Assembly: GCA_012517145.1 (NCBI GenBank)
Contig: JAAYVM010000082.1
Coordinates: 1-54,115 of the forward strand
Length of the DNA stretch: 54,115 nt
Source of the DNA: Acholeplasmataceae bacterium
Lineage (GTDB): Bacteria; Bacillota; Negativicutes; Acidaminococcales; Acidaminococcaceae
Direction: 5' to 3'
Part shown: positions 1 through 54,115 of the stretch, in pieces
Layout of the letters: the number at the start of each line of letters is the position of its first letter
How positions within the stretch are numbered: the first letter of the stretch is position 1
The notes under the pieces: model-generated
The model's database searches: none
Told to the model about the DNA's origin: nothing
Seen by the model: the letters and a program-made list of their open reading frames with translations, nothing else
Made by a program: the position numbers and the translations under genes

Positions 1-121
1 GTGTAACCTGTTTGCTGTTAAAAGGATTAACGACCGCGCAATACCCTGCCTCTATCCTTCTTGCGAACCACTCGGCGTAAAAAGCCGGTATGTCTGTACG
101 CCTGCTTGCGCTGATGATCAT
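1..121 (-). CDS. DUF1848 family protein, N-terminal fragment cut by window edge
   Basis: The complement strand starting at base 121 reads MIISASRRTDIPAFY, then an AEWF segment and a VVNPFN segment. I recognise this as the conserved start of DUF1848 proteins, a family of unknown function. An ATG also exists at 127, but the GTGAGG ribosome binding site is 8 bases from the ATG at 121 and family members usually begin MIISASRRTDIPA. Only about 40 codons are present; the rest lies to the left of the window. The function of the family is not established, so none is given. Confidence 0.75.
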   Translation of the reverse strand, partial: MIISASRRTDIPAFYAEWFARRIEAGYCAVVNPFNSKQVT

Positions 122-212
122 CCTCATTACCTCACTAATTACTCAAAAAGAAAGCATCTATTTTTTTGCAAATGTGTCCAACCCGAGTTCAATCTTGTCC
201 GGATGCACATCC

Positions 213-1127
213 TTAGCGATCCAATATTAATCCTCGCTTATAGGATATCTTGAAATAATCAAGATAATCTTTGAATTTATCCTGCGCTGCCAGGCACGTA
301 TCCCTTAGAAATCCTCTTTCATCCTGCCACTCCTTAAGACCCCTATAGTAGAACATTTTTAATTCTTCGTCGATGATAAAAGGCACTATATTATTTCTGA
401 GGCACTCTTTGAATAGCAACAGCCGGCCGATGCGCCCGTTCCCATCCTGAAATGGATGCAAGCATTCGAACCTATAATGAAAATCAAGTAGTTCCTCCAG
501 AGTTCTTTCTTTCTTAGCGTTATAGGCAGCGACCAATTCTTTCATTTTAGCAGGTACTTCCTTTGGCAACGCAGTTACCTTGCCGCCGACTTCATTCGGC
601 AATTTTTTGTAGCCGCCAACCGCAAACCAATCTTTCCTGCTGTCAGAAGTTCCGTTTTTCAACATAGCATTAAGCTGCTTAATCAACGCTTCACTGATTA
701 TGGAACCCGCACGATCAATTATCAGATCGATACACCTGAAGTGATTGGCTGTTTCCACTATGTCATCCACATTTAATGTTGTTTCCTGTACTCCAATGGT
801 ATTTGTCTCAAAAATGTAACGCGTCTGGTCGTGGGTTAATCGACTGCCTTCCATGTGATTGGAGTTATAAGTAAAATCGATTTGTACCTTGTGATAAATT
901 CCACCCGGCAGCCTGGATGCTTTCTCTGACTTTAGTACTTCAAGCAGCGTACGAGGTAGCGCGCTATGCTTATTTACTCTTTCGGGCTTTTGAGCGTTTT
1001 CCGGAAGATACCATGTCTTGCCTTTTAGTAAAGCATTGGAAATTCTCCCCTGCGCACAATAGTTCCGCACACTTCGTTCCGATATATCCCACCGCCTGGC
1101 TGCTTCTGAGACTGAAAGGTATTTCAT
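213..1127 (-). CDS. Fic family protein with N-terminal helix-turn-helix
   Basis: A 304-residue Fic-domain protein. Fic enzymes transfer AMP or a related group from a nucleotide to target proteins. The catalytic motif HPFQDGNGRIGR is complete at residues 224-235. An SNHMEG segment at 89-94 fits the (S/T)xxxE(G/N) auto-inhibitory helix, placing it among Fic proteins inhibited by their own N-terminal side. Residues 1-45 look like a MerR/excisionase-type helix-turn-helix (SVSEAARRWDISERSVRNYC), suggesting DNA binding and possibly autoregulation. The start at 1127 is supported by an AGGAGG site 7 bases upstream and a TATAAT box at 1157-1162. No antitoxin partner gene is visible nearby. The target is unknown. 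Confidence 0.9.
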   Translation of the reverse strand: MKYLSVSEAARRWDISERSVRNYCAQGRISNALLKGKTWYLPENAQKPERVNKHSALPRTLLEVLKSEKASRLPGGIYHKVQIDFTYNSNHMEGSRLTHDQTRYIFETNTIGVQETTLNVDDIVETANHFRCIDLIIDRAGSIISEALIKQLNAMLKNGTSDSRKDWFAVGGYKKLPNEVGGKVTALPKEVPAKMKELVAAYNAKKERTLEELLDFHYRFECLHPFQDGNGRIGRLLLFKECLRNNIVPFIIDEELKMFYYRGLKEWQDERGFLRDTCLAAQDKFKDYLDYFKISYKRGLILDR

Positions 1128-1156
1128 AGCGCACCTCCTCTCTTAAATTCACTTAT

Positions 1157-1224
1157 ATTATACCATTTTATCGGCAATATTTCTATTTTAATTATTGATT
1201 AATACGTTGTATTTTTGCCGATAA
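1157..1224 (-). promoter_or_regulatory. Fic gene promoter with inverted decamer pair
   Basis: On the complement strand an extended -10 box (TGG then TATAAT, 1157-1162) precedes the Fic gene. A perfect 10-bp inverted repeat, TTATCGGCAA at 1168-1177 and TTGCCGATAA at 1215-1224, flanks a very A+T-rich 37-bp centre. The proximal copy lies just upstream of the -10 box, between the -10 and -35 positions. The Fic protein carries its own helix-turn-helix, so this could be its operator; that is inference. No convincing -35 box is seen. Confidence 0.4.
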
Positions 1225-1244
1225 TAAACTGAGCAGGCTGCCCT

Positions 1245-1350
1245 AAGTTCAAATGTTTGCAATACCGTATCTTCATAATTGGCTTGTGCCTTTCGGAGCT
1301 TAGAAATATTGACTTGCCAGGTAACCTCACGCCATATCTCTGCCATCTTG
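1245..1350 (-). pseudogene. Decayed fragment resembling an outer-membrane efflux protein (TolC/OprM family)
   Basis: The complement strand reads WQVNISKLRKAQANYE followed by DTVLQTFE with no start codon and no intact frame. The pattern 'KAQANYE-tvLqtF' resembles the second helical repeat of outer-membrane factors of RND efflux systems. Nothing else of such a gene is visible, so this would be a relic. It suits a diderm organism. The similarity is judged by eye over about 30 residues, so confidence is low. Confidence 0.35.
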
Positions 1351-1376
1351 TAAAGATTATTGCCGAAGCATATAAT
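1348..1376 (+). promoter_or_regulatory. Predicted promoter for the two secreted-protein genes
   Basis: TTGTAA (1348-1353), a 17-base spacer and TATAAT (1371-1376) form a good vegetative promoter about 70 bases upstream of the first gene, which itself has an AAGGAG site. Confidence 0.55.
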
Positions 1377-1448
1377 AAAAATTATAGAATAAGAGTATCA
1401 AAATAACATCTACCGCGGATATTACTTTGATAAAAAGGAGATGTATCC

Positions 1449-1952
1449 ATGAAAAAGATTTTTGTTTTTCTCTTATCTTTTGCTTTGTTAACCCCTATTT
1501 TTTTCGGTCCTGCGGCTGAAGCTCGTGCAAGCATTAATAAACCGGCGGCAAACCAATCAACGCAGTCAAAAATACCGATAATAAAAACCATGCCTACCGA
1601 TGACGGTTGGTTGGGTAATATTGACAACGGTTTGCAGCTTGCCCAGCAGCAAAACAAAAAAATCATTCTATTTTACGCGCTCTATTTACACGGTCAATAT
1701 GGGATGACACAAGGTTATGCTGCGACCTACTATGTCGAACAGCCGGAATTCAAAAATGCCGTCAAGGACAAATATATTTTGGTCTATTATACGCAACATA
1801 CAGCCGACCAAACTCTTAAAAGCAAATATAACATTGACGAAAATTCACAGATGGATATGCTGATTCTCGATTCCTCAGGAAATGAATTGGCAAGAGAACA
1901 AAAAGCGGTGTCTGTTCAGCATCTGGTAGATTTCGTTAATTCCGTCCAATAA
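1449..1952 (+). CDS. Secreted thioredoxin-fold-like protein without a CxxC motif
   Basis: A 167-residue protein with a clear Sec signal peptide (residues 1-26: MKK start, hydrophobic core, cleavage near AEARA). The mature part (DGW...NGLQLAQQQNKKIILFY, then a C-terminal strand MDMLILDSSGNELAR) follows the outline of thioredoxin-like proteins that act on 'QAKAENKPILLYF'-type segments, but the redox CxxC is absent and no cysteine is seen. A redox role is therefore unlikely; a binding or folding role is possible. The start is supported by AAGGAG 7 bases upstream. A second secreted protein follows after 40 bp and the two probably form one unit. No precise function can be given. Confidence 0.7.
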   Translation: MKKIFVFLLSFALLTPIFFGPAAEARASINKPAANQSTQSKIPIIKTMPTDDGWLGNIDNGLQLAQQQNKKIILFYALYLHGQYGMTQGYAATYYVEQPEFKNAVKDKYILVYYTQHTADQTLKSKYNIDENSQMDMLILDSSGNELAREQKAVSVQHLVDFVNSVQ

Positions 1953-1992
1953 TTATCCGATTCCTACTTAGCTCACTGAAGGAGGCTCTTTG

Positions 1993-2379
1993 ATGAAAAA
2001 CCGAGGCATTACTAGACTAACCGCTGTTTTATTATGTTTGGTCTGTTTGTTTTTGATACAAGCCCCGCCTCTTGCCCAGGCTGCCAATAAGAAATCAAAT
2101 GATGTAACCTGCACGGACTTGTTTTTTTATGATTTTGAAACTCAAGACGGTAATTTATTGTACCAGGCAGGAGCAACATTCACTAATAATACCAAGAAAA
2201 AGTTAAAGGTTACCTATTACTTTTTTTTCGTGAACGGTAATAATGAGGAAACAGAAGTATGGGCAGATACTTTGATGCTCCAACCTTTAGAAAGTAAGAG
2301 AGACTGTTTTTACGAAACTATGACTCCTGCCACACGAGATAATCTAAAAAGCTATATGGTCAGATTCTCTGTAAATTAG
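1993..2379 (+). CDS. Small secreted protein of unknown function
   Basis: A 128-residue protein with a signal peptide (residues 1 to about 31, ending LAQAA). The mature part is rich in beta-strand-like segments (DLFFYDFETQDGNLLYQAG, KLKVTYYFFFV) with 2 cysteines, like a small periplasmic or surface beta-sandwich. I do not recognise the family. A TTG at 1990 precedes the ATG, but GGAGG at 1981-1985 is spaced best (7 bases) for the ATG at 1993. It sits 40 bp behind the other secreted protein, so the two may act together. Confidence 0.65.
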   Translation: MKNRGITRLTAVLLCLVCLFLIQAPPLAQAANKKSNDVTCTDLFFYDFETQDGNLLYQAGATFTNNTKKKLKVTYYFFFVNGNNEETEVWADTLMLQPLESKRDCFYETMTPATRDNLKSYMVRFSVN

Positions 2380-2399
2380 CAGAAAAACGACATTAATAA

Positions 2400-2440
2400 A
2401 TACCCTCAGTTGTAGAATAACAAACTATGACTGAGGGTAT
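2400..2440. repeat. Perfect 11-bp inverted repeat
   Basis: ATACCCTCAGT (2400-2410) and ACTGAGGGTAT (2430-2440) are separated by 19 bases. It lies 20 bp past the secreted-protein gene. There is no T-run on the plus strand, so it is a weak terminator at best; it could also be the end of a lost element. The rest of 2441-2653 holds nothing I can identify. Confidence 0.4.
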
Positions 2441-2653
2441 TAGCATGTCTGGACAAGAAGTAATGCAGTATGATGATGCTTAGCAAGAGAAATTGTCATG
2501 TTTGCAGACGGCAAAACAATGTAATTCATAACCTGAAAAACTGTTGGTTTAGGCAAAAACAAATCACACTTCTTAATGGTTTCTTCGCGCTAACACCACC
2601 ACAAATTTCACCAGTTTTTTCTCTATAACCATAATAATATCTCATACTGGGCA

Positions 2654-3574
2654 CTAATTATTAAGTATCATATCCCACCGTTCTTCTATTACACCACTTT
2701 TCCATGTATCACTTTCACTTTGTTCGGTTACTGAAAAACCAAAATTTTTATACAAATGCCGTGCTGCCTTTAAATCTTGAACTGTCCACAAATACACCTG
2801 TTTATATTTTTGCCGTTTACAATATTCCATCGCTGTTGCCAATAGCTGCCGGCCTAGCCCTACACCGCGATATTCCGGTTCTATCAAAAACCATCTAAGT
2901 TGCGCTATCCCTTCCTCTGTACTGACGATTGCAATTGACCCAACAATGCGGCCATTATTCTCTGCTACCCAAACTTCTCCCTCAGGCTTTTCGTCAATAT
3001 ATTTGGTTAAGGCATCCATTACATACCGTTCGAAAGTTCCGCTAAGTCCGTATTCTTTTTCGTAAAGGACACAGTGTCTATAGGCTATGTATCCGGCTTC
3101 ACCGGGCTTAAGGGAACGTATAATATAGGTCTTATCCTGCTTTTTATCCAAAATATTCCTTACTGAAACCATATGACTAATAAGTTCTTTTTGCTCTTCA
3201 TCTGTCAGTTTCTCGAGAATCTTAGCCGCTTGTATTGTTGAATCATCGTAAAGCTTATTAATAACTTGCTGCCCTTTATCTGATAGTGTCAACACCTGGG
3301 CACGACCGTCAACTGTTGATCGAACTTTAATAATAAGCTTATCCTTTGTAAATTTTGAAAGTATGCGGCTTAAATAACCAGGGTCAATCTGCAAAAATTT
3401 AGTCAAATCGCTAGCATTACACTGACTAGCATTATCAATTTCAAGCAACACTCTGGCCTCTGCAAGTGAGTATGGACTATCAAGTATTGTTTTATCCATC
3501 AGGCCTATTATATTTGTATAAAACCGATTAAAGTTTCGCACTTCTAAAGCACGCCTTGCTATTTCTTTTTCCAC
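2654..3574 (-). CDS. MarR family regulator fused to a GNAT acetyltransferase
   Basis: A 306-residue fusion protein. Residues 1-145 form a MarR winged helix-turn-helix (ASDLTKFLQIDPGYLSRIL recognition region, STVDGRAQVLTLSDKG wing). Residues 150-306 form a GNAT acetyltransferase with the acetyl-CoA loop YRGVGLGRQLL and a C-terminal LYKNFGFSV motif. This two-domain architecture is common in bacteria; its effector and acetyl acceptor are unknown. The start is a GTG at 3574 behind AAAGGATG. A promoter with two MarR-type palindromes lies directly upstream, so autoregulation is likely. Confidence 0.88.
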   Translation of the reverse strand: MEKEIARRALEVRNFNRFYTNIIGLMDKTILDSPYSLAEARVLLEIDNASQCNASDLTKFLQIDPGYLSRILSKFTKDKLIIKVRSTVDGRAQVLTLSDKGQQVINKLYDDSTIQAAKILEKLTDEEQKELISHMVSVRNILDKKQDKTYIIRSLKPGEAGYIAYRHCVLYEKEYGLSGTFERYVMDALTKYIDEKPEGEVWVAENNGRIVGSIAIVSTEEGIAQLRWFLIEPEYRGVGLGRQLLATAMEYCKRQKYKQVYLWTVQDLKAARHLYKNFGFSVTEQSESDTWKSGVIEERWDMILNN

Positions 3575-3607
3575 AAATCGTCATCCTTTCCTACTTATTA
3601 CATAGGC

Positions 3608-3657
3608 AGTATAAGACATTTGTTTGACTATGTCAACTAATTATTTGATTTTGTCAA
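3608..3657 (-). promoter_or_regulatory. Promoter and double MarR-type operator
   Basis: On the complement strand TTGACA (3631-3636), 17 bases and TATACT (3608-3613) form a near-consensus promoter for the MarR-GNAT gene. Two 13-bp dyads, TTGACTATGTCAA (3624-3636) and TTGATTTTGTCAA (3645-3657), start 21 bp apart, two helical turns. The first overlaps the -35 box. This is the expected layout for a repressor that controls its own gene. Confidence 0.65.
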
Positions 3658-3678
3658 CTATACTCGGCGGGTTTCTAT

Positions 3679-4632
3679 TTAAATATCTCTCTCGCCATTC
3701 TTGACAGCGATTTCAATAAACCTTTGCATGGCGATAGTACTGCCGCCTTTTTTGCGATAGCAGATAAATTTATCCCGCAGAGCGTACTTGCCGGCAATTT
3801 TATAAAAAACAAGACTACTATCTTTATGCACATCATCAATCAAAGTATTGCTGAGAATAGTTGCTCCCAACCCATACTTTGCAAAATTATATGAGATGGC
3901 CGATTGTTCTGCTTCCAGTATAATATTCGGCAAAAGTTGCTCTTCCTCAAACAACATATCTGTGCACAAGCGCAAATAATTATCCTTATGCAGCAAGATT
4001 AACGGCACATCGGCAAATTCGGTTGGAGACACGCATTTGTCAGCAGCTACCTTGTCCAGTCCTCGTTCAAAATCACCTGCGGTCAGCTGCTTGGCCTGCA
4101 GCGATTCATTGACGGCGAAGTCCCTGGGCACCGCCAGCAGCAGATATTCATGGTAAAAAAAGATCCTTTTGTACTCGTCAGTATTCAAAGGGCGATTGGT
4201 AATGATCAGATCTATCTCCCCAGAATCCAGTAAATGCTTTGATTGCAGGGTGCTTGTCTCCAAAATACGCAAATTAATATGCGGATAAGCTTTTTTGAAA
4301 TCACAGATTACCTTAGGAACAATATTCGCTATGCTCAGATTGCTGCCGCCAATAGACAAGTCCCCGCTTTGCAAAGTATCCAGCTCGTAAGCGATATTCT
4401 GGATGCGTTCCTGAATTCCGCAAATCTGTTCCGCGCCTCGTATATATTCCACTCCAAATGCGGTCAGCGAAACCGGTGTGGTTTTACGGTCAAAAATCTG
4501 GGAACCGGCCTTTTCTTCTATCTTTTTTACAGTAGCGCTGAGGGATGGCTGGGAAATACGCATTTTTTCCGCTGCTTTGCTGAAGCTGCATTCCTTATAT
4601 ACACACAAAATATATTCCATATTTCTAAACAT
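3679..4632 (-). CDS. LysR family transcriptional regulator
   Basis: A 317-residue LysR-type regulator. The N-terminal helix-turn-helix is clear (SFSKAAEKMRISQPSLSATV, residues 14-33), followed by a linker helix and a periplasmic-binding-protein-like effector domain. An upstream ATG exists at 4686, but GGAGG lies 7 bases before the ATG at 4632, giving the usual start MFRNMEYIL. It is divergent from the threonine aldolase/carrier operon, the classical arrangement for a LysR activator of the neighbouring genes. Its inducer could be a beta-hydroxy amino acid or dicarboxylate; that is inference from the neighbours. Confidence 0.9.
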   Translation of the reverse strand: MFRNMEYILCVYKECSFSKAAEKMRISQPSLSATVKKIEEKAGSQIFDRKTTPVSLTAFGVEYIRGAEQICGIQERIQNIAYELDTLQSGDLSIGGSNLSIANIVPKVICDFKKAYPHINLRILETSTLQSKHLLDSGEIDLIITNRPLNTDEYKRIFFYHEYLLLAVPRDFAVNESLQAKQLTAGDFERGLDKVAADKCVSPTEFADVPLILLHKDNYLRLCTDMLFEEEQLLPNIILEAEQSAISYNFAKYGLGATILSNTLIDDVHKDSSLVFYKIAGKYALRDKFICYRKKGGSTIAMQRFIEIAVKNGERDI

Positions 4633-4692
4633 CTGTAATCCTCCGCTCATCATTATAGATTTGTATCTATGTTTATATTTATACATTTATAT

Positions 4693-4707
4693 TTGACTAT
4701 ATGTCAA
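4693..4707. promoter_or_regulatory. Candidate LysR operator between divergent genes
   Basis: TTGAC-TATAT-GTCAA is a dyad of the T-N11-A type bound by LysR proteins, about 60 bp upstream of the LysR start and 113 bp upstream of the aldolase start. Its half sites resemble those upstream of the MarR-GNAT gene, which calls for caution in assigning it. Confidence 0.4.
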
Positions 4708-4819
4708 GGGTATTATTAAATAAAAATGTACAGAATTTTATTTCAAATAGACACAGGTAAACACTTACAGCGAATTACAGTATTGCAAGTGTATATTGCT
4801 ATTATCAGGGAGGCTTAAT

Positions 4820-5863
4820 ATGAAAATCATTGACTTAAGAAGCGACACTTTGACCCTGCCTACTCAACCGATGCTGGCGACCATCCTTACTGCCGAACTT
4901 GGCGATGACGGGCGTTTGGACGCCAACGGACGCGGTGAAGACAAGACCATCAACAAATTGGAAGATATGGCCGCCGCACTCACAGGCAAAGAAGCAGGTT
5001 TATTTTGTTGTTCCGGCACATTGGGCAACCAGGCAGCATTATTCACCTATTGCAGGCCTCACGGTCTTGTTCTGGTGGATGAACTCCAACACCTTTACGG
5101 CAGTGAAAAGACGGCTTTTGACAGCCGCTTTGGTCAGATGGAGCCGCTCTTCTACAAATTTGATGCCGACTTTATGCCTGATTTGGCAGACTTAGAGGAT
5201 AAGCTGAAGAATAATAATGTCAGTTTGTTATGCCTGGAGAATACCCATAATTTTACGGGCGGTACTTGTGTCAATTTAGACCGCTTAGCCGCCATCAGAA
5301 AACTGGCAGACAAATACCAGGTCCCGATTCATATGGACGGTGCCAGACTCTTTAATGCCGCTGCTTATCTAAAGGTTTCTGTCAAAGAAATCTGCCAGTA
5401 TGTTGATTCCGTGATGTTCTGCGTTTCCAAGGGATTGGGCGCACCTGTGGGCTCACTGCTTTGCGGTACTAAAGCTTTTATTGACACGGCAAAAGAAACC
5501 CGCAAGCTTTTGGGCGGAGCATTACGTCAAGGCGGCATTGCTGCAGCTCCTGCTATTTATGCTTTAGAGCATAATATTGAAAGATTATCCGAAGACAATG
5601 CCAATGCTGTCCATTGTGCATCCTTGCTGACAGACCTGAAAAAGATAAAAGTGCAAGCAAGCGTACAAACAAACATCGTAATGCTTGATTTGGCAGATGC
5701 GGGAATAACGCCGGTTGATTTCTGCGCTAAAGCCAAGGATCTGGGGCTGTTAATCAGACCTATCCTTAAAACATCGGTGCGTTTAGTTTTTTATAATGCG
5801 ATTACCGCAGACGATGCGTCAGAAGCAGCGAGCATCATTAAAAAACTTGATAATGAATTGTGA
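4820..5863 (+). CDS. ltaE: Low-specificity threonine aldolase (PLP-dependent)
   Basis: A 347-residue fold-type I PLP enzyme of the threonine aldolase/beta-eliminating lyase family; it would cleave L-threonine or L-allo-threonine to glycine and acetaldehyde in the cytosol. The PLP lysine is K204 in VSKGLGAPVGS, the PLP-binding aspartate is in HMDGARLFNA (D173), and the N-terminal IDLRSDT motif is present. The ATG at 4820 is chosen because GGGAGG sits 6 bases upstream; the longer frame adds 8 codons without a site. It is followed after 37 bp by a DAACS carrier, and a LysR gene is divergent, so the pair looks like an amino-acid uptake and cleavage unit. Specificity towards phenylserine-type substrates cannot be excluded. 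Confidence 0.88.
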   Translation: MKIIDLRSDTLTLPTQPMLATILTAELGDDGRLDANGRGEDKTINKLEDMAAALTGKEAGLFCCSGTLGNQAALFTYCRPHGLVLVDELQHLYGSEKTAFDSRFGQMEPLFYKFDADFMPDLADLEDKLKNNNVSLLCLENTHNFTGGTCVNLDRLAAIRKLADKYQVPIHMDGARLFNAAAYLKVSVKEICQYVDSVMFCVSKGLGAPVGSLLCGTKAFIDTAKETRKLLGGALRQGGIAAAPAIYALEHNIERLSEDNANAVHCASLLTDLKKIKVQASVQTNIVMLDLADAGITPVDFCAKAKDLGLLIRPILKTSVRLVFYNAITADDASEAASIIKKLDNEL

Positions 5864-5900
5864 TCTTAAAATTATAATTTTTTAATAAGGAGGGCACGCA

Positions 5901-7130
5901 ATGACTATCAGAGGTAAAAAACTATCTTTGGCTACGCAAATCTTTATCGCCATGATTTTGGGAACTCTAGCTGGTTTACTGGTCGGTAAGCCAATCACGC
6001 AATTCACTTTTATCGGTGACGTTTGGCTCAACTGCATCAAAATGATCGTCGTACCTATGGTTATCTGTACCATAGTAACAGGCATTATTTCTCAGAGCAG
6101 CTCTCAAGCTTTGAAACGCATCAGCACCCGTATCATTGTCTATTATGTGCTGACTACGATTTTGGCCTCTGCTGTCGGCTTACTGATAGCCAGCTTGCTC
6201 CAGCCTGGTCATTTTGCTAATTTTACTGGTATGGCGTCCCAGAAGATTACCGGTGGTACCAGCATTACCCTGGCAAGTTTTGTCAAAGGTTTATTTTCAA
6301 CTAACATGGTTAAGACCTTCGCCGACGGCAACATTATCCAAACCCTTATTATTGCTATTTTCATTGGTATTGCCATCTTAAAGATGAAAAATGAAGAACA
6401 TAAACAAACCATGGTCAACTTCTTCAATAGCGCCAGCAGCATGGTATTTTCCCTCATCGGTATGGTAATGGCTGCCTCTCCTATCGGCGTGTTTTTCTTG
6501 ATGGCCAACTGCTTTGGTAAATATGGTACCAGCATTTTCACCAGCATGGCGGTTTTATTAGGAACTTATTACCTTGCCTGCCTTGCGCATGTAATTTTTA
6601 TATACGGCTTTTTCTTAATAGTTTTCGCCAAAGTGAATCCTTTCAAATTTATTAAAGACAGTGCCGAGCTTTGGATATATACAATTTCGACTTGCAGCTC
6701 CATTGCTTCTATTCCGGTTAACATCAAAGTCGCTAAGGAAAAATATAATGTACCGGACAGAATTTCCGGGTTTACCATTCCTTTAGGTTCACAAATGAAT
6801 TCTGACGGTTCTGTTTTGCTATATGCCTGCGTTATTACATTTATCAGCCAGATGATAGGACAGGATTTGTCCTTGGCACAGTTGATCAATATCATCTTTG
6901 TTTCCACTATCATGTCCATGGGTGGCGGCGGTATACCCGGCAGCGGCATCGTCAAACTGATGGTTGTTGTCCAAGCCGTTGGTCTTCCTATCGAAATAGT
7001 CGGCGTTATCGCGGCATTCTACCACTTGTTTGATATGGGTACGACAACCAACAACTGCTTGGGTGATTTGGTTGGCACCATCATAGTATCGAAGACGGAA
7101 GAAAAATATGCAGCCCCCAGTTTAGAATAG
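5901..7130 (+). CDS. Dicarboxylate/amino acid:cation symporter (DAACS family)
   Basis: A 409-residue inner-membrane carrier of the GltP/DctA/SstT family. The family marks are visible: a serine-rich re-entrant loop TISTCSSIASIPV, the PLGSQMNSDGS motif, and a glycine-rich GGGGIPGSG with the C-terminal DMGTTTNNCLGD segment. It would import an amino acid or dicarboxylate with Na+ or H+. The start is set by AAGGAGG 8 bases upstream. It follows the threonine aldolase by 37 bp, so serine/threonine or a related amino acid is a reasonable substrate guess. A strong terminator follows. Confidence 0.9.
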   Translation: MTIRGKKLSLATQIFIAMILGTLAGLLVGKPITQFTFIGDVWLNCIKMIVVPMVICTIVTGIISQSSSQALKRISTRIIVYYVLTTILASAVGLLIASLLQPGHFANFTGMASQKITGGTSITLASFVKGLFSTNMVKTFADGNIIQTLIIAIFIGIAILKMKNEEHKQTMVNFFNSASSMVFSLIGMVMAASPIGVFFLMANCFGKYGTSIFTSMAVLLGTYYLACLAHVIFIYGFFLIVFAKVNPFKFIKDSAELWIYTISTCSSIASIPVNIKVAKEKYNVPDRISGFTIPLGSQMNSDGSVLLYACVITFISQMIGQDLSLAQLINIIFVSTIMSMGGGGIPGSGIVKLMVVVQAVGLPIEIVGVIAAFYHLFDMGTTTNNCLGDLVGTIIVSKTEEKYAAPSLE

Positions 7131-7137
7131 TTTGCCA

Positions 7138-7176
7138 AAAGACGGTTCCCCTTTTGAGGGGGAACCGTCTTTTTTT
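7138..7176 (+). terminator. Rho-independent terminator after the aldolase/carrier operon
   Basis: AAGACGGTTCCCC, loop TTTTGA, GGGGGAACCGTCTT followed by a run of seven T. It lies 8 bp past the carrier stop codon. The stem sequence resembles the core of the neighbouring palindrome at 7177-7205. Confidence 0.9.
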
Positions 7177-7205
7177 GGTACAGAGGGGACCGTCCCCTTT
7201 GTACC
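7177..7205. repeat. Dispersed GGTACA palindrome, copy 1
   Basis: Arms GGTACAGAGGGGAC and GTCCCCTTTGTACC around a single C, with 13 of 14 pairs. Preceded by a T-run. A second copy of the same unit lies at 13607-13635. It looks like a REP-type extragenic palindrome. Confidence 0.75.
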
Positions 7206-7474
7206 ACCATCATGAAAATGCAAAGAAAAAATTCAAGTTTTTGCAAAAAAATGAAAAATTAATGAATAAAATATAAATAAAACGTTTTTTATATTTATTT
7301 TTATAAATTGTTATTTAATTCTAAAAACCAAAAAGGATTTTACAAAAAAATGGCGTATTTATTTCAGGACGGTTGCCATTTTTAGTGATGATTTATGTTT
7401 AAGCCATATTATATGCTAAGACTTAGTGACTAGAGTGGGCAAAAGTCAACAAATTTAAAATGGGAGGCTTTATT
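7206..7474. other. A+T-rich intergenic region upstream of gltS
   Basis: No gene is seen. The stretch is very rich in A and T around 7240-7340, and ends with a GGGAGG ribosome binding site for gltS. A promoter must lie here but no box pair stands out. Confidence 0.4.
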
Positions 7475-8692
7475 ATGGGTGTACTTAAATTAGGTATGTT
7501 TGAAACATTAGCCCTCGCAGTCTTAGCAATCTATTTTGGTGATTATATCAGATCGAAAATGCCGATTCTTAAGAAATACTGCTTACCGGGCGCTGTTGTC
7601 GGCGGCACACTTTTTTCCTGTATATCTTTAGCTTTGTATTATGCTGGTATTGCTGAACTCCGTTTTGATTATAAAACAGTAAACACGTTATTTTATTGCA
7701 TATTCTTCGCAGCCAGCGGTGCTGCAGCTAGTTTGAGCCTCTTGAAAACAGGCGGTAAATTAGTCGTGATTTTCGCAATTTTAGCAGCTGTATTAGCATT
7801 TTTACAGAATGTTTTATCAGTAGGACTTGGTGTAGCAATGGGAATGAACCCGCTTATCGCTCTTATGACAGGCAGTATTCCTATGACCGGTGGTCATGGC
7901 AATGCGGCTGCGTTTGCACCTTTAGCTGTAAGCGCTGGTGCCCCTGCTGCTTTGGAAGTCGCTTTAGCCTCCGCAACCTTTGGCTTGATTTCCGGCTGCA
8001 TTGTCGGCGGACCATTCGGCAATTTTGTTATTAAACGTTTCCATCTCGAAGATCCTGCTCTGGATGGCCAGGAAGAAGCCGCTAAAGAAACCGGCAAAGC
8101 TGTGGGAACTTTGGTATCCAAAGCAAATGTCGTCAGTGCTGTTTTCATGATGATGCTAGCGCTTGGTATGGGTCAAGTATTCTTCTTAATACTGAAAAAG
8201 TTCGGTATTAATTTCCCGATTCATGTTTGTGCTATGCTGGCTGGTATTTTGATCAGATTGTACCTGGATTCCAAGAAAAATACCAGTGAAGCTGTATACG
8301 CAGCAATTGATACGGTTGGCGAGTTCTCTTTGGCACTCTTTGTTTCTATGTCGATTATATCAATGCAATTATGGCAGTTAGCAGGATTGGCCGGTCCGTT
8401 GGTAATATTACTGATGGCACAGGTTGTCTTCATCCTTATTTTCTGCTATTTCCTTACTTTCAAGCTTTTGGGGAAAAATTACGACGCTGCCGTCATGGCG
8501 GTAGGACATATTGGTTTCGGTTTAGGCGCTGTGCCGGTATCCATGACCACAATGAGCACCGTATGTGCAAAATATAGATATTCCAGATTAGCTTTCTTTG
8601 TAGTACCGGTAATTGGCGGTTTCTTAAGCAATATTACTAATGCCATTATTATTTCTGGTTTTATTAATTATTGCGCAGCCATGATAAAATAA
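7475..8692 (+). CDS. gltS: Sodium/glutamate symporter, ESS family
   Basis: A 405-residue membrane carrier of the ESS (GltS) family, importing glutamate with Na+. Two inverted halves each carry the re-entrant signature: MTGSIPMTGGHGN near residue 137 and AVGHIGFGLGAVPVS near 345. About ten hydrophobic segments are visible. The ATG at 7475 is preferred over the one at 7460 because the GGGAGG site lies inside the longer frame, 8 bases before 7475. It is a single-gene unit closed by a terminator. Confidence 0.9.
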   Translation: MGVLKLGMFETLALAVLAIYFGDYIRSKMPILKKYCLPGAVVGGTLFSCISLALYYAGIAELRFDYKTVNTLFYCIFFAASGAAASLSLLKTGGKLVVIFAILAAVLAFLQNVLSVGLGVAMGMNPLIALMTGSIPMTGGHGNAAAFAPLAVSAGAPAALEVALASATFGLISGCIVGGPFGNFVIKRFHLEDPALDGQEEAAKETGKAVGTLVSKANVVSAVFMMMLALGMGQVFFLILKKFGINFPIHVCAMLAGILIRLYLDSKKNTSEAVYAAIDTVGEFSLALFVSMSIISMQLWQLAGLAGPLVILLMAQVVFILIFCYFLTFKLLGKNYDAAVMAVGHIGFGLGAVPVSMTTMSTVCAKYRYSRLAFFVVPVIGGFLSNITNAIIISGFINYCAAMIK

Positions 8693-8722
8693 ATAACTTT
8701 CTTTAAAATAGCAAAACATGCA

Positions 8723-8757
8723 AAAGACGCACGGAAAACCTCCGTGCGTCTTTCTTA
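8723..8757. terminator. Bidirectional terminator between gltS and methyltransferase gene
   Basis: AAAGACGCACGG, 7-base loop, CCGTGCGTCTTT, with T-rich sequence on the plus side and an A-run on the other, serving the two convergent genes. Confidence 0.85.
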
Positions 8758-8770
8758 TTTATAATACATT

Positions 8771-9358
8771 TCATTTTCTGGCAAAGGTGTTCAGCCACAG
8801 TTCCGGCTTGTCCGGGCGTACATCCTTGGCGACCCATTGCTCAATAATTTCCAGTGACCGTCCGCTCTTTTGCAGGAAGTCGGCAAAACGTGCTTCGTTA
8901 AGGTCCGTATAATATCTGCCGCCGCGTTCGCCTTCGTAGTCACCATATTTGAACGACATATAGAAGACAGCACCGGGCTTCGCGAAATCAATTACCTTGG
9001 CCAGTATGCCCGGCAAGTCTTTTGAATGAACATGCAAAAGCGAGGCGCTGGCCCAAATCGCGTCGAAAGAGGCCACAGGCAGGACCAGATCCTTGAAATC
9101 CGACACGACAACTTCCTGCCCGATCAATTCACTGGCAAACTTCGCCAATTCTAATGAGCCATCCACCGCCGTGACCTGGAAACCTTGCTGCAGGAAGCAC
9201 AGGCTATCCCGGCCGCTGCCGCAGCCTAAGTCCAGAATATGCGCACCCTTTGGCAGGAGCGCAAGAAACTTCTCCTGCGTCGCGGACATATCCGCTTCCA
9301 GCGTGGAGGCAATGAACTCTTCCGTATTTTTGGCATAGTATTTCAAAGTATTGTCCAA
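8771..9358 (-). CDS. Class I SAM-dependent methyltransferase
   Basis: A 195-residue methyltransferase with the SAM-binding motif ILDLGCGSGRDS (around residues 38-49), the acidic end of strand 2 (VTAVDGS) and a post-motif FDAIWASASLLHV segment. The start is probably the TTG at 9358 (MDNTLKYYAKN), 9 bases after GGAG; the TTG at 9367 touches the site directly. The substrate is unknown. It follows dinD closely (24 bp) on the same strand and may be cotranscribed. Confidence 0.85.
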   Translation of the reverse strand: MDNTLKYYAKNTEEFIASTLEADMSATQEKFLALLPKGAHILDLGCGSGRDSLCFLQQGFQVTAVDGSLELAKFASELIGQEVVVSDFKDLVLPVASFDAIWASASLLHVHSKDLPGILAKVIDFAKPGAVFYMSFKYGDYEGERGGRYYTDLNEARFADFLQKSGRSLEIIEQWVAKDVRPDKPELWLNTFARK

Positions 9359-9382
9359 ATCGGTCAACTCCAGATCTGATAT

Positions 9383-10210
9383 TTATTTCAGCTTTTTCTT
9401 TTCAACTTCGCGTTCAATTTGTTTTATACTTTTTTCAGGTGTAGGCAAATCTTCCGGCATAGTACCGCCAAGCTCTTTAATAGTTTTTCTTACCTTTGCC
9501 CCTACATCGAAATGAGTCTGGTTTGCTTGTTCTTTACCATGAATATTATCTCTACGCAATTTTTCTTCGGTTTGAGTAGCACGGAATAAGTTGGCAGCTA
9601 ATTCAGTACTTCCCATGTGATCCAAAATCTTTTGGCTCTTTTTTAATCCTTTATGTTCTTGAATTGCTTTCATATCCATGCCGCCATATAAACCTTTATA
9701 ACCGTAATTCTGGAAAACTGCATATTCGACAGGTGCTTCAACACCTGCTTTTTTCGCTGCATCTGCCAGCGCTTTGTTGTGATTAACTATTTCATTTCTG
9801 ATTGCAAGACGCTTTTGTGCTTCACTAAAACTATCGTAGTTCTCTATTATCTCTTGCTGTCTTGTTTTGACAGCGAAATAAGTCTGACCCAAAGCAATAA
9901 TTTCTTTACGCGGATCACCGTTCATAACAATCAAATAACAAGCGTATCTGGACAGCATAATATCATCAATTTCTTTGTCGGCAACACCAGCGCGTACCAT
10001 TTTGTTGACGTCAACAAAATGGTCTACGACTAGATTTCCGCTTTGTTCACAAGCAATTTTTGCTTTATCTATTACGCTGTTGAAGTTTCTCCATTCAGCA
10101 TACTCCAAAACCTTCTGCAGTTCTCGCGCATGCCAAAACTCTTCGCCATCTTCATTTACCTGCTTAATAATATCAAAAGTATCAACGCTATACTCAACAA
10201 TGTCACTCAC
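9383..10210 (-). CDS. dinD: DNA damage-inducible protein D
   Basis: A 275-residue protein of the DinD family, known in E. coli as an SOS-induced protein that limits RecA activity. Family features are the N-terminal BRO-N-like region (FWHARELQKVLEYAEWRNF), the SRYACYLIVMNGDPRK segment and the GYKGLYGGM motif. Its length matches the family (about 274). The GTG at 10210 is favoured: AAGAGGT is 7 bases upstream. No clear Firmicute SOS box (GAAC-N4-GTTC) was found in front of it, so SOS control cannot be claimed. Confidence 0.87.
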   Translation of the reverse strand: MSDIVEYSVDTFDIIKQVNEDGEEFWHARELQKVLEYAEWRNFNSVIDKAKIACEQSGNLVVDHFVDVNKMVRAGVADKEIDDIMLSRYACYLIVMNGDPRKEIIALGQTYFAVKTRQQEIIENYDSFSEAQKRLAIRNEIVNHNKALADAAKKAGVEAPVEYAVFQNYGYKGLYGGMDMKAIQEHKGLKKSQKILDHMGSTELAANLFRATQTEEKLRRDNIHGKEQANQTHFDVGAKVRKTIKELGGTMPEDLPTPEKSIKQIEREVEKKKLK

Positions 10211-10521
10211 AACCAAGACCTCTTCTCATTATCATCATTATAATCCTACTTTATTATTATAGTTCTAAATCAATCAATAATAAATGCCGCAATTGTACTT
10301 ATTGCATAAGCAAAGAGCAGGGAACTATCCCTACGCTTTATCATAAAGCAAATGCCTTGTCAAAGCTTCTATCGGCAAAAATGAATATTCAGCACAACAA
10401 AATAAGCTGACAAAACAAAATAGAAATGCGTGAAATTATACTTTTATAAAGGAATAAAATCTAACCATATTTTGAGAACGGAATAAATAAAAGAAAGTAG
10501 CATAGATTCCTTTTATAAGTC
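10211..10521. other. Intergenic region without a recognised gene
   Basis: A+T-rich. It contains a TATAAT sequence close to the dinD start on the complement strand and an imperfect hairpin near 10305-10345 (AGGGA/TCCCT core). No coding frame is supported. Confidence 0.35.
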
Positions 10522-11649
10522 TTAAAAGGGAAAATCCTCGAACTTAATGTCAGGATACATTCTAAGCTCTTCTTCAAACTCTTTCCACCAAGTATGGCTT
10601 TCATCCCAAATAATTTCTTCTTTTAACTTGTCAATTATTGTTTGATTCCCTTTTTGCAACCCTTTTTTTATGTAATTTTTCAAAGAATATTGTATGTTAA
10701 CCTTGTTAATAGAACAGATTTTACTCCAAAAATACCCATAAATATATGCAGTTTGATCTTCATCATTACTTTCAAGTTTTCCAACAGTTCTCTCCGTCCA
10801 CTTTGCTATACTACTGAAATGTTGAAAATGTTCCTCTGTTATCCAAGTAGCTAGTGATCCTTGTATGCCACATCTGTTTGTCAGACTATTATATGTCCCG
10901 TTAGAGAAATCTTCAAATAAAATGCCCTCAATTCTTAATCTAACTGCTTTTTCAATTTTTCCCCATAGCGCACCAGGACATATATGTACTAGATACCGGA
11001 TGTCTTCTTCGCTTGTTGTAGTCTTCAGTTCATCACTGATTACCTTATATGTACTTGAAATTTCAGCACCATCTAACTTAGAGAAGAGAGCTTCAAGAAA
11101 AAATCCTAAAGCATATATGTCACCTTTTTTTCTATTAAGAATTATTGATATTGCAATATTTACTCGTTGTCTTGCTGGAATTTCTGAGACGAGTAAATTA
11201 GAATATTCTTCACTTTTAACATAATATTTATCGAAAATACGTTGCAAAAAGTCATCCTCTTCAAAGCTTAATTTTGATTGGTCTATCAAGTTCAACAAGT
11301 AGTTAATAAACAAAATTATTGCATCTGACTCAGCTTTTTTATCATGTATGGCGTCGTGACTCCTTGGATTCCTAATAGAAGTGTATATACCCCTTAAGAT
11401 TTCTTGTATTCCTTTTTGGACATCTTTTTCCGAATCTGTCTGAAGTTTGTTTAATTTGATTCTTGGATTATCACCGCCAAATGCTTGACCTATTAAGCTA
11501 GCACCATCGCCTTCAAGGCCTGTCTTGTTACGGATTATATCGGTTAGCCTAAAAATTGCATCAAGAATTGAACCAGAGTAGTTTTCAGCCTCATAATTTT
11601 TTTTGATTATATTCCATAACTCAACATCTACCTCATGCCTGATATCCAC
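10522..11649 (-). CDS. TIGR02391 family protein (Abi-Ymh-like)
   Basis: A 375-residue protein. Residues 1-115 match the TIGR02391/Ymh pattern: a helix with ILDAIFRLTDIIRNKTG, then the SLIGQAFGG motif and the IYTSIRNPRSHD motif, which resembles HEPN-type domains found in abortive infection and restriction neighbourhoods. The rest (115-375) is helical and not recognised. GTG at 11649 is chosen since GGAGG is 7 bases upstream; the longer TTG frame has the site inside it. It stands alone on its strand. A defence role is only an inference from the family. Confidence 0.7.
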   Translation of the reverse strand: MDIRHEVDVELWNIIKKNYEAENYSGSILDAIFRLTDIIRNKTGLEGDGASLIGQAFGGDNPRIKLNKLQTDSEKDVQKGIQEILRGIYTSIRNPRSHDAIHDKKAESDAIILFINYLLNLIDQSKLSFEEDDFLQRIFDKYYVKSEEYSNLLVSEIPARQRVNIAISIILNRKKGDIYALGFFLEALFSKLDGAEISSTYKVISDELKTTTSEEDIRYLVHICPGALWGKIEKAVRLRIEGILFEDFSNGTYNSLTNRCGIQGSLATWITEEHFQHFSSIAKWTERTVGKLESNDEDQTAYIYGYFWSKICSINKVNIQYSLKNYIKKGLQKGNQTIIDKLKEEIIWDESHTWWKEFEEELRMYPDIKFEDFPF

Positions 11650-11961
11650 AACGTCACCTCCAAAATACGATAGAAGCAATCTATATTTTTAAAATATTTT
11701 CCCTTTAGGACGAGTTAATCAAGTATACATTTTTGCTTCAAATCAAATCAAAAACCACTGCAAATATGACATTAATTAAAAAATCTACCATATCATGCTG
11801 ACCACAAACTGCTGAATTCTACGCAACGAAGTCTATCAAAAAACTTCGTCCGAAATCAAAATAATGAATAGTAACATCAAGTCCACAAGGAATCATATAT
11901 AACATTGTCTTAACTAAAGATAGGTTTATTTTGTTATCTTTGGCACTCCCAGCAATTATTT
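11650..11961. other. Intergenic region without a recognised gene
   Basis: A+T-rich, no coding frame or strong hairpin. It separates the TIGR02391 gene from a GNAT gene; nothing else is seen. Confidence 0.35.
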
Positions 11962-12567
11962 TTATTTCAGCTGCGTATCTGTAACATGTTTTTCTTTGTA
12001 AGGAAAAGCCTTGTCAAATTCTTCGATGTCCTTCTCATTCACGTTGAAAGCCTCATCTTCATAGAAGTTGCCTGTTATACCCTGCAGGCTGCCTTCCGCT
12101 AACTCCAATGCCATGAAATAATCAAAGTTCTCGCCACTCGCAGTTATGATGCCGAATTGCTCCGCATTCACGAAACCAAAGCGATGATAATAAGCCGGAT
12201 TGCCGTAAATCACAATCCCCTTGTAACCCAGTTCACGTGCCTTGTTGATGGCGGCCTTGATCAGCAGCGAACCGATGCCCTTGCCCTGATATTCCGGCAG
12301 AACAGCCAGCGGTCCCATACTCAGGACTTCGAATTCTTGCTTCTCATTAATTACTTTCGCTTTCGAACAAACTACATTGCCGACAATTCTTTCTCCGTCA
12401 CAGGCAACCAGATCGAGCTCCCGCACAAAGCCAGACGCCAGGCGCAAATTATGCAAAACAAGATGCTCCATGCACCCAGGATGATATACATCCCAGAAAG
12501 CCTCTCTGGTGATATACTCTGTCTCGAAATAATCTTTGGCATTTTCCGGACATATCGTTATATTCAT
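11962..12567 (-). CDS. GNAT family N-acetyltransferase
   Basis: A 201-residue acetyltransferase with the acetyl-CoA binding motif VLPEYQGKGIGSLLI and the following GYKGIVIYGNPAYYHRFGF segment typical of the YhbS-like branch of GNAT. Two ATGs compete; the one at 12567 is 9 bases after AAAGGG, the one at 12576 touches it. The acceptor substrate is unknown. Monocistronic. Confidence 0.85.
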   Translation of the reverse strand: MNITICPENAKDYFETEYITREAFWDVYHPGCMEHLVLHNLRLASGFVRELDLVACDGERIVGNVVCSKAKVINEKQEFEVLSMGPLAVLPEYQGKGIGSLLIKAAINKARELGYKGIVIYGNPAYYHRFGFVNAEQFGIITASGENFDYFMALELAEGSLQGITGNFYEDEAFNVNEKDIEEFDKAFPYKEKHVTDTQLK

Positions 12568-12704
12568 CTTAACCATCCCTTTAAAATTTTTATTATGATC
12601 AGGTGGTAATGTTCAATTGGCACGCACAGCATTACGATATTTTTATTATAGCACAATCGTCATTTGCCTTCTTGCTTTGCACTTGTAATGTTTAGTAATC
12701 ATCA

Positions 12705-12744
12705 GCCTAGATTCCTCCGCTACTCTTCGTTCAGGTCGGAATGA
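12705..12744. repeat. Dispersed repeat arm (TGTCATTCCGACC family), copy 1
   Basis: Reads AGATTCCTCCGC, then TACTCTTCGTTCAGG, then TCGGAATGACA. The reverse complement shares both ends with the arm at 47795-47822 (TGTCATTCCGACC and GGAGGAATCT), differing by an internal insertion of about ten bases. Such sequences are common intergenic repeats in Firmicutes. Confidence 0.55.
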
Positions 12745-12840
12745 CATGATGATAAGCAGCTAGTTCACCAACCTTTCACACTTATGTCGAAGATTTTTCC
12801 AATTTCGGAGTTATAATCGTGCTCAAAGGATGTGATTTAG

Positions 12841-13065
12841 TTGCTAATATTAGAAAAACGTAATTTAAAGGGAATTAAATCTACCGGTTTTTCCGGAAAA
12901 CATTTAGGAGTGAAATTGGAAGGAAATGTGCTCATTGTCTTTTATAACATTCCGGAATCAGTGCATCAAGCACTACTATTATCAAAAGAACCTCTGGCGT
13001 ATCTAAATTCTTTGAAAACAAAATTTCGTTGTGAAGACTATGGTCCGATTGCGGTAGGCGGCTAA
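12841..13065 (+). CDS. Small KTSC-like domain protein
   Basis: A 74-residue protein. The core VLIVFYNIPESVHQALL followed by a short helix (PLAYLNSLKTKF) resembles the KTSC domain (Y-x-V-P-x-S-V-Y-x-x-L-L), a small domain of unknown function. It begins with TTG at 12841 behind AAAGGA; an ATG in the leader is followed directly by a stop codon. A 19-bp terminator hairpin lies just after it. Single gene; no role can be stated. Confidence 0.6.
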   Translation: MLILEKRNLKGIKSTGFSGKHLGVKLEGNVLIVFYNIPESVHQALLLSKEPLAYLNSLKTKFRCEDYGPIAVGG

Positions 13066-13074
13066 TATCACTAT

Positions 13075-13119
13075 AACAAAGAAACGCACAGGAAAATTTC
13101 TCCTGTGCGTTTCTTTGTT
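13075..13119. terminator. Bidirectional terminator
   Basis: A perfect 19-bp stem (AACAAAGAAACGCACAGGA at 13075-13093 paired with 13101-13119) with a 7-base loop, between convergent genes. Confidence 0.85.
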
Positions 13120-13154
13120 ATTTAAGTTGAATAGATGAGAGTCCCAAATGACCT

Positions 13155-13565
13155 TCATATCTTTGTGCCGTTCCCTTTGAGAATCATATTTATGACAGCC
13201 TGACACGCCATGTCCATGACTGAACCCTGCTCTATCTTTTCCAGTTTGCCAGGGCTCTTGACAGCATCAGCAAACTGATCATTCATATAAAGGATCATTT
13301 CATTTACTATGTAGGTATCGTCATCAATATAGTATTTGATCTTATAGATGTCATCTTCTTTATCGGCTGGTGTTACCGATGCTAAATCAAAAAGGATATA
13401 TTCCTTCGTATACCTGATATCGGTCTTATCGATATAAAACGTAGAATTTCCTTGCTTGGTATTAATACTTTCCCATCTTTCCGGATGAATTGTAATAACG
13501 CTGGCAGAACAAATAGAACTCATGGATATCAGGAGGGCGACCAGGATTAACAGCACTTTTTTCAT
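13155..13565 (-). CDS. Small secreted/periplasmic protein of unknown function
   Basis: A 136-residue protein beginning MKKVLLILVALLISMSSI, a Sec signal peptide cleaved near SICSAS. The mature part has strands (STFYIDKTDIRYTKEYILFD, YIVNEMILYMND) and a C-terminal ACQAVINMIL helix with one cysteine, a composition often seen in Negativicutes surface proteins. The frame continues upstream into the palindrome at 13607-13635, but that part is not coding: AAGGCGG lies upstream of the ATG at 13565. Family not recognised. Confidence 0.7.
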   Translation of the reverse strand: MKKVLLILVALLISMSSICSASVITIHPERWESINTKQGNSTFYIDKTDIRYTKEYILFDLASVTPADKEDDIYKIKYYIDDDTYIVNEMILYMNDQFADAVKSPGKLEKIEQGSVMDMACQAVINMILKGNGTKI

Positions 13566-13606
13566 CAGAACACCGCCTTCTGTATTAATAGTAACACTGT
13601 GTTTTT

Positions 13607-13635
13607 GGTACAAAGGTGACAGTCCCCTTTGTACC
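13607..13635. repeat. Dispersed GGTACA palindrome, copy 2
   Basis: Arms GGTACAAAGGTGAC and GTCCCCTTTGTACC around a single A; one mismatch. Both this and copy 1 (7177-7205) are preceded by a T-run and followed by AC. It sits 3 bp from the stop codon of the glyoxalase-fold gene. Confidence 0.75.
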
Positions 13636-13638
13636 ACT

Positions 13639-14088
13639 TTACTTCGATTCGCTAGTTTCTAACATTATCATATCATTCTCGTCAAATGACCAGTACGGAT
13701 TGTAGGCGACTTCCCAATAGTAACCGTTAGGATCTTTGAAATAGGCGCTGTATCCACCCCAGAAAACCTTCTGCGGCTCTTTCGCGATAACCGCGCCTGC
13801 CTTTTTCGCAAGTTCCATGACTTCATGCACTTCGGCCTCGCTCTTCACATTATAGGCCAGTGTGATGCCGGCAAAGCCAGCTGCAATCTGCGGCGGATTG
13901 TTCTCATTAATATCCTCCGCAAGTAATTGCAATGGATACAACTCGAACTTCGTACCGGTAGTGTTGAAGAAAACCACCTTGGGATTATTTTCTTTTTCGT
14001 CAGTGCTGAAGCCAAGCCCATCACGGTAAAAACGGATGGATTCCGCCATATCCTTGACGCCCAGGCAGATAACGCTGATTCTGTTCAT
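13639..14088 (-). CDS. VOC (glyoxalase/bleomycin resistance fold) protein
   Basis: A 149-residue vicinal-oxygen-chelate protein with two beta-alpha-beta-beta-beta modules: ISVICLGVKDMAESIRFYRD at the start, KFELYPL in the middle, and the C-terminal YFKDPNGYYWEVAYNPYW signature carrying the metal-ligand glutamate. The substrate is unknown; such proteins include glyoxalases and drug-binding proteins. It is the third gene of a leftward run (metallo-beta-lactamase fold, DJ-1/PfpI, VOC) with gaps of 20-25 bp, which suggests a detoxification or aldehyde-stress unit. Confidence 0.85.
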   Translation of the reverse strand: MNRISVICLGVKDMAESIRFYRDGLGFSTDEKENNPKVVFFNTTGTKFELYPLQLLAEDINENNPPQIAAGFAGITLAYNVKSEAEVHEVMELAKKAGAVIAKEPQKVFWGGYSAYFKDPNGYYWEVAYNPYWSFDENDMIMLETSESK

Positions 14089-14110
14089 TTCAAATCACCC
14101 CACTTCCGTC

Positions 14111-14689
14111 TCAGATTTTGGTTACATCAATCGCATATTCGATCTTGTCTGCGACTTCCTGTGCTACCGCCGCGCCAAATTCTTCCCTCAATATATAAAG
14201 CCCCAATTCAATACCGGAGCTTACACCGGCAGCTGTAATGATGTTGTTCTCACGCACAACTTTTTGCGGTAATACATCTACCGAATATGCCGCCAATTCT
14301 GCGAACGCAGTGTGATAAGTAGTCGCCTTTTTGTTCTTCAATAAGCCAGCTTCGGCAAGCAAAAACGCTCCTGTGCAGACAGAAGTAATATATTTCGCCT
14401 TTTGCGCCTGCTGCTGAATGAATTCCTTGATAGCAGTATTTTTCATCGCTGCGTATCGGCCTTTGCCGCCGGGAACTACTAAAATATCCAGCTGCGGGCA
14501 AGCAGCCATGGTCACATCCGGTATTATTTTCATGCCGTTAAAGGCTTTAACCGGCTCCGCTGACTCAGCAATCAGCAACACCTTCGTGCTTTCCGGTCTT
14601 ATTTTATTAATATAGCTCAAAATTTCGAACGGCCCGACAAAATCTAATTCTTCCACTTGCGGAAACAACAAAATACCTACGGTTAACAT
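14111..14689 (-). CDS. DJ-1/PfpI family protein
   Basis: A 192-residue protein with the DJ-1/PfpI fold. The nucleophile elbow is TSVCTGAFLLAEAGLL with the conserved cysteine; the acidic partner is in VEELDFVGPFEIL, and the DILVVPGG loop is present. Members include glyoxalase III/deglycase-like enzymes, isonitrile hydratases and amidotransferase-like regulators. The frame opens earlier (14722), but AAAGGAG lies 7 bases before the ATG at 14689 and the earlier part overlaps the upstream gene. It lies between the metallo-hydrolase and VOC genes in an apparent operon. Confidence 0.85.
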   Translation of the reverse strand: MLTVGILLFPQVEELDFVGPFEILSYINKIRPESTKVLLIAESAEPVKAFNGMKIIPDVTMAACPQLDILVVPGGKGRYAAMKNTAIKEFIQQQAQKAKYITSVCTGAFLLAEAGLLKNKKATTYHTAFAELAAYSVDVLPQKVVRENNIITAAGVSSGIELGLYILREEFGAAVAQEVADKIEYAIDVTKI

Positions 14690-14714
14690 CGGCGTCACTC
14701 CTTTGATACGTTTT

Positions 14715-15596
14715 TTAGTCAATTTTCTTCCATACCAGTTGATTGCTATCGAAAGAAGCGGTTAGCCTGCCAGTGTCACTCAGCCACGACAGGTAGGAAC
14801 GGATTGTGCTGCCAACCAAAACGTACTGTTCAAAGTTCATAGTCAAGCCATATTCGTCAAAAGCCTTCTTCAGGATGACTTCAAAAGTAACGGGCTGTTC
14901 ACACCACCCAACCAGATCATCGGCAATTGCCAAGACTTTATTCTTGTTAAATTCTGCCAATTCCTTGATGTCACTTGTAGCCTCAGTATGCGAAGGCACG
15001 AAAACATCAGCCTGCATGTTTTCCACCTTAGTTAAAGTATCCAGATAACCGGCAACGTCGTAGATAAAAGGAATGCGGTATTTGTTCAGAATTTCCTCAC
15101 TGCTCAGGCAATCTGCCAGAAAAACTACGTTGTCCGGCGTGCGGATGCCGATCATGTCAAAAAAATGACCCGGCAAAGCAATTACTTCCAGCTCTTCGGG
15201 AAAATCCTGGTGAGGTAAATCAAGCACATCACTCTCTGCCGCCATCAGGAATTTGTGCCGCAAAGCCTTGCATGGATAGCCGCCATACAAAAATGATGGT
15301 TCCAGCAATGGGTATCTGGTAAAGGCTGCGTCTATTCCCTTGGCGAAAATTTTGCAGCCCGTTTGTCTCTGCAGATATTGGTTGCCGCCGATGTGGTCGG
15401 CATTGGAGTGAGTGTTAATTATGGCCTTGAGATGCCATCCTTTTTCATCCAAGATTTTACGTATTTTGCGGCCGGCATCTTTATCGCTGCCGCTATCGAT
15501 CAAATACACATCAGTTTCGGACACTTTGTAAACGCCGATTTTTGCCGGGCAGTCAATATAATATGTGTTGCTGCCTACTTGAATTAATTCAAACAT
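14715..15596 (-). CDS. Metallo-beta-lactamase fold hydrolase
   Basis: A 293-residue MBL-fold protein. The metal-binding motif reads THSNADHIGGN, so the second histidine of HxHxDH is replaced by asparagine, a variant seen in some subfamilies. A later LPGHFFDMIG supplies the next histidine, VFLADCLSS the bridging aspartate, and VPSHTEAT another histidine. The C-terminal 75 residues are helical. The ATG at 15596 has GAGGGGG upstream. First gene of the leftward run with DJ-1 and VOC genes. Function may be thioesterase- or glyoxalase II-like; not determined. Confidence 0.83.
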   Translation of the reverse strand: MFELIQVGSNTYYIDCPAKIGVYKVSETDVYLIDSGSDKDAGRKIRKILDEKGWHLKAIINTHSNADHIGGNQYLQRQTGCKIFAKGIDAAFTRYPLLEPSFLYGGYPCKALRHKFLMAAESDVLDLPHQDFPEELEVIALPGHFFDMIGIRTPDNVVFLADCLSSEEILNKYRIPFIYDVAGYLDTLTKVENMQADVFVPSHTEATSDIKELAEFNKNKVLAIADDLVGWCEQPVTFEVILKKAFDEYGLTMNFEQYVLVGSTIRSYLSWLSDTGRLTASFDSNQLVWKKID

Positions 15597-15695
15597 TAGT
15601 TGTTGCCCCCTCATAATTTCTTCTATATATTAACCAATTTTGCAGAATGCAATATGCCTACAGTGTGTATCTGTTCTGGCCATGCTTTTCAAACC

Positions 15696-16187
15696 TTAAA
15701 TATTAATATGCAAAATTTCATTGCCGTGTTTCTTGATTATGGCCTCCAGATCCTGCGGTTTCAATAAGACTGTTGCGGTATTTTCATTTGGATGCACACC
15801 AATCTGTTCAAATGACAAAATATCCTGATCAAAAACTACAGTTACTTTGCAAATGCTGTCATTAAGCACGCCGAACGGTGTAACCGCTCCTTTATTTAAT
15901 CCCAGATATTTAGCCAAATCATCTTCTGACGCAAAGCCAAGTGGTCTGCAGCTCAATTCTGCTTTTATTCTTTTCAGATCAACATGTTTATCCTTTTGCA
16001 GAACGATTAAAAAATAGTTACGCTTTTTGTCATCGCGCACAAATAAATTTTTAACTATGCTTTCCTTATGAGAAATAGTAAGCTGATCCATCTCGTCTAT
16101 CGTGTAAACGGCTGGATGCTCAATGACTTCATAAGCAATGTGCATATCTGCCAACGCTGCAAAAACTTTTTGACGAACACTATTCAT
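15696..16187 (-). CDS. Prolyl-tRNA editing protein, ProX/YbaK-like
   Basis: A 163-residue YbaK/ProX-domain protein. It would hydrolyse mischarged aminoacyl-tRNA (Ala- or Cys-tRNA-Pro) in the cytosol. Visible marks are VIEHPAVYTIDEM, the conserved lysine segment ESIVKNLFVRD, the substrate-loop GLNKGAVTPFGVLND and the C-terminal VHPNENTATVLL. Length fits stand-alone ProX/PrdX proteins. No obvious ribosome binding site precedes the ATG at 16187, so the start is somewhat uncertain. No partner gene is evident. Confidence 0.87.
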   Translation of the reverse strand: MNSVRQKVFAALADMHIAYEVIEHPAVYTIDEMDQLTISHKESIVKNLFVRDDKKRNYFLIVLQKDKHVDLKRIKAELSCRPLGFASEDDLAKYLGLNKGAVTPFGVLNDSICKVTVVFDQDILSFEQIGVHPNENTATVLLKPQDLEAIIKKHGNEILHINI

Positions 16188-16395
16188 GATTTATTGTTTT
16201 ACTCACTTTCTCATATTATAACTTTGCTGACAGTGGAGACCGTCTCTTGACGAAGATTAAATTGTTTATATAAGTCAAATAATACTCCACGAATGCAAAA
16301 ATTACCAGCGCAAAAAAGAAGCATAAGCCCCATTAAATGCACAACATTGATTATTGCGCTATAATATACTTGATATTTTGAGAGGATGTGATTTT

Positions 16396-16443
16396 ATGCC
16401 TATGATAATTTGCGCGAAAAAAGATTATGATGGCCCGACATAG
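16396..16443 (+). CDS. Possible 15-codon leader peptide upstream of the acetyltransferase
   Basis: ATG at 16396 behind GAGAGGATG gives MPMIICAKKDYDGPT and a TAG stop, ending 19 bases before the Vat-like gene. A TATAAT box lies about 40 bases upstream. It could be a translational leader or merely a remnant. Evidence is limited to the good ribosome binding site and the position. Confidence 0.3.
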   Translation: MPMIICAKKDYDGPT

Positions 16444-16462
16444 AAAAAACAACTGAAAGAAG

Positions 16463-17110
16463 ATGAAAGCAATGCAGCCAGATGCTAGCAAAATTTATCC
16501 AAGAACAAACGATAGCACTATTTGCTATCTTAAGAATATAATTAAAAACCCCAATATCATCGTAGGAGATTTCACCTTTTACAATGATTACGTACACGAC
16601 CCCAAGGATTTTGAGAAGAACAACGTCCTGTATCACTACCCCTACGTCAATCACGACCGCCTGATCATCGGCAAATTCTGTTCAATCGCTTGTGGTGCGA
16701 AATTTCTCTTTAACAGTGCCAACCACACCTTGAATTCGCTATCTACCTTTCCCTTCCCTATCTTCCCGGAAGAATGGGATGAAAGCATGACAGTGACAGA
16801 TGCCTGGGACAATAAAGGCGATATCGTCATTGGCAACGACGTCTGGATAGGTTATGAAGCGGTAATCATGGCAGGAGTACATATCGGCGACGGCGCCATT
16901 ATCGGCACCCGCGCTGTCGTGACAAAAGACGTACCCCCTTATGCGATTGTCGGCGGCATTCCCGCCAAAAAAATACGCAGCCGCTTCGACGACGAAACAA
17001 TAAATCTGCTGCAACAATTAAAGTGGTGGGATTGGGAACCAGCAAAAATCAGCGAAAATTTGGACGCGATCAGAAAAGCTGATATAGCAGCACTGAAGAA
17101 ACTGCTTTAA
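16463..17110 (+). CDS. CatB/Vat-related O-acetyltransferase (hexapeptide repeat)
   Basis: A 215-residue left-handed beta-helix acetyltransferase of the xenobiotic (CatB/Vat) branch. The hexapeptide repeats run through IGKFCSIACGAKF and DIVIGNDVWIGYEAVIMAGV; the catalytic histidine lies in NSANHTLNSLSTFPF, and the cap PPYAIVGGIPAKKIR is typical. Enzymes of this group acetylate streptogramin A or chloramphenicol, but many chromosomal members have unknown substrates, so resistance cannot be assumed. Start codons at 16463 and 16472 are both possible. A relic of a related gene lies at 19860-19934. It ends in a hairpin terminator. Confidence 0.88.
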   Translation: MKAMQPDASKIYPRTNDSTICYLKNIIKNPNIIVGDFTFYNDYVHDPKDFEKNNVLYHYPYVNHDRLIIGKFCSIACGAKFLFNSANHTLNSLSTFPFPIFPEEWDESMTVTDAWDNKGDIVIGNDVWIGYEAVIMAGVHIGDGAIIGTRAVVTKDVPPYAIVGGIPAKKIRSRFDDETINLLQQLKWWDWEPAKISENLDAIRKADIAALKKLL

Positions 17111-17132
17111 GATGATTTAAACTTATATGAAA

Positions 17133-17180
17133 AGAGGCAAGTCATCTATCAAACGACAGTTGACTTGCCTCTTTATTTAA
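17133..17180 (+). terminator. Terminator after the Vat-like gene
   Basis: Perfect 12-bp stem AGAGGCAAGTCA (17133-17144) with TGACTTGCCTCT (17161-17172), then TTTATTTAA. A closely related hairpin in reversed orientation lies after the next gene. Confidence 0.75.
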
Positions 17181-17301
17181 CCCCGATTGCTTTAAGGAAA
17201 CAAAATGAACATCACCTTGTTTCTTTCTATTTGTGTTTCCAATGAAACTTCTATGATATAGCCATAAACAAATTTGAATTTGTAACTAGGGAGAATGCAA
17301 A

Positions 17302-17808
17302 ATGAATTTTAAATTAGTACCTGTATGCGAAGATGATATTAGTACCTATATAAAAGATATGCAAGAAGCATTTCAAATGGGAGCTGGGAAAGAATTTAAT
17401 GCTTTGAATGAAGAAATATTGCCAGAAGAGGATATAAATCAATCTCTTGCTGAAAAAGGTTCCATTGCATATAAGGCCGTTGTTGATGATGAAATGGTTG
17501 GGGGCGCAATCGTGGTAATAGATGAATCCACACAACATAATCATCTTAATTTTTTGTATGTAAAAAATGTTGTACAAAGTAAAGGGGTCGGGCAAGAGAT
17601 TTGGAATGCAATAGAAAAATTGCATCCAGATACAAAGGTGTGGGAAACGGTAACCCCCTATTTTGAAAAGAGAAATATTCACTTTTATATCAATCGCTGT
17701 GGCTTTGCTGCTGTAGAATTTTTTAATCCACATCATAAAGACTTAACAATACCTGATGATATGGTTGGAGGAGATTACTTCTTTAGATTTGAAAAAGCAA
17801 TGAAATAG
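17302..17808 (+). CDS. GNAT family acetyltransferase
   Basis: A 168-residue GNAT protein. The acetyl-CoA binding region is NVVQSKGVGQEIWNAIE (an R/Q-x-x-G-x-G variant), and the C-terminal half holds HFYINRCGFAAVEF, the usual strand-helix pair. AGGGAG lies 9 bases before the ATG. It is an isolated gene bracketed by two copies of one hairpin in opposite orientation. Acceptor unknown. Confidence 0.83.
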   Translation: MNFKLVPVCEDDISTYIKDMQEAFQMGAGKEFNALNEEILPEEDINQSLAEKGSIAYKAVVDDEMVGGAIVVIDESTQHNHLNFLYVKNVVQSKGVGQEIWNAIEKLHPDTKVWETVTPYFEKRNIHFYINRCGFAAVEFFNPHHKDLTIPDDMVGGDYFFRFEKAMK

Positions 17809-17810
17809 TG

Positions 17811-17860
17811 AGAGGCACGTCATCCGTTGTTTGATAGATGACTTGCCTCTTTATTTAATA
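17811..17860 (+). terminator. Terminator after the GNAT gene, inverted relative of 17133-17180
   Basis: AGAGGCACGTCATC (17811-17824) pairs with GATGACTTGCCTCT (17837-17850), one mismatch, followed by TTATTTAA. Its loop (TTGTTTGATA) is the reverse complement of that in the earlier hairpin (TATCAAACGA), so the whole hairpin is an inverted copy. Confidence 0.7.
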
Positions 17861-17947
17861 TCTAAGTTGCTAATCACAATAATGATTATATAGTTCAAAA
17901 TTGCATTTATGAAAGGTAACAAGTGTCCATTCTTCAAAATTTGCTAA

Positions 17948-19435
17948 TTAATACTTTAACCAATCCAATTCAGTTTTAGGTGTTTTTGCTAATTCCTCCT
18001 TATCTGGCAACTTATATTTTACAATGTCAATTAAGGCTTCTTCGACTTCCACTTTTTTCGTTTCAGGTACAAAAACATAAAATGCTACTTTATCAAAAAA
18101 ATCATCGTATTGTTTTTGTGGTAATAAATCGCCAATGTCCTTATCTCCCTCATTAATAAATACGGTAAAAATTTTATCTGCTGAATAAGAATAAAATTTA
18201 TTTGAACGTGGAACTATGAATATATCACCCATGCTAAGATTGCATCTATGTATTAATTCAATTGCCAAATATCTACGATAATCATAATCATCTAAGTTGC
18301 ACATTTTTTCTTGTAACTCTTTGCGTAGTCCAATATCTGGAACGTTAACTGTCATAAATTGTTTATATTCATAAATTGTTTTCCATAATGGTTTTAAGAA
18401 TTTCCGTTCAAACAGCTGAGGACTGATTTTTTGTGTATATGCACTTGTCTGGCTGAGTATTCTAGTTTGTTTCAGTTTGCCATATAATTCTGAGTCCGAT
18501 ATTAACTCTTCCCCTATAGCCTTACATGAAAAATAATCATCCGGGTTTAGTTTGTCAGAATATCTATTTTTACTTTCATAATTTACGATAAGATGTTTTA
18601 AGAAGAATTCCATTAAGAAATCAGTATAGACTGTAATGTGATGATTATAAACCCAAAGATACATAGAATCTCTTGCTTCTATAATATTTTGCAAAACTGG
18701 TATTGCCTGAACATTGAAAGTAACATTATGCCTACTTGGGTTTACATTAATATTGCGTGCTAACCGATTCACATCAATTGGAGGCACCCCAGCTCTAGTC
18801 ATTATAGCATCCCGGACCAAATAATCTAATTTATCTATATCTATCGTTGATGAATTTAACAATTCAATAATTAAATTTTCCTTCCATAGTGCTCCTTGCG
18901 TATATTTTACTCCAGTTATACAGCGACATATTAATTCATAGTTTTCTGTCTTTGATTTAATGATATCAGAATAATATTTTAATATAATATAACAAGACAT
19001 GATTTCATGCCCTGCTCCCTTTGAGAAAACACTTTGGTCCACACATATATTTTTTTGTTTTAAAACATCGTTAATTTCTTTTTTTATTTTTGGTATCACA
19101 TAATATCTTTCACCTAGATGAGAATACGGTGCATGTCCCACATCATGTAATAATGCAGCGATGCGTAAATTTATTTCTAATTTGTCTAGCTCTTCTTCAG
19201 ATAAACTAAATTTGTCTTTTTTGAGTACTTTACGTAACTGTTTAAAAAATTTTATTGATAATTCAAAAACACCAAGTGAATGTTCAAACCTATTATGTGT
19301 AGCTGATGGGAATACATGTTGTGCAGTTAGCTGACGAATATCCTTTAACCTTTGAAAGTGTCGGGTATTTATAATAGACTCCTCAAATTCATCAATTTCA
19401 ATATAATCATAAACAAGATCCCTAATAATTTTCAT
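17948..19435 (-). CDS. HD superfamily phosphohydrolase (dNTPase/SAMHD1-like)
   Basis: A 495-residue HD-domain protein. The metal ligands are visible: H52 in NRFEHSLGVFEL, the HD pair at 97-98 in ALLHDVGHAPYSH, and a later D in STIDIDKLDYLVRDA. This layout matches SAMHD1/YwfO-type phosphohydrolases, many of which are deoxynucleoside triphosphate triphosphohydrolases. The C-terminal part (330-495) is less conserved. The ATG has GGAG 9 bases upstream. Neighbouring accessory and defence genes raise the possibility of a nucleotide-depleting defence role, which is inference only. Confidence 0.85.
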   Translation of the reverse strand: MKIIRDLVYDYIEIDEFEESIINTRHFQRLKDIRQLTAQHVFPSATHNRFEHSLGVFELSIKFFKQLRKVLKKDKFSLSEEELDKLEINLRIAALLHDVGHAPYSHLGERYYVIPKIKKEINDVLKQKNICVDQSVFSKGAGHEIMSCYIILKYYSDIIKSKTENYELICRCITGVKYTQGALWKENLIIELLNSSTIDIDKLDYLVRDAIMTRAGVPPIDVNRLARNINVNPSRHNVTFNVQAIPVLQNIIEARDSMYLWVYNHHITVYTDFLMEFFLKHLIVNYESKNRYSDKLNPDDYFSCKAIGEELISDSELYGKLKQTRILSQTSAYTQKISPQLFERKFLKPLWKTIYEYKQFMTVNVPDIGLRKELQEKMCNLDDYDYRRYLAIELIHRCNLSMGDIFIVPRSNKFYSYSADKIFTVFINEGDKDIGDLLPQKQYDDFFDKVAFYVFVPETKKVEVEEALIDIVKYKLPDKEELAKTPKTELDWLKY

Positions 19436-19611
19436 CTTTTATCACTCCACTACTAATATTCCTGCCCTAAATAATTTTGGCATATTTGTAATGATCATTA
19501 TTGAGACTATGATTCCAAATTAATTGCTATTTTACATATATTTTCTAATTTGCATTTTTTGCTTTAATGAAATTACTTCAATAATGAATTACGTTTTATT
19601 ATTATATATTT

Positions 19612-19671
19612 ATAAAAAAAGCGACATAGCTAACCGTCACGTATAACTGCGTGATGGTTAGCTATGTCGCT
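19612..19671 (-). terminator. Orphan leftward terminator with a 22-bp stem
   Basis: A 22-bp stem (19620-19641 with 19650-19671, one G-T pair) is followed on the complement strand by a run of seven T. No leftward gene feeds it: the region to its right (19672-20386) has no supported leftward frame. It may end a small RNA or be left from a deleted gene. Confidence 0.6.
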
Positions 19672-20386
19672 CTGCTTATGAGTTTGCTTATTGTATTTAT
19701 GCATCGGAACTCATCTCCGCTTTAAGAATACTCTTTAAAGACAACTGCCTGAATGTTTCCAATAGCTATTACAGTGTGTAATTAATTATTTATACAAATA
19801 AAATAATACTCTAAAAATTCAAAATTTACTAGTGTTTGAATAAAAAACTGAAATGCGACACCTTGAATTTCTCAACTACCCATCCTTTCTCCATCTTGCC
19901 GGAAGAGTGGTATGAAAAGAGCCAAGTCTTATAACTCTCGATATATGCCTTGACTTTTCCTGTGTAAAAAAACATTTTAAATTATAATATAAGAATTTTT
20001 AATTTGATTGTTTGAGCAGCGTAGCATACATTTAAATTGTACAATTGTAATTTTATTAAATTTGCTTTTTAATTCACTCTCATTAATAGTGCAAAGTTTA
20101 TCTATATTCGTTCTCCTCTTGTAGCATTTTCATATTCCTGTTTACTTTTTAAACAATTGAAAGTACGTTGCGTTCTAAGCATATGGCATTCCATCCTCAT
20201 GAAATATTTTAAATAATACAATATTGCCATGTATTACGTTTCCGCTTTTTAATTATTTTTACATATATTTTTATTATCATCTAATTTTTTAAATGTTTTA
20301 TACATCTTTTTTCCTTCTCATTTCATTCTCGTATTGACTTTTTAAAATAGCAGTAATATAATTTATTTTGCAAAGGAGGTGTGATT
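19672..20386. other. Gene-poor, very A+T-rich region
   Basis: About 700 bp with no intact gene. It contains the Vat-like relic (19860-19934) and, at its right end, the AAAGGAGG site of the next gene. A possible 24-codon leftward frame starts near 19705, but its evidence is too slight to call a gene. Confidence 0.4.
19860..19934 (+). pseudogene. Relic of a Vat/CatB-type acetyltransferase
   Basis: Plus strand reads TLNFSTTHPFSILPEEW then YEKSQVL and a stop. It aligns with the intact gene at 16463-17110 (TLNSLSTFPFPIFPEEW-DES) over about 20 residues and is also similar at DNA level. No start or flanking domain remains. Most likely the remains of a second acetyltransferase or a partial duplication. 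Confidence 0.6.
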
Positions 20387-20758
20387 GTGGAATATAATTT
20401 TAATTGGTCAGCCGTCTCCGGTGGTGCTCCATATATTACTTTTTCATCTTTAGGAATTGCTTTTAACAGCGTTGCTATTGAAAAACTAGGAACCCCAGTG
20501 CAAATCCTTATAGGTTTCGATGAAGAACATTGCGCCATAGGTATAAAAGCCTTTAATAACGAAGTAGGAGTAAAACCTTACGAATTTGCTAGCAGAGTAA
20601 AAAACGGTTGGATTCGTATTGGCTGTAAAGATTTCATAAAGTATCTTCAATCAATTTCACCACTTGATTTTACTGTTTCCAAAAAATACGTAGCACAATT
20701 TGATTCAAACTCAAAAATACTCTCGGTCAAACTATTGGATGATATTTTAGATAAATAA
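20387..20758 (+). CDS. Conserved small protein of unknown function
   Basis: A 123-residue soluble protein (MEYNFNWSAVSGG start). It has alternating strands and helices, including VQILIGFDEEHCAIGIK and NGWIRIGCKDFIKYLQS. I believe similar proteins occur in other Firmicutes, but no function is known to me. GTG at 20387 is 7 bases after AAAGGAGG and is preferred to the GTG at 20381. It is the first of a set of tiny rightward genes and has its own terminator. Confidence 0.65.
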   Translation: MEYNFNWSAVSGGAPYITFSSLGIAFNSVAIEKLGTPVQILIGFDEEHCAIGIKAFNNEVGVKPYEFASRVKNGWIRIGCKDFIKYLQSISPLDFTVSKKYVAQFDSNSKILSVKLLDDILDK

Positions 20759-20805
20759 AATAATAAAGCAAAAATATTTTTAAAATATGTATACTTTACA
20801 AAAGA

Positions 20806-20841
20806 AAAAGTCTTGTGAGTTGCAGCTCACAAGACTTTTAC
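20806..20841 (+). terminator. Rho-independent terminator
   Basis: Perfect 14-bp stem AAAAGTCTTGTGAG / CTCACAAGACTTTT with a 6-base loop, 47 bp past the stop codon of the preceding gene. It works for either strand. Confidence 0.85.
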
Positions 20842-20963
20842 GGAAACACCTTGACCTTCATTTGCTCGAAGTAGAAGTTCCCAATCACTATATTATTATA
20901 TATTTTATAGAGCAATGCGTCAACAATATGTTTTCGGCAAGTATAGGCTGAAAGGAGAATATT

Positions 20964-21323
20964 TTGATTGCCTTGCTCTTTTGTTTTGTTACTTTATATA
21001 TATTCTATATTTTAGATAGGAAAGTAAAAATAAAGTGGGTGTTTAAAATGAGAGCAACAAAAATTAAAATGATGTCAGGATGTTCTAATTCCAATGATTT
21101 ACTAGAAATTGACGAAATCTATCTCGAAGGATGCACAAACCCAGGCTTTTTTAAAAAAGCTATTGTTCATGATCATGTGAAAGCCTATCCAGGCAGCATA
21201 CAAGTGAACATGTCTCCTTATCCGAATGTTATAGATGCCATAAGTATAAATCATGAAAAGTATGTAAAATCTTCACCAGATTCTACAACCAAAGACAATT
21301 TGTTGAGTTTGCCTAGAGTATAA
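20964..21323 (+). CDS. Small protein with one membrane segment, DUF3892-like tail
   Basis: A 119-residue protein starting at a TTG behind AAAGGAG. Residues 2-18 are hydrophobic (IALLFCFVTLYIFYILD), then a cytosolic domain begins MRATKIKMMSGCS. The C-terminal pattern Y-V-K-S-x-P-x-x-T-x-x-DNLLSLPRV resembles DUF3892 proteins, which have no known function. An internal ATG (MRATKIK, codon 29) could be the true start of a purely soluble form. It leads a run of three small rightward genes (20964-21639). Confidence 0.55.
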   Translation: MIALLFCFVTLYIFYILDRKVKIKWVFKMRATKIKMMSGCSNSNDLLEIDEIYLEGCTNPGFFKKAIVHDHVKAYPGSIQVNMSPYPNVIDAISINHEKYVKSSPDSTTKDNLLSLPRV

Positions 21324-21353
21324 TTTAGAAGAAAAGCAAAAGAGGTTTATATT

Positions 21354-21473
21354 ATGGCAAAAACACAAAGCAGTGTTAACGGTAAACAGCAAAAGAAAAT
21401 TGTACCAGTAAAAGGTTATGTCAAACAAAACGGTACAAAAGTATCCCCACATAGACGCTCTACTCCAAACTAA
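21354..21473 (+). CDS. 39-residue basic protein with GY-NGT-PH motif
   Basis: ATG at 21354 behind AGAGG gives a 39-residue, lysine-rich protein ending VKGYVKQNGTKVSPHRR plus STPN. The pattern GY-x-(R/K)-x-NGT-x-V-x-PH-x-R recurs in small proteins of phages and mobile elements. Function unknown. It lies 30 bp behind the DUF3892-like gene and 22 bp before the zinc ribbon gene, so the three are probably cotranscribed. Confidence 0.6.
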   Translation: MAKTQSSVNGKQQKKIVPVKGYVKQNGTKVSPHRRSTPN

Positions 21474-21495
21474 ACAGATGGAAGGAAGTTTTAAA

Positions 21496-21639
21496 ATGTC
21501 ATATAGTACTGGTGAAAAACCTGGCAAAGGTAAATATCAATGCACTAACTGCGGACAGATAGTTTACTTAGACGATTCAACAGATACTTTACCGCCTTGT
21601 CCCAAGTGTAATAAAACAACTTACATAAAAAAATCTTGA
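21496..21639 (+). CDS. 47-residue zinc ribbon protein
   Basis: A rubredoxin-type zinc ribbon: KYQCTNCGQIVYLDD, then LPPCPKCNKTTY, giving CxxC twice. The ATG at 21496 has GGAAGG upstream; the open frame extends further left but without a site. Such proteins start MSYTTGEKPGKG in many Firmicutes. It probably binds one zinc ion; role unknown. Confidence 0.75.
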   Translation: MSYSTGEKPGKGKYQCTNCGQIVYLDDSTDTLPPCPKCNKTTYIKKS

Positions 21640-21680
21640 TAAAAAAGAACCTGACTTTAATAGTCAGGTTCTTTTTTATC
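21638..21680. terminator. Bidirectional terminator
   Basis: Perfect 19-bp stem GATAAAAAAGAACCTGACT (21638-21656) with 21662-21680, loop TTAAT, T-run within the 3' arm. Confidence 0.9.
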
Positions 21681-21696
21681 ATATATTCTTAAATCC

Positions 21697-21876
21697 TTAC
21701 GCCTTAGTATATATGTTAAGGCCTATTTTGATGTCTTCATTGCCAGGTATCGCTTGATTGCCTTCACTACTAGCTATAATTATGCTTTTGCCACTGCTCG
21801 ACTTGCCATAGCGCTGTGACAAATCAACCGTTATCGTCAGCTTGTTACCTTCAACCTTCATCTCAATATTCTTCAT
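21697..21876 (-). CDS. 59-residue small protein of unknown function
   Basis: ATG at 21876, 7 bases after GGAGG, gives MKNIEMKVEGNKLTITVDLS, then a GKSSSGKSIIIASSEGN segment and a C-terminal IKIGLNIYTK. Predicted strands with a glycine/serine loop. Similar small proteins are, to my memory, common in Clostridia and sometimes near phage genes. No function. Convergent with the zinc ribbon gene across the terminator. Confidence 0.65.
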   Translation of the reverse strand: MKNIEMKVEGNKLTITVDLSQRYGKSSSGKSIIIASSEGNQAIPGNEDIKIGLNIYTKA

Positions 21877-21923
21877 GTTGATTCCTCCAATGCTAAAATA
21901 TGGTTTTGTGCTTTATATGCAAC

Positions 21924-22541
21924 TTAATACCCCAGTTCCTGATCCACAATAATTATTTTGATTCTATCCTTAACAAATTGATTAGCGATAAGGACGAAAT
22001 CATTGCAGATTCTTTCCTTATGACTGCAATCGATGCAGCGGCCTAATTTGGTACATGGCGTACCTTTGCCCAGACGCTTGGCATCCAGAGGTGCCGCAAT
22101 CTGTCTGACTCTCTTGATGGCTTCATCGACGTTTTCCGTTATTTTGTTTGTGCCGACCACTATGATGACCTGCTCCGGTCCGTATATCATCGGCGCTACC
22201 CTGCTGCCATTACCGTCGATATTAAATATCTTACCATCCATAGTAATCGCATTTGTACCTGTAATAAAAGTATCGGCCGAAAAATTACGCAAATAAATTG
22301 CCCGCTTGTCCTCATGACTTAAACTAGATTGGTACTTATCCAAAAAGGTAATATCTCTTTTTCTGAGATAGTCAAAGACTCCCATTTGTTCAAGCGTGAC
22401 CGAGTCACCGCAGCCTACTGTGGTACTATCCTTGATAACTTCATTCAATAAGGCCAACAACTCTTGCGGATTGCTTACCTGAAAAACTGCCATATTGTGT
22501 TGTTCAAAATTGTGCTTAAGTTTATCCATAGATTGTTGCAT
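21924..22541 (-). CDS. LUD domain (LutC/YkgG-like) protein
   Basis: A 205-residue LUD-domain protein. LUD proteins include subunits of the lactate utilisation complex, but stand-alone members of this kind are of unknown role. Marks: TTVGCGDSVTLEQMG, FITGTNAITMDGKIFNIDGNG and a C-terminal cysteine set (CTKLGRCIDCSHKERIC) that could bind an iron-sulfur cluster or metal. ATG at 22541 has AGGAGA upstream; the longer TTG frame contains that site. It lies 95 bp downstream of the defence island and is probably independent. Confidence 0.85.
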   Translation of the reverse strand: MQQSMDKLKHNFEQHNMAVFQVSNPQELLALLNEVIKDSTTVGCGDSVTLEQMGVFDYLRKRDITFLDKYQSSLSHEDKRAIYLRNFSADTFITGTNAITMDGKIFNIDGNGSRVAPMIYGPEQVIIVVGTNKITENVDEAIKRVRQIAAPLDAKRLGKGTPCTKLGRCIDCSHKERICNDFVLIANQFVKDRIKIIIVDQELGY

Positions 22542-22636
22542 ATCGATTGGTTCTCCTAATAACGACAATAAAATTATTAAAATATTCTACTGAGAAAACA
22601 AATTAAAATCCTTTTTAATATATGATCGATTTAACT

Positions 22637-24400
22637 TTATAATCGTTCATAACCCTTACGAATAACTTTTGCCATCAAAATGCGCCGCTGTTTCAAAAAC
22701 TCAAAATAATCCATGTTTTCCCAGTTATCCGGAAGAGCATGCATTTCATAAACTAATGATTTATCACATGCAGTAATCTTAGAAAGTTGATCTTTCATAT
22801 ATTCTGATGGACTAGTATCCAATATTTCAATATTATCCTTCCACTCTATAAAAGCAAAATTTGCATTTTGATTTCGATCACGGTCATCATTTATACCTGT
22901 CTTGCTCAAATATGCCTTAGGAAAAAGGTGATGTTTTTCCAGCGCTGTTTTTGTTCCAGTAGCAGTCGGGCTGAAAAGCTCACGCGTGTGAAGTGTTGAA
23001 AATAGTACTTTAGCATCAAGCACATTCAAGGCAGCGCAATACCCAAACCATGCTGGATTTCTTGGTGCTGAAGTAGCAAGTGATTTTGCCAAGGTAATAT
23101 TGAAAAAGTCATTTGTGAATACCGCATCAATTTTATCTTCAAGCAACTTCGCAAAGTCATCACCAGTTCCGATACTTCTCAAGTCTGCAAGATCAGATTC
23201 CATGACTGTCTCTGGTGAGCCTGTATAATAACCAGAAACAGAAGTCATAAAAAACCATTTGGCGATTAGTTTCCTTAGATTGGATTCTTTCATACTATAA
23301 TTATACTTTCCAATCAAATACATCGTATAGGAATACACCAAAGCATTCTGAGAAGAAATAAGCGCTTTAGAGACATAACCAGATGCATCAATACATTTTA
23401 TAAAATCCTGCCAAACCTGAACATTGAGAACTTTGTCCAGAACGAGTTTTAATTTTTCAAATTGTTCAACACGCAGAATGTCTGAATAAACTTCCGTTTC
23501 GAAATCGCGTCCTCGAAGAAGCAAATATGCGTAATGAAGTTTTGCTCTCTGGAACCCAAAGCTCATAGCTACTCTAACAATGTGAGTCGGAGAAGGTTCG
23601 AACAGAAAATTATACGCTGTCCCTACCTTTGGAACTTTTGCATTTCTGCAAAATTCTTCAATTTTCTGTCTGCCCTCTTGCCAGTAAACTGATATTAATG
23701 TAAGAATAAAGTCATCTTCGCCGAGACTCTCTCCCCCAGAATTGACACGCACAAATATGTCAGCAACACTCTCTTCATCAGCGTTCCCGTTTATTTCCAA
23801 AGTAGGAATACTATAATTGCCTAGGGAAAGTAAATCCATAACGTTCTGCTGAATAGTCTGTTTATCTTCATCGCTGAGGGTAGCACCAGTCTTTTCCTTA
23901 CTATCAGATATTCTCTGCACAATTTCTGTAATGTAAGCAAAACTTTTTGATTCGTTTAAAAACACTTCGCTGATATCGTAAATCCAATCAACTGCGTTTT
24001 TCTTAGCATTATCGCCAACTTCAAATGTACGAGTAAAAAGGTTAAACGAGATAATAATATACCTCTTATTGAACTTTTCATCCACTATTTCTTTGTGCCG
24101 CATCACCGCGTATAAGGATGTCATCCTTTGCTGACCATCAATGATCAGGCTTTTAGGCACAGAATATGGCTTGCTCTCCACACCAATATTTTTTACTTTA
24201 TCCGCGCTGTCCGAAGAATCCCATATCATCAAATAGCCTATAGGATAACCCTTCATCATAGAATCCAACAAATCACGTACTTTTGTCGCTTTCCATACAT
24301 AACCGCGCTGAAGCTCTGGTAAACCGAGTTTTCCATTTTCTATTTCTATAATGATATCCTTTAAACTTCGTGGCACTGGTGTAAAAAGCATTTTCGCCAT
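22637..24400 (-). CDS. DUF262 / HNH protein (GmrSD-like)
   Basis: A 587-residue protein. The N-terminal DUF262 domain (ParB/Srx-like NTPase) shows LPELQRGYVW at 27-36 and IDGQQRMTSL at 87-96. The C-terminal part has EKHHLFPKAYLSK, an HNH-type nuclease motif of the DUF1524 group. Both halves of the GmrSD type IV restriction enzyme, which cleaves modified DNA, are thus present in one chain. It is the last gene of the leftward island, 169 bp after the Res gene, so may have its own promoter. GGGAGG lies 7 bases before the start. Together with the adjacent methylating system it could attack DNA carrying foreign modifications; that is inference. Confidence 0.85.
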   Translation of the reverse strand: MAKMLFTPVPRSLKDIIIEIENGKLGLPELQRGYVWKATKVRDLLDSMMKGYPIGYLMIWDSSDSADKVKNIGVESKPYSVPKSLIIDGQQRMTSLYAVMRHKEIVDEKFNKRYIIISFNLFTRTFEVGDNAKKNAVDWIYDISEVFLNESKSFAYITEIVQRISDSKEKTGATLSDEDKQTIQQNVMDLLSLGNYSIPTLEINGNADEESVADIFVRVNSGGESLGEDDFILTLISVYWQEGRQKIEEFCRNAKVPKVGTAYNFLFEPSPTHIVRVAMSFGFQRAKLHYAYLLLRGRDFETEVYSDILRVEQFEKLKLVLDKVLNVQVWQDFIKCIDASGYVSKALISSQNALVYSYTMYLIGKYNYSMKESNLRKLIAKWFFMTSVSGYYTGSPETVMESDLADLRSIGTGDDFAKLLEDKIDAVFTNDFFNITLAKSLATSAPRNPAWFGYCAALNVLDAKVLFSTLHTRELFSPTATGTKTALEKHHLFPKAYLSKTGINDDRDRNQNANFAFIEWKDNIEILDTSPSEYMKDQLSKITACDKSLVYEMHALPDNWENMDYFEFLKQRRILMAKVIRKGYERL

Positions 24401-24569
24401 AACTATCCTCCCTTATTATAAGAATTTATTGTTATTATTAAGGTTCTTCTTCGCACCTACATTTATTCAAATGTTAGTTATCGCTCTCATCGTGTAACTG
24501 TTATTTGAAATATAGAAATAGTCTTATGCATCATTGTTTATATCTTTGTTTCCACACCGATTTATTAAT

Positions 24570-27500
24570 TTACCTCATTACCTTATCCATCAATGACTGG
24601 TAACTGTCTACCACATCATATACAACCGAATCAGTGCTTATTGCCTTAAAATGTTCGCGTGCACAATGAATCTTTGCTTCTTCTATCTTGCGAAGCTGCA
24701 TTGATGACATAGAACCTTTAGTTTCTGCAACAAAATAAATATGTTTTACCTTGTCTTCGTGGAAAGCTATAGCCCAGTCCGGATTGTATTTTCCAACCGG
24801 CGTACTAATATAGAACCCACTTGGCAACTTAACGTAAACAGCGACTTCGGAAGCAACATCAATCTTCTCAGCAAAGCTCCTCTCATTAGAAGAATCATAG
24901 AGAAGATGATCGTAGAGATGTTTGTTAGCCTTAATCGCATTAATACCAAGCTTGCCTTTCATTGTTGGTTCAGTAAATATGCGAGTGTCGTAAGCAGAGT
25001 CAAGCTTATCATAAGTAATGTGCTGTATTATTGTCGTTGCTTTTTGTTCATTAATAATGTTTGCGGCACGAATAATAAATTCCTCAGGGTTATTTGCAAA
25101 CTGTTCAAATACAGACTTATCAATGCTGCACATGATTTTTACTATAGCAGCCCTGGTCAAGCCTGTTTCACCCACAAGCTTACCTATCAAATCGTATTTA
25201 ACAGAAGAATTGGCAGCAACTTTAACGTGGTATTCACTGCTATCTTCTCTTACGATCGATTTACCAGCTAGCAAGTCATCCTTCGAGTTAATATTCTTCA
25301 AGGTGCCAGCTTCTACTTTAAACAATATCTTCGAAATCTGTAACCCACTCAAGGCAGCTATTGACTTGCTGATAAGTTCTTTCTCGTCAAATTCGACAAC
25401 GTATACAGATTTGGTGTTTATTTTAGACCAAAGCGCCTTAAATTCCTTGCTGCCAAGTTTATCATTATCCAGTTTTAATTCAATATCATTTTTACGTGCA
25501 TTTTCTGGCTGCATAATACGACTGTCATAGATGGAATCTATAATGTTTATTATATCCGTCGTGCAGTCAGTTGCTTCCTCCGCAATTTCTAAAGTGCCGT
25601 TTTTCTTCTCCTCGTAATACTTGTCGGTAAGAACGCCTTTCTTCACGTAACCATTTGTAATAAGCCCCTCATAGATGCTTTGGGCCAAGTCCTCATCTAC
25701 AACCTGCTCTAGGCCATTATTATCGCGAATAACTTTGTTTTTAAATAAATCTGCGGACACTTTGACAGGACGATCAGCTACTGCTTCTGCAATCTCTGCT
25801 TGTAGTCCTTTAGCAAAACTATCATAGCTTTCGTTTGCAATTACAGTAAGTACGTTAATATTATGTACATCTTCACCAAGCAGGTTTGTATCCATGCGTT
25901 CACCGTCTTGATTAACAGAAAGACGCAGCCCGCGTCCAACTTCCTGACGTTTGCGAACATCACTGCCGCTTTGCTTCAAGGTACAGATTTGGAATACATT
26001 CGGATTATCCCAACCTTCACGCAATGCAGAGTGCGAAAAGATAAAACGCACAGGTTCCCTGCAATCAAGCAGGCGCTCCTTGTTCTTCATGATCAAATCA
26101 TAAGCATCACTGTCGTCGGAAGTACGTTCTTTCCTATCACCAAGCTTACTTTCTACCATGCGATGGCTCTTTTTGTCGATAGAGAAATAACCTGCATGTG
26201 TGCTTTCAGGTGTAATGCGGTTTAAGAACTTGAGGTAGTCCTCATTTCCTGTTTCCTTGTGAAAATTAATGACGATTTCATTATATTCTTCCTCAAAAAT
26301 GTCAGCATATTCGCCGTTAAAAGCTTGACCCGCTGTGTCATATTGCTTATATTTTGCTACTTCGTCGATAAAGAATAAGGAAAGAACTTTTATGCCCTTG
26401 TAAAAAAGCTGCTTCTCTCTGTCAAGGTGGGACAGTATGGTTTCTCGTATCTGGATGCGACGTAATTGCTCTTCACTTACTTCACCAATAACATCACCGG
26501 CATATAGCTTGATGCCATTCGTAAATTCTATGGAGCTGTCGCGACCATCAATTTTAAGTATTGTATAGCCATCCCTATATTCTTCCAGCTCGCCGGAATT
26601 AGCAAAGAGGTTATAACCTTCGTTAACATTGCGGCGTACTTTGCGAACCCCTTTTGCTGCTTTATTATCAAATTCAATAGTGGCAGTAGGATTGCCTTTG
26701 GATAAATTAATACTCTCCAGATAGACATAACCCTCTGTTGCCGTAGAACCAGTCACAGAAATACCTTTTACGGCAATCCTCTTGACTAGCTTCTTATTAT
26801 AGGCCTCCATCGCATCCAGTCGGTAAACCATGTTATATACGCTCTCTTTCTTATGGGTTGCCGAATAGCGAAGAGTCATTAGTGGGTTGAATTCTCGCAA
26901 GCGCTCTTTTGTTGAAGCCCCTTCTACAGATTGCGGTTCATCGATGATGAGAATAGGATTAGTCTTTGCCAAAATGTCTATGGGTTTACGGCTACGAAAC
27001 TCATCCAGTTTCATATATATGCGTCTTGCATCCTTACCGCGTGCATTAAATGCTTGTGAGTTAATAATCATCACATTAATTGCACTGTCAGAAGCAAAAC
27101 GGTCGATCTCTGTAAGTTGGGCAGAGTTATAGATAAAGTATCTTATTTTTTTGCTATACTCCTCAGCAAAGTGATCTTCCGTTATCTGCAAAGATTTATA
27201 TATGCCTTCACGTATGGCTACCGATGGTACTACGATAATAAACTTGCTCCATCCATATCGTTTATTGAGTTCGTATATAGTCTTAGTATAGGTATAAGTC
27301 TTGCCGACGCCTGTTTCCATCTCTATCGTCAGGTTATATCTTCCTTCCAATTTTCTGGAAGGTTCAATCTGATTAGCTCTCTGAATTTTCTGGAGCTGTT
27401 CAAGAATAATATTATCATTAAGTTCCGGCACAATACGTGCATTGCCGAAACCAGTCCCATTCCAATCTGACGCATAAGATAAATTTATATTGCCGCCAGT

Positions 27501-27617
27501 TGTTTTTCCTGCATCTATCATATAAGACGTAGTAAGGTATGGCTGCCCTGCGAATACGTCGCAAACCGCCTTTGCTGCATCTGCCTGGAATTTTTGGTGT
27601 TTGAATTGTAGTTTCAT
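24570..27617 (-). CDS. res: Type III restriction enzyme Res subunit (helicase-nuclease)
   Basis: A 1015-residue Res-type superfamily 2 helicase/nuclease. Walker A is METGVGKTYTY (100-110), the DEAD-box-like motif is IIDEPQ (224-229), followed by RYSATHK, and motif VI VGRGLRLS lies near 565. The C-terminal nuclease is a PD-(D/E)xK fold with PDW at 946-948 and AETKG at 964-968. It translocates or switches along DNA and cleaves when two sites are met, working with Mod. AAGGAGG precedes the start, and the Mod stop is 17 bp upstream. All catalytic motifs appear intact. Confidence 0.92.
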   Translation of the reverse strand: MKLQFKHQKFQADAAKAVCDVFAGQPYLTTSYMIDAGKTTGGNINLSYASDWNGTGFGNARIVPELNDNIILEQLQKIQRANQIEPSRKLEGRYNLTIEMETGVGKTYTYTKTIYELNKRYGWSKFIIVVPSVAIREGIYKSLQITEDHFAEEYSKKIRYFIYNSAQLTEIDRFASDSAINVMIINSQAFNARGKDARRIYMKLDEFRSRKPIDILAKTNPILIIDEPQSVEGASTKERLREFNPLMTLRYSATHKKESVYNMVYRLDAMEAYNKKLVKRIAVKGISVTGSTATEGYVYLESINLSKGNPTATIEFDNKAAKGVRKVRRNVNEGYNLFANSGELEEYRDGYTILKIDGRDSSIEFTNGIKLYAGDVIGEVSEEQLRRIQIRETILSHLDREKQLFYKGIKVLSLFFIDEVAKYKQYDTAGQAFNGEYADIFEEEYNEIVINFHKETGNEDYLKFLNRITPESTHAGYFSIDKKSHRMVESKLGDRKERTSDDSDAYDLIMKNKERLLDCREPVRFIFSHSALREGWDNPNVFQICTLKQSGSDVRKRQEVGRGLRLSVNQDGERMDTNLLGEDVHNINVLTVIANESYDSFAKGLQAEIAEAVADRPVKVSADLFKNKVIRDNNGLEQVVDEDLAQSIYEGLITNGYVKKGVLTDKYYEEKKNGTLEIAEEATDCTTDIINIIDSIYDSRIMQPENARKNDIELKLDNDKLGSKEFKALWSKINTKSVYVVEFDEKELISKSIAALSGLQISKILFKVEAGTLKNINSKDDLLAGKSIVREDSSEYHVKVAANSSVKYDLIGKLVGETGLTRAAIVKIMCSIDKSVFEQFANNPEEFIIRAANIINEQKATTIIQHITYDKLDSAYDTRIFTEPTMKGKLGINAIKANKHLYDHLLYDSSNERSFAEKIDVASEVAVYVKLPSGFYISTPVGKYNPDWAIAFHEDKVKHIYFVAETKGSMSSMQLRKIEEAKIHCAREHFKAISTDSVVYDVVDSYQSLMDKVMR

Positions 27618-27634
27618 TGCTTTGCGGCCCTCCT

Positions 27635-29566
27635 TTACAGAACTTTGACTGTTGTCTTAGGTGCAAGCAGTTTAAAGATCTCTTCTACGTTAATTTTCTC
27701 TGGGCTGGAAGAAAAGCTTGAATCACGGAACACTACTCTAAGCGGTAGACGTTTAGCGATTTCTTTGACAACTTTCTCGCTAATTTTTGGAGCAAAACAA
27801 GCAATCAAGTCACCGTTGTTGTAGTTGTGAATCGTTACACCATCTAATTCTTCATGTGTATGAGGCATAGATAAAGGTAAGCCCCAATCCAAGAGACAAC
27901 CATAGAGCAAGTCCGTCTCAGTACGGTCGTCTTTGATGTTGCTTTCCAGTTTAGCCAACATGTCTTGATTATATTCATCGGCAGCATAATAAACATCTTT
28001 CATGTTGGTATCGTCGAGTTTCAAGACGCGGAAACCAATATCAAGGTCTTCTGCCATTAATCCAGCTTCTTCCTTGATTTTTTCACCTGCACGGCGAATC
28101 CGTTCCTTACCAATTTCGCAAATATTTTTGTAGCCAGCCTTTGCTGCTTCGCTGTCTTCAGGACAAACTTCAGGCAGCTGTACCATAATAAACTTCCTCT
28201 TACCGCTATCTTCAGCATTCAGTTGCATAACAGCGTGGGCGGTCGTTGCAGAGCCAGAAAAGAAGTCAAGAATAATATCGTCACTTTCCAGAAATCCTAA
28301 AGTGCATATTTTTTTCAACAGAGAGGTAGGCTTAGGTGTTTCGAAAAGTGACTTTCCAAACAAAGATTGCAACTCCTTTGTCGCAGCTGTCGCTGTCCCT
28401 ATTTTATCACCTGAAAACCAACTATTATCAATTGAACCAAATTCTTTCTTTTCTTCATAAAAAGACTTCATCTGAGGTCGACCTTTTCCATTTTTACCAA
28501 AAATAATCCTGCCTTCAGCTAAGGCACTGGAGAATTTATCAGGTGAAATTCTCCAGCACCTCCCGCTTGGCGGGAGGTGCTTTTCTCCTGTATTTGGGTT
28601 AATAACAGGATAAGTAAGATTAGGACGCACATTTGGAGCATCAAATGGGTCTGCTTTCCATAATCCACGTGGATCATTATCAGGATTATCAAATTTATCT
28701 TTATCTAACGGCAGTGGTCTAAAAACGAATGAATCTTTTTTATGCCATATCCCGACATTACTTTCCTTAAGCCTTCTGTTTTCAAATCTACGCCTCTTTG
28801 CATATACGACCAAATATTCGTGATTGGCGCTAAAATCAGTATCATTCTGCATTGATAGCCGAGATTGCCAAGGTATACAAGCTGCTAAATTAGATTCTCC
28901 AAAAACCTCATCACATATTTTCTTTAATTGCCCTTGTTCACCATCATCAATACTTATAAAAATTACGCCATCTTCCCTCAATAAATTCCTAGCTAAAACC
29001 AGCCTAGGATAAATCATGCTGCACCAGTCGGAATGAAACCTCCCGTTACTTTCTGTATTACGAATCAAGCGGTTATCATCTTCGTCGTAAATACCGGCAT
29101 CCTCATCATATTCCTCGCGGCTTTGGGCAAAGTTATCCCTATACAAAAAATCATTACCTGTATTGTATGGAGGATCAATATAGATCATCTTGACCTTGCC
29201 GAGATAGCTCTCCTGTAAGAGCTTTAATACATCAAGGTTATCGCCTTCAATGTAAAGATTTTCGGTTGTATCCCAGTTCTTACTATCTTCCACACAAGGA
29301 CGTAATGTTTTCCGGATTGGTCTTCCTGCTTCTCTTATAGCTTCCCTTTTGCCGATCCAGGTAAATTCATATGCTTCGTCGCCGGATACTTCTTCGCCCA
29401 ATAGAGTGCGGAGCACTTCAAAATTAACAACCTTTTTATAAACCTTATTTTCCGGCGTGCTTTTTTCCTCGTCCAGTCCCTCAGTTATCGCCTCTGGAAA
29501 CAGCTCGGCAATTTTATCAATATTAGCGGAATTAATATTTACTGATTCAAAACGCATTTTATCCAT
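27635..29566 (-). CDS. mod: Type III DNA adenine methyltransferase Mod
   Basis: A 643-residue beta-class N6-adenine methyltransferase. The catalytic motif IDPPYNTGNDFLY (about 130-142) precedes the SAM motif DFFSGSATTAHAV (about 434-446), the order of the beta class to which type III Mod belongs. It recognises DNA and forms the complex with Res. ATG at 29566 has GGAGG 6 bases upstream and overlaps the end of the DUF4145 gene by 8 bp. The region around 28556-28580, coding for LPPSGRCWR, contains an unusual perfect 11-bp hairpin. No frame break or repeat-driven phase variation tract was noticed. Confidence 0.92.
   Translation of the reverse strand: MDKMRFESVNINSANIDKIAELFPEAITEGLDEEKSTPENKVYKKVVNFEVLRTLLGEEVSGDEAYEFTWIGKREAIREAGRPIRKTLRPCVEDSKNWDTTENLYIEGDNLDVLKLLQESYLGKVKMIYIDPPYNTGNDFLYRDNFAQSREEYDEDAGIYDEDDNRLIRNTESNGRFHSDWCSMIYPRLVLARNLLREDGVIFISIDDGEQGQLKKICDEVFGESNLAACIPWQSRLSMQNDTDFSANHEYLVVYAKRRRFENRRLKESNVGIWHKKDSFVFRPLPLDKDKFDNPDNDPRGLWKADPFDAPNVRPNLTYPVINPNTGEKHLPPSGRCWRISPDKFSSALAEGRIIFGKNGKGRPQMKSFYEEKKEFGSIDNSWFSGDKIGTATAATKELQSLFGKSLFETPKPTSLLKKICTLGFLESDDIILDFFSGSATTAHAVMQLNAEDSGKRKFIMVQLPEVCPEDSEAAKAGYKNICEIGKERIRRAGEKIKEEAGLMAEDLDIGFRVLKLDDTNMKDVYYAADEYNQDMLAKLESNIKDDRTETDLLYGCLLDWGLPLSMPHTHEELDGVTIHNYNNGDLIACFAPKISEKVVKEIAKRLPLRVVFRDSSFSSSPEKINVEEIFKLLAPKTTVKVL
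28556..28580. repeat. Perfect 11-bp hairpin inside mod
   Basis: GCACCTCCCGC, loop TTG, GCGGGAGGTGC, followed on the plus (antisense) strand by TTTT. It has the form of a terminator acting against antisense transcription, or a strong mRNA hairpin. Confidence 0.6.
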
Positions 29567-30236
29567 TTTGTTCCTCCTGTTGTTCAATTCTCTTTTTGAA
29601 TTGCTGAATTTTCGTCGGTATTATGTAGAGATACTCAATGATGTACTTAACAAAATCTACAAGCTTTTCAATATCAGATTCATCAGCAGTCAATTCTTTA
29701 CCGTGTGCAGCTGAATCTCCATACTTTTTAGTAAAGAATGAGGCTTCTTTCAAAGAATCAGGCAGTATTCCTTTTGTTGCGATTTCCTCAATCTTCTTTT
29801 TTAAACCCCATTCTGTTGCTCCTTGGTCTGTTAAAATTATCTCTAGCGTTCTTCGCAATAATAACGAACAGGCATTCACGTCGATATTTCTAACTTTCAA
29901 CGCTGACTCGAACGCTTCTTTTATGTTTTCAGGCATTGCATTACTGTCAATTGTATTAACAGGATAAAGAATTGTATCTCTGCTATAATAGTTAACCTCT
30001 CCAAAAGGATCATAATCTACCATATCTTCATCACTATATGTCTCTAACAAAGTAATTTTATAGCAAACAGGACAAAAAAGCATTTGATAATGAGAGCTAA
30101 AACCGAAAACACTATTGCTGCCTTCATTATTTGAACCCCATTTTAATTCTCCAGCTTTTTTCATAAGTGTTTCATTGCCGCAATGTAAACATAGATAAGT
30201 CTTACTTGTTATGTTTTCTTCTTGCTCCTTATTCAC
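29559..30236 (-). CDS. DUF4145 protein with N-terminal zinc ribbon
   Basis: A 225-residue protein. The N-terminus has CLHCGN (about 16-21) and CPVC (about 57-60), a four-cysteine zinc ribbon. The C-terminal DUF4145 domain (ACSLLLRRTLEIILTDQGA, then SFFTKKYGDSAAHGKEL) has the helical Rx...AHG pattern that resembles HEPN-type domains. DUF4145 often appears with restriction or helicase genes. It starts with GTG at 30236, sharing a GTGA overlap with the DUF4391 stop, and its own end overlaps mod by 8 bp. This tight coupling implies it is part of the same system. Biochemical role unknown. Confidence 0.8.
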   Translation of the reverse strand: MNKEQEENITSKTYLCLHCGNETLMKKAGELKWGSNNEGSNSVFGFSSHYQMLFCPVCYKITLLETYSDEDMVDYDPFGEVNYYSRDTILYPVNTIDSNAMPENIKEAFESALKVRNIDVNACSLLLRRTLEIILTDQGATEWGLKKKIEEIATKGILPDSLKEASFFTKKYGDSAAHGKELTADESDIEKLVDFVKYIIEYLYIIPTKIQQFKKRIEQQEEQNG

Positions 30237-30886
30237 TTTAGGTCCTCCAGTTCTCTCTTAAGCTGCTTAAGTGATGAATTAAGTTCAAACTGCCTGTTGA
30301 ACTGCTTTTCCCGTTGCATCTTCTTTTCCAGTGCCAATATTTCTTTTTGGAGCTTCTGTCTTTTTTCGTCGAGAATTACTGCTTCCTTTATTCCGATATT
30401 TTCTCTAGTATGCAAACGCTGCCCCGCGACTTGTCTAACAAAATTCTCATATACAGCGTCCATGTTTAATCCATCAAGTTTAAGACAAAGGTTTTCGGGC
30501 ATAACCCATTCGGTATGGTAGTAGGTCTCAGGTTTAAATGTTTCGGCTTTTGCCTGACTTGCTTCTTTGTAGCTAATCCAAGCTTGCATTTTTCTATCAT
30601 ATTCCAGCAAAAACAAAATGTGGTACGGTATCTCTTTATCGATTAATGAAAGCACTTTAGTATCAATTCCTTGCTGGTTTAGCTTAATGCAAAGCACCTC
30701 GATCTCATTTACTGTGATGCCTTCCATAATATTAACCGTAACAGGTGCAATCTTGTTTTGCCATATTATCTGGCTTATTTGCTCAATGAAAACTCGTTTC
30801 AACTGCGGCGTTACCGATAGGTTGTCATAGAATTTCTGTTTTGGTATTCTGCGGTTAAAAACTGTAGAAGCTGGTAGTTCTATCAT
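30233..30886 (-). CDS. DUF4391 protein
   Basis: A 217-residue protein of the DUF4391 family, which is typically encoded between a helicase and a type III Mod gene. Marks: the N-terminal PASTVFNRRIPKQKFYD, the central IPYHILFLLEYD-RKMQAWISYKEA and a YYHTEW segment. Residues 168-217 form a charged coiled coil (LQKEILALEKKMQRE). The start lies 2 bp after the helicase stop codon with GGAGG upstream, so translation is coupled. It may be an adaptor linking helicase and methyltransferase; function not established. Confidence 0.82.
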   Translation of the reverse strand: MIELPASTVFNRRIPKQKFYDNLSVTPQLKRVFIEQISQIIWQNKIAPVTVNIMEGITVNEIEVLCIKLNQQGIDTKVLSLIDKEIPYHILFLLEYDRKMQAWISYKEASQAKAETFKPETYYHTEWVMPENLCLKLDGLNMDAVYENFVRQVAGQRLHTRENIGIKEAVILDEKRQKLQKEILALEKKMQREKQFNRQFELNSSLKQLKRELEDLK

Positions 30887-30888
30887 TG

Positions 30889-33800
30889 CTATTCCTCCTG
30901 CCTAACAACAAAGAAACAAATGAGTTCAAAGTCATCCAGTCCATCTATCCTCGTGCTAAGAGCGGATGTCCCTCCACCCTTAAACAGGCTGTCAATATCG
31001 CTTGCTTCCTTAACGTCAATAATAGAATTTACCGCTTCTTCAAGCAGGGCCGAATACTTACTCATGTCTTTGCCATCTTTGGTTTCAGCATTAAACGAAC
31101 AGCACAGATTCTGTAGTGGCAAACTTTTACCCTTGCAAAGGAAACGTAAATCATCAAGCATTTTTTTTGGTGAAAGATGGTTGCAAAGGACTTCTCCTCC
31201 ATCCGATATATAAACCATATAGAACGGATGCAGGCGATTCTGCTCACCTATGTTCACACTGCCATTAATATTTTTAAGAACAAAGACAATGCCAGGCGGG
31301 CAGCTTGCACCTGCTGGTACAACAGTATGAAGGCCAAACGGTGTCTTATCCAAATCGCCATGACTCTTTATATAATCCAGTAAATCTAGCCGGAACTCAT
31401 TTAGTCCTAAATCCATGATGGAAATGCCACTTGACATTTCCTCTATATCAACCACTTCTTCTTGCAGTCGCTTGAGCTGAGCTTTGCGATATTCGAGATC
31501 TCCTTTTTCTTCAGCATTAATCAGATCATCATCACCTGTAGACGTCATGACCGATACTCTCATACGTGTTTCTACGCGACTCTTTAGATTAATGTAGTCA
31601 TCCAAAGTCAAATCAGGCCAGAAGTTAACAAGTTGAATGACGGAATTCTTGCTTCCAATACGGTCAATACGCCCAAATCTTTGAATAATGCGTACAGGAT
31701 TCCAATGTATATCATAGTTCACCAGATAATCGCAGTCTTGCAGATTCTGACCTTCTGAAATACAGTCTGTGGCTATAAGTATATCTATGTTTTCCTTACT
31801 ATCTGGCATCAGAAAGGCTTTATCTTTTGATAGAGGTGAAAAACAGGTAAGAACATTATTAAGTGATACCTTGAAATTGGGTATTGTCGTCCTGCCATCA
31901 ACGGATCCTGTTATCAATGCCGCATCCAAACTATATTTTTTTTTGAAATGCTTACTTACATTTTCATATAGATATTCAGCTGTATCAGAAAAAGCCGAAA
32001 AGACCAGTACTTTCTTGTTGCCATCGTTGATGGGTTTCTCAATTTTTCCTTCAATCAGGGCAATAAGTTTCTGCAGCTTCAGATCATGTTCCGGTGTAAT
32101 ATCCGCAACCAGCAAAGCGAGCAAAGCAATAGTGTCAGAATCTTTTTTCAGTTCATTACGCCAGGATATATAATCCATATCCGAAAGATCAATTTTCACC
32201 TTGCGTCCTGCTGTAAAGACATCCGAGTTTTGGTCATCATAGTCAAAATCAGTCATTTCTTCAATTTCCGTAGTATTAATTGTTGATCTGCCACCTGCTT
32301 CAAAAGCACTTATTTCTTCAATAGTATTATTAATCAATCTCTCGATTCGCTGTAGCGTCGTCCTAAAAGAATGGACAGAACTCTCCAATCTTTTTAGCAG
32401 ATTGATACTCATCAGTCTACGTATGCCTTGTTCACGTCCGGAGCGGTTTATATTAGTTGATGAGTCAACATATTTCTCCACTTTGCTGGGGAAAATAAAA
32501 GCGGTAGGCATATAAACGAAAAGATTCAAAAGCATCAATTGTTCATATATCTCATTATAATTAATAACATTATTCAAATCAGTAAGGCCTGAACGCACCG
32601 AAATAGGTTTTAAACGAGCCGGAAATGTTCCTATTTCGCTCATATCATAGTATTTCTCAATATGCTTACGGGAACGAGCAATTGTTACACTATCCAATAC
32701 CTCAAAAAAATCGAAAGATAGCTTTTTCAGCAACTCGGATGTTGTACGCCTTTCCGGCTCCTCTTTACTCCATTCGTTGAATACGCGTTGTGCAGTTCTG
32801 AAGATTTCCTCAATTGGTCTTGATGTATTCAGTTTATCATTGATCAGAGACTGATCACCTTCATAAGCAAGCTTTAGTTGGTTCCTGAGGTCATTGAAAC
32901 GGTTGTTGACCGGAGTTGCCGAAAGCATCAGCACTTTCGTTTTCACACCTGCCTTAACTACCTTTTCCAGCAAAATACTATAACGATTACCCTTTTCTTC
33001 GCCATATTTGTCTTTGTATATTTCTCCACCGTTACGGAAATTATGGCTCTCGTCAATCACAACAAGGTCATAATTTCCCCAATTCAAACGACTGAGATCC
33101 AATCCATTTGACATACCGTAGCCACGAGAAAGGTCAGTATGATAAAGAACATCATAATTAAGGCGGTCTTTGGCTATGGGATTATTTACATAGTTATCCT
33201 TGAATGTATTCCAGTTGTCTGAAAGCTTCTTCGGGCAGAGTACTAGAACTGTACGATTGCGTGATTCATAGTATTTTATTACCGCAAGAGCAGTAAATGT
33301 TTTACCAAGGCCTACACTATCTGCAAGAATACAGCCATTATATTTTTCCAGCTTGTTGATGATGGCAAGCACTGCGTCTTTTTGAAATGTATAAAGCTTA
33401 CTCCATATTTGGCTTTCCTTAAAGCCTGTGCCTTCGTTTGGTAAAACATCTTCAGTGATATCTTCCAAAAATTCATTGAAAATATTATGCAACGTAACGA
33501 AATAAAGAAAATCAGGTGCATTTTCGTTATAGGCAGCAGTAATACTATCCAAGACCTCGTCTTTAACGTCTTGTACAATACTCTTATCATTCCATATACT
33601 TTCAAAACTTGCTATTAACTGCTTACTCTCTGTATGAGTAAATTTAATTACATTATTAACTATGTTGTTACCACGTTCTACACCCAAGCCAGCTGTCGTA
33701 AATTCACTAACAGGGGTATAAGAATAGCCATAATTTCCATTATTAATATCAAGTAAAGACGCAATATTGCCATCGGTAATATTGGAACGAAACTGTACTT

Positions 33801-34131
33801 TTTGTTTAATCCATTCTGCACATTCTTTTGCAATAGCTTTTTGCGTTAATTCATTACGCAATTTTACTTCGAACTCCGTACCATAGATGCTTTTTTCACG
33901 AGATAAGCGAGGAATATAAAATTCGCGTTTTTCTCTACGAACCTTCTCTTTTACAAAAGTAGGCGAAGTAAAGATAAAACGCAATTCATCAATATCATTT
34001 AATTCAGTTTTTAATTTTTCAAAAGCATAAATGGAAAAACAGGCAGCAGCAATAGATAGTTTAGTATTTTTGTTCAATTCTTTTTGCAAATCATCTTTTA
34101 ATGTTACATTAAAATTGTCAATTATTTCCAT
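30889..34131 (-). CDS. Large SNF2/RapA-type helicase with degenerate PLD-like N-terminus
   Basis: A 1080-residue superfamily 2 ATPase. Walker A DSVGLGKT (about 271-278), DESH Walker B (about 360-363), LSATPVNN motif III, and the late ISEGQNLQDCDYLVNYD and RIIQRFGRIDRIGS motifs V and VI are all present. Residues 25-155 have the outline of a phospholipase D-like nuclease domain (LRFIFTSP; EFTTAGLGVERG), but the HxK catalytic pair is not visible. The ATG at 34131 fits the AGGGG site better than that at 34137. It is followed without a gap by DUF4391. It probably translocates on DNA as part of the extended type III system. Confidence 0.87.
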   Translation of the reverse strand: MEIIDNFNVTLKDDLQKELNKNTKLSIAAACFSIYAFEKLKTELNDIDELRFIFTSPTFVKEKVRREKREFYIPRLSREKSIYGTEFEVKLRNELTQKAIAKECAEWIKQKVQFRSNITDGNIASLLDINNGNYGYSYTPVSEFTTAGLGVERGNNIVNNVIKFTHTESKQLIASFESIWNDKSIVQDVKDEVLDSITAAYNENAPDFLYFVTLHNIFNEFLEDITEDVLPNEGTGFKESQIWSKLYTFQKDAVLAIINKLEKYNGCILADSVGLGKTFTALAVIKYYESRNRTVLVLCPKKLSDNWNTFKDNYVNNPIAKDRLNYDVLYHTDLSRGYGMSNGLDLSRLNWGNYDLVVIDESHNFRNGGEIYKDKYGEEKGNRYSILLEKVVKAGVKTKVLMLSATPVNNRFNDLRNQLKLAYEGDQSLINDKLNTSRPIEEIFRTAQRVFNEWSKEEPERRTTSELLKKLSFDFFEVLDSVTIARSRKHIEKYYDMSEIGTFPARLKPISVRSGLTDLNNVINYNEIYEQLMLLNLFVYMPTAFIFPSKVEKYVDSSTNINRSGREQGIRRLMSINLLKRLESSVHSFRTTLQRIERLINNTIEEISAFEAGGRSTINTTEIEEMTDFDYDDQNSDVFTAGRKVKIDLSDMDYISWRNELKKDSDTIALLALLVADITPEHDLKLQKLIALIEGKIEKPINDGNKKVLVFSAFSDTAEYLYENVSKHFKKKYSLDAALITGSVDGRTTIPNFKVSLNNVLTCFSPLSKDKAFLMPDSKENIDILIATDCISEGQNLQDCDYLVNYDIHWNPVRIIQRFGRIDRIGSKNSVIQLVNFWPDLTLDDYINLKSRVETRMRVSVMTSTGDDDLINAEEKGDLEYRKAQLKRLQEEVVDIEEMSSGISIMDLGLNEFRLDLLDYIKSHGDLDKTPFGLHTVVPAGASCPPGIVFVLKNINGSVNIGEQNRLHPFYMVYISDGGEVLCNHLSPKKMLDDLRFLCKGKSLPLQNLCCSFNAETKDGKDMSKYSALLEEAVNSIIDVKEASDIDSLFKGGGTSALSTRIDGLDDFELICFFVVRQEE

Positions 34132-34242
34132 GAACATACCCCTATAAAAATATTTTGCAAATCAAACACAAATTCACTATTCGTCAGAAAAATGGCTATC
34201 CCTGCTTTTTGAGAGTTTTTAATATGTTTCAAGGAAAAAGAC

Positions 34243-36456
34243 TTACTGTTTTTCCCATTCCTGCAAAATACCATCAATTTGTTTTTGTTCAATTTCCCTA
34301 TTAGCTTTTTCTCCCTGATTTTTTAACAAATAAAAGGTAGCAGCGATATTGCGTGTTTTCTCCGTTAAATTCCAAAAGCTTTTATCTGCCAATGCTTGCT
34401 TGATAGAGTCAAGAATGACTTTATCCGACAGATGTTTTTTATAGCTATCATTAATTTCCCAGCTATAGGTACGGCCACGCCACTTGGCAGCTGATAGTTC
34501 CAAAAATTTTAGAACATTTAATTTGTCTTTGAAATATTCTTTGTTGAAATACCCCTCATAAAATTCAGGATCTAAAGATTCTAGTAAGTATGTGACCATT
34601 AAAGAATATTTGAAATCCAGAAGATTTGTATTTTTGCTTAAAAGTTTTATTTTTTGAATAAACAGCTTTTCCAGTGATTCAAGTTCACTTAATTCAATTA
34701 ATTTCTCATATTCCAACCGTTCTTGTCCATTTGCAGCCAAACGTCCAAAAGCTAATTCAAGTGTATTTAAAAAACTTGCAAAACAGGAAATACAATCCGC
34801 ATCGGCCTTTAATAAAATTAATTCTAAAAGCGCGAATCTATCAGGCTTGTTCATACGTGTAAATAAACTTTCAATAATGTGTTCCGACTTTGTTAAAGGA
34901 CTCAAAGCAATAAAACCTGTGTTTTTACTTTCAAATTTTATAGCTGTTTGCATAAGGATAGTAATGATACTTTCTGCTCTTTGAGGATTGATCTTCTCAA
35001 TATAACTTCTTGTTTCATCAAGAAAATAGATTGTTTTATTTTCTCTATCTAGAGAAATTAAATAATCTTTAAAATCCTCCTCACTCATGTAAAGGAGAGC
35101 ATTCTCAATTTCAGCACTTGGTATGACAACGTCATTAATATCCAAAGTAAAATATAAATCAAATTTCTCAGAGTGTGCCATTCTTTTATTTTTCCTTAGT
35201 TCACCCTGATCCAATCCTGCATAATGCTTTCCGACAAGTTTACCCAAATTAGGAAACATACAAATAAGCGCTTCTATAATATTTTCTTTGTTAATACTTC
35301 CAGGTCTATTGTCCTTTAACAACGATTTAAATATTTCAAGATAATGTTTGTACCATTCCTCTTTTGATTTCTGATCATTAAAAATATTGGCCCAAGGATC
35401 ACCGACTAAAATACCTCTATTGTCTTTAATCCACTGATAGATTTGAGGGCAAAACGTTTCAATAGTAGATATAGCCACAATATCTACAAAGTTAGTTTCT
35501 GAAGATATTGAATTCAATTTAAATGAAATCACATTATAAAGACGATTAACATCCCGCAAATTATTGATAAACGGTTCAATACATTTTGGAAATGCAGATT
35601 GCCAATAAGATTGCTCAAAAAATTTAGCACCCGAAATTTCCAATAGTTCATCTAGTTTATTAAATAATACTATATTTATTTTTTCTTTTTTTACTTCAGG
35701 TAAAGAAATTGGTATTTGTATGATTTTTTCAAGATATTCATTGCCATTTCCTTCTTGAACTTTTTCAAGAGCTTTTACTACAATATCCTTATCAAAGGAC
35801 AAAAGATAAATGACATTGGGAAAATTGGCAACTGAATTAATAAGTTTAAAAACCAAGCGAATCTCTTCATTGCTGAGCCTATCTATATCATCTATGATTA
35901 CTATTATCTTTCTCTCTTGTTCGTTTAATAATTTAATTACTTTTTCTTTTTGTAAAAAAATATCATCAGACTTACTGAGAGAATAGCTTTCTAACTTATC
36001 ACCAACAATTTCCGCGCCCTTCTTGCCTGCAGTAGTAATTAATTTAGCAGCATACGCCGGTATAGGAAGATAATTAGAAAATTCCAATGCAAAAGAATAT
36101 TTTTTTATTGCTGTACCAACCTTACCTAATTTTCTATCCTTGGATGAAGATAGTTCATTGTAAACTCTGATAAAAAACTGTTTTAACAAATGCTCATTAC
36201 AGGAAAAGTTCCATGGATTAAAGCTAATTAATACCGGCTTTTCGTTGTTAGGATCAACTTCATACATACTGCCTATTTCTTGTTTAAACATGTTAATTAT
36301 AGAAGTTTTCCCACTTCCCCATTTTCCGTATATGCCAATGCAAAAAGTATCCTTCGATTTATTGTCGACAATAGACCTTGCTAAATTATTAACAAAAATT
36401 GAACGTCCTAGCAAATCATCTTTTTTATCATTTATGGGACTATCATTTAAATACAT
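34243..36456 (-). CDS. KAP family P-loop NTPase
   Basis: A 737-residue KAP-type NTPase. Walker A is GKWGSGKTS (44-52), Walker B is IVIIDDIDRLS (185-195), and ISFNPWNFS (about 77-85) is the typical KAP post-Walker A motif. KAP proteins are found in antiviral and membrane-associated systems. The membrane segments often inserted in KAP domains are not obvious here. The remaining 400 residues are helical and unrecognised. It heads the leftward island, 111 bp before the helicase; GGGGGAG precedes the start. It may be an extra member of the defence system or an adjacent independent one. Confidence 0.83.
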   Translation of the reverse strand: MYLNDSPINDKKDDLLGRSIFVNNLARSIVDNKSKDTFCIGIYGKWGSGKTSIINMFKQEIGSMYEVDPNNEKPVLISFNPWNFSCNEHLLKQFFIRVYNELSSSKDRKLGKVGTAIKKYSFALEFSNYLPIPAYAAKLITTAGKKGAEIVGDKLESYSLSKSDDIFLQKEKVIKLLNEQERKIIVIIDDIDRLSNEEIRLVFKLINSVANFPNVIYLLSFDKDIVVKALEKVQEGNGNEYLEKIIQIPISLPEVKKEKINIVLFNKLDELLEISGAKFFEQSYWQSAFPKCIEPFINNLRDVNRLYNVISFKLNSISSETNFVDIVAISTIETFCPQIYQWIKDNRGILVGDPWANIFNDQKSKEEWYKHYLEIFKSLLKDNRPGSINKENIIEALICMFPNLGKLVGKHYAGLDQGELRKNKRMAHSEKFDLYFTLDINDVVIPSAEIENALLYMSEEDFKDYLISLDRENKTIYFLDETRSYIEKINPQRAESIITILMQTAIKFESKNTGFIALSPLTKSEHIIESLFTRMNKPDRFALLELILLKADADCISCFASFLNTLELAFGRLAANGQERLEYEKLIELSELESLEKLFIQKIKLLSKNTNLLDFKYSLMVTYLLESLDPEFYEGYFNKEYFKDKLNVLKFLELSAAKWRGRTYSWEINDSYKKHLSDKVILDSIKQALADKSFWNLTEKTRNIAATFYLLKNQGEKANREIEQKQIDGILQEWEKQ

Positions 36457-36865
36457 ATAATATCTCCCCCTTGTTCAGCTAATTTGCAAATATCTATTCG
36501 TAGTCTTTTCATGTAATGGGTATATTTATTATTAATACATTTTTCTTAACTTGGTAAAGTTAGAATAAGGCTTATATGTTTTCAAGAATTGTGCTTCTTT
36601 TTCGACAAACGCAATTTTTTCCCTATTTCATAACTAACTTGAATTATATCATTTTATTTGTACAATTGTACTCCCACCTTATTTTCAAATATTTGCATTT
36701 TAAGATTTATATTTATTATCATTTGTATTTTGAAATGATGATTGCTTCTACCATGTACGTCTTGCATTCCCCTAATATTATTTTTGACAGAATATACCGA
36801 AAACTTCGTAAAGATGCTATTATATAGGTAGATATACTTTGTTTGCTTCGAGGAGGGGTTACCTT
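36457..36865. other. A+T-rich intergenic region between divergent units
   Basis: No gene is supported. It must hold the promoter of the leftward defence island and that of the rightward DUF1508 gene. A TTGACA (about 36784-36789) lies 77 bp before the latter's start, but no good -10 box is spaced properly. A TACAATTGTA palindrome is at about 36660. Confidence 0.4.
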
Positions 36866-37237
36866 ATGGGAAAATTTCTAATCAAGAAGGCTGTCAGCGG
36901 TTTTAAATTCGGTTTAATCGTTGCCAATGACGAAATCATTTTGAACTCAGAAATTTATTCTTCGGAGGCTGCTTGCCGAGCCGGTATCGACAGCGTCAAA
37001 AAAAATGCCCTCATCGCCAAGATTGAAGACCAGACGGTTGAGGGACACAAGGTATTATCGAATCCTAAATTTGAAATTTTCAAAGATAAAAAAGATATGT
37101 TCCGCTTCCATCTGAAAGCCCGCAATGGCGAAATCATCGGTGCTTCAGAGAGCTACGCGAAAATGGAAAACTGCCTGATGGGCATCGAAATCATCCGCAA
37201 ATATGCGCTGGATGCCAGAATTGTGGAGGAAACATGA
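36866..37237 (+). CDS. DUF1508 (YegP-like) double-repeat protein
   Basis: A 123-residue protein made of two DUF1508 units of about 55 residues each: GKFLIKKAVSGFKFGLIVAND and KFEIFKDKKDMFRFHLKARN, each followed by S-E-x-Y and an I-x-x-I/V-K helix. This is the YegP family, small proteins of unknown function. AGGAGGGG lies upstream of the ATG at 36866. Its stop overlaps the next start by 4 bp (ATGA), so the two are translationally coupled. Confidence 0.85.
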   Translation: MGKFLIKKAVSGFKFGLIVANDEIILNSEIYSSEAACRAGIDSVKKNALIAKIEDQTVEGHKVLSNPKFEIFKDKKDMFRFHLKARNGEIIGASESYAKMENCLMGIEIIRKYALDARIVEET

Positions 37238-37470
37238 TTGGGTTTGATGAAAATGTCGAAATCACCAGCCTCGCTGATACAATTAAAAGTAACCCTATGC
37301 TGCTGACGGCTTACCGTGATAATCCGGTTAACACGATTATCGCCTTGCTGCCGCACGATCTGACTGCTGATCAAGCCGTCATCGTGATTAACGGCGTACG
37401 TGCGAAACTGGAAGGCGACGGTCCTTCCAAAGAGGTTGATACTGAGATAACTAATTTTCTGGGAACCTGA
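37234..37470 (+). CDS. Small protein coupled to the DUF1508 gene
   Basis: A 78-residue, helical, acidic protein (NPMLLTAYRDNPVNTIIALL; LTADQAVIVINGVRAKLEG). It begins at an ATGA overlap with the DUF1508 gene, evidence that it is translated. Not recognised. A terminator follows after 17 bp. Confidence 0.6.
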   Translation: MIGFDENVEITSLADTIKSNPMLLTAYRDNPVNTIIALLPHDLTADQAVIVINGVRAKLEGDGPSKEVDTEITNFLGT

Positions 37471-37487
37471 TGCCTATGAGCAAAAAA

Positions 37488-37526
37488 AAGCTTGCACAAA
37501 TTCGTGCAAGCTTCTTTTATTTTTGA
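37488..37526. terminator. Bidirectional terminator
   Basis: AAGCTTGCAC / GTGCAAGCTT stem with a 6-base loop, T-rich tail on the plus strand and an A-run (T-run on the other strand) before it. It serves the converging rhuM gene as well. Confidence 0.85.
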
Positions 37527-37529
37527 CCT

Positions 37530-38570
37530 TCACTTCTTGCTTTTCTCTTCCAATTCCAATAAGTATTTATCGAAATCAGATAAAAAGAACTGGTCTTGAG
37601 TAATGCGGTATTTTTCAAATTCCGTTTCAGCATGTATTTTGGCAATGGCAGCAGATACTTTACCTGCGTCCTTTAATAAACCGTATTCAAACATTTCAAT
37701 AAAAGAATTGAGACGTACTTCCCAGTCCTGCATGGTCAGAGGTATTCTGCGCTTAGTCATACTTTCCGCAAAATCAAGATAGGAACTTACCATACGATTC
37801 AATTGTTCCATTTCAAATTCTGTTAAATAGTTTTTCGCAACAGTAACATCGGTTATTTTTATTTTACCATCCGGTGCATCCTGCCAGGTAGTTAATCCCA
37901 TATGTTCTTTTTCGCTGTTTGCTCTATCCATAATCAATTCGGCTGCAGTATGACCATGAACAGCGAAATGCATCTTGTTCTGCACCGTTGCATAAAAACG
38001 TTTAGTCATCTTGGCAGTTTTATCGTAATCGACGGCTGTCGCATACAGGTCGGTAACCTTCTGATAAAATTTGCGTTCGCTGGCACGAATTTCCCGAATC
38101 CTCGCCAACTGTTCTTCAAAATATTTATCAGTGAGATATGTCCCTCTCTTCAGACGTTCGTCATCCATTACCCATCCTTTGATCGTGTACTCCTTCGCGA
38201 TTTGATTAACCCATTTGCGAAACTGTACCGCTCGCTCAGAATTAACTTTAAACCCGACGGCAATAATCATCTGCAGGTTGTAATGCTCAACTGCACGAGA
38301 AACTTCTCTGGTGCCTTCGCTTTGAACTATTAGAAATTTTCTAATAGTTGCTTCTGGCTGAAGTTCACTATCTCTAAATATTTTTTTAATGTGATAGTTA
38401 ATAGTTGGGACTTCTACGTCATACAAAGTTGCCAGCATCTTTTGCGTCAGCCAGATATTCTCGTCTTCATAGCGCATTTCTATATTATCTTGGTTTTCGC
38501 CTGTTGCAGCGACAAAAGTCAGATATTCAGCGGCGGAACTGCGAATCGATGTTGCTTTTTTCTTTGCCAT
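37530..38570 (-). CDS. RhuM family protein
   Basis: A 346-residue RhuM-type protein. The N-terminal half shows the family pattern: IWLTQKMLATLYDVEVPTIN, REVSRAVEHYNLQMIIAVGF and VQFRKWVNQIAKEYTIKGW. The second half (DLYATAVDYD, HFAVHGHTAAELIMDRA) is the usual C-terminal domain. RhuM was named from a Salmonella pathogenicity island, but it is widespread on islands and phages and its function is unknown; the N-terminus resembles phage antirepressor-like modules. AAAGGAG precedes the ATG. Confidence 0.87.
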   Translation of the reverse strand: MAKKKATSIRSSAAEYLTFVAATGENQDNIEMRYEDENIWLTQKMLATLYDVEVPTINYHIKKIFRDSELQPEATIRKFLIVQSEGTREVSRAVEHYNLQMIIAVGFKVNSERAVQFRKWVNQIAKEYTIKGWVMDDERLKRGTYLTDKYFEEQLARIREIRASERKFYQKVTDLYATAVDYDKTAKMTKRFYATVQNKMHFAVHGHTAAELIMDRANSEKEHMGLTTWQDAPDGKIKITDVTVAKNYLTEFEMEQLNRMVSSYLDFAESMTKRRIPLTMQDWEVRLNSFIEMFEYGLLKDAGKVSAAIAKIHAETEFEKYRITQDQFFLSDFDKYLLELEEKSKK

Positions 38571-38647
38571 AAAGCAAGAACTCCTTTTGGTTGGTTTTAT
38601 GTAGTTACAAGCTTTCTATTCGCTCCCAAACCTGCTTTCCCTGCTTT

Positions 38648-40252
38648 TTATCTAACTTTTCTGCCGTGCGTATAGGTTGGCAGTAATAGTGGTGACACTT
38701 TGTCGGTATGGATGCCTGCTGCGGCAAGCTCTGCCTGGAATTTGTCGATATGGCTGAGTGTCAGCTTACCGAGTTGTGTTTCCTTGCTCTTTTGCGCAGC
38801 GCTCTTACCGGCAATCCTGCCGAAGACGATGATGTCCAGCAGTGAGTTGCCCATCAGGCGGTTAGTGCCGTGGATGCCGCCGACTGCTTCACCTGCGACA
38901 AACAGGTTTTCTATCTTCGTACCAGCCTGTTCGTTGATCAGGATGCCGCCGTTCTGGTAGTGCAGTGTCGGGTAGACAAGGATTGGTTCTTTGCGCAGGT
39001 CAATGCCGAACTTCCCATACATGCGCAGCATACCCGGGAGTCTCTTCTCAATCGTACCTGCGCCGTGAATCATCTCAATCATCGGGGTATCGAGCCAGAC
39101 GGCACTGCCGTCGAGAGCCGGCACGCCTTTGCCTCTTGTCGTGCATTCACGGATAATAGATGCCGCTGCGACGTCGCGCGTCTCCAAGGGATGCATGAAG
39201 GCTTCGCCTTCGGAGTTAATCAGCATGGCACCGAGGGAACGGACTTTTTCCGTTACCAGTGCGCCGAAAATCTGCGCCGGATAGGCAACGCCTGTCGGGT
39301 GGTATTGGATAGCATCGGCATAGATAAGCTCAGCGCCTACGCGGTAGCCAAGGACAAGTCCGTCGGCAGTCGCGCCGTAGTGGTTGGAGGTCGGGAATCC
39401 TTGATAGTGCAGACGCCCAGCGCCACCGGTAGCGATAATTACTGTTTTTCCTTTGGCAACCAGATATTCGCCGGTGTCGTAATTCATCAGGACGGCACCT
39501 GCGGCCTTGCCATTTTCGTCGAGAATCAGTTCTATGGCCGGTGCATAGTCGATTGTGGTAATACCGCGGTTCACTGCTTCGTCACGCAATACGCGCATAA
39601 TTTCGGCCCCGGTATAATCGGCTGCCGCATGCATGCGTTTACGTGAAGTGCCGCCGCCGTGAGTCGTGACCATGACGCCTTTTTCATCTTTATCGAACAT
39701 CACGCCGAGGTCGTTCAGCCATTTGATGGCCAGTGGTCCGTCGTGCACAAGACGTTTCAACAGCTCCGGCTTATTGGAATAATGGCCGCCGCCCAAAGCA
39801 TCGAGATAATGAATGGCTGGGGAATCATTTTCCTTATCGGCTGCCTGAATACCGCCTTCTGCCATCATCGTATTGGCCTCGCCCATTTTCAGCTTCGTCA
39901 CTAAGAGTACTTTCGCGCCGGCTTTATCGGCTTCAATTGCTGCCGAAGTTCCTGCGCCGCCGCCGCCGATGATCAGGACGTCCACATCATAGTCGATGCG
40001 GTCCAGGTCTATTTCATCGCTCTTGATACGGCTGTTGGCCTGCAATAGTTCGGCTAGTTCTGTCGGTACCTTGCTGCCTTTGTTCGGCCCAACGGAAAGA
40101 ACGGTAAAACCGCTTTGGCGGTAATCCGGATGGTACTCCTGCAAAAGGGTATCTTTTTCTTCCGCGCTCATCCGTGCGGGAGTCACGTTCATTCTGGCGC
40201 TTCTTGTCTTTTCAACATTCGCCATGGATTTTAACATTTCTGCTGTCAGCAT
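38648..40252 (-). CDS. Fumarate reductase/succinate dehydrogenase-type flavoprotein
   Basis: A 534-residue flavoprotein of the SdhA/FrdA/TfrA/NadB family. The FAD site is IIGGGGAGTSAA (94-105). The dicarboxylate residues expected for fumarate/succinate chemistry are present: H318 (YHPTG), R359 (ETRDVAA), H431 (HYQNGG) and R465 (HGTNRLMGNS). The histidine that links FAD covalently in membrane SdhA/FrdA is not found (GEANTMMAEGG, 124-134), so FAD is probably bound non-covalently. No membrane anchor genes are present. It is the last gene of the Hdr-Flx operon, 13 bp after the Fe-S subunit, and likely the site where electrons meet fumarate or a similar substrate. GGGAGGG precedes the start. Confidence 0.87.
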   Translation of the reverse strand: MLTAEMLKSMANVEKTRSARMNVTPARMSAEEKDTLLQEYHPDYRQSGFTVLSVGPNKGSKVPTELAELLQANSRIKSDEIDLDRIDYDVDVLIIGGGGAGTSAAIEADKAGAKVLLVTKLKMGEANTMMAEGGIQAADKENDSPAIHYLDALGGGHYSNKPELLKRLVHDGPLAIKWLNDLGVMFDKDEKGVMVTTHGGGTSRKRMHAAADYTGAEIMRVLRDEAVNRGITTIDYAPAIELILDENGKAAGAVLMNYDTGEYLVAKGKTVIIATGGAGRLHYQGFPTSNHYGATADGLVLGYRVGAELIYADAIQYHPTGVAYPAQIFGALVTEKVRSLGAMLINSEGEAFMHPLETRDVAAASIIRECTTRGKGVPALDGSAVWLDTPMIEMIHGAGTIEKRLPGMLRMYGKFGIDLRKEPILVYPTLHYQNGGILINEQAGTKIENLFVAGEAVGGIHGTNRLMGNSLLDIIVFGRIAGKSAAQKSKETQLGKLTLSHIDKFQAELAAAGIHTDKVSPLLLPTYTHGRKVR

Positions 40253-40265
40253 TGTTCGCCCTCCC

Positions 40266-40943
40266 TCACTTTTCGATCTCGCGGTTGTTGTAGAGTTCCT
40301 TCATTTCTGCCAGCGGTTTCTGCATCAACTGCTCCAGCATTTTTTCGCAGTCGCCTTTTTCTATTTCACTGACGCGTTTATTGAGGTGTTCGCTCTGCGG
40401 CGCGAGATACTTGCCGGTCAAGCGGCGTGCCAGAAGCCCTACTGCTGAATGACTGATTTGCGCCGGACATCTGGAAGCGCAGATATTGCAGCCTACGCAG
40501 TCAAAGGAAGCGTGGGCGCATTTTTCGTAATCGCCGCGCTGGGCATAGGCAATATACTGCATGACGTTGAGTCCCTGCGGGCAGCCTTTAGTGCAGGCGT
40601 TGCAGCCGATGCAGCTGTAAATCTCTGGATAAAGCTGGCCCATGATATTCTCGGTCGGTTTGATTTCTTCGATATCGAAAGTCTTTTTGTTGATTGGATA
40701 AGACTCGATCTTGCCTACGCACATGCCGGCTTCGATCTTCGTCTGGCAGGACAAACACACCTTCAGTTCGTGACTGCCCTTCATTCTATAAACAACGGCA
40801 CAACCGCCGCAGAAACCACTGCGGCAGCCGCAGCCGCGCACCAGTTTGTAGCCGGCGTATTCCATAGCGTCCATGATGGTCAATTCTGACGGCACGGTAT
40901 ATTTCTTGCCCAAGAGAAAGACCTCTACCATTTCTTCTTGCAT
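40266..40943 (-). CDS. Iron-sulfur subunit, FrdB/TfrB-like, with [2Fe-2S] and two [4Fe-4S] clusters
   Basis: A 225-residue electron-transfer subunit. Residues 1-85 form a ferredoxin-like [2Fe-2S] domain (GCGCRSGFCGGC, later CLSC). Two [4Fe-4S] motifs follow: CIGCNACTKGCPQG and CVGCNICASRCPA. The layout is like the front part of thiol:fumarate reductase subunit TfrB, but it ends before the cysteine-rich CCG domains; in this operon those are on the separate HdrB. The ATG at 40943 is 8 bases after GGAGG. It should pass electrons to the flavoprotein encoded next. Confidence 0.87.
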   Translation of the reverse strand: MQEEMVEVFLLGKKYTVPSELTIMDAMEYAGYKLVRGCGCRSGFCGGCAVVYRMKGSHELKVCLSCQTKIEAGMCVGKIESYPINKKTFDIEEIKPTENIMGQLYPEIYSCIGCNACTKGCPQGLNVMQYIAYAQRGDYEKCAHASFDCVGCNICASRCPAQISHSAVGLLARRLTGKYLAPQSEHLNKRVSEIEKGDCEKMLEQLMQKPLAEMKELYNNREIEK

Positions 40944-40963
40944 TTTTTCAGCCTCCTTCAGTC

Positions 40964-41803
40964 TCAATACTCATCCGGCAATTCGTCGAGCTCGTCACAC
41001 CGGAAAACCGGTCCATCCTTGCAGACATATTTGCTGCCGATGTTGCAGCGTCCGCATTTGCCGATGCCGCACTTCATCTTCATCTCGAGCGTGGTGTAAA
41101 CCTGCTCTTTGCTAAAGCCCATCTCTTGCAGAGCCGCGAGCGTCAGTTTGATCATGATCGGCGGCCCGCAGACGAGAACCGTCTTGTCCGTGCTGAAGCC
41201 CAGATCCTTCAGGTATTGAGGCACGAAGCCGACATTGCCTGACCAGCCTTCCTCTGCGCGATCAATTGTCAGATGTACATGCGTATCGACTGACGCGGGC
41301 CAGGCAGTCGTCAGCTCTTCGTAATCAACGAAGTCTCCCTTGCTGCGTGCGCCGTAAACCACGTCTATCTTGCCGTAATTGCTCCTGTTGGCAAGCGCAT
41401 AGTCTATCACGGAGTGTAATGGAGCAAGACCAATGCCGCCGGCAATAAAGAGCAGGTTCTGCTGTTTGAGAGCAGTCTCGACGGGGAAGTTGTTGCCGTA
41501 TGGTCCTCTGATAGCTATCTCCTGACCGGGTTCGACTTCGTGGAGATAATCTGTCAACTGGCCGCACCGTTTGATGCTGAATTCCATATAATCTTTATTG
41601 GTCGGCGAAGAAGTAATGGAAAAAATTGCTTCACCGCAGCCTGGTATGGAAATAATCGCGCACTGACCGGGCAGGTAATCGAAGCAGCGTCCGCCTTCCG
41701 GTTTCTCCACGCGGAAAGTCTTGACGTCGCCTGTGTCCTGCCTGATGGCGGTTATTACGGCAATCTGCGGGATCAAAGTGTCTTTGCTGTGGCAATCACA
41801 CAT
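40964..41803 (-). CDS. flxA: FAD/NAD(P)-binding subunit FlxA-like
   Basis: A 279-residue ferredoxin-NADP reductase-type protein. It has an FAD-binding beta barrel (FSITSSP in place of RxYS-S), a nucleotide-binding half (AGGIGLAPLHS, VCGPPIMIK) and a C-terminal PyrK-type [2Fe-2S] motif (CGIGKCGRC-x5-C). This is the NADH-oxidising subunit of FlxABCD complexes; AsrB and HydG-like proteins share the fold. Its start overlaps flxB by 8 bp. It would feed NADH electrons to the Flx and HdrA flavin. Confidence 0.88.
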   Translation of the reverse strand: MCDCHSKDTLIPQIAVITAIRQDTGDVKTFRVEKPEGGRCFDYLPGQCAIISIPGCGEAIFSITSSPTNKDYMEFSIKRCGQLTDYLHEVEPGQEIAIRGPYGNNFPVETALKQQNLLFIAGGIGLAPLHSVIDYALANRSNYGKIDVVYGARSKGDFVDYEELTTAWPASVDTHVHLTIDRAEEGWSGNVGFVPQYLKDLGFSTDKTVLVCGPPIMIKLTLAALQEMGFSKEQVYTTLEMKMKCGIGKCGRCNIGSKYVCKDGPVFRCDELDELPDEY

Positions 41804-42830
41804 TTTTCGTCACCCCCAATGCTTTGGCTACTTTCACTATATTGAGGCTGACCGGGCATTTCTGCAGGCGGCGTCCGCAGCCTACACAGGCATAAGCGCC
41901 TTCGTTATTGGCCGGGAAATAAACAAGCTTATGCATATATCTTTGTCTGAAGCGTGCCAGACGCGTCGTTCTGGGGTTGCCGCCAGCCATATTGGTGAAA
42001 TCGCTGAACATGCAGGAATCCCAGCAGCGGTAACGTTCTACTTTGTCATTCACTTCGTAGTCCCTGATGTCATAGCAGTGGCAAGTCGGGCAGACATAGG
42101 TACAAGTGCCGCAGCCAAGACAGGTCTTGCTGAGCTCTTCCCAAACTTCCGATTCAAAAATCTCTGCCTGCTTACTGCATTCTTCATCCGACAAGGCAAA
42201 GCCGGCTAAAGGCATCTTGTCTAGCAGAGCCTGCACTTGCGCTTGTTGTTCGGCGACTATTTTGTCGCCGCCTTCTGCTTCCGTAAATAAATCCTTGATT
42301 GCAGCTGTCAGTTCCTCGCCTTTCGTGGTCTTCGGCTGCCAGAAAAGGTCGTCGCCTACCAACCAGGCAGCAGCATCCGCCGTTGGTGACGCCGGCTCAA
42401 TACCGAAGGTGCGGCAGAAGCAGGTTTCCTCAGGTTCACTGCAGGCCAGACCGATCAGCGTGCAGTTCTCCCGTCTCGCCTGATAAAAATGATCGACCGG
42501 TTGCTTCAGGAATACTTTGTCCAGCAGGTTGAAGCTGGCAATGTCGCACGCCCTGACACCGAAAGCAATCGTTTTCTCTGCCGGCAGCTGTTTCTGCTCT
42601 AAGCTGAGTTTTTGTCCTTGACGTTCGAAAGCCAAGAGGTTTTCTATTTGCGGGAAAAAGATATTTTTCAGTGACTTGGCAGTAATCGTCGTTTTTAAGT
42701 CGACTGCAGTGCCTTCCTGCCACAAGGCAAAATCCGTCTTATCGTCTTAGCGCACCGGTGCATATAATTTGCCGATTGCCGCCAGTCTGCCAAAAAGTTC
42801 GGGCCAACGCTTCTTTGCTATTTTCAGCAT
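41796..42830 (-). pseudogene. flxB: FlxB-like iron-sulfur subunit interrupted by an in-frame TAA
   Basis: Starting at ATG 42830 (behind AGGGAG, 1 bp after the flxC stop) the frame reads MLKIAKKRWPELF-GRL, reaches YAPVR at codons 23-27, meets TAA (42747-42749), and then continues in the same frame (DDKTDFALWQEGTAV) to 41796. Homologues of the AsrA/FlxB type normally begin with this N-terminus and run through, so this looks like one gene with a nonsense codon, perhaps GAA to TAA. The rest is intact and carries two [4Fe-4S] motifs (CLGCGTCTYVCP; CVGCGRRLQKCP). A TTG at 42725 could restart translation of 309 residues, but no good ribosome binding site is seen. Sequencing error is an alternative. 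Confidence 0.75.
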
Positions 42831-42831
42831 T

Positions 42832-43812
42832 TTACTCCCTCCCTTTCGTCGCGGCGCCGGGTTCGACGTCGTCAACGTCGAAGGACAAAAGCGGTGCGTT
42901 CGTATCAGCATCTGCACCGGCCTGATAATCGCCGTAAAATTCGTTGATGTCCTTGATGAACTTCCTGTTCAAAAGGTCAAGGCGTATGCCCTGCGGACAG
43001 ACGCGGCTGCACTCGCCGCAATCCGTACAGCGTCCTGCCACATGGTAAGCGCGAATGATATGGAAGAGCTGCTCTTCCGCACTATTGTTATTGGCTTTGC
43101 CCGCCAGAGGCGACTCAGGATTATCGAAAAGGCACTGTTCGCAGCTGCAGGCCGGACAGATATCGCGGCAGGCGTTGCACCTGATGCATTTGGACAGTTC
43201 TTCCTGCCAGAAAGCAAAGCGTTCCTGCGGGGAAAGACTCTCTAATTCCTTCACAACGGCAAATCGATCATAGGGAGCATGCTTTACTGCCATTGGTTCG
43301 CCGATGGTCTCGTCACTGACCGCATAGGCGCTGCCTTTGCAGGCCAAGCATTTATTGAGCAGCACTTCTGCCCGCGCGACTTGTTTAGTGCCGTAAGCTG
43401 TTTCCACGGTAAGATTATCACCGTCTTCCGTAATGCCGATGATACCTTTCAGCCCCTGTGCCTTGACTTTGTTGATGTCCACCATACCTGCGCAGGGAAT
43501 GCCGATGACCAGCACCTGCTCACGTTGGACACGCCTGTCCTTGATGAGCTGGTTCAGGCTGTAGGTATCGCAGGGTTTCAGGAAGACCGCGGTTTTTTCA
43601 TCTTTTTTCGTATTGGCTATCAGGTATTTGCTGAGATTAGCGGCGCAGAAAGCATTGTAGACAAGTGCGTCCAGTTCTTCCGTGTTATCGAAATAGCCCG
43701 GCGCATTATCGTAAAACATCTCACCCTTCTGCCAGGCGATAACGCTGGTAACCTGCCCTGCTGCGAGTAGATCTCTTGCTTTTTCCTTGATCAGCTGCTC
43801 TATTTTTTGCAT
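42832..43812 (-). CDS. flxC: FlxC-like iron-sulfur subunit (FrhB-related)
   Basis: A 326-residue protein related to the F420-reducing hydrogenase beta subunit group. An N-terminal region with FLKPCDTYSLNQL, VIGIPCAGMVD and NKCLACKGS is followed by two [4Fe-4S] motifs (CIRCNACRDICPACSC; CTDCGECSRVCPQG). It conducts electrons between the FAD/NAD subunit and FlxD/HdrA. The ATG at 43812 overlaps flxD by 13 bp; the earlier frame lies inside flxD and has no site. Subunit naming follows the Desulfovibrio FlxABCD set by analogy. Confidence 0.8.
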   Translation of the reverse strand: MQKIEQLIKEKARDLLAAGQVTSVIAWQKGEMFYDNAPGYFDNTEELDALVYNAFCAANLSKYLIANTKKDEKTAVFLKPCDTYSLNQLIKDRRVQREQVLVIGIPCAGMVDINKVKAQGLKGIIGITEDGDNLTVETAYGTKQVARAEVLLNKCLACKGSAYAVSDETIGEPMAVKHAPYDRFAVVKELESLSPQERFAFWQEELSKCIRCNACRDICPACSCEQCLFDNPESPLAGKANNNSAEEQLFHIIRAYHVAGRCTDCGECSRVCPQGIRLDLLNRKFIKDINEFYGDYQAGADADTNAPLLSFDVDDVEPGAATKGRE

Positions 43813-44252
43813 CTCAGATCCCTCAACTTTACGTTTTCTCCCAGAGCTTTGATTGTCTCTGCAAAGCTGGTCATGACTTCGGCAAATTTGTTGCCTTCGG
43901 CGGCCGAGACCCATTCGACCCGCAGCCGCGCCTTGTCAACGCCAAGGAAACTCAGCATGCTCATCAGGAGCGTCATGCGGCGACGCGCAAAGTAATTGCC
44001 GCTCGTATAATGGCAGTCGCCGGGATGACAGCCAGCAATAATAACGCCGTCGGCTCCCCTGAGGAAAGCTCTGAGGATAAAAGTCGGGTTGACCCTGCAG
44101 GAACAGGGCACCCTGATGATTTTTATATTGGCCGGATAACTTCTTCTGGCGGTACCGGCTAAATCCGCACCGGCATAACTGCACCAGTTGCAGCAGAAAG
44201 CCACGATCAACTGCTCGAATTCTTTGTCAGGCGTACTTTGGGCTGCTAGCAT
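43800..44252 (-). CDS. flxD: MvhD/FlxD-like hydrogenase-type iron-sulfur subunit
   Basis: A 150-residue MvhD-family protein binding a [2Fe-2S] cluster: IVAFCCNWCSYAGADLAG near the N-terminus and IRVPCSCRVNP, then AGCHPGDCHY. It is the link that hands electrons to HdrA in MvhADG-Hdr and Flx-Hdr complexes. Its start overlaps hdrA by 7 bp and its end overlaps flxC, so stoichiometric translation is likely. Confidence 0.9.
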   Translation of the reverse strand: MLAAQSTPDKEFEQLIVAFCCNWCSYAGADLAGTARRSYPANIKIIRVPCSCRVNPTFILRAFLRGADGVIIAGCHPGDCHYTSGNYFARRRMTLLMSMLSFLGVDKARLRVEWVSAAEGNKFAEVMTSFAETIKALGENVKLRDLRCKK

Positions 44253-46228
44253 ATTGCGTCCACCTCCGCCATAATTTGTTTGTTGCTGAACCCTTTAAGG
44301 TCCATCGCGCCGGAGGGGCAAGCCACCGTACAAGCGCCGCAGCCTTGGCAGAGCGCTTCGTTGACCTGGGCTATCAGCCGTCTTTCCTTCAGTCCTTTGA
44401 CATTGACCAGCTTGTATTCCGCGCTGATTGCGCCGTAAGGGCAGACTTTTTCACAGGCAAGGCAACCGCTGCAGGTCTGTTCGTTGCAGGTCGCCACGCA
44501 TGGATTGGTCAGCAATTTGTCTTTGGATAAGAGGCCCAAAACCTTGACCGCCGCCGCTCCTGCCTGGGCAACGGTTTCCGGTATATCCTTCGGACCCTGG
44601 CAGACGCCGGACAGGAAAATGCCTGCCGTCGGACTTTCGACCGGCCGCAATTTCGGATGTGCCTCTGTGAAGAAGTCGTTGGTATCAATGCTGGCAGTCA
44701 GCATAGTCGCCAGTTTCCTGGCATCCGCCGCCGGCTTGATCGCAGTCGCGAGAACCACCATGTCAGCAGGCACGCTGAGTTGTGCGCCGCTTGCCACGTC
44801 AGAAGCATGCACCAGCAGATGGTCACCTTCTTCGGTGATCTTGCCCACCATGCCCTTGGTATACTGCACGCCGTATTCCTCGACGGCACGGCGGTAGAAT
44901 TCATCAAAGCTCTTGCCGGGCGTACGCACATCAATATAGAAGACCTGTACGTCGATGTCCGGATATTTCTCCTTCACCAGCATCGCATGCTTGGCGTTAT
45001 ACATGCAGCAAATCTTCGAGCAGTAGGTTTTGCCGCGCTCCGTGGTGTCACGGGAACCGACACAGGAAACGAAGACGATGGATTTCGGCTTTTTGCCGTC
45101 AGAAAGTCTGACGAGATGACCTTGGGTCGGTCCGGCGGCATTGGTCAGACGCTCAAACTCCAGCGAAGTAATGACGTCCGGGCAATATTCATAATTGAAT
45201 TCCCCGAACTTCGCCATATCTATCGGTTCAAAACCTGTCGCCAGCACGATGGCGCCGTATTTCTGGGTGACCAGTTCATCTTCCTGCTCATATTCAATAG
45301 CGCCTGCGGGGCAGACTTTTGCGCAAATACCGCATTTGCCGGTCTGGAATTTCAAACAATTTTCACGGTCAATAACGGGCACATTCGGAATCGCCTGGGC
45401 AAAAGGAATATAAATCGCGCTGCGGTTCCTCAAACCTTGGTCAAACTCACTCTTGGCTTTTTTGGACGGGCATTTCTCACTGCAGATACCGCAGCCGCTG
45501 CAGCGGTCCACCGAGACACTGCGTGCTTTCTTGCGGATGACTGCTTCGAATTGACCGACATAACCGCTGACTTTTTCGATTTCACTGTATGTATAGATGG
45601 TAATATTTTCGTGCGTGGCCGCTTCCACCATTTTCGGTGTCAAGATACAGGCCGAGCAATCGAGCGTCGGAAATGTCTTATCGAGCTGTGACATTTTACC
45701 GCCGATACTCGGTGTTTTTTCTACGATATCTACTTTGTAGCCGGCTTCTGCTATATCAAGAGCAGTCTGCAGACCGGCAATGCCGCCGCCAATGACGAGT
45801 GCTCTTTTCACTACTGCGCTCTCACCGGATACCAGCGGTGTATTGAGTTTAACTTTCGCAATCGCGGCTTTCGCCAGGGCAATAGCCTTAGCTGTCGCAA
45901 CTTCCTTGTCTTTGTGTACCCAGGAACAATGTTCACGGATATTGGCAATTTCCACCAGATATGGATTTAATCCCGCTGCCTGGGCAGCCTTCCTGAAAGT
46001 CGCTTCATGCATGCGCGGCGAACAGGAACAGACGACCACGCGGCTCAAACCGTAATCCTTGATGGCCTTCTGCATCAGTTCCTGACCGCCTTCGGAGCAC
46101 ATATAACGGTAATCAGCCGCAAAAGCGACGCCGGGAATGCTCTTCACGCTTTCAGCAACACGTGCAACGTCCACCGTCGCGGCAATGTTGCTGCCGCACC
46201 AACAGACAAAAACACCTATCTTCTGCAA
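44246..46228 (-). CDS. hdrA: HdrA-like flavin-based electron-bifurcating subunit
   Basis: A 660-residue HdrA. The N-terminal domain has cysteines at 43, 68/70 and 101. The FAD domain holds LVIGGGIAGLQTALD (144-158) and VEKTPSIGGKMSQ (169-181). Two inserted ferredoxin motifs follow (C243-C253 CSGCGICSEKCP; C291-C306), and the C-terminus has two more (CSGCLACEKVCPYG; CQGCGACTVACPSG). HdrA's FAD splits electron pairs between a low- and a high-potential acceptor, commonly ferredoxin and the HdrB side. All the expected clusters appear intact. Middle gene of the operon. Confidence 0.92.
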   Translation of the reverse strand: MQKIGVFVCWCGSNIAATVDVARVAESVKSIPGVAFAADYRYMCSEGGQELMQKAIKDYGLSRVVVCSCSPRMHEATFRKAAQAAGLNPYLVEIANIREHCSWVHKDKEVATAKAIALAKAAIAKVKLNTPLVSGESAVVKRALVIGGGIAGLQTALDIAEAGYKVDIVEKTPSIGGKMSQLDKTFPTLDCSACILTPKMVEAATHENITIYTYSEIEKVSGYVGQFEAVIRKKARSVSVDRCSGCGICSEKCPSKKAKSEFDQGLRNRSAIYIPFAQAIPNVPVIDRENCLKFQTGKCGICAKVCPAGAIEYEQEDELVTQKYGAIVLATGFEPIDMAKFGEFNYEYCPDVITSLEFERLTNAAGPTQGHLVRLSDGKKPKSIVFVSCVGSRDTTERGKTYCSKICCMYNAKHAMLVKEKYPDIDVQVFYIDVRTPGKSFDEFYRRAVEEYGVQYTKGMVGKITEEGDHLLVHASDVASGAQLSVPADMVVLATAIKPAADARKLATMLTASIDTNDFFTEAHPKLRPVESPTAGIFLSGVCQGPKDIPETVAQAGAAAVKVLGLLSKDKLLTNPCVATCNEQTCSGCLACEKVCPYGAISAEYKLVNVKGLKERRLIAQVNEALCQGCGACTVACPSGAMDLKGFSNKQIMAEVDAIC

Positions 46229-46260
46229 TCTTATCCCTCCCAGAACCTTTCATGGATTCC

Positions 46261-46653
46261 TTACTTGTTATATTTTCGCAGTGCGCTTACAAGCGCCTGC
46301 TGCGGCATCATTTCATCTATTTCTGCAGGCAGTTCATCGACATTCAGCCTGTTTTCACCCTGTTTGCGGATAACGCTCAGACGCACAGCCTCAATCAGCT
46401 TTGCCGGATCAACGCCACGCGGACAGCGGGCGGAACAGGTGAAACACGACAGGCATTGCCAAAGCGTATTGCTTGCGGCGAGGTTATTCACTCTGCCATT
46501 CATCAGTTCCCAGACAAAACGGTGTGGCAAAATATCCATTTTGGCGCCTGCCGGACAAGCGGCCGAACATTTGCCGCACTGCATGCAGTTGTCTGCCTTA
46601 ACGCCGCTGATACGCAAAATTTCTGCTGCTTCTTCTTTCTCCGTCAAATGCAT
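46261..46653 (-). CDS. hdrC: HdrC-like iron-sulfur subunit
   Basis: A 130-residue ferredoxin-like subunit with two [4Fe-4S] motifs, CMQCGKCSAACPAG and CLSCFTCSARCPRG, and helices between them. It conducts electrons from HdrA to HdrB. GTG at 46659 is an alternative start, but the AAGAGG site is spaced best (7 bases) for the ATG at 46653, 2 bp beyond the hdrB stop codon. Confidence 0.9.
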   Translation of the reverse strand: MHLTEKEEAAEILRISGVKADNCMQCGKCSAACPAGAKMDILPHRFVWELMNGRVNNLAASNTLWQCLSCFTCSARCPRGVDPAKLIEAVRLSVIRKQGENRLNVDELPAEIDEMMPQQALVSALRKYNK

Positions 46654-46655
46654 AT

Positions 46656-47450
46656 TCACACCTCTTCCTTTACGCCGAGGGCTTCAGCAAGAAGTTCGGT
46701 AAAGTAAAAAATCGGCAGCGGCTGCGCAGCCGCTGCATTGACCTGCAGATTATAGCTGCACAAAGGACAGGCCGTAATCAACGCTTCCACGCCCTTGTTA
46801 GCGGCAGAGGTCAGAATCTTGCTGACCATGTTTTGCGCTGAGCTCTTGTCTTTTAAAGCGATATAACCGCCGCAGCATTCGTTGCGGTAATCGTAAACGA
46901 CCGGTTCCGCGCCCAGTGCTTTGATGAAGTCCTCCAGGATGGACGGATTCTCCGGATCATCGAACTGCATAACACCGGCAGGCCTCAATAAGAGACAGCC
47001 ATAATAGGCACCGATCTTGCGCCCTGTCAGCGGCTTCACAACTTTTTTCGCCAATTCCTCAAAACCAATTTCGTCACGCAATACCTCCAAATAATGCAGC
47101 ACCTGTGTTTCACCCTGATAAGGCTTGTCCAGCTCCAGGTAGGCGTTGACCTTGGCATTGATTTCCTTGTTTTCCGCCATGTCGCTGTTTACCCTTTTCA
47201 ATACGTGATGACAGGCTGAGCACAAAGTGACCAGCTTGCCGTCAATTGCCGCCGCTGCTGCCAGACTGCGCACCGATGACAGCCGTGTACCGATTTCGTC
47301 CTGCACCAACGGATAAACCGCACCGCAGCACTGCCATTCCTTGAGTTCGGCGAGTTCAAAGCCTAAAGCTTCCGCCGCTTTTTTCGCATAAAGGTCGAGT
47401 TGTTTGGCCTTTGTGCTCAAAGTACAACCGGGATAATAGTTATAAACCAT
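46656..47450 (-). CDS. hdrB: HdrB-like CCG-domain subunit
   Basis: A 264-residue HdrB with two CCG domains, each able to hold a noncubane [4Fe-4S] cluster: C9, C41-C42, C77, C80, and C152, C192-C193, C228, C231. In methanogens this subunit reduces the CoM-CoB heterodisulfide; in bacteria the disulfide or other acceptor is often unknown. Here the fumarate-type flavoprotein in the same operon is the candidate end point. First gene of the operon; the ribosome binding site at the ATG is weak (GGAACGGG), while a strong AAAGGAGGG lies 30-40 bases further upstream. Confidence 0.9.
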   Translation of the reverse strand: MVYNYYPGCTLSTKAKQLDLYAKKAAEALGFELAELKEWQCCGAVYPLVQDEIGTRLSSVRSLAAAAAIDGKLVTLCSACHHVLKRVNSDMAENKEINAKVNAYLELDKPYQGETQVLHYLEVLRDEIGFEELAKKVVKPLTGRKIGAYYGCLLLRPAGVMQFDDPENPSILEDFIKALGAEPVVYDYRNECCGGYIALKDKSSAQNMVSKILTSAANKGVEALITACPLCSYNLQVNAAAAQPLPIFYFTELLAEALGVKEEV

Positions 47451-47510
47451 GCATATGCGCCCGTTCCTGCTTCGGGCTCCCTCCTTTGACTTTTTCCTTC
47501 AAATGAGCAT

Positions 47511-47582
47511 AAAAAAATACTTATTAGCTTGGGTCCCCGGCATCCTCGCCTAAGGCTGCCGCTAGCGGCCAAGTAATAAGTA
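47511..47582 (-). promoter_or_regulatory. Branched terminator-like structure in the hdrB leader
   Basis: On the complement strand the outer arms TACTTATTACTTGG and CCAAG-C-TAATAAGTA (47569-47582 with 47518-47532) pair over 14 bp, enclosing CCGCTAGCGG and GGCAGCC...GGATGCC sub-hairpins, and run into seven T (47511-47517). It lies 61 bp before hdrB and after the likely promoter region, so it could be an attenuator. It may alternatively be a repeat element. Confidence 0.5.
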
Positions 47583-47794
47583 CTGTTCTCGTATCTTGAT
47601 ATAGGCTTCAACTCACTTTCAAATCTTAATTATTGAATGCAGTTAGTATGACTAATCAAAGCTGAGTAAGATATAAAAATTAAACTATAATTCGTGTATT
47701 CTACAAAGCCGGCAATAATCCTTTCAAATCTGCAACAAAATTTTCCCAGCCGGACATACTGCGTCCCGCTTTATAAAAATGCCCACTTAGCATT
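47583..47794. other. Likely hdrB promoter region
   Basis: No gene. A+T-rich around 47610-47700, where the operon promoter should lie; several TTGA and TATA-like words occur but no single pair is convincing. Confidence 0.35.
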
Positions 47795-47866
47795 GTCATT
47801 CCGACCGTAGTGGAGGAATCTTATGCTATTACAACCCCCAGATCCTTCGACTTGCGCTCAGGATGA
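47795..47866. repeat. Dispersed inverted repeat, TGTCATTCCGACC family, copy 2
   Basis: Left arm TGTCATTCCGACCG then TAGTGGAGGAATCT, and right arm AGATCCTTCGACTTGCGC then TCAGGATGACA, around a short centre. The arms are imperfect inverted repeats of about 28 bp. A single related arm lies at 12705-12744. It has the shape of a small non-autonomous element. Confidence 0.6.
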
Positions 47867-47895
47867 CAACCTTAAAGGCTGGTTCTCGCTTCATG

Positions 47896-47930
47896 CAAAA
47901 AGCAGGAGCCGCAAAAATGCGGCCCCTGCT
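47896..47930 (-). terminator. Terminator of the ftsH/glycosylase-family unit
   Basis: AGCAGGAGCCGCA pairs with TGCGGCCCCTGCT (one mismatch) and on the complement strand runs into TTTTT. It begins right at the stop codon of the preceding gene. Confidence 0.8.
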
Positions 47931-48340
47931 CAAAAGTATTCTTTAAAATTTTCTTCTATTCTTGCCCACTCCGTGGCATCGGGTCTGCCGCAATCGGCTT
48001 TTTCCTGCAGATTGTACAGACACTGCCTGAGATACCTGTCATTATGCCAGTCCTTGAAAATATCTTCGTAGGTTACAGCTTGCGGTTCACCGAGGAAACT
48101 ATAAAGGTCAGCGACTTTAGTTTTATCATACTTTAGTTGGCGCTTTTCCATTTCAGCGGTAACTGCCTGCAAATAAGCTGCCAGATGTGTCAATGGATAT
48201 TCCTGCACCTTATTGACCAGTATGTGGTTCGGCGTGCCCTTTTTCCTGATTTCACTGGCCACCAGGAATACTTCCCGGTACTGGCCTCTTAGCTGCAGCA
48301 GCGGCAAATAAGGAAGCAGGGCTTTGTGCCATAATCTCAT
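47930..48340 (-). CDS. Pyrimidine dimer DNA glycosylase family (TIGR02328) protein
   Basis: A 136-residue protein of the T4 endonuclease V-like/TIGR02328 group. Marks: MRLWHKALLPYLP at the start, GTPNHILVNKVQEYPLTHL, and WHNDRYLRQCLYNLQEKADCG near the end. Relatives start MRLWH and are annotated as pyrimidine dimer glycosylases, which nick DNA at UV lesions; activity in this subgroup is not proved. It follows ftsH by 16 bp on the same strand and is probably cotranscribed. Confidence 0.75.
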   Translation of the reverse strand: MRLWHKALLPYLPLLQLRGQYREVFLVASEIRKKGTPNHILVNKVQEYPLTHLAAYLQAVTAEMEKRQLKYDKTKVADLYSFLGEPQAVTYEDIFKDWHNDRYLRQCLYNLQEKADCGRPDATEWARIEENFKEYF

Positions 48341-48356
48341 CAGACGTCACCACCTG

Positions 48357-50237
48357 CTAAATAGTAGGTTCTGCTTCAGTTACAGCCGGAGCAGCAGCAG
48401 TTGCTTCTTCTTTCTCTTCTGCCGGCTTGCCGGTCAGTATTTCCATGAATTCAACACCGGTAATGGTTTCTTTCTCCAGCAGGAAGGCTGCCAGCTCGTG
48501 CAATTTTTCTTTATTTTCTTCCAGAATACGCAGCGCTTTATCGTGTGCTGCTTTGATGATGGAGAGAACCTCGCCGTCAATTTTAGCTGAAGTTTCTGCT
48601 GAACACGACAGGGAAGTGTCAGCCCCCAGATAAGGATTATTGAGAGTTTCCAGTCCCATCATATCGAATTCCTTGCTCATGCCAAGGCGGGTAACCATTG
48701 CTCTTGCCATACGTGTAGCCTGCTCAATATCATTCGCGGCACCGCTGGTGATCGTGCCAAAGATTGTTTCTTCTGCCGCACGGCCGCCTGTGATGGTTGC
48801 TATCTTATTAAAAGCTTCTTCCTTCGTCATCAGCACGGTTTCTTCTTCAGCCACCTGCATAGTGTAGCCGAGAGCACCAGAGGTACGAGGAATGATCGTT
48901 ATCTTATGTACCGGGGCCGACTCTGACTGCTTGGCAGCAACGAGAGCGTGACCGATTTCATGGTAAGCGATGACTTTCTTTTCTTTTGGTGAAATTACTG
49001 CGCCTTTACGCTGATAACCGGCAATAACGACTTCCACCGATTCTTCTATGTCACTCTGAATGACATACTCGCGTCCCATTTTGACTGCACGCAGGGCAGC
49101 TTCGTTGATGATGTTAGCCAGCTCAGCGCCCGAAGCACCGCTGGTCGCTCTTGCAATGGCATTAAAGTCGATGCCTTCGCCCAGCTTGATATTAGCGGCA
49201 TGCACACGCAGAATAGCTTCGCGTCCCTTGAGGTCCGGCAGTTCTACCGGTATGCGCCTGTCGAAACGACCCGGACGCAGGAGTGCTTTATCGAGTGTTT
49301 CCGGTCTGTTGGTCGCAGCGAGGATAACAACACCTTTGCTGCTGTCGAAACCATCCATTTCGGAAAGCAATTGATTCAATGTCTGCTCTCTTTCGTCGTT
49401 GCCGCCGAACTGGCCGCTGTTACGTTTCTGGCCGATAGCATCAATCTCATCGATAAAGACGATACAAGGTGCTTTTTCCTGTGCCTGCTTGAAAAGATCA
49501 CGCACCCGGGCTGCACCCATACCGACGAACATCTCGATGAACTCAGAACCGGAGATTGAGAAGAAAGGAACTTTCGCCTCGCCGGCTACTGCTTTGGCGA
49601 GCAGCGTCTTACCTGTGCCCGGAGGCCCTACAAGCAAGGCTCCTTTCGGCATATTCGCACCGATTTTTTTGTATTTATCAGGGTTGTGGAGAAAATCAAC
49701 CAATTCCATCAAGGCCTCTTTGGCCTCGTCCTGGCCGGCAACATCGGCGAAGCTTTTGCCTGTCTGTGCTTCTACGTAGACCTTGGCGTTACTTTTGCCG
49801 AAGCTCATGGCATTGCCGCCCATCCTGTTCCCCATGAAACGCATGAAGAGCTGCCCCAGGATGAAAAAGATAATGATTGGGAAAACCCAGTTGGTAAAGA
49901 AGTTGGCAAGCGGTGAACTCTCTTTAGGAATGACCTGTGAAAATTCCACCTTGCTCTTCACCAGGCGGTTGACCAGATCCGGATCTTCGACACGGCCGGT
50001 TACATAAATAGTTTTATCTGCATCGTCTTTGGCGACTACTGCAATTTTGTTCGAAGTTATTTCAACCTTGGATACTTGTCCTTCATCAACCTTCTGCAAG
50101 AAATTGCCATAAGAAATTTCCTGCACTTTAGGGCTGAAGTACATCGGCGTTATCACCGCGTTAAAGAGATAGATCATCAGAATTGCTATCAGATAATAAT
50201 AGATTAAAGGCTTTTTCGGGCCTTTGCGTTCTTCCAT
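48357..50237 (-). CDS. ftsH: ATP-dependent zinc metalloprotease FtsH
   Basis: A 626-residue membrane-anchored AAA+ protease that degrades unstable membrane and cytosolic proteins. Two membrane segments (about 11-31 and 113-133) flank a periplasmic domain. Walker A GPPGTGKT is at 204-211, FIDEIDAIG at 261-269, the SRH arginines are in RPGRFDRR, and the zinc motif HEIGH is at 426-430. Length and order are normal; the tail is Ala/Glu-rich. AGAGGT precedes the start. A possible promoter (TTGTGT, 17 bases, TATTAT) lies about 65-90 bp upstream. Confidence 0.96.
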
Positions 50238-50350
50238 ATAATTGTTTACCTCTGCTTTCTTGAAGCTAAAATATAATTATTAGTTAATAGAATTGATACT
50301 TACATAATACTTCGAATTTTGAGTTTACACAAGCAAAAAATACGTGAACA

Positions 50351-50390
50351 ATAAAAAAACAACCCCCTGCCGTCAAGTGCAGAGAGTTGT
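50351..50390 (-). terminator. Terminator of the pantothenate operon
   Basis: On the complement strand ACAACTCTCTGC, 8-base loop, GCAGGGGGTTGT and seven T. It lies 17 bp past the panD stop. Confidence 0.8.
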
Positions 50391-50407
50391 CTTGTCATTT
50401 ACTGAAC

Positions 50408-50791
50408 TTAGCCTATTTCGCCGGCAAGCTCTGTCCCGCGGACCTTAAGCGGACGGTTATTATCATCCACCATGACCACTTTGGGCACGCAGGCTTGTGC
50501 TTCTTCCGGCGTCATCATCGCATAAGCAATAATGATTACTTTGTCGCCGACAGTAACTTTGCGCGCTGCAGCACCGTTCAGGCAGATAACACCGGAATCC
50601 GGCTCACCTTCGATGACGTAGGTTTCCAGGCGGGCGCCGTTATTATTATCAACTATTTGTACGCGTTCACCCGGCAGGATACCTGCGAGTTTCATCAGGG
50701 TCGAGTCGATCGTAACCGAACCCATATATTCAAGATTAGCCTCTGTAACGGTGGCTCTGTGGATTTTACCGTGGAACATGTTGTAAAGCAT
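50408..50791 (-). CDS. panD: Aspartate 1-decarboxylase
   Basis: A 127-residue pyruvoyl enzyme that makes beta-alanine from L-aspartate for pantothenate. The self-cleavage site G24-S25 (EYMGSVTID) generates the pyruvoyl group; K9 and the [10 protein letters not shown] segment are conserved. Its start shares one base with the panC stop (TAATG) and has GGAGG 7 bases upstream. Last gene of the operon. Confidence 0.96.
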
Positions 50792-51645
50792 TATTTTACC
50801 TCCAAAATAGTATTGTCTATTAGTCTTGTTTTACCGAATCTGACCGCCAGGGCCAGAAGATTTTCACCCTGCATAGGGTTTGGGCATTCATTCAAATCAG
50901 GCATTTGATAAATTTCTACATAGTCGATGTCAGCCATCGGTTCTGCCTTGATCATCGCGGTTGTTGCCGCCACCAGCTTCTGAGGATCGTGCTCACCGGC
51001 AGCAAAGAGTTCCTGCGCATGTTTCAGGCTCTTAGAAAGGATCAGCCCTGCCTGGCGTTCCTCGGCAGACAAATAAGTGTTGCGGGAGCTCTTGGCAAGC
51101 CCGTCAGCTTCGCGCACTATCGGCATGATTCTCATCTGCAGATTGAAGAACAAATCTTTGACCATACGTTTCAAAACCTGCACCTGCTGGGCATCTTTCT
51201 GTCCAAAATAGGCTCTGTCCGGCTGGGCCAGATTAAATAGCTTGCTGACTACAGTAGTAACGCCGCGGAAATGAATCGGTCTTGACCTGCCGCACAGCAC
51301 TTTAGTCACGTCACCGGTGACTTCGACCCAGGTCATGTCTTCGCTGGGGTACATCTCTTTCGGCGACGGAGCAAAGACGATATCGGCACCCTGCGCTTCT
51401 GCCAATTTGCAGTCGGCATCAAGGGTACGCGGATAGCTGTCGAGGTCTTCATTCGGTCCGAACTGCGTCGGATTAACAAAAACGCTGACAACGACAACGT
51501 CGTTTTCCTGATTGGCTGCTTTCACTAAGGAAGCATGTCCTTCGTGCAGCGCACCCATCGTCGGTACGAGGCCTATCGTTTTTCCTGCAGTTTTGGCGAT
51601 GGCAATTTCATTTCTGAGTTCTTCTACTGTTTTACATAGAATCAT
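50791..51645 (-). CDS. panC: Pantothenate synthetase
   Basis: A 284-residue ligase joining pantoate and beta-alanine with ATP. The HIGH-like motif is [14 protein letters not shown] (29-42), pantoate/ATP residues lie in [12 protein letters not shown] and [12 protein letters not shown], and the C-terminal dimer domain is present. It lies 20 bp after panB and overlaps panD by one base. Confidence 0.96.
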
Positions 51646-51665
51646 GGATTTTCCCCTCTAACTTG

Positions 51666-52502
51666 TTAGTATAGTTTTTCCAGTACTTCATCATCTATTT
51701 TGAAAGTATGTTCAGGAGCTGGGAAACTGCGGTCACGGACGTCGTTAATGTATTCGGAAACGGCACCGACGATTTCCTTGTGCAGGTTGCGGTATTTCTT
51801 TGCAAATTTCGGTGTGAAACCATTGCTGAAGCCCAAGAGGTCGTTGCAGACCAGTACCTGGCCGCCACAACCGTTGCCGGCACCGATGCCGATGGTCGGG
51901 ATGGAAATCATTTCGCTGACTTTGGCCGCCAGTGCTGCCGGCACGCATTCCAGGACGATACTGAAAGCACCTGCTGCTTCGAGGGCTTTGGCATCATCCA
52001 CAAGTTTCTGTGCAGCTGCCACATCCTTGCCCTGAACCTTGAAGCCGCCAAATTGATTGACAGACTGCGGCGTAAGACCGATATGGCCCATGACCGGAAT
52101 ACCGGCCGTAACCATTTTTTTGACCAGCGGGCAAACTTCGCTGCCGCCTTCGAGTTTAATAGCCGTGCAGCCGCCTTCCTTCAGGAAACGTCCAGCATTC
52201 AGCAGGCCTTCCGCTTCGCTGGCCTGATAGCTCATGAACGGCATATCGCCGACGACAAGGGCGTATTTAGTGCCACGGACGACAGCCTGCGTATGATGAA
52301 TCATCGCATCCATCGTTACGGGAATAGTTGAACTGTAACCAAGCATTACGTTACCAACAGAGTCTCCGACCAGGATCATATCGATGCCTGCCTCATCCAC
52401 GTTACGCGCCATGGCGTAATCATAAGCCGTAATCATGGTGATTGGTTTGCCTTCCTCTTTCATTTGCCTGATCGTGCTGGTCGTAATCGGTTTTCTCTCC
52501 AT
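51666..52502 (-). CDS. panB: 3-methyl-2-oxobutanoate hydroxymethyltransferase
   Basis: A 278-residue TIM-barrel enzyme transferring a hydroxymethyl group from 5,10-methylene-tetrahydrofolate to alpha-ketoisovalerate, giving ketopantoate. Marks: ITAYDYAMAR, VGDSVGNVMLGY (metal-binding aspartate), IKLEGG, GHIGLTPQS and IGIGAGNGCGGQVLV. Second gene of the operon, 40 bp after the DUF2520 gene, with GGGAGG upstream. Confidence 0.96.
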   Translation of the reverse strand: MERKPITTSTIRQMKEEGKPITMITAYDYAMARNVDEAGIDMILVGDSVGNVMLGYSSTIPVTMDAMIHHTQAVVRGTKYALVVGDMPFMSYQASEAEGLLNAGRFLKEGGCTAIKLEGGSEVCPLVKKMVTAGIPVMGHIGLTPQSVNQFGGFKVQGKDVAAAQKLVDDAKALEAAGAFSIVLECVPAALAAKVSEMISIPTIGIGAGNGCGGQVLVCNDLLGFSNGFTPKFAKKYRNLHKEIVGAVSEYINDVRDRSFPAPEHTFKIDDEVLEKLY

Positions 52503-52542
52503 TTGCTATGAACCTCCCAATACTATTTTTTGCTTAAACGTT

Positions 52543-53406
52543 CTATTGCAGGGCACTTGCAAGCGCCTCAGCCTGTCCGGCATCAATGGTACCGTTGGCT
52601 TCAGCCAGACAAATTGTCTCTCTGCCAAGCGCTTTGTAAACTTCTGCGATTTTCGGGGGTAAGACCGCCAGATGTGCCTTGACCGTATTGATGTCACCGC
52701 GGGCAATGGGCCCAGTCAAAGCTTCACGCGCTAATTTGCTCTGATGCAGGTTGCGGGCTGTGCCGTCAAAGAGTGCCAATAGCGCTGACAAGCCGGCTTC
52801 CGGTGTCGGTGTCCATTTGCTCATCAGTTCCTGCGCTACCGCCATCGCTGCTACCACATAGTTGGAAGCAAAACAGGCTGCCGCATGGTAAGCCTTGCGT
52901 TCTGCGGCCGGCACAAGGAAGACCTGTGCTCCGAGCAATTCCGCAATTGCCTGCCCTATCTGCTGTGCGTTGGGCATACCATCTACTGCCATATAAATAC
53001 CCTGAAAAGAAACATCTGCGGAAGCAAAGCTCTGCAAAGGATGCAGGCTGCCGATCTCCGCACCTAATCCTGCCAGCGGCTGCAGTTCATCCAAACCCAA
53101 AGATCCGCTGCAATGGAAAAATGTTTTGCCTTGCAGTGACTGCGCTTCGCCTTTATTGCGGAAAACCTCCGCCAGTTCACCGGCAATCTCCCCTACCAAT
53201 CTGTCAGGTACAGTCAGAAACAGCACGTCACAAATAGCTGCCAGCTCTTCATTAGCTGCAAAACCCTTTACGTGGAAATTGTCTGCCGCCGCCAGCGTAT
53301 TAGCCTCTGTACCTGCTGTCAGGCCAACAACATCTACACCAGCTTGCTGCAGGCTTTTGCATAAGGCTCCTCCGACTTTGCCTGCGCCGATAATACCTAT
53401 CTTCAT
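52543..53406 (-). CDS. Rossmann-fold / DUF2520 protein, candidate ketopantoate reductase
   Basis: A 287-residue NAD(P)-dependent protein. The N-terminal Rossmann motif is KIGIIGAGKVGGALC; VLFLTVPDRLVGEIA follows, and the C-terminal DUF2520 domain is helical (FASNYVVAAMAVAQEL). It leads the operon panB-panC-panD, which lacks a classical panE. Position suggests it reduces ketopantoate to pantoate; a non-PanE enzyme of this role (PanG) is known from Francisella, but whether this is the same family I cannot verify. The ATG at 53406 has GGGAGG 6 bases upstream. Confidence 0.8.
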   Translation of the reverse strand: MKIGIIGAGKVGGALCKSLQQAGVDVVGLTAGTEANTLAAADNFHVKGFAANEELAAICDVLFLTVPDRLVGEIAGELAEVFRNKGEAQSLQGKTFFHCSGSLGLDELQPLAGLGAEIGSLHPLQSFASADVSFQGIYMAVDGMPNAQQIGQAIAELLGAQVFLVPAAERKAYHAAACFASNYVVAAMAVAQELMSKWTPTPEAGLSALLALFDGTARNLHQSKLAREALTGPIARGDINTVKAHLAVLPPKIAEVYKALGRETICLAEANGTIDAGQAEALASALQ

Positions 53407-53432
53407 CAAGCACCTCCCTCATCGCCGGACAC

Positions 53433-53600
53433 AAAAAAACGCACCCCAGCCGGAGTGCGTAGTTAAACAAAATGTTATTGTGTCTACGTCCCGGTCTTAA
53501 AGATCCAAGCGATATTGACATATTTTTCTTTTGCTGATCAGTTTTCCGTGTTGCGGTGAAGCGCCGAAGCTACCTCCCGCCGGTACTTACTAACCAACGC
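53433..53600 (-). promoter_or_regulatory. Structured leader with terminator/antiterminator before the pantothenate operon
   Basis: Leader RNA from about 53600 leftward. It ends in a terminator (ACGCACTCC with GGGGTGCGT, 53439-53460, then seven T). An exclusive pairing exists: CGTAG (53488-53484) with CTACG (53462-53458) and CCGG (53494-53491) with CCGG (53453-53450), which would break the terminator. The 5' part has a UUCG-capped hairpin around 53551-53581. This is the form of a riboswitch or attenuator; I cannot match it to a known class. Confidence 0.6.
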
Positions 53601-53606
53601 AGGTAA

Positions 53607-53635
53607 ATGATACCATACTAATTTTCGGATTGCAA
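53607..53635 (-). promoter_or_regulatory. Promoter of the pantothenate operon
   Basis: Complement strand TTGCAA (53630-53635), 17-base spacer, TATCAT (53607-53612); start of transcription expected near 53600. Confidence 0.6.
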
Positions 53636-53704
53636 GAAAAAAGTTAATAATGAAAAATACTATTATTTACAGGTAATGTATTATAAAAAAGTAAAGTTTG
53701 TTAC

Positions 53705-53815
53705 ATTTGGCAAGGGGTAAAGACGCGATGGGATTGCTGCACATCAGCAACCGACTGCTTGCAGGCGAATTGTTGCGTGTGAGCAGTGCGAGGAGCCCTT
53801 CACCCCTTGTCAAAT
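53705..53815. ncRNA. Three-way-junction element, candidate structured RNA
   Basis: An 18-bp outer stem (53705-53722 with 53798-53815, one mismatch and one wobble) encloses hairpin A (53731-53739 with 53745-53752, 8 bp, one bulged A) and hairpin B (ACTGCT 53754-53759 with AGCAGT 53782-53787). It lies 100 bp upstream of the tautomerase gene and 70 bp behind the pantothenate promoter. Either strand could be the RNA. A small mobile element is the alternative. Confidence 0.4.
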
Positions 53816-53916
53816 CTTGTATACTCCGACATTTTAAATTCAAATAGGTTTTTCCTTGTAGTATTACGCACTGCCAGATATAATGAAGAAAATATGATAT
53901 GGTGAGGTGTTTAGCT

Positions 53917-54115
53917 ATGCCCTTTGTCAACATCAAAATAACCAAAGAAGGCGATGTCACCCCTGAAAAGAAAGCCGCACTCATTAAGGGAGCTACCCAG
54001 CTACTCGTCGATGTGCTCGGCAAAAATCCTGCCACTACAGTCGTCATCATCGAAGAAGTCGAGACAGACAACTGGGGCATCGGCGGAGAAAGCGTTACCG
54101 CCCGTCGTAAGGCAA
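53917..54115 (+). CDS. 4-oxalocrotonate tautomerase family protein, cut by window edge
   Basis: The first 66 codons of a tautomerase. The mature N-terminus would be Pro-1 (MPFVNIKITKEG), the catalytic base of the family, followed by the typical helix KKAALIKGATQLLVDVLGK and a strand TTVVIIEEV. Such enzymes interconvert keto and enol forms of small acids. GGTGAGG lies 9 bases before the ATG. The 3' end lies outside the window. Confidence 0.85.
   Translation, partial: MPFVNIKITKEGDVTPEKKAALIKGATQLLVDVLGKNPATTVVIIEEVETDNWGIGGESVTARRKA

Follow-up and report, generated by a model that had tools for sequence, protein, structure and literature searches.

Closest described systems

Leaders of the purine and SAM-I type are examples of OFF-type transcription-terminating riboswitches, and leaders of the PyrR type are protein-bound attenuators. 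The leader described here resembles both. With the riboswitch leaders it shares the succession of an aptamer-like domain, an overlapping antiterminator, a terminator and then an operon, but those leaders have one compact pocket, whereas the pan leader has two small separate hairpins that are a candidate sensor only. With the protein-bound attenuators it shares a conserved hairpin of simple form, with bulges, upstream of an operon for biosynthesis, together with an antiterminator and a terminator; it differs in that no regulator protein was found in the operon of the window, which is the whole 54,115-nucleotide stretch of DNA that was analysed.

The nearest described system is the pan motif (RF01749), which Weinberg et al. 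2010 (PMC2864571) presented as tandem stems with bulged A residues associated with panB, panC and panD. A search of mainly open-access papers met the motif in its 2010 description and in catalogues from RNA-seq, and none of these papers assigned it a ligand or a protein. The window has the same two tandem stems with two bulged adenines each before a panB/panC/panD operon, and no difference from the motif was seen in the element itself. In other families of the class the commoner antiterminator is of the CGGRAGG:CCUUUCG type, whereas the window has CGUAG:CUACG, with panG as the first gene.

The pantothenate operon of the window

The operon is encoded on the minus strand, the same strand as its leader, in the order panG-panB-panC-panD, and is the complete pantothenate gene set that an earlier note on this DNA had placed downstream. 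The first gene, panG (52543–53406), encodes a DUF2520-type protein (PF10728, 3e-34) that is a putative ketopantoate reductase by analogy with PanG; its closest solved structures are uncharacterised oxidoreductases. PanG itself, a DUF2520 protein, is cited in PMC4572677 as a ketopantoate reductase demonstrated in Francisella. The next gene is panB (51666–52502), encoding ketopantoate hydroxymethyltransferase (TIGR00222, 346 bits, cut-off 208), followed by panC (50791–51645), encoding pantoate-beta-alanine ligase (TIGR00018, 355 bits, cut-off 213), and panD (50408–50791), encoding aspartate 1-decarboxylase (TIGR00223, 169 bits, cut-off 106). The ORF caller begins panG at a TTG (53409); the ATG at 53406 sits at the normal distance after a Shine-Dalgarno GGGAGG (53413–53418, minus strand) read from the sequence. 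A divergent gene on the plus strand (53917–54115, ATG at 53917) appears by eye to be of the 4-oxalocrotonate tautomerase type and continues past the end of the window.

Leader architecture and membership in the pan motif

The earlier note had described a well-spaced promoter followed by about 195 nt of leader with a UUCG-capped hairpin, and each of these elements is recovered. The promoter TTGCAA-17-TATCAT (53607–53635, minus strand), with an extended -10 formed by TG before the -10 hexamer, was located by a sequence scan that is by itself at chance level in the window (2 sites against 1.6 expected), and promoter-like matches are located at the same distance in relatives. The distance to the ATG at 53406 gives a leader of approximately 195 nt. 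Read 5' to 3' on the minus strand, the RNA consists of hairpin P1, an A-rich linker, hairpin P2, a short spacer and the terminator. The fold energy of a 169-nt leader is lower than that of shuffled sequences (z -3.3), with 0 of 200 shuffles as good.

Judged from its sequence, the leader of this operon for vitamin B5 (pantothenate) truly belongs to the pan motif, a kind of regulatory RNA that is already catalogued. The earlier note had suspected as much, and the Rfam covariance-model search that it proposed as a check identifies RF01749 at 53482–53579 (minus strand) with 38.0 bits, just 1.8 bits over the curated gathering score of 36.2, with the full model (1–92 of 92) covered. No further pan RNA occurs in the assembly. 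The pan motif is also the sole Rfam family to reach its gathering score in the whole 54-kb window, which speaks against another Rfam family as the identity of the leader; other Rfam leaders, T-box and others, score far below their gathering values in the window, with none reaching them.

The two tandem hairpins are positioned at 53579–53554 (P1) and 53512–53486 (P2) on the minus strand. P1, which is the UUCG-capped hairpin, reads CGGGAGGU-A-GC-UUCG-GCGCUUC-A-CCG as RNA, and P2 reads UCGCUUGG-A-UC-UUUAA-GACCGGG-A-CGU. The two bulged adenines per stem, which had been left unconfirmed, are identified in both hairpins by the RF01749 alignment (A53571 and A53557 in P1, A53504 and A53489 in P2). In every sequence feature tested, the element is a typical and well-formed pan motif RNA. 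An outer helix in the window (GUUGGUUAGU with ACUGAUCAGC, 53601–53539) encloses P1 and is absent from the Rfam model, and too few sequences are available for it; by eye a leader from a second genus (L002, g3) may have a similar helix, and one from a third (L026, g8) is ambiguous.

Conservation in relatives

Relatives were taken from the genomes of the window's family (59) and class (380), with pan loci found by the covariance model. A pan RNA is carried by 28 of the 59 genomes of the family and by 197 of the 380 of the class. Comparison was made on 146 oriented leaders in a structure-free MAFFT alignment. The earlier note had made its reading depend on covariation in homologous leaders, and this is observed: in P1 97.2% of cells are paired (140 rows), with all 10 pairs showing changes on both sides, and in P2 98.7% are paired (141 rows), these percentages being biased upward by the choice of relatives with a covariance model. 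Selection by that model alone cannot account for how varied the compensatory pairs of P1 are. When the arms are slid, pairing falls to 36–43% in P1 and 22–44% in P2. The bulged adenines are conserved at 100% and 99% in P1 and at 100% for both in P2, and P2 contains invariant sequence beyond the needs of its stem (CUU, G and A at 99–100%). The conserved core is small, comprising the stem and two bulged adenines of each hairpin, while the loops and the linker are variable. For P2, closure by a third helix (UGUC:GACA in the window) was rejected as a general feature, since this helix is 46% paired across relatives, which is not above the slid controls.

The surrounding signals are conserved as well. 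A promoter-like match with a score of at least 9 occurs within 75 nt 5' of the motif in 123 of 145 leaders; shuffled controls give such a match in 105 of 725. In the leaders the matches lie mostly 10–29 nt upstream of the motif, with an extended -10. A terminator follows 141 of the 146 leaders, compared with 13–28 in shuffles and 28 of 145 in upstream stretches. In two genera of the same family (g2 and g6; G001–G009 and G014–G019) every genome except G004 has panC and no detectable pan RNA, so that in the two genera the RNA was lost, has diverged or was never present.

Antiterminator and terminator

The strong terminator of the earlier note corresponds to an intrinsic terminator at 53433–53460 (minus strand; stem-loop 53460–53439) with a 9-bp stem, a 4-nt loop and a U tract, a predicted energy of -14.7 kcal/mol and the RNA sequence ACGCACUCC-GGCU-GGGGUGCGU-UUUUUU. 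The competing pairing proposed there is likewise present. Its 5' half (53484–53494, minus strand; CCGG and CGUAG) shares nucleotides with the 3' arm of P2, and its 3' half (53450–53462, minus strand; CUACG and CCGG) does so with the 5' arm of the terminator, with CGUAG (53488–53484) pairing with CUACG (53462–53458) and CCGG (53494–53491) with CCGG (53453–53450).

Folding of growing window transcripts proceeds in three stages. P2 forms first. At 3' ends 53449–53446, where the 5' arm of the terminator is out and the 3' arm is not, the antiterminator is the minimum free energy fold at -13.8 to -14.5 kcal/mol, compared with -9.7 to -11.0 kcal/mol for the same transcripts with P2 forced. Once the 3' arm of the terminator is made, P2 plus the terminator is the best fold at -24.5 kcal/mol. 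The equilibrium of the full-length leader is thus the terminated fold, so antitermination must be kinetic. Because the antiterminator takes the 3' arm of P2, whatever keeps P2 closed favours termination.

This folding ladder, together with a partner-swap test on the relatives, indicates in silico that the antiterminator and the terminator exclude one another. For the P2 tail and the terminator arm, pairing is better in its own context than between swapped leaders (z -5.4 overall, 0 of 1000 swaps as good), a difference seen for the window's family (z -4.1) as well as for the other leaders (z -3.3), and seven other segment pairs all gave |z| <3. With one leader per family the result is not significant (z -1.3, 96 of 1000), nor is it inside family f33 (216 of 1000), and conservation of the pairing partners themselves accounts for part of this. 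The CGTAG:CTACG pair is common to three genera (L001, L002 and L026) with differing intervening linkers, and the class-common CGGRAGG:CCUUUCG shifts on both sides together in the window lineage, as an antiterminator predicts. In the examples from the window's family outside its own lineage, the antiterminators are weaker. The swap test is regarded as good but not final evidence for the predicted antiterminator. With the RF01749 match, the bulged adenines and the covariation, this preference for own-context pairing bears out the terminator/antiterminator leader that the earlier note had read from the window.

Two further pairings involving the tail after the U tract were dropped when their own context was not clearly better, the linker with the tail giving z -0.3 and the P2 tail with the tail z -2.7. 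Within 53431–53483 of the window the GACACAA flanking the terminator can pair with UUGUGUC. Similar flanking pairs are seen by eye in several family members (CAAUAA:UUAUUG or GGUAUAAA:UUUAUACC), with no clear support from the swap test.

The strength of the terminator by itself would suit a constitutive terminator or 5'-UTR structure with no regulatory role. This is very improbable given that a terminator lies between promoter and gene in 141 of the 146 leaders, that the structure covaries and has an alternative pairing, and that translational versions occur in importer genes. There are good grounds to favour the reading that pan RNA controls panG-panB-panC-panD by transcription attenuation with OFF logic, in response to pantothenate or a downstream product. 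The leader would probably turn transcription off when vitamin B5 or its product is plentiful. Both bulged-A hairpins would fold during transcription of the leader. If P2 is unheld, its 3' arm (CCGG..CGUAG) would be captured by the emerging 5' arm of the terminator, forming the antiterminator and allowing read-through into the operon. If the hairpins are bound by their cognate factor, P2 would remain closed and the terminator arms would be free to pair, stopping transcription before panG. Such a factor would report pantothenate or a later compound, from phosphopantothenate to CoA. While the RNA, its conservation, the competing pairings and the gene context are observed, we infer that binding stabilises P2, that it acts in the OFF direction, as the geometry of the antiterminator and P2 suggests, and which compounds may serve as signal.

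Genes downstream of pan RNA in the class

The first recognised gene after the 146 leaders belongs to the BASS family in 47 cases, PanG in 39, PanC in 34, PanB in 8, YhdT-PanF in 7, PanD in 2 and PanF in 1. Eight leaders have no seed match; ECF-S genes follow five of them, birA-coaX pairs two and an acid phosphatase gene one. The PanF protein was identified with TIGR02119 (468 bits, cut-off 328), and CoaX, the type III pantothenate kinase in the birA operon, was confirmed by PF03309. For the PanT-like ECF-S protein, the nearest entries in the PDB are 4rfs chain S and 6zg3 chain C, which we take to be pantothenate ECF transporters. The nearest structure to the BASS protein is a Neisseria transporter (3zuy/8oyf), which binds pantoate (PMC10645422). 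The search, which covered the main texts of open-access papers, found none giving importer or coaX targets of pan RNA. The leaders collected here widen the target list to pantothenate importers and birA-coaX; earlier reports of these targets may exist.

A common arrangement is a BASS gene (PF01758) and then panC after the pan RNA, which is seen in 42 of the 146 leaders (including L004, L005, L008–L011, L031, L033, L035 and L041). At least two genomes with this arrangement (G331 and G217) contain panC and are missing panB, and this gene content suggests that they import pantoate and complete pantothenate from it. In two leaders of a single family (f22; L111 and L132), the pan RNA is followed by birA, encoding a biotin ligase with a helix-turn-helix, and coaX.

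Importer leaders exhibit a second arrangement. In four ECF-S leaders of the first set (L114, L131, L136 and L141) there is no terminator, and P2 runs directly into GGAGG and the start codon. P2 also abuts GGAGG and the start in further ECF-S leaders (L151, L154, L155, L158 and L162) and in leaders of PanF operons, including L150, L156, L160, L167, L168, L169 and L170. The same P2 hairpin is thus placed where it would block translation, and it appears to serve translational control too.

Nature of the signal and of its receptor

Pan RNA is strongly associated with panC in the class: 176 of 197 carriers have the gene, and among non-carriers it is present in 63 of 183 (Fisher p 4e-30). Among the 21 carriers that are missing panC, the pan RNA precedes a PanF or ECF-S gene in 17. 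Ten of these 17 genomes are at least 92% complete and contain neither panB nor panC (G045, G162, G173, G186, G189, G276, G320, G322, G346 and G355); gene absences in draft genomes can be artefacts, which ten cases over several families make unlikely as a whole. These genomes constitute a natural experiment, as cells unable to make pantothenate keep pan RNA on an importer. Since such cells neither make pantoate nor are able to use it, pantothenate or one of its later products is the expected signal. The coaX gene under pan RNA in one family also fits such a signal. Gene content therefore speaks against pantoate as the signal and for pantothenate or a compound further along the pathway, such as CoA.

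An early intermediate, namely ketopantoate, pantoate or beta-alanine, is accordingly an improbable signal. Synthesis genes and pantoate-type BASS transporters are among the targets, and PanS-like BASS proteins bind pantoate (PMC10645422), as such a signal would have it, but genomes without panB and panC, in which pantoate is neither made nor usable by the known route, retain pan RNA in front of PanF or ECF-S genes. The auxotroph evidence removes these three compounds as likely signals and leaves a short testable list; with the widened targets, it makes the ligand question testable with few compounds.

With pantothenate or a later product as the preferred signal, the cognate factor could be a protein or the RNA itself. 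A binding site for a dimeric protein was proposed by Weinberg et al. 2010 (PMC2864571) on the basis of the simple stems in tandem. Such a dimeric RNA-binding protein, for which CoA or pantothenate may act as co-repressor, would leave the terminator switch otherwise unchanged, and its chances are judged to be about even. It agrees with the small conserved core, the two bulged adenines per hairpin and the variable loops and linker, and with hairpins that adjoin Shine-Dalgarno sites in importer leaders. Against it, no candidate regulator protein was found in the operon, and the invariant CUU, G and A of P2 exceed stem needs and would fit ligand contacts too. Slightly more weight is placed on a protein than on a metabolite because the conserved core is small.

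A direct riboswitch for pantothenate, phosphopantothenate or CoA is a plausible but less probable reading of the leader RNA. Its position, the OFF-type platform, targets that span synthesis, import and pantothenate kinase, and the retention of pan RNA on importers in auxotroph genomes are all consistent with it, and tandem aptamers exist in other systems. The hairpins are small and simple, with no multi-helix pocket, and in the literature searched no ligand has appeared for the motif since its publication in 2010, both of which weigh against direct binding. So does the point made by two 2022 reviews (PMC9971707, PMC10043782) that CoA is conspicuously missing from the known riboswitch ligands. 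If the RNA does bind a metabolite, the interest lies in filling that gap. It is proposed, tentatively, that pan RNA may directly sense CoA, pantothenate or phosphopantothenate as the missing riboswitch class of the CoA pathway. Its single aptamer of tandem bulged-A hairpins would then act on both transcription and translation, and would control the genes for synthesis and import as well as, in one family, those for the kinase.

A separate observation concerns a complete genome that contains neither panB nor panC (G334), in which the gene after the only pan RNA (L071) encodes a secreted acid phosphatase of class B type (PF03767). This enzyme possibly serves the salvage of phosphorylated precursors.
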